37,905 nt of DNA, taken from positions 1 to 37,905 of the forward strand of contig CABZHT010000003.1 of the NCBI GenBank assembly GCA_902525615.1, written 5' to 3'. The stretch comes from an uncultured Fidelibacterota bacterium. GTDB lineage: Bacteria > Fidelibacterota > Marinisomatia > Marinisomatales > Marinisomataceae. The notes under the pieces were generated by a model. That model did no database searches, was not told the origin of the DNA, and saw nothing but the letters and a program-made list of their open reading frames with translations. The translations under genes and the position numbers were made by a program. Every line of letters starts with the position of its first letter. The first letter of the stretch is position 1. Shown here piece by piece: positions 1-37,905 of the stretch.

Positions 1-47
1 CATATGATATCATAGTCAAAGTTTTAACAAATCATTTAGGAGAAAAA

Positions 48-2261
48 ATGAAAAACTATTTTAGTTTAATAATATTAATAAGTGCATTATTTGCACAAAA
101 CGTTGTAACCGAATCAGACTCATTGAACCCAATTGAACTTGAAGGTGTTGAAATTTTTTCATCATTAAGACAGGTCAATGAAGGAGATTTGGCTTCATCT
201 GCTATTATTTTTAGTGATGAATTAGAGTTATTTCAAGGACAGCACTTTAGCGACTTGTTATTAAAAGTTCCTAATTTAAATTATGCAGGAGGAACATCTC
301 GCCCAAGATTTTTTCAAGTTAGAGGCGAAGGGTCAGTAAGTAGATATGCTGATCAAGGCCCACCAAGTCCATATATAGGATTGGTATTGGATGGAATGGA
401 CTTGTCTGAACTTGGAATGATTACACCATTGTTTGATATGCAACAAGTTGAAGTATTGATGGGTGTTCAAACTAGTTTATTTGGTGCATCAGCATCTTCT
501 GGGCTAATCAACTTCAAAACCAATGATCCAACAGATGAAGAAGGTGGGTATGCGATGTTGCAGTTCGGGTCATACAATACATTTACAAATGGCTTAGTAT
601 ATAACTTGCCATTTGAAAATGGTTGGAAATTACGATTAGTTGGTCATTCAAATGTTTCAGATGGATACAAAGAAAATGTAGCATTAAACAGTTATGCATC
701 TGCTAATAAAAATGAAACATCTTTAAGAGTTAAACTGCTAAAAGAGGGTAACTTAATTACTCAAAAATATACAGTGATTGCCTCAGATTTTGATAATGGT
801 TATGATAATTGGTCACCTGATAATAATACTGATAACATTACATATTCCGACAATCCGGGTAAAGATAGTCAGAAATCACAAATATTTATTGCAGATTATA
901 GATATGATTTAGGTGAACAAATTGTCGACCTAAATGTTGGTATATCAAGCAACGAAACTTTACATAGTTATGATTCAGACTGGGGAAATTATAGTTTTTG
1001 GCTTGATGAGCCTTATAACTTTAATCCAGACGTAGAGGGTTATCAATACGACTTTTTTGATTCATTTGATAGAGAGATTGATACGAGAACAACTGATCTA
1101 AGATTTAAATCAAATATAAATAACAATAATAAAGTTGATTATGTTTTCGGATTATACAATTCAACCTATGAAGAGACTACAGATGCTGCTGGATATATTT
1201 TTGGTGGATCAAGTACAGGTCTTTCTTCTGGATATGATATTACTACAAAGTCAGTTTATGGTGAATTAGCATTTAATTTCGATAATTCTTCAACTTTAGC
1301 TTTTGCATTCAGGAATGAAGCAAGAGATATAGATTATTTCGATTTTGAAAATGCTGGTGCTAGTTTTGAGCTTGATGGTGATTGGAATACTTCTTATAAA
1401 GTTTCATATGAGCTGCATCCAATAGAAAATTTGCATTGGTATATTTATGCAGCTGAAGGTTATCATCCAGCTGGAGTAAATCAAAATCCTTACTTAGATA
1501 TGGAAGATAAAACTTATGATGATGAAATCTACATTGATGTGACAACAGGTATTAGATGGTATACAGATAACATTAAGTTATCAACTTCATTGTTTTATTT
1601 AGAACATGATGGTCACATTTTTGAGACTTCAGAGCAGTTAGATCCATCAAATCCAAATGCTTTTGCATTTTTTAAACAAAATGCTGATTCAGGATATGAG
1701 TATGGATCTGAAACAAGCAGTGAATTCAAACTTAATGATAGATTCTCAATGGGATTATCGCTTGGCTTGTTGAGTGGTGAAATTGAATTCGGGGACCATG
1801 CTGAGCATGGCGATGAGCACGGTGAAGATGATCATGATGAAGATCACGATGAAGATCACGATGAAGATCATGACGAAGATCATGATGACCACGATGAACA
1901 TGAAGGACATGCTGAGCATGGACAAAAAGCTCATGCTCCAAATTGGAATTATAGCTTAACTTTTAACTACAATTTCACAGAAGATGGTTCATTAATGGTA
2001 GAAATTGCTGGTAAGGATGCTTTTGTTTTTGATTCAATGCATGATGAGTACGAGTCAGAACCATATCATTTATTGAATGCATACTATTCTCAAACATTTA
2101 ATAAGGTAAAATTAGGATTTTATGCTAAAAATATTCTAGATGAGTCATATGCTGATCGAGGTTTTATTTTTGGATTAGAGCCACCACAATACTCTGAAAA
2201 ACTATATACATCTTTTGGCCCTCCAAGAGAAATTGGAATGTCATTAACATATAGTTTCTAA
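48..2261 (+). CDS. TonB-dependent outer-membrane receptor with His/Asp-rich segment (putative metal uptake)
   Basis: A 737-residue outer-membrane receptor. It starts with a short signal peptide (hydrophobic stretch at residues 5-16, ending near ALFAQ), followed by a plug-like domain at about residues 30-160 with the VRGEG and LDGMD type motifs typical of TonB receptors, then a long beta-barrel rich in aromatic and Asn/Asp residues. The protein ends in a terminal Phe (LTYSF), as barrel proteins recognised by BamA do. Residues 583-631 hold 13 histidines among Asp/Glu; this resembles the His-rich loops of zinc receptors such as ZnuD, so zinc or another transition metal is the inferred substrate. 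I did not see a clear TonB box. The start is supported by a good Shine-Dalgarno (TTAGGAG) 6 bases before ATG. No transport partners lie nearby. Family is secure, substrate is inference. Confidence 0.9.
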   Translation: MKNYFSLIILISALFAQNVVTESDSLNPIELEGVEIFSSLRQVNEGDLASSAIIFSDELELFQGQHFSDLLLKVPNLNYAGGTSRPRFFQVRGEGSVSRYADQGPPSPYIGLVLDGMDLSELGMITPLFDMQQVEVLMGVQTSLFGASASSGLINFKTNDPTDEEGGYAMLQFGSYNTFTNGLVYNLPFENGWKLRLVGHSNVSDGYKENVALNSYASANKNETSLRVKLLKEGNLITQKYTVIASDFDNGYDNWSPDNNTDNITYSDNPGKDSQKSQIFIADYRYDLGEQIVDLNVGISSNETLHSYDSDWGNYSFWLDEPYNFNPDVEGYQYDFFDSFDREIDTRTTDLRFKSNINNNNKVDYVFGLYNSTYEETTDAAGYIFGGSSTGLSSGYDITTKSVYGELAFNFDNSSTLAFAFRNEARDIDYFDFENAGASFELDGDWNTSYKVSYELHPIENLHWYIYAAEGYHPAGVNQNPYLDMEDKTYDDEIYIDVTTGIRWYTDNIKLSTSLFYLEHDGHIFETSEQLDPSNPNAFAFFKQNADSGYEYGSETSSEFKLNDRFSMGLSLGLLSGEIEFGDHAEHGDEHGEDDHDEDHDEDHDEDHDEDHDDHDEHEGHAEHGQKAHAPNWNYSLTFNYNFTEDGSLMVEIAGKDAFVFDSMHDEYESEPYHLLNAYYSQTFNKVKLGFYAKNILDESYADRGFIFGLEPPQYSEKLYTSFGPPREIGMSLTYSF
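1828..1890 (+). repeat. Short tandem repeat (about 12-bp period) encoding DHDE units
   Basis: Within the receptor gene the unit GATGAAGATCAC recurs about four to five times with single-base variants (CAC/CAT, GAT/GAC), encoding repeated Asp-His-Asp-Glu. The repeat is in multiples of three, so copy-number change would lengthen or shorten the histidine-rich segment without a frameshift. The variant third bases show that the array is not perfectly homogenised. Confidence 0.75.
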
Positions 2262-2273
2262 TATCTTATTTTC

Positions 2274-2307
2274 ATAATTTAGCGGGTGTTATTGCCCGCT
2301 AAATTAT
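2274..2307 (+). promoter_or_regulatory. 13-bp perfect hairpin covering the polA start codon
   Basis: ATAATTTAGCGGG at 2274-2286 is the exact reverse complement of CCCGCTAAATTAT at 2295-2307, leaving an 8-base loop. The 3' arm contains the A and U of the polA AUG (2306-2308). There is no U-tract after the stem on either strand, so it is not a textbook intrinsic terminator, although it begins only 13 bases after the receptor stop codon. It could end receptor transcripts, protect their 3' end, or mask polA initiation; the sequence alone does not decide between these. Confidence 0.6.
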
Positions 2308-5020
2308 GAGCTCAACAAAACAAAAAAGATTATTCATTATTGATGGTTATGCTACCTTATATAGAGCGCATTACGCACTAATTAGAAATCCACTTACCAA
2401 TTCTGCAGGAACTCCTACAAGTGCTATTTTTGGTTTTGCAAATCAAGTCTTTCAACTGATTGAAGAGGAAAAACCAGACTATTTAGTAGCAGCATTCGAT
2501 TCTAAAGGAAAAAATTTTAGACATGAAATTTTTAAAGAATACAAAGCTAATCGTTCTGAAATGCCAGATGAAATACAGACTCAACTACCTTATTTATGGA
2601 CTCTTCTTGAGGGTATGAATATTCCTGTTTTAAGAGTAGATGGTGTTGAAGCTGATGATATTATTGGAACTGTTGCTAAACAATGTGGTGATATTGATTT
2701 ACAGTGTAATATTGTAAGCGGTGACAAAGATTTTATGCAATTAATTAATGATTCAACATTCCTATATGCTCCTCAAGCTAGAAAAAGAGAAAAAGAAATA
2801 TTTGATGTTAATAAAGTTGTAGAAAAATGGGGAGTAGGTCCCGAAAATATCATTGATTTGCTTGGTCTTATGGGGGATAGCTCTGATAATGTTCCTGGTG
2901 TTCAAGGAGTCGGTCCAAAAACAGCTATGAAGCTCATTCAAGAGCATGGGAGTATTGAGAATATTTATGAAAACATAGATTCTATTAAAAATGAAAAAAT
3001 GAAGGATAAATTAATATCAGATAAGGATAAAGCGTTATTAAGTAAACAGCTTGTAACCATTCTTACAGATGTAAATATTGATTCTTCTGTAGATGATTTT
3101 GTAATCAAGGAAATGAACACGTCAAAACTTGAGGATATTTTCAAAGAGTTGGAGTTTTCTGGATTGCTTAAAAAAATTGGATCTACTGAAACCATAGAAC
3201 AAAAATCAGTAGATAGAAAGAAAGATTATAAAAACATTCTAAATTTAGAAGATTTGATTGGTTTTGTTGAGTCGCTTGAGCAGGGCAAATGGTTATCAGT
3301 TGATTTAGAGACTACCTCTGTGAATCCGATGGCAGCTGAAATTGTTGGATTTAGTTTTTCAACAAAGAAAGACACTGGATTTTATCTTCCAATTTTATTT
3401 AAGGATAAAAAAGAAAATTTATTTGGGAACAACGATTTAGATGAAGTAATTAGAATATTAAAACCATTTTTAGAAGATGAAAACATTCCAAAAACAGGAC
3501 AAAATATTAAGTACGACGCTCTTATTATGAAGCGTTTTGGAATTGATCTTAAGGGTATTGAATTTGATACTATGATTGCTGCACATTTATTAAATCCAAA
3601 CGCTAGGTCATATAAGCTAGATAACTTATCGTTAGCTCATTTGAATTACAAAATGGTACCGATTAAAGACTTAATTGGAGTTGGAAAAAATCAAATTACT
3701 ATGGATCAAGTTTCTTTAGATGATATCTCTTTTTATGCTGCAGAAGATGCAGATGTTGTTATTGAACTGACCGAAATTTTTATGAAAGACTTAAAAAAAC
3801 AAAAGTTGTTTAATTATTTTAAGTCCATCGAAATAGATTTATTACCTGTGCTCATAGATATGCAATTCAATGGTATTTTTATTGATAAAGAATACTTAGA
3901 AAACAGATCCAATGAGATTGGAAAAAAAATTGAATCATTGGAATTAGAGATAATTAATCTAGCTGGAGAAGAATTTAACCTTAATTCATCGCAACAGCTT
4001 GCAGTCATACTTTTTGATAAGTTAAAACTTCCGATGATTAAGAAAAGGTCAACCGCAGAAGCTGTTTTAAGTGAGTTAAAGGATAAACATCCTTTGCCAG
4101 AGTTAATTCTTTCATACAGAAAGCTTTATAAATTAAAAAATACTTATTTGGATCCATTGCCGTCTTATATTATTTCAGATACCCAGAGAGTGCACTCATC
4201 TTTCAATCAAACTATGACCGCTACTGGGAGATTGTCTACAAGCAGCCCTAATTTTCAAAACATTCCAATTAGAACGGAAGATGGTAAAGAAATAAGAAAA
4301 GCAATTAAAGCTCAATCAAATGAATACCAAATTTTTTCTGCAGACTATTCGCAAGTAGAATTAAGAGTAATGGCGCATCTAAGTGGAGATGAATCATTAA
4401 TTTCTGCATTAAATAATGGCGAAGATATACATACTTTCACTGCAAAAAATATTTTCAATGTTGATAATGATGATATGGTCCTTCCAGAAATGAGAAGGAT
4501 TGCTAAAATTGTAAACTTTGGGATAATGTATGGAGCAGGTCCATTTAGATTAAGTCAAGAGCTTGATATTCCATTTGGAGAAGCAAAGCAAATTAAAGAT
4601 GCATACTTTCAGAAATATCAAGGAATTGAACAATATATTGAAAATTCTAAGCTACAGATTAAAGAAACCAAATCTGTTGAAACTTTATTAGGAAGAAAAA
4701 GAGCTGTTTGGGACTCAGACAGTCAAAATAAAATTCGAAGAGATGCGGCTGAGCGAATGGCAATTAATATGCCAATTCAAGGGACTGCTGCAGAAATGAT
4801 TAAATTGGCCATGATTAAAATTCATCGTCAAATGAATAAAGAAAATTTAAAATCTAAACTTATAATGCAAATTCATGATGAGTTGTTATTAGAAGTCCAT
4901 CAAGATGAAATTGATTATATTTCAAAAATGGTAATTGAACATATGAGAAATGCAATGAAGCTTGATGTTCCAATTGAAATAGATTTTGGTATTGGTCCTT
5001 CATGGTATGAGGCGCATTAA
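2306..5020 (+). CDS. polA: DNA polymerase I
   Basis: A 904-residue family A polymerase for Okazaki fragment maturation and repair synthesis. The N-terminal third is the 5'-3' exonuclease (FIIDGYATLYRAHYA at the start, VEADDIIG, later GDSSDNVPGVQGVGPKTA). The middle is an apparently active 3'-5' proofreading domain with D333 and E335 in VDLETT, a GQNIKYDAL motif and a YAAEDADV motif. The C-terminal part carries polymerase motif A (SADYSQVELR, catalytic D680), motif B (RRIAKIVNFGIMYG) and motif C (IHDELL, D858/E859). The start is fixed: an in-frame TAA lies at 2300-2302 and the conserved IDG follows at residues 12-14. No Shine-Dalgarno is visible; the ATG sits inside a hairpin. The stop codon overlaps the alr start by one base (TAATG), suggesting coupled translation. 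Confidence 0.97.
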   Translation: MSSTKQKRLFIIDGYATLYRAHYALIRNPLTNSAGTPTSAIFGFANQVFQLIEEEKPDYLVAAFDSKGKNFRHEIFKEYKANRSEMPDEIQTQLPYLWTLLEGMNIPVLRVDGVEADDIIGTVAKQCGDIDLQCNIVSGDKDFMQLINDSTFLYAPQARKREKEIFDVNKVVEKWGVGPENIIDLLGLMGDSSDNVPGVQGVGPKTAMKLIQEHGSIENIYENIDSIKNEKMKDKLISDKDKALLSKQLVTILTDVNIDSSVDDFVIKEMNTSKLEDIFKELEFSGLLKKIGSTETIEQKSVDRKKDYKNILNLEDLIGFVESLEQGKWLSVDLETTSVNPMAAEIVGFSFSTKKDTGFYLPILFKDKKENLFGNNDLDEVIRILKPFLEDENIPKTGQNIKYDALIMKRFGIDLKGIEFDTMIAAHLLNPNARSYKLDNLSLAHLNYKMVPIKDLIGVGKNQITMDQVSLDDISFYAAEDADVVIELTEIFMKDLKKQKLFNYFKSIEIDLLPVLIDMQFNGIFIDKEYLENRSNEIGKKIESLELEIINLAGEEFNLNSSQQLAVILFDKLKLPMIKKRSTAEAVLSELKDKHPLPELILSYRKLYKLKNTYLDPLPSYIISDTQRVHSSFNQTMTATGRLSTSSPNFQNIPIRTEDGKEIRKAIKAQSNEYQIFSADYSQVELRVMAHLSGDESLISALNNGEDIHTFTAKNIFNVDNDDMVLPEMRRIAKIVNFGIMYGAGPFRLSQELDIPFGEAKQIKDAYFQKYQGIEQYIENSKLQIKETKSVETLLGRKRAVWDSDSQNKIRRDAAERMAINMPIQGTAAEMIKLAMIKIHRQMNKENLKSKLIMQIHDELLLEVHQDEIDYISKMVIEHMRNAMKLDVPIEIDFGIGPSWYEAH

Positions 5021-6117
5021 TGAGTTATTTAGGTCCAAAAGTTTATATTGATTTACACCAACTGAAAAAAAACTATCAAATAGTTAAGAGTGAAGTTGGA
5101 GAGATTCCTATCATGGCTACAGTAAAGGCAAATGCGTATGGGCATGGAGCTGTAGAAGTATCTAGAGCTCTTGAAGAAGAGGGAGTGAGATATTTAGCTG
5201 TGTTCACTATTGATGAAGGCATTGAATTGCGAGATGCTGGCATTAAAACAGATATTTTCATTTACGCAAAATTTGATCCATCAAGAATTGATGAAGCTTC
5301 AAAGTATAACCTTACTCTCAATATCTCATCATTTGATGATTTGAAAGCGCTAAAAGCACACGTTGGAAATACTGTCAAAGTTCATTTAAAGATTGATACA
5401 GGTATGACAAGATTAGGAGTCCCATTTGAAGAAGCTGAAGCATTTTTGCAAGAAGCAAATCAGCTTGATACTATTGAATTGGAGGGATTGTACTCTCATT
5501 TTGCCACTGCAGATGAAGGAGACCTTTCCTATGCTAATAGTCAACTCAGTAAATTTTGTGACGTTGTAGAAATTTCTAAAAAATTAGATATGTCCTTTGA
5601 TTTTGTTCATTGTAGTAACAGTGGAGCTATTTTGAATGTTGAAGATTCCAGATTTAATATGGTTAGAACTGGAATGCTTCTTTATGGAGCTTTTCCATCT
5701 GATGAAGTACCTCAAGAGCTTCCAATTAAACCAGTTATGTCATTTACGGCTCCTATTGTTGAAATTAGGGACGTTAAAGCTGGTACTCAAATTAGCTATG
5801 GTGGGGTTTATAAAACCAAATCAGATACTCGAATAGCTGTTGTACAAGCTGGTTTTGCTGATGGAGTCCCACGTCCTTGGTATATTGATGGTTTTGTAAA
5901 GTTTCAAAATCAAGATTTTAAAATTACTGGAAGAATTTGTATGGATCAGTTAATGATTGACATAGGATCTGCTGATTTAAACTTAGGGGATGAAGTATTG
6001 ATTTTTGGAGCAAATGAGCATGGAAATATTGATATTAATCACATTGCAAAAAAAATTGATTCTACTTCTTATGTTTTAGTTACTGCGCTTGGAATTCGTC
6101 CTAAAAGAATTTATTAA
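5020..6117 (+). CDS. alr: Alanine racemase
   Basis: A 365-residue PLP-dependent racemase converting L-alanine to D-alanine for peptidoglycan. The PLP-binding lysine is K36 in the motif TVKANAYGHG, and the second catalytic base is probably Y260 in QISYGGVY; the C-terminal RICMDQLMID segment is also typical. Length matches the usual 360-390 residues. It begins on the last base of the polA stop codon. Upstream polA has no functional link, so the pair is probably just a shared transcript. Downstream lies a structured intergenic stretch that may end the transcript. Confidence 0.97.
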   Translation: MSYLGPKVYIDLHQLKKNYQIVKSEVGEIPIMATVKANAYGHGAVEVSRALEEEGVRYLAVFTIDEGIELRDAGIKTDIFIYAKFDPSRIDEASKYNLTLNISSFDDLKALKAHVGNTVKVHLKIDTGMTRLGVPFEEAEAFLQEANQLDTIELEGLYSHFATADEGDLSYANSQLSKFCDVVEISKKLDMSFDFVHCSNSGAILNVEDSRFNMVRTGMLLYGAFPSDEVPQELPIKPVMSFTAPIVEIRDVKAGTQISYGGVYKTKSDTRIAVVQAGFADGVPRPWYIDGFVKFQNQDFKITGRICMDQLMIDIGSADLNLGDEVLIFGANEHGNIDINHIAKKIDSTSYVLVTALGIRPKRIY

Positions 6118-6120
6118 TTC

Positions 6121-6195
6121 GAGGAGCAAATTAAAACCTAACCAAGGGTAAGAGAAAGGAATTAAGAGGTAATTTTAAACTTTAACTTGCTCCTC
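6121..6195 (+). other. Structured intergenic element (nested inverted repeats) between alr and tRNA-fMet
   Basis: GAGGAGCAA at 6121-6129 pairs perfectly with TTGCTCCTC at 6187-6195. Nested inside, TTAAAA (6131-6136) can pair with TTTTAA (6173-6178) and CCT (6137-6139) with AGG (6167-6169). This gives a long interrupted stem around a purine-rich centre. No ORF with a credible start covers it. A T8A8 run follows at 6209-6224, too far away for a standard terminator. It could be a 3' structure of the alr mRNA or an independent small RNA; I do not recognise a known RNA family. Confidence 0.4.
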
Positions 6196-6264
6196 ATTAA
6201 TACTTATGTTTTTTTTAAAAAAAAGTTCCTCCTTTTTCTATTTATAGTTATTATACAAACAGAT

Positions 6265-6338
<74 letters not shown>

Positions 6339-6368
6339 CTAACCTCCAAATGAAAAAGGATACAAATA

Positions 6369-7577
6369 ATGAAGTTATACAAATCTTTTTTAATCGTTCT
6401 TTCAACACTACTAATTATGAATTGTAATTCCAATAATGATGAACAATTGATGGAAAAAGCTAAAGAATTATCTCAAAAATTTATTATTACTGATGGCCAC
6501 ATTGATACTCCATGGAGAATGCATAAGTGGGGTTATGAAGATATTTCAAAAAGGTCTCCAGGTGACTTTGATTATGTTAGAGCTAAAGAAGGTGGGTTAG
6601 ATGTTCCTTTTATGGCTATCTATGTTCCTGCAACTTACCAAGTAACTGGTGGTGCTAAAGAAAAAGCAGAAGAATTAATAGCTATTGTTGAAAGAATAGT
6701 TTCTGATCATCCAGATAAATTTGAGATTGCTCATAGTCCTGAAGAAGCTGAAAGAATCGTGTCAGAAGGAAAAATAGCATTACCAATGGGTATGGAAAAC
6801 GGAGCTCCTCTCGAAGGAGATTTATCCAACGTTCAATATTTTCATGACAAAGGCATTAGCTACATTACACTTACGCACTCAGAAGATAACGCAATTTGCG
6901 ACTCATCATACAATCTTGGAAAACGTACACATAATGGTCTAAGTGCTTACGGAAGAGAAGTTGTGAAAGAAATGAATCGTGTAGGTATTATGGTAGATAT
7001 TTCACACGTTTCTGATGACGCATTTTATCAAGTTATGGATGTTACTCAAGTTCCAGCAATTGCTTCACACTCATCATGTAGACATTTTACTCCTGATTGG
7101 GAAAGAAATATGGATGATGATATGATTAAAAGACTTGCAGAAAACGGTGGAGTTGTTCAAATAAATTTTGCATCATATTTTGTTGATCAAGCATCGAAAG
7201 ATACCAAAGCTCCAATTGATGCTGATGTTGCAAAGTATATTAAAGTTAATAATTTAGATCCAACTGATTATGCTTCTTACGATGAGTATAGAAAAGAGCA
7301 ATACGATAAAAGATTTTTATATGTTAGCTCTGAAAAAGTTGCTGATCATATTGATCATGTTGTCAATTTAGTTGGTATTGATCATGTAGGTTTTGGTTCT
7401 GATTTCGACGGAGTTGGTTATACACTTCCAACAGATTTAAAAGGCCCAGAAGGTTTTCCAATGGTTATTTTTCATCTTCTAAAAAGAGGATATACGGAAG
7501 AGGAAATTGAAAAAATTTGCTATAAGAATGTATGGAGAGTTTGGAAAGCAACTGAAGAGTTCGCCAAACTTAACTAA
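6369..7577 (+). CDS. Membrane dipeptidase, peptidase family M19, predicted lipoprotein
   Basis: A 402-residue zinc dipeptidase of the renal dipeptidase type, which cleaves dipeptides and often tolerates D-residues. Metal ligands can be placed by spacing: H44 and D46 in DGHID, E143 in GMENG, H213 in ISHVS and H234 in ASHSSC; the GFGSDFDG motif near the C-terminus is also characteristic. The N-terminus is a lipoprotein-like signal with hydrophobic residues 7-17 and C19, although the residue before Cys is Asn, which is atypical for a lipobox. An AAAGGA ribosome site lies upstream of the ATG, 27 bases after the tRNA end. Its last 8 bases overlap the converging rlmB gene. A role in recycling D-Ala-containing peptides is possible but inferred. 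Confidence 0.93.
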   Translation: MKLYKSFLIVLSTLLIMNCNSNNDEQLMEKAKELSQKFIITDGHIDTPWRMHKWGYEDISKRSPGDFDYVRAKEGGLDVPFMAIYVPATYQVTGGAKEKAEELIAIVERIVSDHPDKFEIAHSPEEAERIVSEGKIALPMGMENGAPLEGDLSNVQYFHDKGISYITLTHSEDNAICDSSYNLGKRTHNGLSAYGREVVKEMNRVGIMVDISHVSDDAFYQVMDVTQVPAIASHSSCRHFTPDWERNMDDDMIKRLAENGGVVQINFASYFVDQASKDTKAPIDADVAKYIKVNNLDPTDYASYDEYRKEQYDKRFLYVSSEKVADHIDHVVNLVGIDHVGFGSDFDGVGYTLPTDLKGPEGFPMVIFHLLKRGYTEEEIEKICYKNVWRVWKATEEFAKLN

Positions 7578-8313
7578 GTACTTGTCTTAATCTTTCAAAG
7601 ACTATAGCACTTACTGCAGTAGCAACATTTAAAGAATTCATATCATGGGACATAGGAATCGTTGCAAGAAAATCTGAATTTTTAAGTACTTGTTTGCTAA
7701 TACCGCTTCCTTCACCTCCAAAAATCAAGACAGATCTTCCTTTTAGATCAATAGCATACCAATCTTTTGCTTCAATATTATTTTCGAAACTTGTTATCCA
7801 AAAGTCATTGTCTTTAAAATGACTAATAGCTTTATTGATATTTGTTACTGAAAATAAAGGCACTTTTGAGAACCCTCCTTGACTGACTTGCGCTACAGCG
7901 CTTGTCATTGAAACACTATTTCGATCCGTAATAACAACTCCGTCAATATTCCCACCAGCACAAATTCTTAAGATTTGCCCTAAGTTGTGAGGATCTTGAA
8001 CCTGATCAAGAACAACAAAACAACCTGTTTCATTTTCAACTATCGGTAGTTCGTGAAAGGTTTTTGCTTGGGCTTTGATATAGATGCCTTGTGCTCTATT
8101 ATTATCAACATATCTTTTAAAGCTTTCAGAATCAACTTTCTCAATTAGATTTTGTGGTATCTCTGTCAGTGCAGTATTCATTTTTTCATTGCTATCTGCA
8201 GGAGAATTTCTTTCAATGATTACTTGATTAACATCAATGATTGATGATTTAATAGCATCATGGCATCCATTTATGCCAAAAACTGTTATACGATGTTTTG
8301 TAAAACTATTCAT
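7570..8313 (-). CDS. rlmB: SpoU/TrmH-family rRNA 2'-O-ribose methyltransferase, RlmB-like
   Basis: A knotted SPOUT methyltransferase using S-adenosylmethionine to methylate a ribose 2'-OH, most likely in 23S rRNA. The three SpoU motifs are visible: DPHNLGQILR, IFGGEGSGI and the C-terminal IPMSHDMNSLNVATA. The N-terminal part (GINGCHDAI, then a central RAQGIYIKA) matches the RlmB substrate-binding domain. The frame stays open upstream to a TTG at 8340, but I prefer the ATG at 8313 (247 residues), because the conserved HRITVFGINGCHDAI region begins just after it and the upstream start would leave only 5 bases to the divergent arfB gene. It is the only - strand gene in the window. RlmB versus another TrmH-type enzyme cannot be separated here. 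Confidence 0.9.
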   Translation of the reverse strand: MNSFTKHRITVFGINGCHDAIKSSIIDVNQVIIERNSPADSNEKMNTALTEIPQNLIEKVDSESFKRYVDNNRAQGIYIKAQAKTFHELPIVENETGCFVVLDQVQDPHNLGQILRICAGGNIDGVVITDRNSVSMTSAVAQVSQGGFSKVPLFSVTNINKAISHFKDNDFWITSFENNIEAKDWYAIDLKGRSVLIFGGEGSGISKQVLKNSDFLATIPMSHDMNSLNVATAVSAIVFERLRQVLS

Positions 8314-8345
8314 AAAAATTTCTGTAAATTTTATAAACAATTTTA

Positions 8346-8744
8346 ATGATAAAAATTAAAGAATCAGAGTTACATTTTTCCTTTGTTAGATCTAGCGGGC
8401 CAGGCGGACAACATGTCAATAAAGTTTCAACAGCTGTTCAATTAAAATATAATATATTTGAATCAGATATTTCTGATGAGATGAGACAAAGATTTATATC
8501 TGCCTATGGAAAAAGAATTTCAAAAAATGGATTTATAACTATTATTGCTCAGTCTTATAAGTCTCAGAAAAAAAATAAAGATGATGCTATAAATAGATTA
8601 GAAAAATTATTTAGCGATATTAAAATACAAGCAAAAAGAATTCCTACGAAACCTTCCAGGAGTTCTAAAGTAAAAAGAGTTGAAACTAAAAAAAGAAGAT
8701 CACAGGTAAAAAAAAGTAGAATGAAGGTAAATTTAGATGATTAG
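8346..8744 (+). CDS. arfB: Peptidyl-tRNA hydrolase ArfB (ribosome rescue, YaeJ/ICT1 type)
   Basis: A 132-residue stop-codon-independent release factor that frees stalled ribosomes. The catalytic GGQ lies in RSSGPGGQHVNKVSTAV near residues 16-32, as in domain 3 of class I release factors but without the codon-recognition domains. The C-terminal 40 residues are strongly basic (KVKRVETKKRRSQVKKSR), matching the tail ArfB inserts into the mRNA channel. It starts 32 bases from the divergent rlmB start, so both promoters must share that gap. Its 3' end overlaps the following secreted-protein gene by 8 bases. Confidence 0.93.
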   Translation: MIKIKESELHFSFVRSSGPGGQHVNKVSTAVQLKYNIFESDISDEMRQRFISAYGKRISKNGFITIIAQSYKSQKKNKDDAINRLEKLFSDIKIQAKRIPTKPSRSSKVKRVETKKRRSQVKKSRMKVNLDD

Positions 8745-9276
8745 GTCAATTATATCTCTATTATTTTTAGTAAGTCTTTATGGGCAAGATGTCAATGATA
8801 ATATTTCTGATAATATTCAACCTTTGCTCGTTGAGGAATTATCTGAATTAGAATTGATGTTAATTGCAAATATCAATACAAATGAAACTCTTGAAACTTT
8901 TTTTAAACTAGATGTGATTAATGAGTCAATTAAACTTAATGCTCCAGAATACAACAGATTTGCTAGAAAGAATAACATTGGAATGTTTTTTCCTGTAAAT
9001 ACTTCTACATCGCTTTATCTTGATGCTGGATTACCTGGTTGGGTTGAAGCAAGCAAATATATATCTAATTATAACGATTTCTATTCAAATGGTTTTTTTA
9101 ATTCATCTCTAGATAAGTTCACATATTACAACTCAAGAAAAGGTTTTTTAGATACTGACAATTATTTTAAAGACCCATGGGATCAAAGATCACTGGATGA
9201 TTATATTAGATATATTCACATGCCCCCAGTAATCAATCATTCAGAAATAAATACGATTTATGATAGAAATAGATAA
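8737..9276 (+). CDS. Unknown secreted protein, 179 aa
   Basis: I do not recognise this family. The first 17 or so residues form a signal peptide (MIRSIISLLFLVSLYGQ), and the rest is a soluble, acidic, aromatic-rich chain with no further membrane segments. Visible features are a Leu/Glu-rich helix at about residues 32-60, a segment GMFFPVNTSTSLYLDAGLPG around 82-101, and an aromatic/Asp-rich end (DPWDQRSLDDYIRYIHMPP). There are no cysteines. The gene overlaps arfB by 8 bases and murE by 17 bases, so it is translated within the cell-wall gene run. A periplasmic role in wall assembly is a guess from position only. Confidence 0.75.
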   Translation: MIRSIISLLFLVSLYGQDVNDNISDNIQPLLVEELSELELMLIANINTNETLETFFKLDVINESIKLNAPEYNRFARKNNIGMFFPVNTSTSLYLDAGLPGWVEASKYISNYNDFYSNGFFNSSLDKFTYYNSRKGFLDTDNYFKDPWDQRSLDDYIRYIHMPPVINHSEINTIYDRNR

Positions 9277-10699
9277 AGTATTAAATACTATTCTAAGTGA
9301 ATCTATTGAACTGCCTCATGTATTAGTTCAGGGTCTTACTAACAATTCCTTAAAAGTAAAAAAAGGATACATTTTTTTTGCTTTTAAAGGAGAGAATAAT
9401 GATGGAAATGACTTCATTGAAGATGCATTTAAAAACGGAGCTTGCTTAGCGATTACCGATTCTGATAAGTTCGAATCTCAAAAAAATGTAGTTAAAGTTA
9501 AAGATGTAAGAATTGCAGCAGGCATTGCTTGTTCAAATTTTTACAATTATCCTCAAAATAAATTAAAGTTGATAGGAATTACTGGTACAAATGGCAAAAC
9601 GTCAACATCAACCATTTTAAAAAGCATTTTAGATGCGACGAATGAAAAGACGTTACAGATAGGTACAAGTGGAATAAAGCCTTCTTTTGAGATCAATCCT
9701 GGACTAACTACGCCAGATATTTTTGATTTGTATGAAATATTAAATCATGCAGTTAATGAAAATTACAAAAATGTTATATTAGAGGTTTCTTCTCACGCAT
9801 TATTACAAAGAAGAATTGAAAACATTTTTTTTGATATAACTGCATTTACAAATCTTACACTTGATCATTTAGATTATCATGAGACAATGGATGAATATTT
9901 TAGTGAAAAACTTAAACTTTTTAATTTAAATAAAGATAATGGCTCTTCTGTTGTAATCATTGATGATGAGTATGGTAAGAGAATCTCTGAGTTAAATTCA
10001 AATGTCAAATGTATATCACTTAAAACTAAAGATGCTAATTATTTTTGCACATCATATAGCATTAATAGTTTAGGAATAACAGGTACTTTAGCATGGGACT
10101 CCAAAACTCTAGACTTTGAATCAAAGCTTATTGGTTTATTTAATTTAGAAAACCTGATTCTTGCTGCATCTATTGCAATTGAGCTTAAAATTTCTAGACA
10201 ATCTATTTTGGAAGGAATTAAAAATTGTGAAAATATAGATGGAAGACTTCATCTGGTTAAAAATAAAAGCAATCAAATAATATTTTTAGATTATGCACAT
10301 TCACCTGATGCATATTATAAGACATTAAAAGCTCTAAAAGAAAACTTTAGTTGTCCTTTGAAAGTTCTTTTTGGCGCTGGAGGCGGTAGAGATAAGTCTA
10401 AAAGACCAAAAATGGCGGAAGTTGTTGAAAAATATTCTACAGAATGTTATCTAGCGCCTGATAATCCTAGATTTGAAGACATTGAATTAATAAATAATGA
10501 TGTAATTAAAGGATTTTCTAATGAAAATCATCATATTTTCAATGATAGAAAAGAAGCGCTTAAATTTGCATTAAGAAATTTAAAGTCTGATGAAATATTA
10601 ATTATCTTTGGAAAAGGAACGGAAGAGTATCAAGAAATTAATGGTTCGAAACATTTTTATTCTGATAGTAATATAATTAAAGAATTTTATGAGAATTGA
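9260..10699 (+). CDS. murE: UDP-MurNAc-L-Ala-D-Glu:meso-diaminopimelate ligase
   Basis: A 479-residue Mur ligase adding the third stem-peptide residue to the peptidoglycan precursor in the cytoplasm, using ATP. The P-loop is GTNGKTS at residues 109-115; the central domain has the LEVSSHAL and FTNLTLDHLDYH motifs. The amino-acid selectivity motif DNPR (401-404) is the version found in meso-diaminopimelate enzymes, so a DAP-type wall is predicted. The start ATG lies 17 bases inside the upstream secreted-protein gene, and the end overlaps murF by 11 bases, indicating tight translational coupling. Confidence 0.97.
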   Translation: MIEIDKVLNTILSESIELPHVLVQGLTNNSLKVKKGYIFFAFKGENNDGNDFIEDAFKNGACLAITDSDKFESQKNVVKVKDVRIAAGIACSNFYNYPQNKLKLIGITGTNGKTSTSTILKSILDATNEKTLQIGTSGIKPSFEINPGLTTPDIFDLYEILNHAVNENYKNVILEVSSHALLQRRIENIFFDITAFTNLTLDHLDYHETMDEYFSEKLKLFNLNKDNGSSVVIIDDEYGKRISELNSNVKCISLKTKDANYFCTSYSINSLGITGTLAWDSKTLDFESKLIGLFNLENLILAASIAIELKISRQSILEGIKNCENIDGRLHLVKNKSNQIIFLDYAHSPDAYYKTLKALKENFSCPLKVLFGAGGGRDKSKRPKMAEVVEKYSTECYLAPDNPRFEDIELINNDVIKGFSNENHHIFNDRKEALKFALRNLKSDEILIIFGKGTEEYQEINGSKHFYSDSNIIKEFYEN

Positions 10700-11927
10700 T
10701 TTAAAGGAAAAAAAACATTTTTTAACAGTTTTTGAAGCTTTTTTTGATCAATCTATTAATAGGCCGATAAATGGAATATCAATAGATAGCAGAAATATCA
10801 AAAAAAATGATCTATTTATTGCTATTAAAGGAGAAAACTTTGATGGTAATGATTTTGTTGATCAAGCTTTACAAGATGGTGCAAGTTATACGTTATCATC
10901 ATATGAAAATGAAAGTACCCATCATCTTTTAGTTGAGGATTTAAATGTTTTCATAAAAGAGTTATTAATTAACTGGTTAAAGAGTTTTAATGGAAGAATT
11001 GTAGGAATCACAGGTTCAAACGGGAAAACCACAACCAAGGATTTGATAGCACACTTTCTCCAATCAAAGTTTAAAGTTGAAAAAACTTTAGGTAATTATA
11101 ACACCTCAATAAGCGTTCCTTTATCAATTCTTTCTTTTGCACTTGATTCTGAAATATATGTTCTGGAATTAGGAGCAAATAAAGTTGGAGATATAGAATA
11201 TTTATCCTCAATAGTCAAACCAGACTATGGAGTAATTACAAGTATTGCTGCAGCACATCTTGATGGATTTGGTTCAATAGAAAATATTGAAAAAGAAAAA
11301 AAATCTATACTCAATCATTCAGCAAAGAAATTTAACTTCCATGAGAAAAAGCCAAACTCTTTAGCCGTTAATTTTAAAGAAAATAAAAGTAATATTTTTA
11401 TTAAAAATTTAAAAATTGCTTCTCATGTTGCTAATAATATCTTTAATGATAGTAATTTTCCTGAATTGAATGGGGATTTATTAATTAATTGCTTAGAAAG
11501 TTTCAAAATGCCTCCAGGTAGAGGTGAAATTTTCTCATTGAATAAGTTTAAAATTATAGATGATTCATACAATGCAAATCCAGAATCTGTTAAAGCGGCA
11601 TTAGATCATTTGAGTACTTTTAAAGAATGTAGAAAATTTTTTGTTTTTGGAGATATGAAGGAGCTTGGAGATAATGAAGAGATGTTTCATAAAAAAATAG
11701 GTCAATATGCAGTTGAAAAAACAGATATTTTATTTACTGTTGGCAAGTTGGCTAAAAATGCACAATCTAATAGTAATAACTTTGCATTAAGCTTACATTT
11801 CAATGATAATCTTTCTTTATTAGAAAAGTTAAATGAACTTTTAACAGACGGAGACATTGTTTTGATTAAGGGGTCCAGAAGTATGCAACTTGATCAATTA
11901 ATTAATGAATTAAAAAATGTTAAATGA
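10689..11927 (+). CDS. murF: UDP-MurNAc-tripeptide:D-Ala-D-Ala ligase
   Basis: A 412-residue Mur ligase that joins D-Ala-D-Ala to UDP-MurNAc-tripeptide, completing the pentapeptide. The P-loop is GSNGKTTTKDL from residue 109; other Mur ligase signatures are LELGANKVGDIEYLS, a SIAAAHLDGFGS segment and DDSYNANPESVKAAL. It is somewhat shorter than the E. coli enzyme (about 450). It overlaps murE by 11 bases at the 5' end and mraY by 11 bases at the 3' end. D-Ala for its substrate would come from Alr, encoded earlier in this window; no ddl gene is present here. Confidence 0.96.
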   Translation: MRIDLKEKKHFLTVFEAFFDQSINRPINGISIDSRNIKKNDLFIAIKGENFDGNDFVDQALQDGASYTLSSYENESTHHLLVEDLNVFIKELLINWLKSFNGRIVGITGSNGKTTTKDLIAHFLQSKFKVEKTLGNYNTSISVPLSILSFALDSEIYVLELGANKVGDIEYLSSIVKPDYGVITSIAAAHLDGFGSIENIEKEKKSILNHSAKKFNFHEKKPNSLAVNFKENKSNIFIKNLKIASHVANNIFNDSNFPELNGDLLINCLESFKMPPGRGEIFSLNKFKIIDDSYNANPESVKAALDHLSTFKECRKFFVFGDMKELGDNEEMFHKKIGQYAVEKTDILFTVGKLAKNAQSNSNNFALSLHFNDNLSLLEKLNELLTDGDIVLIKGSRSMQLDQLINELKNVK

Positions 11928-13026
11928 ATTATTATTACCACTAAGAGAATATTTTGGTTTCTTAAATCTTTTTGAATACATCACTTTTAGAGCTGGTGCA
12001 AGTGCGATTCTTGCTCTATTAATTAGCTTTATATTTGGACCTTTCGTTGTAAAAAAATTAATAAATCTTCAGATAGGTGAATCCATAAGAGATCATGGTC
12101 CAGATTCCCATAAAGAAAAACAGGGTACTCCTACTATGGGAGGAGTATTGATTATTCTTTCTACAATTATCCCTACCGTACTACTAGCTGATTTAAATAA
12201 TTTATTCATTCAAATAATATGTATTTCAATGGTGTGGATGGGGCTAGTTGGTTTTTATGATGATTATTTGAAAGTTGTTAAGAAAAGAAAAGACGGTTTG
12301 AGCGGAAGATATAAATTGCTAGCTCAAACTATTCTCGGAGTATTCATTTCATATATAATTATAAATTCAAATGTTTATGGGGACTATACTCTTTTAACTT
12401 TTGTTCCTTTCTTAAAAAATGTTTCTATTAACTTCTTTTATCCTATTATTTATGCCGTCTTTATTATTTTAGTTGTTTCAGCTACATCAAATGCAGTAAA
12501 TCTTACTGATGGTCTCGATGGGCTAGCTGCTGGACTATTAGCTATTTCTGTAAGTGTATTTGGTGTTATTGCATATATTTCTGGAAGAGTTGATTTTACC
12601 GACTACCTATATATTGAATATTTACCATTAGCTAGTGAACTGACAATCTTTGCTACTGCGTTTTTTGGTGGTTGTCTTGGTTTCTTATGGTTTAATGCAA
12701 AGCCTGCTGAGATTTTTATGGGAGATGTAGGATCTTTATCAACCGGAGCTGCTTTGGGAACATTAGCAATTCTTCTTAAGAAAGAAGTATTATTATTAAT
12801 TGTTGGAGGAGTTTTTGTTATTGAAACCTTGTCTGTTATCATTCAGGTTTTATATTTTAGATATACAAAAAACAAATACGGTACTGGCAAAAAATTCTTT
12901 CTAATGGCACCAATTCATCATCATTTTGAGCTAAAAGGTTGGCCCGAATCAAGAGTCGTTACTAGATTTTGGATAATAGGCATACTTTTTGCTCTAATGT
13001 CTTTGACTACCTTCAAAGTAAGATAG
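11917..13026 (+). CDS. mraY: Phospho-N-acetylmuramoyl-pentapeptide transferase
   Basis: A 369-residue polytopic inner-membrane enzyme that transfers phospho-MurNAc-pentapeptide from UDP to undecaprenyl phosphate, forming lipid I. About ten hydrophobic segments alternate with conserved loops: the DDYLK catalytic loop (D115/D116), NAVNLTDGLDGLA around residue 198, and the HHHFE motif (H334-336). The start overlaps murF by 11 bases. In many genomes murD, ftsW and murG follow; here ispG follows after a single base. Confidence 0.97.
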   Translation: MLNELLLPLREYFGFLNLFEYITFRAGASAILALLISFIFGPFVVKKLINLQIGESIRDHGPDSHKEKQGTPTMGGVLIILSTIIPTVLLADLNNLFIQIICISMVWMGLVGFYDDYLKVVKKRKDGLSGRYKLLAQTILGVFISYIIINSNVYGDYTLLTFVPFLKNVSINFFYPIIYAVFIILVVSATSNAVNLTDGLDGLAAGLLAISVSVFGVIAYISGRVDFTDYLYIEYLPLASELTIFATAFFGGCLGFLWFNAKPAEIFMGDVGSLSTGAALGTLAILLKKEVLLLIVGGVFVIETLSVIIQVLYFRYTKNKYGTGKKFFLMAPIHHHFELKGWPESRVVTRFWIIGILFALMSLTTFKVR

Positions 13027-13027
13027 C

Positions 13028-14821
13028 ATGAGAAGAAAAACTTTAAGTGTTAAAATAGGTAAGGTCTTTATTGGAAGCGATCATAGTATTAAAACCCAAT
13101 CTATGACAACAGTATCCACAATGGATACCGATCAAAGTGTTGATGAAGCCATAAGAATCATTGAAGCTGGCGGAAAACTAGTAAGATTTACAGCACCAAA
13201 TATTAATGAAGCAAAAAATTTGATAAATATTAAAAATGCTTTGGTTGCAAAAGGTTATGACGACCCTCTGGTTGCTGATATTCATTTTACTCCTAATGCT
13301 GCTTTAGAGGCATCAAAAATAGTAGAAAAAGTTAGAATTAATCCTGGAAATTATGTTGATAAGAAAAAATTTGAAGTAAAAGAATATGATGACGAATCTT
13401 ATCAAGATGAGCTTTTAAAAATTGAAGAGAAATTTATTCCCTTAATTAATTCTTGTAAAGAAAATGGTGTAGCTATGAGGATAGGTACAAATCATGGATC
13501 ATTATCGGATAGAGTAATGAATAGATTTGGTGATACTCCATTAGGTATGGTTGAATCAGCAATGGAGTTTTTAAGGATTTGCAAACAAAATGACTATGAT
13601 CAAATTGTTTTATCAATGAAATCAAGCAATCCAATTGTAATGATTCATGCATATAGGTTGCTCGTTAAATCCATGGAAAATGAAAATATGCATTATCCTC
13701 TTCATTTAGGAGTTACTGAAGCAGGAGATGGACTTGACGGAAGAATAAAATCCGCATTAGGTATAGGAACCCTTCTAACAGAAGGCATAGGAGATACGAT
13801 TCGAGTATCATTAACCGAAGATCCTGAGTTTGAAATTCCTGCAGCTGAAAAAATTCTCGAAAAAATAGATAGTATTTCTAAAAAAATAAGACTTAAAAAT
13901 ACTAATAAAAGAGCTTTTTCATTTTTTAAAAGACAGACTGAATCTATAGAAAATCTTGGACAGAAAAATCCGCCCATTGTAATTTCAAACAGTTCAAATG
14001 ATTTTGAAGGAAATTTTCCAGATTATTTATTTATCGATGATCTTGATAATCTTGACGACTCAAAAAAATATATTATTGAGGGCAAAGATTGGAATAAAAA
14101 TCTTTCAAAAAATATTTTTCCTTATTTTAATTCTTTAAAAGATTTTAGAAAGTCTGAAGCTGTTTCAAATACTTTAAATTTCATTGAGATTGAATTGTCA
14201 AAAATAACTAATACTATTATGCAAACTTTCTCAAATAATGTTGTAATAGTTTTAAATGTTGATAATGCAAATAGACATGATTTATTAAGCGCTTTTAATT
14301 TTCTCGAAGAAAAACTAATAAAAATTCCAGTTATTTTAAAAGGTAGTTATAAAAGTTCAGATTTTGAGAAAGTTGCAATAGATGCCTCTATCGATATAGG
14401 TTCAATTTTGTTGGAAGGGATGGGAAATGGAATATGGATTCAAGCAAAAGATTTTGATTTAAAGATAAATGAACTTTCATTTTTGATTTTACAAAATACT
14501 AGAACCAGAATATTTAAAACTGACTATATATCATGTCCTTCATGTGGAAGAACAAAATTTGATTTACAAGAAACTACAGCTTTAGTAAAAGAACATACAA
14601 ATCATTTGAAAGGATTAAAAATTTCAGTGATGGGTTGTATTGTCAATGGACCTGGAGAAATGGCAGATGCGGACTATGGTTATGTAGGGTCTGGAGATGG
14701 AGTTATATCTCTTTATAAAGGCAAAGAATTAGTTAAAAGAAATATTTCAAGTGAGCAAGCTGTGGATGAATTGATTCAGTTAATTAAAGAAAATGACGAT
14801 TGGGTCGATCCCAAAAATTAA
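13028..14821 (+). CDS. ispG: 4-hydroxy-3-methylbut-2-en-1-yl diphosphate synthase, long three-domain form
   Basis: A 597-residue [4Fe-4S] enzyme of the MEP isoprenoid pathway, converting MEcPP to HMBPP. The N-terminal TIM barrel (about 1-270) begins with the typical KIGKVFIGSDHSIKTQSMT segment. A long insert of roughly 200 residues (about 290-490) separates it from the reductase-like C-terminal domain, where C503, C506 (CPSC), C537 and E544 (GCIVNGPGE) form the cluster site. Most Proteobacteria have a form of about 370 residues; the long form is known from plants, Chlamydia and Bacteroidota. One base separates it from mraY, whose lipid carrier depends on this pathway. Confidence 0.96.
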   Translation: MRRKTLSVKIGKVFIGSDHSIKTQSMTTVSTMDTDQSVDEAIRIIEAGGKLVRFTAPNINEAKNLINIKNALVAKGYDDPLVADIHFTPNAALEASKIVEKVRINPGNYVDKKKFEVKEYDDESYQDELLKIEEKFIPLINSCKENGVAMRIGTNHGSLSDRVMNRFGDTPLGMVESAMEFLRICKQNDYDQIVLSMKSSNPIVMIHAYRLLVKSMENENMHYPLHLGVTEAGDGLDGRIKSALGIGTLLTEGIGDTIRVSLTEDPEFEIPAAEKILEKIDSISKKIRLKNTNKRAFSFFKRQTESIENLGQKNPPIVISNSSNDFEGNFPDYLFIDDLDNLDDSKKYIIEGKDWNKNLSKNIFPYFNSLKDFRKSEAVSNTLNFIEIELSKITNTIMQTFSNNVVIVLNVDNANRHDLLSAFNFLEEKLIKIPVILKGSYKSSDFEKVAIDASIDIGSILLEGMGNGIWIQAKDFDLKINELSFLILQNTRTRIFKTDYISCPSCGRTKFDLQETTALVKEHTNHLKGLKISVMGCIVNGPGEMADADYGYVGSGDGVISLYKGKELVKRNISSEQAVDELIQLIKENDDWVDPKN

Positions 14822-14866
14822 CTTACATTGCTTGAACAATTAAACTTTTATGTGTAAAGTCCTTTC

Positions 14867-15913
14867 ATGGGGTTAGAAAACTATATACCAGCAAATTTAT
14901 TGCTTTGGATAGAACCGATTGTTACAATCTTTTTGGGGATTGTTTTAGGGCTCTTTTTAAAAAAATTTCTTGTTTCTAGGTTAAAATCTCTATCAGAGAA
15001 AAACAATTGGCAAAGCGATGACGTAGTTATCAATGCAATTGATTCAGTTATTGTATTTTGGTTCTTTTTGGCTTTTTCTTCTATGGCTATTGGAAGTGCA
15101 GATCTTCCTGGCCCAGAAGATATCTACCAAAAGATTATATCAGCTTTTTTAATTATTTCTATTAGCTTTACTGCTTCGAAGGTGGTGTTGGGACTGCTTG
15201 ATATTTGGTCTCAGACAAATAAATCTCTTCCTTCAACAGGTATTTTTAAAGGCTTAACAAATGTTGCAATCTTTTCTATTGGTATATTATTTATTCTCCA
15301 ATCTTTTGGTATCTCAATTACACCTTTAATTACTGCTCTTGGTGTTGGTGGTTTAGCAGTTTCCTTGGCATTAAAAGATACATTGTCTGATTTATTTGGA
15401 GGAATCAACATTCTTTTGAGTAAAACAATGCAAGAAGGTGATTATGTTCAGCTAGACAACGGATACCAAGGTTATGTTGAAAATGTTGGTTGGAGATATA
15501 CTACAATTCGCGAAAGAGCTAATAATATAATTTCTATTCCCAATTCTGTACTTTCAGGTTCAATCTCTAAAAACTTTTCTTCTATGGATTCTGCTTTTAG
15601 AGTTCCTATTCAAATTGGAGTTTCATACGATAGCGATCTTGACCATGTTGAAAAAGTTGCTTTAGAAGTTGCAAATGAAATTTATGAAGAGCTGGATTGC
15701 GTTAGTAAATCCTATAAACCAGTTATAAGATTTAGAGAATTTGCAGATTCAAGTATTAATTTTTTCATTTATTTTCAAGGGAAGAACTTTGGTGATCATA
15801 ACACTATTCTTAATAGTTACATAAAAAAGCTTCATAAAAAGTTTAGAGAAGAAAAAATCGATATTCCTTATCCAATTAGAACTCTTATTCATAAGAATGA
15901 AATTAAGGATTAA
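14867..15913 (+). CDS. Mechanosensitive channel of the MscS family
   Basis: A 348-residue membrane channel that opens under membrane tension to release solutes. Three to four hydrophobic segments come first (about 14-30, 60-78, 85-110 and 125-145), followed by a pore-lining helix rich in Gly/Ala (LITALGVGGLAVSLALKD, about 152-169), the DLFGGINILLSKTMQEGDYV junction, and the MscS beta domain (QGYVENVGWRYTTIRE, then ISIPNSVLS). The C-terminal alpha/beta domain fills the rest. The 45-base gap after ispG is the first real break in the preceding run, so a promoter could lie there, but I saw no convincing one. The 3' end overlaps dut by 17 bases. Confidence 0.93.
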   Translation: MGLENYIPANLLLWIEPIVTIFLGIVLGLFLKKFLVSRLKSLSEKNNWQSDDVVINAIDSVIVFWFFLAFSSMAIGSADLPGPEDIYQKIISAFLIISISFTASKVVLGLLDIWSQTNKSLPSTGIFKGLTNVAIFSIGILFILQSFGISITPLITALGVGGLAVSLALKDTLSDLFGGINILLSKTMQEGDYVQLDNGYQGYVENVGWRYTTIRERANNIISIPNSVLSGSISKNFSSMDSAFRVPIQIGVSYDSDLDHVEKVALEVANEIYEELDCVSKSYKPVIRFREFADSSINFFIYFQGKNFGDHNTILNSYIKKLHKKFREEKIDIPYPIRTLIHKNEIKD

Positions 15914-16334
15914 AGCTTTTAACGCTAGAGCAAAAGAGCTCTATGAAAACCATTCACATTTTCATTCTGGCGACGCTGGATTAGATTTATTTGTTGTTGA
16001 AGATCAGACTATTCCAGCCAAAAGTACAAAACCAATTCCACTACAAATAGCTTGCGAAAATTTAGATAACAAAGCGTACTATTTATTTCCAAGGTCTAGT
16101 ATATCTAAAACTCCATTGAGACTTGCTAATTCAATTGGTCTAATTGATGGTGGTTATAGAGGTGAGTTAGTTGGTATGGTTGATAATATATATGATAAAG
16201 ATTTCCATATTAAAAGAGGAGAAAGATATTTTCAATTAGTTGCTGTTGATAGTTCTCCTATTGATTTTGAATTAGTGGAAGAGTTATCTGAATCTAGCCG
16301 AGGAGAAGGCGGATTTGGTAGTACAGGCAGATAA
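15897..16334 (+). CDS. dut: Deoxyuridine 5'-triphosphate nucleotidohydrolase (dUTPase)
   Basis: A 145-residue trimeric dUTPase that hydrolyses dUTP to dUMP, limiting uracil in DNA and feeding thymidylate synthesis. All five family motifs can be seen: GDAGLDLFV (25-33), PRSSIS (65-70), GLIDGGYRGE (81-90), GERYFQLV, and the glycine-rich C-terminal GEGGFGSTGR that closes over the active site. The ATG lies 17 bases inside the channel gene. It complements the uracil-DNA glycosylase gene located later in the window. Confidence 0.96.
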   Translation: MKLRIKAFNARAKELYENHSHFHSGDAGLDLFVVEDQTIPAKSTKPIPLQIACENLDNKAYYLFPRSSISKTPLRLANSIGLIDGGYRGELVGMVDNIYDKDFHIKRGERYFQLVAVDSSPIDFELVEELSESSRGEGGFGSTGR

Positions 16335-16380
16335 TTAATATTTCATTTGTTATTCTAGTTACTAAATTTTAAAATTATCG

Positions 16381-16451
16381 TGCAAAAAATAAGTAAATAT
16401 GACATTTTTGCATAAAAAATAGTTAAAATGCTAATTGGCATATTTTTTGCA
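16381..16451 (+). repeat. Repeated TTTTTGCA / TGCAAAAA motifs upstream of groES
   Basis: The 158-base gap between dut and groES holds TGCAAAAAAT at 16381-16390, its exact inverse ATTTTTTGCA at 16442-16451, and a third near-copy ATTTTTGCA at 16404-16412. A further ATGC...GCAT pair lies at 16428-16441. The CIRCE element usual for HrcA-controlled groE operons was not found. These copies may be operator-like sites or chance in AT-rich DNA. Confidence 0.35.
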
Positions 16452-16492
16452 TTGATAACTATAGATTATTTAACTAATAAAAGGATAAAACA

Positions 16493-16783
16493 ATGTCTTT
16501 AAAAATTAAACCGCTCGAAGATAGAGTAGTTGTAGAAGCAATGGCTGCTGATGAAACAACAGCTAGTGGAATTATACTTCCTGATACTGCTCAAGAAAAA
16601 CCTCAACAAGGTACTGTAGTTGTGGTTGGTCCAGGAAAAAATAATGAAGATGGTACTACTAGCAAAATGTCTGTAAAGACAGGCGACGTAGTATTATATG
16701 GTAAATATTCAGGTACAGAAATCACCTATGAAGGCAAAGACTTGCTTATCATGAGAGAGAGTGATATTCTGGCAATTTTATAA
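16493..16783 (+). CDS. groES: Co-chaperonin GroES
   Basis: A 96-residue lid of the GroEL chaperonin. It begins with the typical [13 protein letters not shown] segment, contains the mobile loop ([19 protein letters not shown]) that contacts GroEL, and ends with [16 protein letters not shown]. Length is standard. An AAAGGA ribosome site precedes the ATG. It is the first gene after the largest gap in this half of the window, so a heat-shock or vegetative promoter should lie in 16335-16480. GroEL follows after 10 bases. Confidence 0.98.
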
Positions 16784-16793
16784 GGAGGATTAA

Positions 16794-18446
<1,653 letters not shown>

Positions 18447-18479
18447 TTTATTTTTCTGATAAGTATGAAAATAAAATAC

Positions 18480-18507
18480 AAAAAACCCTCTATACTGAGG
18501 GTTTTTT
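18480..18507 (+). terminator. Intrinsic terminator after groEL
   Basis: AAAAAACCCTC (18480-18490), a 6-base loop, and GAGGGTTTTTT (18497-18507) form a perfect 11-bp stem whose 3' arm ends in a run of six T. This is a classical Rho-independent terminator closing the groESL transcript, 34 bases after the groEL stop and 18 bases before folK. Its A-run on the 5' side would also allow function on the - strand. Confidence 0.92.
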
Positions 18508-18524
18508 GTTTGTAAAATAGTATT

Positions 18525-19034
18525 ATGTTTAAAAATAAAGTTTATTTATCTATTGGATCAAATATCGGTGATAAAGAATCGAATATTGCATCATCTATTG
18601 CGATGCTGGGTTCATACATCGAAATTTCAAAAATAAGGTCATCTTCATTTTATAAAACAGAACCTCTTTATAATCAAAATCAACCATCTTTTCTTAATAT
18701 TATTTTAGAGCTTGAAACGACCCTAACTCCTTTTCAACTTTTAGACAAGATTAATGAAATCGAAAAAATGTTAGGTAGAGAAGAAAAAAGACAAAAAAAT
18801 CAACCTCGAACTATTGATATTGATATAATTATTTTTAAGGATAGTTTTATAGATACTCCTAAATTACAAATACCACATCCAGGGGCTCTATTAAGAAAAT
18901 TTGTTTTGATTCCATTAGTAGAACTTACTTCAGACGAAATTTTTCCTAAAACAAATATTAAAATTGTTGATTTACTTGAAAAGTGTCCTGATACTTCAGT
19001 AGTTCAAAAATATATTATTGATAAGAAAGCATGA
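18525..19034 (+). CDS. folK: 2-amino-4-hydroxy-6-hydroxymethyldihydropteridine pyrophosphokinase (HPPK)
   Basis: A 169-residue folate-pathway kinase that pyrophosphorylates hydroxymethyl-dihydropterin before sulfonamide-target condensation. Family features: LSIGSNIGDKESNI at the N-terminus, FYKTEPL, QPSFLNIILELET, and the signature RTIDIDIIIF followed by IPHPGALLRKFVLIPL. It starts 18 bases after the groEL terminator, so its promoter is probably within or upstream of that region, or it relies on read-through. The 3' end overlaps the kinase gene by 4 bases (ATGA). Confidence 0.95.
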   Translation: MFKNKVYLSIGSNIGDKESNIASSIAMLGSYIEISKIRSSSFYKTEPLYNQNQPSFLNIILELETTLTPFQLLDKINEIEKMLGREEKRQKNQPRTIDIDIIIFKDSFIDTPKLQIPHPGALLRKFVLIPLVELTSDEIFPKTNIKIVDLLEKCPDTSVVQKYIIDKKA

Positions 19035-19672
19035 AAGAATTAGATATATATATTGCAATAGAAGGACCTATAGGAGTTGGTAAAACAAGTCTTGCTAAGC
19101 TCATTGCAGATAAACTAAATGCTAGGAAAGTTTTTGAAAAATTTGAGGAAAATCCTTTTCTAAAAGACTTTTATGATGATCCAGAATCAAATGCATTCCA
19201 AACACAAATTTTTTTCCTTTTACAAAGATATCAACAGCAACAAAAAGACATTAGACAATTGAATCTTTTGCAAAAAGGGGTAGTTACAGATTACATGTTT
19301 GAAAAAGATAGACTTTTTGCTGATTTTACTTTGAACTCGGAAGCAGAATTCAAACTTTATTCTCATGTTGCTGATATATTAGAGAAAGATATTGTTAAGC
19401 CTGATTTAGTGGTCTATTTGCAGGCAGATACTCCCAGACTTATGAAGAATATTAAAAAAAGAGGTAGAGATTTTGAAAAGCATGTTACGCAAGATTATAT
19501 CAATCAAGTTAATGAGCGCTACCAAGAATTTTTTGTTAATTATGAAGAAGGCCCATTACTAATTATAAATACAAATAATATAGATTTTGTGGAAAATTCA
19601 GAGGATTTCGATAATCTACTAAATGAGATTCATCAGCCTCACCAAGGTATAAAATATTTTAATCCATCATAA
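19031..19672 (+). CDS. Deoxynucleoside kinase (dNK family)
   Basis: A 213-residue salvage kinase that phosphorylates deoxynucleosides, probably deoxyadenosine or deoxyguanosine. The P-loop is EGPIGVGKTSLAK (about 10-22), followed by the catalytic acidic motif FEKFEENPF, the DYMFEKDRLFA segment with the conserved Asp-Arg, and the lid KKRGRDFE. It is coupled to folK by a 4-base overlap. Substrate preference cannot be read from the sequence with confidence. Confidence 0.92.
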   Translation: MKELDIYIAIEGPIGVGKTSLAKLIADKLNARKVFEKFEENPFLKDFYDDPESNAFQTQIFFLLQRYQQQQKDIRQLNLLQKGVVTDYMFEKDRLFADFTLNSEAEFKLYSHVADILEKDIVKPDLVVYLQADTPRLMKNIKKRGRDFEKHVTQDYINQVNERYQEFFVNYEEGPLLIINTNNIDFVENSEDFDNLLNEIHQPHQGIKYFNPS

Positions 19673-19673
19673 T

Positions 19674-19817
19674 ATGATAAAATACATTATTGCATTAGCA
19701 GTCTTATGGTTTTTATACAGAATTTCAACGAAAAAAGATGAAAAAATTGTTGTAAAAAAAGATACAAAAATTGATTTTAAAAAAATAAAGGATGCTGAGT
19801 TTGAAGATAATGAATAA
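19674..19817 (+). CDS. Small single-pass membrane peptide, 47 aa
   Basis: An ORF starting one base after the kinase stop. Residues 2-15 (IKYIIALAVLWFLY) form one hydrophobic anchor, followed by a basic stretch and an acidic end (KIKDAEFEDNE). The layout, a short N-terminal anchor then a lysine-rich linker and a terminal acidic motif, resembles small DUF4834-like proteins of Bacteroidota, but this is only a resemblance. It fills the otherwise unexplained gap and its stop codon region overlaps the preferred start of the next gene (ATGAATAA), which supports real translation. Confidence 0.6.
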   Translation: MIKYIIALAVLWFLYRISTKKDEKIVVKKDTKIDFKKIKDAEFEDNE

Positions 19818-20394
19818 AGCTATAATTCTGTTAATAACTATATTTATGATTGGTTCATTGAATGCGCAAGATAAGATTCAAAATATAAATTTTCTTTTTG
19901 CAAATAATGGATATGGATTTGGGTATGAATATGAAAAATTTCAAAAATCAAACGTTTCAATTGGTTTAGATTTAAGATTTTATGATGTAAGAAATGATGA
20001 ATATCCAATTTATGATCCTTTTTATAATCAGTTCACAGTTGCCGGAGAAAAAGATATTTTGCTTTTCCCTTTATTTTTTAGAACAAACTATTATTTGTTT
20101 GATGGTAAAATAGCAAATAGTTTTAGGCCATATATAACTTTTTCTATTGGACCTTTCATTGCTGTTGATGGTGACGAGACAATCTCAAGTTTTTCAAAAA
20201 AATGGAGTAGTACCGAATCGCAAACCAACTTAGGTGCTTCATTAGGATTTGGTGTTAATTTTTCTCAACCTTCAGGAAGTACATTATCGCTTGGATTAGG
20301 TTATGACCACATAAACGTAGATAAGCCTATTCATTCGAAAGATGATTTTGGGGGAGGTTATCTATTTCTAAAGTATCAGATTAATCGTGAGTAA
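19810..20394 (+). CDS. Putative outer-membrane beta-barrel protein
   Basis: A protein of 194 residues from the ATG at 19810. The frame also has an ATG at 19792, but starting at 19810 gives a cleaner signal peptide (MNKAIILLITIFMIGSLNAQ) and couples to the upstream small gene. The mature part has alternating hydrophobic and polar residues with many aromatics and glycines (NNGYGFGYEYEKF, SIGLDLRFYDV, LGASLGFGVNFSQ, LGLGYDHINV), typical of an eight-stranded barrel. No specific family is recognised. The 3' end overlaps rsmE by 8 bases. Confidence 0.8.
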   Translation: MNKAIILLITIFMIGSLNAQDKIQNINFLFANNGYGFGYEYEKFQKSNVSIGLDLRFYDVRNDEYPIYDPFYNQFTVAGEKDILLFPLFFRTNYYLFDGKIANSFRPYITFSIGPFIAVDGDETISSFSKKWSSTESQTNLGASLGFGVNFSQPSGSTLSLGLGYDHINVDKPIHSKDDFGGGYLFLKYQINRE

Positions 20395-21109
20395 TTTTTC
20401 TCTCATAAATAAGGAAAACATTAAGAATTCAAACTTTGTTCTTGACGAAAAAGAATCACACCATATTATTTCTGTCCTTAGAATTAAAAAGAATGATCAA
20501 TTAATCCTTACTGATGGAGAAGGAACCATTTACCAGGCTATTGTAAATGAAGCGCATAAAAAGACTGTTAAAGGTAAAATCTTGAGCAAAGAACATATTA
20601 TACCTGAACGAAATTTTAAACTACATCTTGCAATACCTTTAATTAAAAATAATAGATTCAAGATAGCTCTTGAAAAGTCTGTAGAGCTTGGAGTTGATGA
20701 ATTAACCCCAGTTAAATTTGATAAATCTGTAAAATCTTCAATAAATCACGATAAGCTTTTATCTTCAATTCACTCTGCATGTAAACAAAGCATGAGAGCT
20801 TATTTTCCAAGGTTAAATAAATTAAAAAATTTTACTGAATGGCATGATAATCAATCAGTAAATATTGCATGTTTGATAAATTCAGATAAAACTATTTTTG
20901 AACAATTAGATACAATTAAAAATTTATCTAAAAATAAAAAAATTAATTTAATTGTAGGGCCTGAAGGTGATTTTTCAGAGAATGAAAAAAAAATAATAAA
21001 TGAAAAAAATTTCATTAAAGTTAATCTTGGGAGAACTATATTAAGGACTGAAACTGCTATAGTTTCTTTGATATCAATCATAAATGAATTATTGATAAAT
21101 AATGACTAA
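20387..21109 (+). CDS. rsmE: 16S rRNA (uracil-1498-N3)-methyltransferase
   Basis: A 240-residue SPOUT enzyme that methylates U1498 of 16S rRNA in the decoding region. The N-terminal PUA-like part contains SHHIISVLRIKKNDQLILTD in two stretches, the middle has IPLIKNNRFKIALEKSVELG, and the C-terminal knot has LIVGPEGDFSENE and LGRTILRTETA. Length is usual (about 240-250). Its end overlaps the HIT gene by 8 bases. Confidence 0.95.
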   Translation: MSNFSLINKENIKNSNFVLDEKESHHIISVLRIKKNDQLILTDGEGTIYQAIVNEAHKKTVKGKILSKEHIIPERNFKLHLAIPLIKNNRFKIALEKSVELGVDELTPVKFDKSVKSSINHDKLLSSIHSACKQSMRAYFPRLNKLKNFTEWHDNQSVNIACLINSDKTIFEQLDTIKNLSKNKKINLIVGPEGDFSENEKKIINEKNFIKVNLGRTILRTETAIVSLISIINELLINND

Positions 21110-21446
21110 AACAATTTTCGAAAAAATAATTTTAAGGAAAATCCCTGCTACTATTCATCATGAAGATGATGATTTAATTATAATTGATGATATTAATCCT
21201 GTAGCACCTATACATCTTTTAATCATTCCAAAAAAGAAAATCGAGACATTAAACGACTTGAATGCTGAGGATACTGAATTAATTGGCAAAATGTTTCAAG
21301 CAGCTAAAAAGATGGCAATCAAACTAGGTATAGATAAATCAGGATATAGGACTATTTTTAATTGTAATGAAGATGGAGGACAAACAGTCTACCATATTCA
21401 TCTTCATTTCATTGGAGGTAGATCTTTAGGATGGCCTCCAGGATAA
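21102..21446 (+). CDS. HIT-family nucleotide-binding protein (HinT-like)
   Basis: A 114-residue histidine-triad protein. The triad motif is HIHLHFIGG, with H98, H100 and H102; an upstream NPVAPIHLLIIPKK and the terminal WPPG are typical of the HinT branch, which hydrolyses adenosine phosphoramidates. Its biological role in this organism is not known. It lies 6 bases before the smc gene and overlaps rsmE by 8 bases, so the three are likely cotranscribed. Confidence 0.94.
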   Translation: MTKTIFEKIILRKIPATIHHEDDDLIIIDDINPVAPIHLLIIPKKKIETLNDLNAEDTELIGKMFQAAKKMAIKLGIDKSGYRTIFNCNEDGGQTVYHIHLHFIGGRSLGWPPG

Positions 21447-21452
21447 TAAACA

Positions 21453-23558
21453 ATGCATATTTCAAAATTAGAAATTTTTGGTTTTAAATCTTTTGCAAAA
21501 AAAGAAACCGTTGTATTTGATTCAGGTATAACAGGCATTGTTGGCCCAAATGGTTGTGGTAAAACAAACATCGTAGATGCAATAAGATGGGTTTTGGGTG
21601 AGCAAAAAACTAAGAGATTAAGAAGTTCAAAAATGGAAGATGTGATTTTTAATGGTGCTTCTAATGTAAAACCATTAGGTCTATGTGAAGTTTTTTTAAC
21701 AATTGAAAATAATAAAGGATTGTTACCAGTTGAATATTCAGAAGTTGAAATTGGAAGAAGATTGTATCGTTCTGGTGAAAGTGAATATTTTATTAATAGA
21801 AATAACTGCAGATTAAAAGATATTTCAAATCTTTTTGTAGATACTGGATTAACCTCAGATGCATACTCTGTAATTGAATTAAATATGATTGAACAAATAT
21901 TATCAGATAAAGATGATAGTAGAAGGCAAATGTTTGAAGAAGCTGCTGGAGTAAATAAATATAAAACCAAAAGAAGATCTGCTTTGAAAAAGTTTGATTT
22001 GAATTCAAGAGATTTAGAAAGAATTGATGATATTATCTTAGAAATTGAAATTCAAGTCAAGGCATTAGATTTGCAATTAAAAAGATTTAAGAGACATGAA
22101 AAACTTACAAGCGAATTAAAAGAATTAGAGCTAGATCTAGCCTCAGCAAGAATAACTGATCTTGAGAATGTTATTTTACCTCTTGAGGAAATGTTAAAGA
22201 AAAAGAATAAAGTTTTACAAAAAACTACTTCTAAAAAAGAAGTTGAAAGTGTTGAATTTGATAATTCCAGAGAAGCATATTTAAAAGAGAAAGAATCTTT
22301 AGTAACAATGAAAGCAAAAGTTGATAAGCTTACAGAAAAGCTGCTTTCGGAGATTCAAGAAAAGAATCAAGAGTCATCCAAAGGTGTCGGATTGCTCGAG
22401 GAGGAACTTCAGAAAAAGATTAATCAACTTAACCAGTTTGATAAAGATTATATTAAAATTGTCTCAAATCAAGATGCAACTAAAAGCTTGTCAGATGAAA
22501 GCAGGGAAAAATTCAAAAATAAAAATTACACTGTAATTGAAACTGACAAAAAATATGAAAAATTAAAAGCAAGCATACAAGACTATAAAGATAAAATAGA
22601 TAAATATAGAAAAGAGCAAGAATTTGATTTTTCAAAAATGGATGAATCTATTAAAAAAATTCAAGACCAAATAAATTCAAATAATCTAGATTTAGAAAAA
22701 AAAGAGAATGATGTAAATAAGGCATTTATCAAAATGGAGACAATAAGAGCAAAGCTTGATTCTGATAAATTCAGTAAAGATGATCTTTTTTATGAAATAA
22801 AAGAAGCTGAGATGAAAATTGCAGAATCAAAAATAAAAAAAACCCAAATAGAGCAGAATATTATTGAAAAGTTTGGAAATGATGTTGTTTTAAGAGATGT
22901 AAAGGATTACAACATTTCAGATATGGTTTTTAGGGTAGAAAAAATAAAGAGAAGTATTGATTCTATTGGTCCAATTAATTGGGCAGTCAAAGATGAGCAT
23001 GAAGAAAAAACTGCAAGACTAAATAATCTTTTGGAACAGAAAGCTGATTTAATTGATGCCGAAAATAATTTAAAAGAAGCTATTAAGAAAATTGATATTG
23101 TTGCCCAAGAACAGTTTTTTGATACATACAACCAAGTCAAAGAAAATTTTGAAACTATGTTTACAGTGTTTTTCAATGGGGGTAAGGGTTCAATTGAATT
23201 ATCAGATCCTAATGATCCTCTAAATTCTGATATAAATATTTTTGCTCAACCTCCTGGAAAAAGAAATAATTCCCTAAAGATGTTATCTGCTGGAGAAAAG
23301 TCCTTAACTGCAATTGCATTACTTTTCTCAATTTATCAGTACAAGCCAAGTCCATTTTGTATTTTAGATGAAATTGATGCGCCTCTTGATGATATAAATA
23401 TTAAAAAGTTTACTGATGTGATAAAAGATTACAGTAAAACTACTCAATTTATTATGGTAACTCATAATAAATTGACAATGGAATCAGCAGATTGTATTTA
23501 TGGCGTTACAGCTGAAAAACAAGGAATTTCAAAACTTATGTCCATTGATTTTTCATAA
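21453..23558 (+). CDS. smc: SMC-family chromosome ATPase, unusually short and apparently hingeless
   Basis: 701 residues, against about 1150-1200 for bacterial SMC. The N-terminal head is complete: FGFKSF, Walker A GPNGCGKTN (31-39), VLGEQKTKRLRSSKMEDVIF and RRLYRSGESEYFIN. The C-terminal head is also complete: SIGPIN (504-509), signature LSAGEKS (611-617, Ala where LSGGE is usual), Walker B FCILDEIDA (635-643) and VTHNK (H671). Between them, residues about 171-500 are almost entirely charged coiled coil with only three Gly (311, 313, 475), one Pro (243) and no Cys. There is no room for the hinge of about 150 residues and no zinc hook. The frame is intact throughout. Neither scpA nor scpB is in the window. 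It lies between a HIT gene and rpsP. Family membership is certain; how it dimerises is unknown. Confidence 0.93.
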   Translation: MHISKLEIFGFKSFAKKETVVFDSGITGIVGPNGCGKTNIVDAIRWVLGEQKTKRLRSSKMEDVIFNGASNVKPLGLCEVFLTIENNKGLLPVEYSEVEIGRRLYRSGESEYFINRNNCRLKDISNLFVDTGLTSDAYSVIELNMIEQILSDKDDSRRQMFEEAAGVNKYKTKRRSALKKFDLNSRDLERIDDIILEIEIQVKALDLQLKRFKRHEKLTSELKELELDLASARITDLENVILPLEEMLKKKNKVLQKTTSKKEVESVEFDNSREAYLKEKESLVTMKAKVDKLTEKLLSEIQEKNQESSKGVGLLEEELQKKINQLNQFDKDYIKIVSNQDATKSLSDESREKFKNKNYTVIETDKKYEKLKASIQDYKDKIDKYRKEQEFDFSKMDESIKKIQDQINSNNLDLEKKENDVNKAFIKMETIRAKLDSDKFSKDDLFYEIKEAEMKIAESKIKKTQIEQNIIEKFGNDVVLRDVKDYNISDMVFRVEKIKRSIDSIGPINWAVKDEHEEKTARLNNLLEQKADLIDAENNLKEAIKKIDIVAQEQFFDTYNQVKENFETMFTVFFNGGKGSIELSDPNDPLNSDINIFAQPPGKRNNSLKMLSAGEKSLTAIALLFSIYQYKPSPFCILDEIDAPLDDINIKKFTDVIKDYSKTTQFIMVTHNKLTMESADCIYGVTAEKQGISKLMSIDFS

Positions 23559-23641
23559 AATAAATCATTTGTAGTATTCATTAGTTTTAGACAAATTACG
23601 CCTGTTTTAATAACAAAATTAAAAAAAGAGAAAAATAGTTT

Positions 23642-24211
23642 ATGGCAACAAAAATTAGACTTAAAAGAATAGGTCGTAGAAACAGACCTTTTTATAGAAT
23701 TATAATTATTGATTCAAGAAAAAGAAGAGACGGCTCTGCAATTGAGCAAGTAGGTTGGTACAACCCAATTGAAAGCAATAAAGAGAAAAATTATGTCCTA
23801 AAAGAAGAAAGAATTCTTGAATGGTTAAAGCTTGGTGCGCAAGTTACAGACCCTGTTAACAAGTTAATGAAGAGATCAGGATTAGCATACAGATGGCATT
23901 TAATGAAACAGGGATTATCTGAAAAAGAAATTGAGAAAGCTGTTGAAGAATGGAAAAAAGAAAGAGATAAGGTAATCCAAGATAGAATTAAAGCCAATAA
24001 GGACAAAAAAGAAAAATTAAAAGCTGATAAATCTGCTGCCAAAGTTGCCGAGGAAGCACCTGCAGAAGAAGTAGCTGAAGAAGTAGCTGAAGAAGCACCT
24101 GTAGAAGAAGTAGCTGAAGAAGCACCTGCAGAAGAAGTAGCTGAAGAAGTAGCTGAAGAAGCACCTGCAGAAGAAGTAGCTGAAGAAGCACCTGCAGAAG
24201 AAAAAAAATAA
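23642..24211 (+). CDS. rpsP: 30S ribosomal protein S16 with long acidic C-terminal tail
   Basis: A 189-residue S16; the usual core is about 80-90. The core has IRLKRIGRRNRPFYRIIIID at the start and VGWYNP, then a helical region rich in Lys/Glu (about 95-135). From residue 137 the chain becomes a repetitive Ala/Glu/Val/Pro tail ending in EEKK. Long tails on S16 are seen in Bacteroidota-type genomes; the function is unknown. It follows smc after 83 bases, which is enough for a promoter, though none is convincing, and precedes trmD. Confidence 0.96.
   Translation: MATKIRLKRIGRRNRPFYRIIIIDSRKRRDGSAIEQVGWYNPIESNKEKNYVLKEERILEWLKLGAQVTDPVNKLMKRSGLAYRWHLMKQGLSEKEIEKAVEEWKKERDKVIQDRIKANKDKKEKLKADKSAAKVAEEAPAEEVAEEVAEEAPVEEVAEEAPAEEVAEEVAEEAPAEEVAEEAPAEEKK
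24050..24205 (+). repeat. 66-bp tandem repeat, about 2.4 copies, encoding the S16 tail
   Basis: Copies at 24050-24115 and 24116-24181 differ at only two positions (GAG/GAA in the first codon; GTA/GCA in codon 18), and a partial third copy begins at 24182. Each copy encodes 22 residues built from EEAPAEEVA and EEVA blocks. The unit is a multiple of three, so copy-number change would keep the frame. The near-identity of the copies suggests recent duplication or homogenisation. Confidence 0.88.
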
Positions 24212-24241
24212 GTCTTACAGCTTAAATTTTTGTCAAATAAT

Positions 24242-24925
24242 ATGGAAGTTTATATTATAACACCATTTCCTGATTCGATAAGTACTCTAATCGAAAACAA
24301 TATAGCTAATCAAGGAGTAAAAAAAAGTCTCCTTACCATTGAGACTGTTAATCTTAGAGATTTCACCAAAAATAATTATAAAAAAATCGATGATGAACCG
24401 TATGGAGGTGGAAGTGGAATGGTTATGATGTGCGAACCATTGTTTAGCGCTATTGAATATTGTATATCAAAATCACAAAAAAAGCCTAAAATAATTTTTC
24501 CTTCGCCAAAAGGAAAAGTTTTAAATCATAAAATAAGTAGTAATCTTAGCAATGAGAGCTCTTTAATTTTTATTTGTGGACATTATAAAGGTATAGATGA
24601 AAGAGTTATTGAAAAATATGTCGATTTAGAAATATCAATTGGAGATTTTATCATTTCAAACGGCGAATTATCAACAATGATTATTTTTGATTCAATTGCA
24701 CGATTAATTCCAGGTGTTTTGAATGATTTAAATTCAGCAATGACGGATTCTTTTGTTGACGATTTACTAGATGCTCCTTATTTTACGCGGCCTAATGAAA
24801 TTGATGGATTAAAAGTTCCAGAAGTATTATTATCTGGCGATCATAAGGCAATTGAAAAATGGCGTAATGATAAAAAGTTAGAAATTACAAAAGACAGAAG
24901 ACCTGATCTTTTGGAGAAAAAATAA
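24242..24925 (+). CDS. trmD: tRNA (guanine-37-N1)-methyltransferase
   Basis: A 227-residue SPOUT enzyme making m1G37 in tRNAs that read CNN or GGN codons, preventing +1 frameshifting. Motifs: ITPFPDSI at the N-terminus, [13 protein letters not shown], the knot [25 protein letters not shown], and [24 protein letters not shown]. The reading frame also offers a TTG at 24230, but the ATG at 24242 gives the usual short N-terminus before the first beta strand. It lies directly after rpsP; rimM, which commonly sits between them, is absent. L19 follows after one base. Confidence 0.96.
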
Positions 24926-24926
24926 A

Positions 24927-25247
24927 ATGAGTAATACATTAAGAGAAGATATACCAAATTTTAAAGCAGGAGATGTCCTTTCAATCTACGTTAATGTTAG
25001 AGAAGGTCAAAAAGTAAGACAGCAGTTATATAAAGGTACTGTTATTGCTCGTAAGGGGTCCGGTATCGCTGAAACAATTACTGTAAGAAAAATTTCTAAT
25101 GGTATTGGAGTCGAAAGAATTTTTCCACTTCATTCTCCATCAATCGCATCTATAAAAGTTGATAGAGTAAATAAAGTAAGAAGAGCTAAATTGTATTATT
25201 TACGTGGATTGTCCGGTAAAGCTGCTCGTCTTGCAGAAAAGAAGTAA
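24927..25247 (+). CDS. rplS: 50S ribosomal protein L19
   Basis: A 106-residue L19, located at the subunit interface near helix 14 of 16S rRNA. Typical features are [20 protein letters not shown], the [20 protein letters not shown] core, the [13 protein letters not shown] segment and the basic end [18 protein letters not shown]. The length is slightly below the common 115. It begins one base after trmD. The following transporter starts 3 bases after its stop. Confidence 0.97.
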
Positions 25248-25250
25248 AGC

Positions 25251-26390
25251 TTGCCTTCTAGATCTATTCTATTTGTTTTAAGTTTATCTCACATGTCAAA
25301 TCACATCATTATGATGTTGATTCCAAGTATGTATATAAATTTAATTGATTTTTTTTCTCTAAATGCAGCCGAAGTAGGGCTAATATTTGGTATTGTGAGT
25401 TTCTGTTTTGGTGTTGGCTCCCTTCCAATGTCTTTTTTGTACAATAAGTACGGACCAAAAAAATTAATTGTATTTTCTCAATTGGGAATTTTATTTTCTG
25501 CGCTTTTAGTGAGTGTTTCAAATGGTGTACTAATGTTTTCGCTAAGCAGTATTCTATTGGGACTTTTCGCGAGCATTCATCATCCTGTTTCTCTAACATT
25601 AATTTCAGAAACTTTTGACAAAAATATTGCAAAGGCAAATGCGTTTCATGGAGTCTTTGGATCAGTTGGTGTTTCTTTAGGTCCTCTAATATCATATTTT
25701 TCTTTATTGTATTTTAGTTGGCATTATGCATTCATTTTTACTGCAATTTTAAATGCTTTTTTATTGCCTCTTTCAATGAAGTTTATACCAAATACTGAAA
25801 AAATGGATATTATTAGCCCAAATGACTTTAGCGATAAAAAACATAACTCAATTTTATCAATTTTTTTCCTAATTTCATTCGTTGTAGGTTTATCATTTAC
25901 AGTATTTAACACATTTATTCCTTCAGTGTTTAATTTAGAATTTGGCTCGAACGCAAATTCTATTGTATCAGCAATTATGTTAACAGGTTTTTTAGGGCAA
26001 ATTCTATCAGGATATTTTGGAGATAAGTTTGATAGAATTAAATTATTATCAAGAGTTTTTCTCCTACTTCTTCCTTTATTCATATCAATAATTTTTGTCG
26101 GAAAAACATTGATTGTAATTGTTTCAGTTCTTTTGGCAATTATTATGTACTCAATTCAACCATTAATTAATTCCATAATTAAAGATATTACTCCACTAAG
26201 GATAAGATCAGTTGTCTTTGGTTTAAACTTTTTCTTAATGTTTGGTCTTTCAGGTTTAGCAGCATACTTAGGAGGATTAATAGCAGATAACTATAGTTTT
26301 AAATTAATTTTCCCTATATTTTCATTACTATTTCCTATTGGAGTATTATTACTTTATTTATTGAATATGAAAAGAAAGGTTGAAGCATAA
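25251..26390 (+). CDS. Major facilitator superfamily transporter
   Basis: A 379-residue protein with about 11-12 hydrophobic segments. The loop between segments 2 and 3 has a GxxxxKYGPKK-type motif (SFLYNKYGPKKLIV), the MFS motif A position, and a second copy appears mid-protein (GYFGDKFDRIKLLS). The N-terminal SLSHMSNHIIMMLIPSMY resembles the fosmidomycin-resistance branch. I use the TTG at 25251 because the first transmembrane helix begins almost at once; an ATG at 25293 would cut it. Substrate unknown. Its last base is shared with the yicC start (TAATG). Confidence 0.87.
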   Translation: MPSRSILFVLSLSHMSNHIIMMLIPSMYINLIDFFSLNAAEVGLIFGIVSFCFGVGSLPMSFLYNKYGPKKLIVFSQLGILFSALLVSVSNGVLMFSLSSILLGLFASIHHPVSLTLISETFDKNIAKANAFHGVFGSVGVSLGPLISYFSLLYFSWHYAFIFTAILNAFLLPLSMKFIPNTEKMDIISPNDFSDKKHNSILSIFFLISFVVGLSFTVFNTFIPSVFNLEFGSNANSIVSAIMLTGFLGQILSGYFGDKFDRIKLLSRVFLLLLPLFISIIFVGKTLIVIVSVLLAIIMYSIQPLINSIIKDITPLRIRSVVFGLNFFLMFGLSGLAAYLGGLIADNYSFKLIFPIFSLLFPIGVLLLYLLNMKRKVEA

Positions 26391-27190
26391 TGTTAGTTAG
26401 TATGACAGGTTTTGGTTCTTCGAGCTACGAGGATTCTAGTCTTTCAATAAATATTGAATTAAAATCTTTTAACTCAAGGTATTTCGAATTGAACACAAAA
26501 TCTTTTGATTTATCTGGTCCACTTGAATACAAGATTAGAAACTATTTAAAAAAAAAATTATTGAGAGGTTCAGTTACATTGTTTATAAAAGTAGATTCAA
26601 AAGATACTTTCAAATTTAATAGTCAAAAAACATCGAGTGTTTTAAAAGCATATAAAGAAATTGAAAAAAAGTATGATATCGATTTGAATTACAGCCAATT
26701 GCTAAGAAATAATGATATTTTAAGCTATGTACCACATAGTAATACAATTAAAAAAAAGATTTTCTCATCCTTAAAAATCGCAACAAAAGAATTGATTGAT
26801 ATGCGTAATAAAGAAGGAGCTATAATAGAAAAAGAATTTTATGGGTATTTGGATATAGCTAAAAAAGATTTACTTAAGATTGAAAAAATTCAAGAAAAAG
26901 TACATGCAAGTAAAATAAATTTAAAGTCAAATAATGACGTAATTGATGAGATAGAAAAGATTGATATTTCAGAAGAGATTGATAGAATTAATAGTCATTT
27001 AAGTCAGATATCTCAATCAATTAAATCAAAGCAATTATCTGGAAAAAAAATTAATTTTATCTTACAGGAAATCAATAGAGAGTCTAATACAATATTATCT
27101 AAGTTTTTAGATAAAAGAGTATCTAAGCATGCAATAAGCTTAAAAATGCAAGCTGAAAAATTAAGAGAACAAATAGGAAATATTTTATGA
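26390..27190 (+). CDS. yicC: YicC-family protein (putative endoribonuclease)
   Basis: A 266-residue member of the YicC/YloC family. The N-terminus SMTGFGSS and IELKSFNSRYFE are signatures of the family, and the C-terminal DUF1732 part has GKKINFILQEINRESNTILSK and an ISLKMQAEKLREQIGNIL end. Some members have been reported as ribonucleases that act on small RNAs. Order yicC-gmk-rpoZ is conserved in many bacteria; here yicC overlaps gmk by 4 bases and the transporter by 1 base. Confidence 0.93.
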   Translation: MLVSMTGFGSSSYEDSSLSINIELKSFNSRYFELNTKSFDLSGPLEYKIRNYLKKKLLRGSVTLFIKVDSKDTFKFNSQKTSSVLKAYKEIEKKYDIDLNYSQLLRNNDILSYVPHSNTIKKKIFSSLKIATKELIDMRNKEGAIIEKEFYGYLDIAKKDLLKIEKIQEKVHASKINLKSNNDVIDEIEKIDISEEIDRINSHLSQISQSIKSKQLSGKKINFILQEINRESNTILSKFLDKRVSKHAISLKMQAEKLREQIGNIL

Positions 27191-27747
27191 AAAATTTTAT
27201 CATTATTTCCGGATCATCAGGCTCAGGTAAAACTACTCTTTTAGAATTACTTTCAAGAGATCTGAACATTGAAATTTCTGTTTCATATACAACTAGAAAT
27301 AAAAGAAAGTATGAAATTGATGGTGTCCACTATAATTTTATAAAAAAAGAACAATTTGAAAAAATGATTGAAGAAAACCTATTTCTTGAGCATGAAAATG
27401 TTCACGGAGATTTATATGGCACTGCATTAAGTAGTTTGAAACAGTATATTGATAATAATAAGCATTTATTTTTTGAGCTAGATGTTAATGGGGCAGTTAG
27501 TTTAATGAACTATTATCCAAGCAATACTATATCGATTTTTTTATCACCTCCTAATATGGAAGAACTAAGAAAAAGATTATTTTTAAGATCAACTGAAACT
27601 GAAGATGAAATTAATAAAAGATTAAGCAGGTTTGAAGAAGAAGATAACTTAAAAAAAGAATTTGACTATAATCTTATTAATGATAACTTCGAGACCACGT
27701 TTGAAAAAATTAAAGAAATTATAAATAGACACAAAAAAGAGGATTAA
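27187..27747 (+). CDS. gmk: Guanylate kinase
   Basis: A 186-residue kinase phosphorylating GMP to GDP. The P-loop is SGSSGSGKTTLLE (about 8-20), followed by the GMP-binding VSYTTRNKRKYEIDGVHYNF region, EHENVHGDLYGT, and FELDVNGAVSLM. The lid region RLFLRSTETEDEINKRL is also typical. It overlaps yicC by 4 bases and precedes rpoZ by 1 base. Confidence 0.97.
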   Translation: MKNFIIISGSSGSGKTTLLELLSRDLNIEISVSYTTRNKRKYEIDGVHYNFIKKEQFEKMIEENLFLEHENVHGDLYGTALSSLKQYIDNNKHLFFELDVNGAVSLMNYYPSNTISIFLSPPNMEELRKRLFLRSTETEDEINKRLSRFEEEDNLKKEFDYNLINDNFETTFEKIKEIINRHKKED

Positions 27748-27748
27748 A

Positions 27749-28036
27749 ATGGCTGTAGACCCAATTTCGTTTAGCAAGCTTTTAAAAAAGACAGATGATA
27801 TTTATGAAGCTGTTGTTGTCTCATCAAAAAGAGCAAAACAAATTCTTCAAGATAGAATTGTTAAGCAAATGATTGATGAAAATGAAGAAATTTCTGAAGA
27901 TGGTATTCTTGCAGAGCCAGTTAGTAGGGAAAATATTGATTTTGACAAGGAAGAAAAAGTCACCTCTGTTGCCTTAGATGAGTTCTTAGACGGTGATATT
28001 GATTGGAATAAGACCGAAGAATCAATTGAGCACTAA
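27749..28036 (+). CDS. rpoZ: RNA polymerase omega subunit
   Basis: A 95-residue Rpb6/omega-type protein that helps assemble RNA polymerase. The segment DDIYEAVVVSSKRAKQILQDR is the conserved helix region, and the rest is an acidic tail (EISEDGILAEPVSREN to EESIEH). Position directly after gmk matches the common gmk-rpoZ pair. In many genomes coaBC follows; here the uracil-DNA glycosylase frame begins within its 3' end. Confidence 0.88.
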   Translation: MAVDPISFSKLLKKTDDIYEAVVVSSKRAKQILQDRIVKQMIDENEEISEDGILAEPVSRENIDFDKEEKVTSVALDEFLDGDIDWNKTEESIEH

Positions 28037-28799
28037 ATCTTTAAAAAAGATATTTATCAATCAAAATAAGCAGCTATTCGGTAACGAAATATATCTCAAC
28101 CAACTCTCACAATTAAATATCCAAAAAAAAGTTAAGATTCATGATTCATGGTATTCTGAACTTAAGGAAGAATTTGAAAAGAAGTATTGGATAGATCTTT
28201 CTGCTAAGGTCAGAAATTCTTACAAAAATAAAACTATTTATCCAAAACCTTCCTTAATGTTTAATGCTTTTAATTCGACACATTTAAACAATGTAAAGGT
28301 GGTAATAATTGGACAGGATCCATATCACGGTCAAGGTCAGGCAAGCGGTTTGTCGTTTAGCGTAAATGACGGTATTGCAATTCCGCCATCGCTTTTGAAT
28401 ATTTTTAAAGAACTAGAATCCGATCTAAATATACCAATTCCTAATTCAGGAAATTTACAATCATGGGCTGATCAGGGAGTTTTACTTTTAAATTCCGTCT
28501 TAACTGTAGAAAAAGATAATGCAAATTCTCATAAAGACTTGGGATGGGAGATCTTTACAAAAAAGACAATCGAAATAGTTTCTTCTAAATTAGAAAACAT
28601 AGTTTTCATTTTATGGGGTAAGCAAGCGCACTCAATTGAAGATGTAATTGACACATCTAAGCATTATATAATTACTTCAGTTCATCCTTCACCTCTATCA
28701 GCTCATAGAGGATTTTTTGGATCAAATCCATTTTCTAAGACTAATAAGTTTTTAAAGTCTAAAGGCATTAAGCCTATTAATTGGATATTAAATAAATAA
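28026..28799 (+). CDS. ung: Uracil-DNA glycosylase, family 1
   Basis: A base-excision repair enzyme removing uracil from DNA. Motif A is GQDPYHGQGQASGLSFSV, followed by LLLNSVLTVEKDNANSHK, VFILWGKQAHS and the minor-groove loop HPSPLSAHRGFFGSNPFSK. The start is uncertain: no ATG lies before the conserved core. I chose the TTG at 28026 (257 residues), which overlaps rpoZ by 11 bases; a GTG at 27993 (268 residues) is also possible. An N-terminal segment of about 40 residues before HDSWYSEL is longer than in E. coli UNG. Works with dUTPase, encoded earlier, against uracil in DNA. Confidence 0.93.
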   Translation: MSTKSLKKIFINQNKQLFGNEIYLNQLSQLNIQKKVKIHDSWYSELKEEFEKKYWIDLSAKVRNSYKNKTIYPKPSLMFNAFNSTHLNNVKVVIIGQDPYHGQGQASGLSFSVNDGIAIPPSLLNIFKELESDLNIPIPNSGNLQSWADQGVLLLNSVLTVEKDNANSHKDLGWEIFTKKTIEIVSSKLENIVFILWGKQAHSIEDVIDTSKHYIITSVHPSPLSAHRGFFGSNPFSKTNKFLKSKGIKPINWILNK

Positions 28800-28819
28800 T
28801 CCTGTTATCAAGGATTAGC

Positions 28820-28848
28820 TTGTCAGATTATTAAAACATCATTAATCT
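28820..28848 (+). promoter_or_regulatory. Candidate promoter for dnaB
   Basis: TTGTCA at 28820-28825 resembles a -35 hexamer (5 of 6 to TTGACA) and TAATCT at 28843-28848 a weak -10 after a 17-base spacer. The 96-base gap between ung and dnaB is one of few in this half of the window with room for a promoter. The -10 match is poor and AT-rich DNA gives many such hits. Confidence 0.22.
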
Positions 28849-28880
28849 ATTAAAATATAAAATTTCAATTGTTGAAAGAG

Positions 28881-28889
28881 TGTGGATAA
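28881..28889 (-). promoter_or_regulatory. Perfect DnaA box 6 bases before dnaB
   Basis: TGTGGATAA on the + strand is the exact complement of the consensus DnaA box TTATCCACA. It ends 6 bases before the dnaB start codon (28896). I noticed no second perfect copy, so it is more likely a regulatory site, or chance, than an origin. Confidence 0.5.
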
Positions 28890-28895
28890 ATAAAA

Positions 28896-30239
28896 ATGGC
28901 CGAAAATAAAAAAACTGAAGGTTTAAATTTACAACCTCAAGCGCTTGAAGCTGAAGAAGCAGTATTGGGATCAATGATGATTGATGAAGATGCTGCAAAT
29001 AAGGCTATAAGCATCTTAGGTTCAAGTCATTATTTCTATAAAGATTCTCATAAAAAAATCTTTGAAGCAATGCTCGTTTTAATGAATAATAGCGACCCAA
29101 TTGATACAGTTTCTGTATCTGATGAACTTAAAAAAGGTAAAAACTTGAAATCAGTCGGAGGAATTTATTATTTAACAGGTTTAGTTGATAAAGTGCCAAC
29201 GTCTGCAAGAGTCGAAACTTATGCTGAAATCGTTAAAGAAAAGGGTATGTTAAGAGACTTGATTACTACTTCACATCAAATTTCTAAAAAAGCTTTAGAT
29301 GCTGGAGATACTGTTGGATCAATTCTAGATGAAGCTGAACAGTCAATTTTTAGTTTAACGGAACAGAAAGATTCGAAAATTTATCAACATATTGAACCAA
29401 TTCTTTCAAGTACAGTTAAGAGAATAGAAAATATGGCTGCAAATCCAGGATCAATAATTGGAGTCCCATCAGGTATTATTGATTTAGACAAGTTGACAGC
29501 AGGGTTTCAGAACAGTGATTTAATTATTTTGGCAGGAAGGCCATCTATGGGAAAAACTGCTTTGGCATTGACTATTGCTAGAAATGCAGCTATTGAAAAT
29601 AAATCTGCAACTGCAATATTTAGTTTAGAAATGTCAAGCGATCAACTTGGACAAAGATTATTAACGTCAGAAGCTAGGGTAGATAATGCTCTTGTAAGAA
29701 GAGGAAGTCCAAATATAAAATGGAAAAATATTAACATTGCTTCAGGAAAACTTGCTCAAGCTCCTCTTTACATAGATGATACACCAGCATTGTCAATATT
29801 AGATCTAAGATCAAGAGCTAGAAGATTAAAAAGAGAAAGAAATATAGAACTGCTTATTGTTGATTACTTACAGCTAATGCAAGGTCCAAAAAATTCTGAG
29901 AATAGACAGAATGAAATTTCACAAATTACTCAATCTCTTAAAGCTTTAGCTAAAGAATTAGATATTCCAGTAATTGCTCTTTCACAGCTTTCTAGAGCAG
30001 TCGAGCAAAGAACGAAAAAAGAGCCAATGCTTTCAGATTTAAGAGAAAGTGGTGCAATTGAACAAGATGCTGATGTAGTAATATTCCTTTATAGACCAGC
30101 AGTATACGATAAAGAAGATCAAGATTTGAAAGGTCTTGCGTATTTAATTGTAGCAAAACAAAGAAATGGTCCAACTGGAAGAGTCACTGCAACGTTTATA
30201 GATACGTATGCAAGATTTGATAATCATCAAGAGTTTTAA
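28896..30239 (+). CDS. dnaB: Replicative DNA helicase DnaB
   Basis: A 447-residue hexameric helicase that unwinds DNA ahead of the replication fork. The N-terminal domain (LQPQALEAEEAVLGSMMID, about 12-30) mediates primase contacts. The RecA-like C-terminal domain has Walker A GRPSMGKTA (214-222), the IFSLEMSSDQLGQRL segment, Walker B LLIVDYLQLM, and ALSQLSRAVEQR followed by SDLRESGAIEQDADVV. No intein is present, and length is usual. spoT follows 3 bases after the stop, so the two are probably cotranscribed. Confidence 0.98.
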   Translation: MAENKKTEGLNLQPQALEAEEAVLGSMMIDEDAANKAISILGSSHYFYKDSHKKIFEAMLVLMNNSDPIDTVSVSDELKKGKNLKSVGGIYYLTGLVDKVPTSARVETYAEIVKEKGMLRDLITTSHQISKKALDAGDTVGSILDEAEQSIFSLTEQKDSKIYQHIEPILSSTVKRIENMAANPGSIIGVPSGIIDLDKLTAGFQNSDLIILAGRPSMGKTALALTIARNAAIENKSATAIFSLEMSSDQLGQRLLTSEARVDNALVRRGSPNIKWKNINIASGKLAQAPLYIDDTPALSILDLRSRARRLKRERNIELLIVDYLQLMQGPKNSENRQNEISQITQSLKALAKELDIPVIALSQLSRAVEQRTKKEPMLSDLRESGAIEQDADVVIFLYRPAVYDKEDQDLKGLAYLIVAKQRNGPTGRVTATFIDTYARFDNHQEF

Positions 30240-30242
30240 AAT

Positions 30243-32405
30243 ATGAGCAGTAATGTTATTAAAAATAATGACGAGGTTATTGCTTATAAAGGAAAAAATC
30301 TTCTAAAAAGAATTCCTACAAAAAAAAACAGAAAGCAAGTTGAAAATGCACTTGAATATTCTATTAAAATGCATAAGGGTCAAGTAAGAAAGTCTGGACT
30401 TCCTTTTGTGAGTCACTGTATTGATGTTGCTAATATTTTAATTGATTGGAATATGGATCATACAACAGTTGTAAGTGCTTTATTACACGATGTTGTTGAA
30501 GATACGGAAGTAAAATTATCTGATATTGAAGAAGAGTTTGGTTCTGATGTTGCTTCTCTTGTTGATGGTGTTACAAAGGTTGAAAATATTGCTTTTAGAT
30601 CTAAAGAGCATAAACAAGCAGAAAATTTCACCAAATTATTTCTTTCTCTTGCAAGAGATTTGAGAGTAATTATTATAAAGTTTGCAGATAGACTAAACAA
30701 TATGGAAACAATTCAATATTTATCTTCAAATAAAAGAAAAGAAATTGCATTAGAAACAAAAGAAATATTTGTGCCTTTAGCGCATAGATTGGGAATGGCA
30801 AAGCTAAAGTGGCAATTAGAAGATTTGTCATTAAAATGTTTAGATTTAAGAGCCTTTAATAGTATTAAAAAGAAAATTGAGACCTCAACTAGATTAAATG
30901 AGGATATTTTATCTAATACAATAAGACCAATTAAGGCTGAACTAAGTTCATATAAAATTAAATCTAATATTTTTGGTAGATATAAATCAATTTCATCCAT
31001 TCATAGAAAAATTGAAAATAGTGGTAAAAAGTTTGAAGATATCTATGACTTATATGCAATAAGAATGGTAGTTGATAAAATTGAGGAATGTTACCTCGCT
31101 CTTGGTGTGATTCATAGTATTTATCCTCCATTACAAGATCGATTTAAAGATTTTATAGCAACCCCAAAAACCAATGGATACCAATCAATCCATACAACAG
31201 TATTAACTAGAGATAATAGGCTTACAGAATTTCAGATTCGAACAAAGGATATGGATCATACTGCTGAAGTTGGTGTTGCTGCACATTGGCTTTATAAGGG
31301 CAATGATGAGATAGGAGAATTTGATTCACAAGTATCATGGTTGAGAGATTTATTATCTATGCTTAATAGTGATAGTTCAGAACCTGAAGAATTAATGGAT
31401 TTATTAAAAATAAATATGTTTGAAGACGAAATATTTGTTTTTACGCCAAGAGGAGACTTGATAAAACTACCTGTAAATTCAACCCCATTAGATTTTGCAT
31501 TTGCTATACATGGAGGTCTTGGTTTTACAACAGTTCGATCAAAAGTAAACAAAAAGTTGGTTCCTCTAAGCTACAGCTTAAAAAGTGGAGATATAGTTGA
31601 GATAGAAACAAATAAAAATCAAACTCCAAACAGTGGATGGTTAAAGTTTGTCAAAACTTCAAGAGCAAAACATGAAATATCGAAATATTTAAGAAGAATT
31701 GAACTTGAAGAAAGCATTAAGATTGGAAACGAGATTTTAGAGAAATCCTTAAGAAAATTAAAGATTTTAGATAGGTTGAATGAGTTTAAAAAGGGATATG
31801 CGTTAGCAGGTTTTAAAACTTTGAATAATATGCTTTCTGATATAGGTAGAGGGGGAGTAATTATTAAAGATGTGATTCCAAAAATTTTCCCTGATTTGCA
31901 GAAAAATTTATCTAAAGAAATTGATCAAACCGAGTTTGTAGACACAGCAAGATCAGATGTTGATGGAATTAATTTAGATGGTTTAAAGAACTTAGTTGTT
32001 AGTTACGGTAAATGTTGCAATCCAATACCTGGAGATGATGTTATAGGTTATATTTCAAGAGGTAGAGGATTAATTGTACATGAATTATCTTGCACAAATT
32101 TATCTTCTTTGTCTTCCAAGCAAGACAGGTTAGTATCTGTTAATTGGAATGCTAAAGAAAATTTGGCTTTTCGTTCAAAAATTCATATAACTTGCATTGA
32201 TATAGCTGGAATGTTAAATGAAATCGCAAATATTATTTCAAAGAATAATGTAAATATGGTTGATGTGTCAACTGATGTAACTGAAGGTGGTATTGCAAAT
32301 ATCTGGATAGTTTGTAAAGTTCAAAGTAGAGCAAAGCTTAATTCTGTTATAAAAGACATTCAAAAACTAAAAAATGTTGACTCAGTTGAGCGTGTACATG
32401 ACTGA
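30243..32405 (+). CDS. spoT: Bifunctional (p)ppGpp synthetase/hydrolase, Rel/SpoT type
   Basis: A 720-residue stringent-response enzyme. The N-terminal HD hydrolase domain is intact (H58 in SHCIDVA, ALLHDVVEDTE with H82-D83, KFADRLNNMETI). The synthetase domain contains RFKDFIATPKTNGYQSIHT (from R300), where the RFKD form is typical of bifunctional enzymes, and EFQIRTKDMDHTAEVGVAAHW. A TGS domain (DEIFVFTPRGDLIKLP) comes next, then a zinc-finger-like GKCCNPIPGDDVIG (C591/C592), and a C-terminal ACT domain. Both activities are therefore predicted. It sits 3 bases after dnaB and overlaps the next gene by 8 bases. Confidence 0.96.
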   Translation: MSSNVIKNNDEVIAYKGKNLLKRIPTKKNRKQVENALEYSIKMHKGQVRKSGLPFVSHCIDVANILIDWNMDHTTVVSALLHDVVEDTEVKLSDIEEEFGSDVASLVDGVTKVENIAFRSKEHKQAENFTKLFLSLARDLRVIIIKFADRLNNMETIQYLSSNKRKEIALETKEIFVPLAHRLGMAKLKWQLEDLSLKCLDLRAFNSIKKKIETSTRLNEDILSNTIRPIKAELSSYKIKSNIFGRYKSISSIHRKIENSGKKFEDIYDLYAIRMVVDKIEECYLALGVIHSIYPPLQDRFKDFIATPKTNGYQSIHTTVLTRDNRLTEFQIRTKDMDHTAEVGVAAHWLYKGNDEIGEFDSQVSWLRDLLSMLNSDSSEPEELMDLLKINMFEDEIFVFTPRGDLIKLPVNSTPLDFAFAIHGGLGFTTVRSKVNKKLVPLSYSLKSGDIVEIETNKNQTPNSGWLKFVKTSRAKHEISKYLRRIELEESIKIGNEILEKSLRKLKILDRLNEFKKGYALAGFKTLNNMLSDIGRGGVIIKDVIPKIFPDLQKNLSKEIDQTEFVDTARSDVDGINLDGLKNLVVSYGKCCNPIPGDDVIGYISRGRGLIVHELSCTNLSSLSSKQDRLVSVNWNAKENLAFRSKIHITCIDIAGMLNEIANIISKNNVNMVDVSTDVTEGGIANIWIVCKVQSRAKLNSVIKDIQKLKNVDSVERVHD

Positions 32406-32814
32406 TAGATTGATAGGTATAGATTTTGGTCTTTCCAAAGTAGGATTATCAATTTCAGATCCATTGAAGATTATTTCAATTCCACTTAAAGTAATTAAAT
32501 ATAAAAAAAGGGAAGAACTTTTAAGTAAACTACAAGAAATTGCAATAGAAAATGATGTTAAATCTTTTGTAATTGGTTATCCACTAAATATGAATAATAA
32601 AAAAAATGAAATGACAAAATTGGTCGATGATTTTTTTGAGGAGCTTAAAAATTTAAATTTTAATGTTTTTCTTCAGGATGAAAGACTTTCGAGCGAATCT
32701 GCAAAAAAAATTATGCATGAACAGAACATTAAGACAGGAAAGAATAAAGAGTATATAGATTTAATTGCATCAACAATAATATTACAATCATTTTTAGATA
32801 AAGGTTCCTTTTGA
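32398..32814 (+). CDS. ruvX: Putative pre-16S rRNA nuclease / Holliday-junction resolvase-like protein YqgF
   Basis: A 138-residue RNase H-fold protein of the YqgF family, linked to 16S rRNA 5'-end processing. Motifs: LIGIDFGLSKVGLSISD at the N-terminus with the first catalytic Asp, FVIGYPLNMN, FLQDERLSSESAKK, and YIDLIASTIILQSFLD with the last acidic residue. The frame runs upstream to an ATG at 32374, but starting at 32398 (MTDRLIGIDFG) fits the family. It overlaps spoT by 8 bases and lnt by 4 bases. Confidence 0.92.
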   Translation: MTDRLIGIDFGLSKVGLSISDPLKIISIPLKVIKYKKREELLSKLQEIAIENDVKSFVIGYPLNMNNKKNEMTKLVDDFFEELKNLNFNVFLQDERLSSESAKKIMHEQNIKTGKNKEYIDLIASTIILQSFLDKGSF

Positions 32815-34199
32815 TAGCTAAAAAAAATTTAATGTTTTCTTTAATGAGTGGACTAATGTTAGGTCTTTCATTTCCACCTTTTCATTTGGGTTTTTTAGCT
32901 TGGTTTTTCTTGATTCCACTATTTTTTATTTTCGATAAATCAATTAAGCTTTCAGAAAAAATAATATATTTCTATATAGCAGGTTTTACGAGCTATGCGA
33001 TAATAACACACTGGGTAGCTCTAAATTCCGGAACTAGTATTCAGGTTGCAATTATTTCTTATTTAGCCATATGCATTTTTTATTCATTTTATTGGGTTTT
33101 ATTTTATTTGATACTACATTTTTTTAAGAAAAGAAAATTATCAGATAAAATTCAGTTATTATTAATTCCTTTTATTTGGGTTTTAATTGAAAATTTAAGA
33201 GATATAGGCCCCTTGGCTGCCCCTTGGCTGAATTTTTCTCTTAGTCAAACAGGTTACAATAGATTGATTCAAATTGTAAGTATTCACGAAGATCTATCTT
33301 TATTTATTATTGTCCTGCTTAATATTCTTTTTTATAAGTTTATTTCATTAAAACAAAAAAAATATATTTATAGTTTTATATCAGTTATACTTATAAACGC
33401 TCTAATTGGTCAAATATTAATTTCAAATTATAATTCAATAAATTTTCAAAAACAGATTAATGTTTCGATTGGACAGCCTGTGATTTATCCAGATGAAAAA
33501 TGGAATCCAAAATTAAAAAAAAGAAATGAAAATATAATGAATGATCTTTTAGAGAAATCTTTAGAATCAAATCCAGATGTCATTGTTTGGCCTGAAGCTG
33601 CTTTAACATCATTCTTAGCTGCTCCGAATTCAAAGGAAAGAATTAAACTACAGGAAAAAATTACAGATTCAGTTCTTATAACTGGTATTCCTCAAAGAAT
33701 GTATTTGAAAAATGAGCTTAAAGTTTATAATAGTGCAATTTTTTTAAGACCAGATGGATTTTATGATACCTATCAAAAAATCTTTTTAGTTCCATTTGCA
33801 GAATATGTTCCTTTTTTTAAAAACTGGTTATCAAAAATAAATCAGTTTGATGATATGGGAAGTTTTACTCCAGGAGAAAGCTTTAATATATTTCAAATAG
33901 GGGACATTAAATCATCTATTTTAATTTGTTATGATTCTAGCAGCTTCAAAATTTCAAAAAAAATGGTTAGCAAAGGAGCTGAAATAATTTTTGTCATAAC
34001 TAATGACTCTTATGTTGGTAAAGCTATGCCATATCAACATTTTGAACATGCAAAATTGCGTTCAATAGAATTAGGAGTACCGGTCGTTCAAAGCGCTAAT
34101 AATGGGATATCTGGTATAATTTTGCCTTCTGGTGAAGTTTTAGTTAGGTCAGAAATTGATGACAGAAATGTATATAATAGAATTATTAAGATTAAATGA
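32811..34199 (+). CDS. lnt: Apolipoprotein N-acyltransferase
   Basis: A 462-residue inner-membrane enzyme adding the third acyl chain to lipoproteins. About six hydrophobic segments occupy residues 8-205, followed by a periplasmic nitrilase-type domain. The catalytic triad can be placed: E262 (WPEAALTS), K323 (YQKIFLVPFAEYVPF, with E331) and C373 (ILICYDSS). The residue two after the Cys, Glu in E. coli Lnt (E389), is Asp375 here. NDSYVGKAMPYQHFEHAKLR and VQSANNGISG are typical too. I use the TTG at 32811, overlapping the ruvX stop by 4 bases; an ATG at 32832 is the alternative. truA overlaps its end by 4 bases. Confidence 0.93.
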   Translation: MIAKKNLMFSLMSGLMLGLSFPPFHLGFLAWFFLIPLFFIFDKSIKLSEKIIYFYIAGFTSYAIITHWVALNSGTSIQVAIISYLAICIFYSFYWVLFYLILHFFKKRKLSDKIQLLLIPFIWVLIENLRDIGPLAAPWLNFSLSQTGYNRLIQIVSIHEDLSLFIIVLLNILFYKFISLKQKKYIYSFISVILINALIGQILISNYNSINFQKQINVSIGQPVIYPDEKWNPKLKKRNENIMNDLLEKSLESNPDVIVWPEAALTSFLAAPNSKERIKLQEKITDSVLITGIPQRMYLKNELKVYNSAIFLRPDGFYDTYQKIFLVPFAEYVPFFKNWLSKINQFDDMGSFTPGESFNIFQIGDIKSSILICYDSSSFKISKKMVSKGAEIIFVITNDSYVGKAMPYQHFEHAKLRSIELGVPVVQSANNGISGIILPSGEVLVRSEIDDRNVYNRIIKIK

Positions 34200-34936
34200 C
34201 TAGATATAAAATTGTAATTCAATATGATGGTACTAACTTTTCAGGCTTTCAGTCACAAAAAAATCTAAGCGGAATCCAAGATAAAATTGAATCCTCAATA
34301 TTTGTATTAAATAATAATAAAAAAGTTAAGATTTATGGGGCAAGCAGAACTGATGCTGGTGTACACGCATTAGGTCAAGTTGCTCATTTTGATTTGGATT
34401 CTAAGTTAACTGAAAAAGAGCTCCATCGAGCAATAAATGCCAGACTTGATAAAGAAATAAGAATATCCCATTTGTCAAAAATTGAAGAAAGTTTTCACAG
34501 TAGGTTTGATGCAAAGAGTAAAGAGTATAACTATTTATGTTGTTTAAGCGATAATCCTCTGTATTTGAAAGATCATTATCATGTAAAGAATATTGATTTA
34601 AAATTATTAATGGAAGCATCAAAAATAATTGAAGGTAAACACAATTTTTTATCTTTTTCAAAATTTTCAAACAAACAAAATAACAATTGTGAAATATTTG
34701 CTTCAAAATGGGTTTTTGATGATAAAAATCATGAAAAACTATTATATATTATTCATGGAAATAGATTTTTACATCATATGGTAAGGTATTTAGTTGGAAG
34801 CATGATTGCAGTTAGTCAAAATAAAATTTCAATTGATGATTTTAGGACTTTGTTAAATCAGCCAATTAAAGACGCAAAAATATTTAAAGCTCCTTCTAAT
34901 GGTTTAGTTTTAAAGGAAATTTTTTATGAGAATTAA
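34196..34936 (+). CDS. truA: tRNA pseudouridine synthase A
   Basis: A 246-residue enzyme making pseudouridines at tRNA positions 38-40. The catalytic Asp is D53 in GASRTDAGVHALGQVAHF. Other signatures are YDGTNFSGFQSQ near the start, SFHSRFDAKSKEYNY, and HHMVRYLVGSMIAV towards the end. It begins with a 4-base ATGA overlap with lnt and ends with an 11-base overlap with the protease gene. Confidence 0.96.
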   Translation: MTRYKIVIQYDGTNFSGFQSQKNLSGIQDKIESSIFVLNNNKKVKIYGASRTDAGVHALGQVAHFDLDSKLTEKELHRAINARLDKEIRISHLSKIEESFHSRFDAKSKEYNYLCCLSDNPLYLKDHYHVKNIDLKLLMEASKIIEGKHNFLSFSKFSNKQNNNCEIFASKWVFDDKNHEKLLYIIHGNRFLHHMVRYLVGSMIAVSQNKISIDDFRTLLNQPIKDAKIFKAPSNGLVLKEIFYEN

Positions 34937-36026
34937 GTATATTATTTTAATTATTTTTTTATTTATAGGGTGCAATAATGCAAAAAAAGAAGATGTTCAA
35001 ATATCATCTTCTAAATCTACTGCAATTTCTAACGCTATTGAATTAGCAAGTCCAGGAGTTGTGGGAATATACAGAAGTCAGGAGAGAGTCTTAAGAACAT
35101 GGAGAGGATATAGAAATTTAAAGCCAGCTTCTTCAAATGGATCAGGATTTATAATTAGTAAAGATGGATATATACTTACTAATGCTCATAATATTAGAGA
35201 TAACTTTTCGTCTGCTGTTATTACAACAGAAATTAATGTTACTGTAGTTGTACCTGGAGGCCAAACCTATGATGCGGCAATAGTTGGAGTGGATACTGTT
35301 TCTGATATTGCATTGCTAAAAATTGAGGGAGATGACTTCGAATACTGTAATTTAGGTAATTCCGATGATGTAAAAGTTGGTGAATGGGCAATTGCCTTAG
35401 GTAATCCTAGAAACTTAATCTCAAATGTTCAATATCAACCCATTGCATCTGCTGGCATCATTAGTGCAGTCAATGCAGACTTCAGTATTGATTCCAGATC
35501 TGGCAGATTATTAGATTCTTCAGGAGAATTGTTACCTGATATAAAATTATTAGATAATATGATACAGACTGACGCATCATTAAATCCTGGAAATAGTGGA
35601 GGTCCATTAATTGACTCAAAAGGTAACGTTATTGCAATTAACACATTTATGAGAACAGATTCACAGAATTTAGGATTTGCTATTCCAATAAATTTTGCAA
35701 AAAAAATAGCAAATGAATTAAAGCTCAAAGGAGTAATTGATAGAAGAGTTTCTTTTGGATTAAATGCCCGACAGTATTTATATGGTTCAGCGAAAGATCA
35801 AATTGGGTTATTTATAGATAAAGTAGATTATAATTCGACCGCCATAAACGAAGAGTTGTATAGGGGGGATATTATAGTTGCAATAGAAGGTTATAAAATT
35901 GAATCATTAGAGGAAATTAAAGCAGTTTTAGTTAAATTAGACTTTAGAGCTGGTGACGAAATTATATTAACAGTTCTTAGAGAAGATAATTTTAAAGATA
36001 TAAAATTAACATTGGGCGAAGTATGA
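34926..36026 (+). CDS. HtrA/Deg-family serine protease, predicted lipoprotein with one PDZ domain
   Basis: A 366-residue envelope protease for damaged or misfolded proteins. The first 16 residues are a lipoprotein signal ending in LFIGC (C16 the lipidation site). The trypsin-like domain has a complete triad: H88 (LTNAHNI), D127 (VSDIALLKI) and S224 (NPGNSGGPL). A single PDZ domain fills about residues 270-366, as in DegS rather than DegP, which has two. A lipid anchor rather than a transmembrane anchor is less usual. Located 11 bases within the end of truA and overlapping the next gene by 4 bases. Substrate unknown. Confidence 0.94.
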   Translation: MRIKYIILIIFLFIGCNNAKKEDVQISSSKSTAISNAIELASPGVVGIYRSQERVLRTWRGYRNLKPASSNGSGFIISKDGYILTNAHNIRDNFSSAVITTEINVTVVVPGGQTYDAAIVGVDTVSDIALLKIEGDDFEYCNLGNSDDVKVGEWAIALGNPRNLISNVQYQPIASAGIISAVNADFSIDSRSGRLLDSSGELLPDIKLLDNMIQTDASLNPGNSGGPLIDSKGNVIAINTFMRTDSQNLGFAIPINFAKKIANELKLKGVIDRRVSFGLNARQYLYGSAKDQIGLFIDKVDYNSTAINEELYRGDIIVAIEGYKIESLEEIKAVLVKLDFRAGDEIILTVLREDNFKDIKLTLGEV

Positions 36027-36301
36027 ATAGAAGAAGCATGAAACTTATTATTTTCGGTCTTTGTACCGGAGCTTTACTAGGAACTTTTGTTGGAAATATT
36101 CTTGCTTTTCTATTGCCGGAAGGTAGTGCAGTAAAACAATTTTTTCTAATTTCTTATGATTTTACTTTTGGATCAATGAATAGTGATTATCTTATTGATC
36201 TAGGTGTAATTGTTATAGATTTTGGTTTTATTTTAAAATTTAATGTTTGTAGTATTATTGGTTTCGGCATTGCATATTATTTATTAAAATACTTTAGATA
36301 A
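36023..36301 (+). CDS. Small membrane protein, DUF4321-like
   Basis: A 92-residue protein with two hydrophobic stretches, about residues 6-31 and 57-90. The pattern LLPEGSAVKQFF then a stretch DLGVIVIDFGFILKFNVCSIIGFGIAYYLL resembles DUF4321 small membrane proteins, recognised from memory only. It starts by a 4-base overlap with the protease gene and precedes tatA by 14 bases. Function unknown. Confidence 0.7.
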   Translation: MNRRSMKLIIFGLCTGALLGTFVGNILAFLLPEGSAVKQFFLISYDFTFGSMNSDYLIDLGVIVIDFGFILKFNVCSIIGFGIAYYLLKYFR

Positions 36302-36315
36302 ATTATGAGGTTTAT

Positions 36316-36492
36316 ATGTTCAATTTAGGTACTGGTGAATTAGTTTTAATTTTTTTAATACTTTTACTTCTTTTTGGCGGTAAAAGACTTCCTGGCATTG
36401 CTAGAGGATTCGCAAATTCTTTAAGAGAGTTTCGTGGTGCTTTAGACGATACAAAGGAAGAAATTAAAAAATCAGAAAATTCCGATAAATAA
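36316..36492 (+). CDS. tatA: Sec-independent translocase subunit TatA/TatE
   Basis: A 58-residue protein forming the Tat pore for folded proteins. Sequence begins MFNLGTGELVLIFLILLLLF, a single transmembrane helix, then the hinge GGKRLPGIARGFANSLREFR and an acidic-basic amphipathic tail. The FGG-K-LP hinge is the family signature. A GAGG ribosome site precedes the ATG. tatB and tatC are not nearby. gatA begins 7 bases after the stop. Confidence 0.9.
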   Translation: MFNLGTGELVLIFLILLLLFGGKRLPGIARGFANSLREFRGALDDTKEEIKKSENSDK

Positions 36493-36498
36493 ATTTAG

Positions 36499-37860
36499 AT
36501 GAATCCATCTAATTCTTTTGAGCAGAAATTACTTATTGTTAAAGATAAAATTTCTGCTAGCAAGACAAATTCTGTTATCAGAAATCGTATTAAACGTATT
36601 GATTTAAAAAAAACTAGAGAAGGTCTTTTAAAAGATAAAACATTTCTGATAAAAGATAATATTGCAATTAAGGATGAGCCTTTAACCTGTGCATCAAGTA
36701 TATTAGAATCATATATTTCTCCATATAATGCAACAGTAATTGATAGAATTGAACTTGAAGGGGGTGTTATCATTGGTCAAACTAATTGTGATGAGTTTGC
36801 AATGGGTTCATCTTCTGAATTTTCGATTTATGGGTCTGTAAGAAATCCTTTTGACCATAATTTAGTTGCAGGAGGTTCTAGCGGTGGGTCTGCAGCAGCG
36901 ATTGCTGAAGGTCTCTCTGACATTGCTTTGGGTTCTGATACAGGTGGTTCAGTAAGGCAGCCAGCTGCATTTTGTGGTATCTATGGTTTAAAACCATCTT
37001 ACGGAAGAATATCCAGATATGGCTTAGTAGCTCATGCATCATCTTTCGATACAATAGGTATTATGTCTAAATCTATTGTAAATGTTTATAACACTTTTTG
37101 TATAATTTCAGGTCAAGATCATAAAGATTCAACTAGCGTAGATGTTAACGTTCCTAAAAATCTATCTTTTGAAGATTCAAAACTTCCTAAATCAGTCGGA
37201 GTAGTTTCTGATAAAATTCTAAAAAATATAAATGTTGAAATAGCAGAAAAATATCGCCAGTTAGTTGATTACTTTAAGTCAAAAAAAGTAAAAATAATTG
37301 AAATTGATTTACCTTATTTTAATTATTGTATACCTGCATACTATGTTTTAACTATGGCTGAAGCTTCTTCGAATTTATCAAGATTTGATGGTGTAAGGTA
37401 TGGTAATAGAGTCAATACAAAAGACCTATCAGAGCTTTATATTGAAACCAGGTCAAAAGGATTTTCAGACGAGGTAAAAAGAAGAATTATGACTGGAACT
37501 TATGTTCTCTCCTCAGGGTATTATGATGCATACTTTTCTAAAGCTTTAAAAGTCAGAAGATTAATAAAAAATGGTTATTCAGAATTATTTAATAAATGTG
37601 AAAATTTATTAATACCAACTACTCCTGAATTACCATTTAAACTTAAAAATAATTTAGAAGATCCATTGAAAATGTATTTATCTGATTTGTTTACTGTTCC
37701 CATAAATTTAGCTGGAATAGCTTCGCTAAATATTCCTGCCGGATTTTCATCTGACAATCTTCCAATTGGACTTCAATTAGTTTCTAATTCTTTTAAAGAG
37801 GAAACTTTATTCAGTTTAGCTCATATATTAGGTGAAGAGGAAATTTTTGAAGCAAATTAA
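36499..37860 (+). CDS. gatA: Glutamyl-tRNA(Gln)/Aspartyl-tRNA(Asn) amidotransferase subunit A
   Basis: A 453-residue amidase subunit of GatCAB, which releases ammonia from glutamine to amidate mischarged Glu-tRNA(Gln) or Asp-tRNA(Asn). The Ser-cisSer-Lys triad fits exactly by spacing: K52 (FLIKDNI), S127 (AGGSSGGSAAA) and S151 (GSDTGGSVRQPAAFCG). TNCDEFAMGSSSE and YGLKPSYGRISRYGL are characteristic. The protein is slightly shorter than the usual 480-490. gatB and gatC are not adjacent. The last base is shared with the next ATG. Confidence 0.96.
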   Translation: MNPSNSFEQKLLIVKDKISASKTNSVIRNRIKRIDLKKTREGLLKDKTFLIKDNIAIKDEPLTCASSILESYISPYNATVIDRIELEGGVIIGQTNCDEFAMGSSSEFSIYGSVRNPFDHNLVAGGSSGGSAAAIAEGLSDIALGSDTGGSVRQPAAFCGIYGLKPSYGRISRYGLVAHASSFDTIGIMSKSIVNVYNTFCIISGQDHKDSTSVDVNVPKNLSFEDSKLPKSVGVVSDKILKNINVEIAEKYRQLVDYFKSKKVKIIEIDLPYFNYCIPAYYVLTMAEASSNLSRFDGVRYGNRVNTKDLSELYIETRSKGFSDEVKRRIMTGTYVLSSGYYDAYFSKALKVRRLIKNGYSELFNKCENLLIPTTPELPFKLKNNLEDPLKMYLSDLFTVPINLAGIASLNIPAGFSSDNLPIGLQLVSNSFKEETLFSLAHILGEEEIFEAN

Positions 37861-37905
37861 TGGAATTTTTATACCCAAATTTTTTATTTATAATACCATT
37901 GTTTT
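37860..37905 (+). CDS. Partial gene at the right edge, membrane-anchored N-terminus
   Basis: An ATG overlaps the gatA stop (TAATG) and opens a frame running off the window, reading MEFLYPNFLFIIPLF. The hydrophobic start after a short FLYP segment resembles the N-terminal anchor of BatA/BatB-type VWA proteins, which often begin in that way. With 15 codons visible this is a weak guess. Confidence 0.45.
   Translation, partial: MEFLYPNFLFIIPLF

Follow-up and report, generated by a model that had tools for sequence, protein, structure and literature searches.

SMC complexes are commonly described as joined at a hinge, which is regarded as their dimerisation, DNA-gate or DNA-binding part. The window, i.e. 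the whole stretch of 37,905 nucleotides analysed here, encodes an SMC protein that seems to have none (Table 1). Is this the product of a functional gene, and what occupies the tip of its arms if the hinge is gone?

Table 1. Features of the hinge-less SMC gene, with positions in the window and the evidence for each.
Feature	Position	Strand	Evidence
Hinge-less SMC gene, 701 aa + stop	21453..23558	+	ATG start; TIGR02168 716.1 bits, cut-off 567.35
N-terminal head half, aa 1-167	21453..21953	+	AF2 model; PF02463
Walker A, aa 31-39, GPNGCGKTN	21543..21569	+	sequence
N-terminal arm helix, aa 168-340	21954..22472	+	AF2 model
Apex module, aa 336-360, Cys-free in the window	22458..22532	+	family alignment; CxxC or CxxC-x9-CxxC in 14/23 congeners
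Hairpin turn, aa 341-348	22473..22496	+	AF2 model, low pLDDT 44-50
C-terminal arm helix, aa 349-474	22497..22874	+	AF2 model
C-terminal arm base + head half, aa 506-701	22968..23555	+	PF02463; AF2 model
Signature motif, aa 611-617, LSAGEKS	23283..23303	+	sequence
Walker B, aa 635-643, FCILDEIDA	23355..23381	+	sequence
H-switch His671	23463..23465	+	sequence

The SMC equivalog profile TIGR02168 aligns with both ends of the protein and leaves the middle of the model unmatched. A previous sequence-only reading had listed a full set of ATPase motifs, and Walker A, signature, Walker B and His671 are all found where it placed them; the last we take to be the H-switch, following that reading. A re-count of residues 171-500 gives the composition it had noted: three Gly (243, 311 and 313), one Pro (475) and no Cys. 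The proposed absence of the hinge also holds, as the hinge model (PF06470) has no match in the protein at E values up to 1, in a Pfam search that does find SMC_N, and none at E ≤ 0.01 in the genome of the window. The span between the head halves is much shortened, as claimed: Walker A and Walker B are 604 residues apart, versus 1063-1109 in 72 distinct full-length cores of relatives. Alignment with full-length relatives shows that about 470 residues are missing. Most form a central block corresponding to the hinge and the distal arms; in this alignment another ~34 and ~38 of them fall at opposing points along the two arms, in coiled coils where the placement of gaps varies with the aligner. 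One claim did not survive the comparison. The Ala of LSAGE had been seen as a deviation of the short protein, but 20 of 32 full-length SMCs have Ala at this position too, against 7 with Gly and 4 with Ser (one was unread). We read the gene as coding for the chromosomal SMC of a marine Marinimicrobia lineage with a reduced genome, a protein whose hinge is gone and whose arms are shortened.

We predicted the fold with AlphaFold2, using the protein and 19 aligned relatives (mean pLDDT 78.7, pTM 0.51). The model has an ordinary SMC head, one long helix, a turn with pLDDT below 50, and a second helix leading back. When it was compared with the PDB using Foldseek, ranks 1 to 22 were all SMC, cohesin or condensin chains and the first Rad50 came at rank 23. 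At 0.15 nm per residue, the longer arm helix would measure about 26 nm. Two candidate turns had been put forward from the sequence. The Ser/Asn/Asp-rich stretch 338-350 stands, with the predicted turn (341-348) inside it, whereas G311-V-G313 is ruled out by the position of that turn and by the positions of Cys in relatives. In the model of L046, a sister protein with two CxxC motifs, residues 338-363 form a loop between long helices, also with pLDDT below 50.

The initial observation came from a single genome, and one could suspect an assembly deletion or a decaying pseudogene. We therefore turned to the family of the window (f1, Marinimicrobia/SAR406), represented here by 24 genomes, all of one genus and mostly of 0.6-1 Mb; several have isolate names of the AG-/AH- kind and are presumably single-cell genomes. 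The short gene is present in 23 of them. It forms one complete frame of 688-740 codons in 20, which is the conservation of length that the sequence-only reading had proposed to look for. Three copies are incomplete: in G017 and G009 the gene stops at the end of a contig, and in G001 it is split in three frames, the one case that would suit a decaying gene. The short SMC was not found in G022, whose genome is 72% complete. Sister genomes with a hinge-bearing SMC had been named as one finding that would overturn the reading: the hinge model matches 0 of the 24 f1 genomes, against 12 of 17 genomes from elsewhere in the order. The dN/dS of the whole gene is 0.04-0.07 in eight pairs, as estimated by a simple counting method and with dS above 1 in three of them, which shows that the short SMC gene is under purifying selection. 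Along with the ATG start, the lack of internal stops and the 20 complete frames, this bears out the idea that the intact frame of 701 residues makes a real product. The recurrence of the same length class in separate genomes and the purifying selection exclude an assembly artefact and refute the reading as a deletion or pseudogene, to which we give practically no weight.

In the order as a whole, at least 120 of the 130 genomes have a match. From the matches listed outside f1 we took 17 frames that are short or broken. Each of them runs off the end of a stretch or contig or breaks within a longer gene, so that there is no complete hinge-less SMC among these 17. A scan of viral contigs with L046 gave 44 pattern matches, with no relative among them.

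If the short protein acts as a chromosomal SMC, its partners would be expected in the same genomes. ScpA, ScpB and ParB are each detected in 21 of the 24 f1 genomes (some matches are partial), and each in all eight f1 genomes with completeness of at least 90%. The search for scpA and scpB that had been advised for the genome of the window (G000) finds both: ScpA at C1:247111-247758 and ScpB at C1:246611-247078, in adjoining genes of 240 and 176 aa. ScpB exceeds its NCBIfam cut-off; ScpA exceeds that of Pfam and lies below those of its NCBIfam models. The second smc that was also to be looked for does not appear among the PF02463 matches of this genome, the others being one MsbA-like ABC transporter and four matches in frames of 222-249 aa. 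Neither Rad50 nor RecN is among these matches (the genome is 89% complete).

The apex of the protein corresponds to residues 336-360 in the f1 alignment, and the 23 readable tips take three forms. Seven have two CxxC motifs 13 residues apart, seven have a single CxxC, and nine, including that of the window, are Cys-free. No Cys was found elsewhere in the arms of the f1 proteins screened. The lack of Cys had been taken to exclude a Rad50-type zinc hook. This is correct for the sequence of the window but not for its clade, where 14 of 23 congeners have CxxC at the apex. Because the motif is found at the same apex in so many of them, it seems that the hinge first gave way to a cysteine hook and that the Cys-free tip of the window is derived. 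This order of the apex types is tentative, as the placement of G003 within f1 differs between two head trees. Since nine of the 23 species have no apex Cys, the hook is not indispensable in them; zinc shortage in surface water would be a speculative cause of its loss.

Several observations bear on how this module evolves. At four of the six aligned columns of apex Cys, the codons TGT and TGC both occur. CxxC occurs in only two of the 72 distinct full-length cores, inside the hinge in both. One more CxxC each is seen in two incomplete frames that bear a hinge, the broken L226 (in the hinge) and the contig-cut L234 (in the C-terminal arm), and these placements look like the product of chance. 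No Rad50 hook family of Pfam has a match in the hook-bearing SMCs at E values up to 10. Their best Pfam match at the apex, with a double zinc ribbon, has an E value of 0.062 and stays below the cut-off. On the quick tree, the apex states need five changes over 22 rows. The apex of G002 (L021) is Cys-free although its nearest kin carry two CxxC. Over the apex block its DNA is 55% identical to that of these three sisters, compared with 78-90% in the remaining blocks. To four Cys-free species it is 80-81% identical over the apex, compared with 60-83% in the remaining blocks. These values would fit a recombination of the apex inside smc. The two CxxC units have 20-25 of 39 identical bases in five species and 11 of 39 in G003 and G009. 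A duplication of 13 residues as the origin of the two-CxxC tip is thus unproven, because of the low match in the latter two. ScpAB is present alongside each of the three apex types.

A second group of hinge-less SMCs is found in another order of the same class. Two of the three genomes of genus g47 (family f16) encode an SMC of 867 aa (the proteins are 76% identical), scoring 711 and 722 bits with TIGR02168. Neither has a hinge match, and each has one conserved mid-arm CxxC (CKYC or CKFC, at residue 428). No SMC was found in the third genome. ScpA is present in the g47 genome G175 and was not found in G176, which is 80% complete and carries the 867-aa SMC. The arms would be about 185 residues long in f1 and 267 in g47, a rough estimate that depends on assumed head borders and enters none of the arguments here. 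In trees made from the heads only, f1 falls inside its own order and g47 groups with f16, f18 and f19, and hinge loss amounts to two changes on the head tree. Constraining f1 and g47 as one clade gave an AU p of 0.00427 on the careful tree (51 of the 56 rows) and 0.0451 on the quick tree (56 rows). The head trees thus give two origins of hinge loss and speak against a single one.

In the same phylum, neither an SMC (only weak TIGR02168 matches) nor ScpA was found in 11 of 24 genomes searched (G160-G164, G166, G167, G169, G173 and G174 of f16, and G177 of f17). In these other Marinimicrobia, SMC-ScpAB appears to have been lost altogether. Genome G165, which lacks ScpA, contains an archaeal-looking SMC (L173, G165:C2:20934-23924, a frame of 1002 codons that runs off the end), and this contig is possibly a contaminant.

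How does the protein compare with known systems? It resembles the canonical bacterial SMC of SMC-ScpAB (TIGR02168 type) in its head motifs (Walker A, signature and Walker B), its equivalog profile, the presence of genes for ScpA, ScpB and ParB in the genome, and a head phylogeny within its own order. It differs in that it and its sisters lack the hinge (PF06470) and have arms of about half the length, with an apex that is a bare turn in the window and CxxC in sisters. Rad50/SbcC, which works with Mre11/SbcD, resembles only the sister proteins, by a coiled-coil hairpin with CxxC at the apex. The protein of the window has no Cys in residues 171-500 for such a hook, and its head scores far below the cut-off of the Rad50 profiles (50.3 bits with the best model versus 700). 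The archaea-specific SMC-related proteins ClsN/Sph are also short and, in the available text of PMC9389158, mostly zinc-hooked. They are archaeal, and their model NF045487 gives 52.6 bits for the window and 94.2 for L046, below its cut-off of 300.

The closest precedents come from the laboratory and from another phylum. According to the available text of PMC5344682, B. subtilis grows normally when the hinge of its Smc is replaced by the Pyrococcus Rad50 zinc hook, i.e. as Smc(Zh). Like the sister proteins, this Smc(Zh) keeps the heads and arms of an SMC and has a short CxxC module where the hinge would be. Unlike them, it is a laboratory chimera; the sisters are natural, have shorter arms and do not match the Rad50 hook model. 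The same text gives an arm of 344 residues for B. subtilis Smc, with function again at 253-267, and natural arm-length modes of 238, 341 and 515 (minor ones at 163 and 423). The reverse swap has been made in Rad50, as described in the accessible part of PMC6969161. Given both swaps, an SMC-ScpAB ring closed by a hook is a plausible mechanism. The hinge-less state by itself is already known in another phylum, because PMC12153180, in its available text, reports SMCs of marine Actinobacteria without hinge and states that CXXC is absent; its main text mentions neither ScpA nor Marinimicrobia. The protein of the window shares the features of these actinobacterial proteins (marine origin, SMC profile, no hinge, no CXXC), but it falls in its own Marinimicrobia order in the head tree.

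We propose, and consider it probable, that the protein is part of an SMC-ScpAB complex in which a Rad50-like cysteine hook took the place of the hinge on at least two occasions, and that the lineage of the window later lost this hook. In the ancestor of f1, the hinge and the distal arms (~470 residues) would have been lost and the arm helices joined as a hairpin of about 26 nm, with a short cysteine hook at the apex made of one CxxC or of two CxxC 13 residues apart. The end closed by the kleisin should be normal, as no ATPase motif is missing from the heads and both ScpA and ScpB are retained in the genome. In the hook-bearing congeners, two SMCs would join at the apex by sharing Zn2+ between CxxC motifs, as in Rad50, and the hook would close the ring in place of the hinge. 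One CxxC offers two of the four zinc ligands, and a second chain would therefore be the simplest source of the others. The apex would be a small module of variable length, exchanged among lineages by recombination. In the Cys-free variant of the window there may be no stable apex joint, the pair being held by the heads and ScpAB, or there may be a weaker contact between tips; dimerisation through heads, coil tips or a partner protein, as the sequence-only reading had it, may thus apply to this variant. We infer zinc binding and dimerisation at the apex from zinc chemistry and the known hook of Rad50, and would expect a complex with ScpAB and DNA entrapment or loop extrusion. The broader view, that a zinc hook took over from the hinge of SMC-ScpAB two or more times in the phylum, that the hook is mobile and that its loss leaves a working condensin-like complex without an apex dimerisation domain, seems to us evenly balanced.

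Some of this evidence could be read otherwise. RecF/RecN-like ATPases dimerise only at the heads. The short SMCs might do likewise, through ATP and ScpAB, with the Cys of the sisters forming a zinc ribbon in cis that caps the hairpin. The window and eight other species have no apex Cys, four Cys of one chain suffice for a site in cis, the double zinc ribbon matches weakly and every apex type co-occurs with ScpAB, all of which would agree with this reading. Yet in seven species of f1, as in the two proteins of g47, there is only a single CxxC, which cannot alone complete a site of four Cys. The second set of ligands must then come from elsewhere, most simply from another SMC, and we regard dimerisation only at the heads as unlikely. 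It is also conceivable that the hinge was lost once and that the gene, or its middle, passed between the lineages of f1 and g47. Both groups belong to one phylum, the apex recombines within f1, and the AU p on the quick tree is only 0.045. The p value on the careful tree and the separate positions of the two groups argue against such a transfer, as do the lengths (867 versus about 700 aa) and the unlike surroundings of the CxxC motifs, which make it quite improbable. Finally, the short SMC could have taken an end-tethering role in repair, like Rad50 or RecN, and ScpAB would no longer work with it. The Rad50-like apex of the sisters and the lack of Rad50 and RecN among the matches of G000 could be cited for this role, to which we give very little credence: the SMC profile scores far above those of Rad50 and RecN, and ScpA, ScpB and ParB are retained.

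We found neither a natural hook-bearing bacterial SMC nor a hinge-less SMC of Marinimicrobia in the open literature searched, which leaves most subscription papers and preprints outside. New here is the series of CxxC motifs at the apex, along with the second origin and the connection to ScpAB. Under the proposed SMC-ScpAB reading, nature appears to have made the exchange of hinge for hook that had been built in the laboratory. The natural exchange appears to have come with a shortening of the arms by about half, and nine species appear to have lost the hook too. The genus thus offers a ready-made series of proteins with two, one or no CxxC on backbones that are 60-99% identical. With it one can ask at which steps an SMC depends on a joint at its apex, and how the apex and the length of the arms change while genomes shrink.

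A last observation concerns another gene of the window, at positions 23642-24211. It encodes ribosomal protein S16 with 189 aa, in which the S16 domain covers only residues 9-69 and is followed by a long C-terminal extension.
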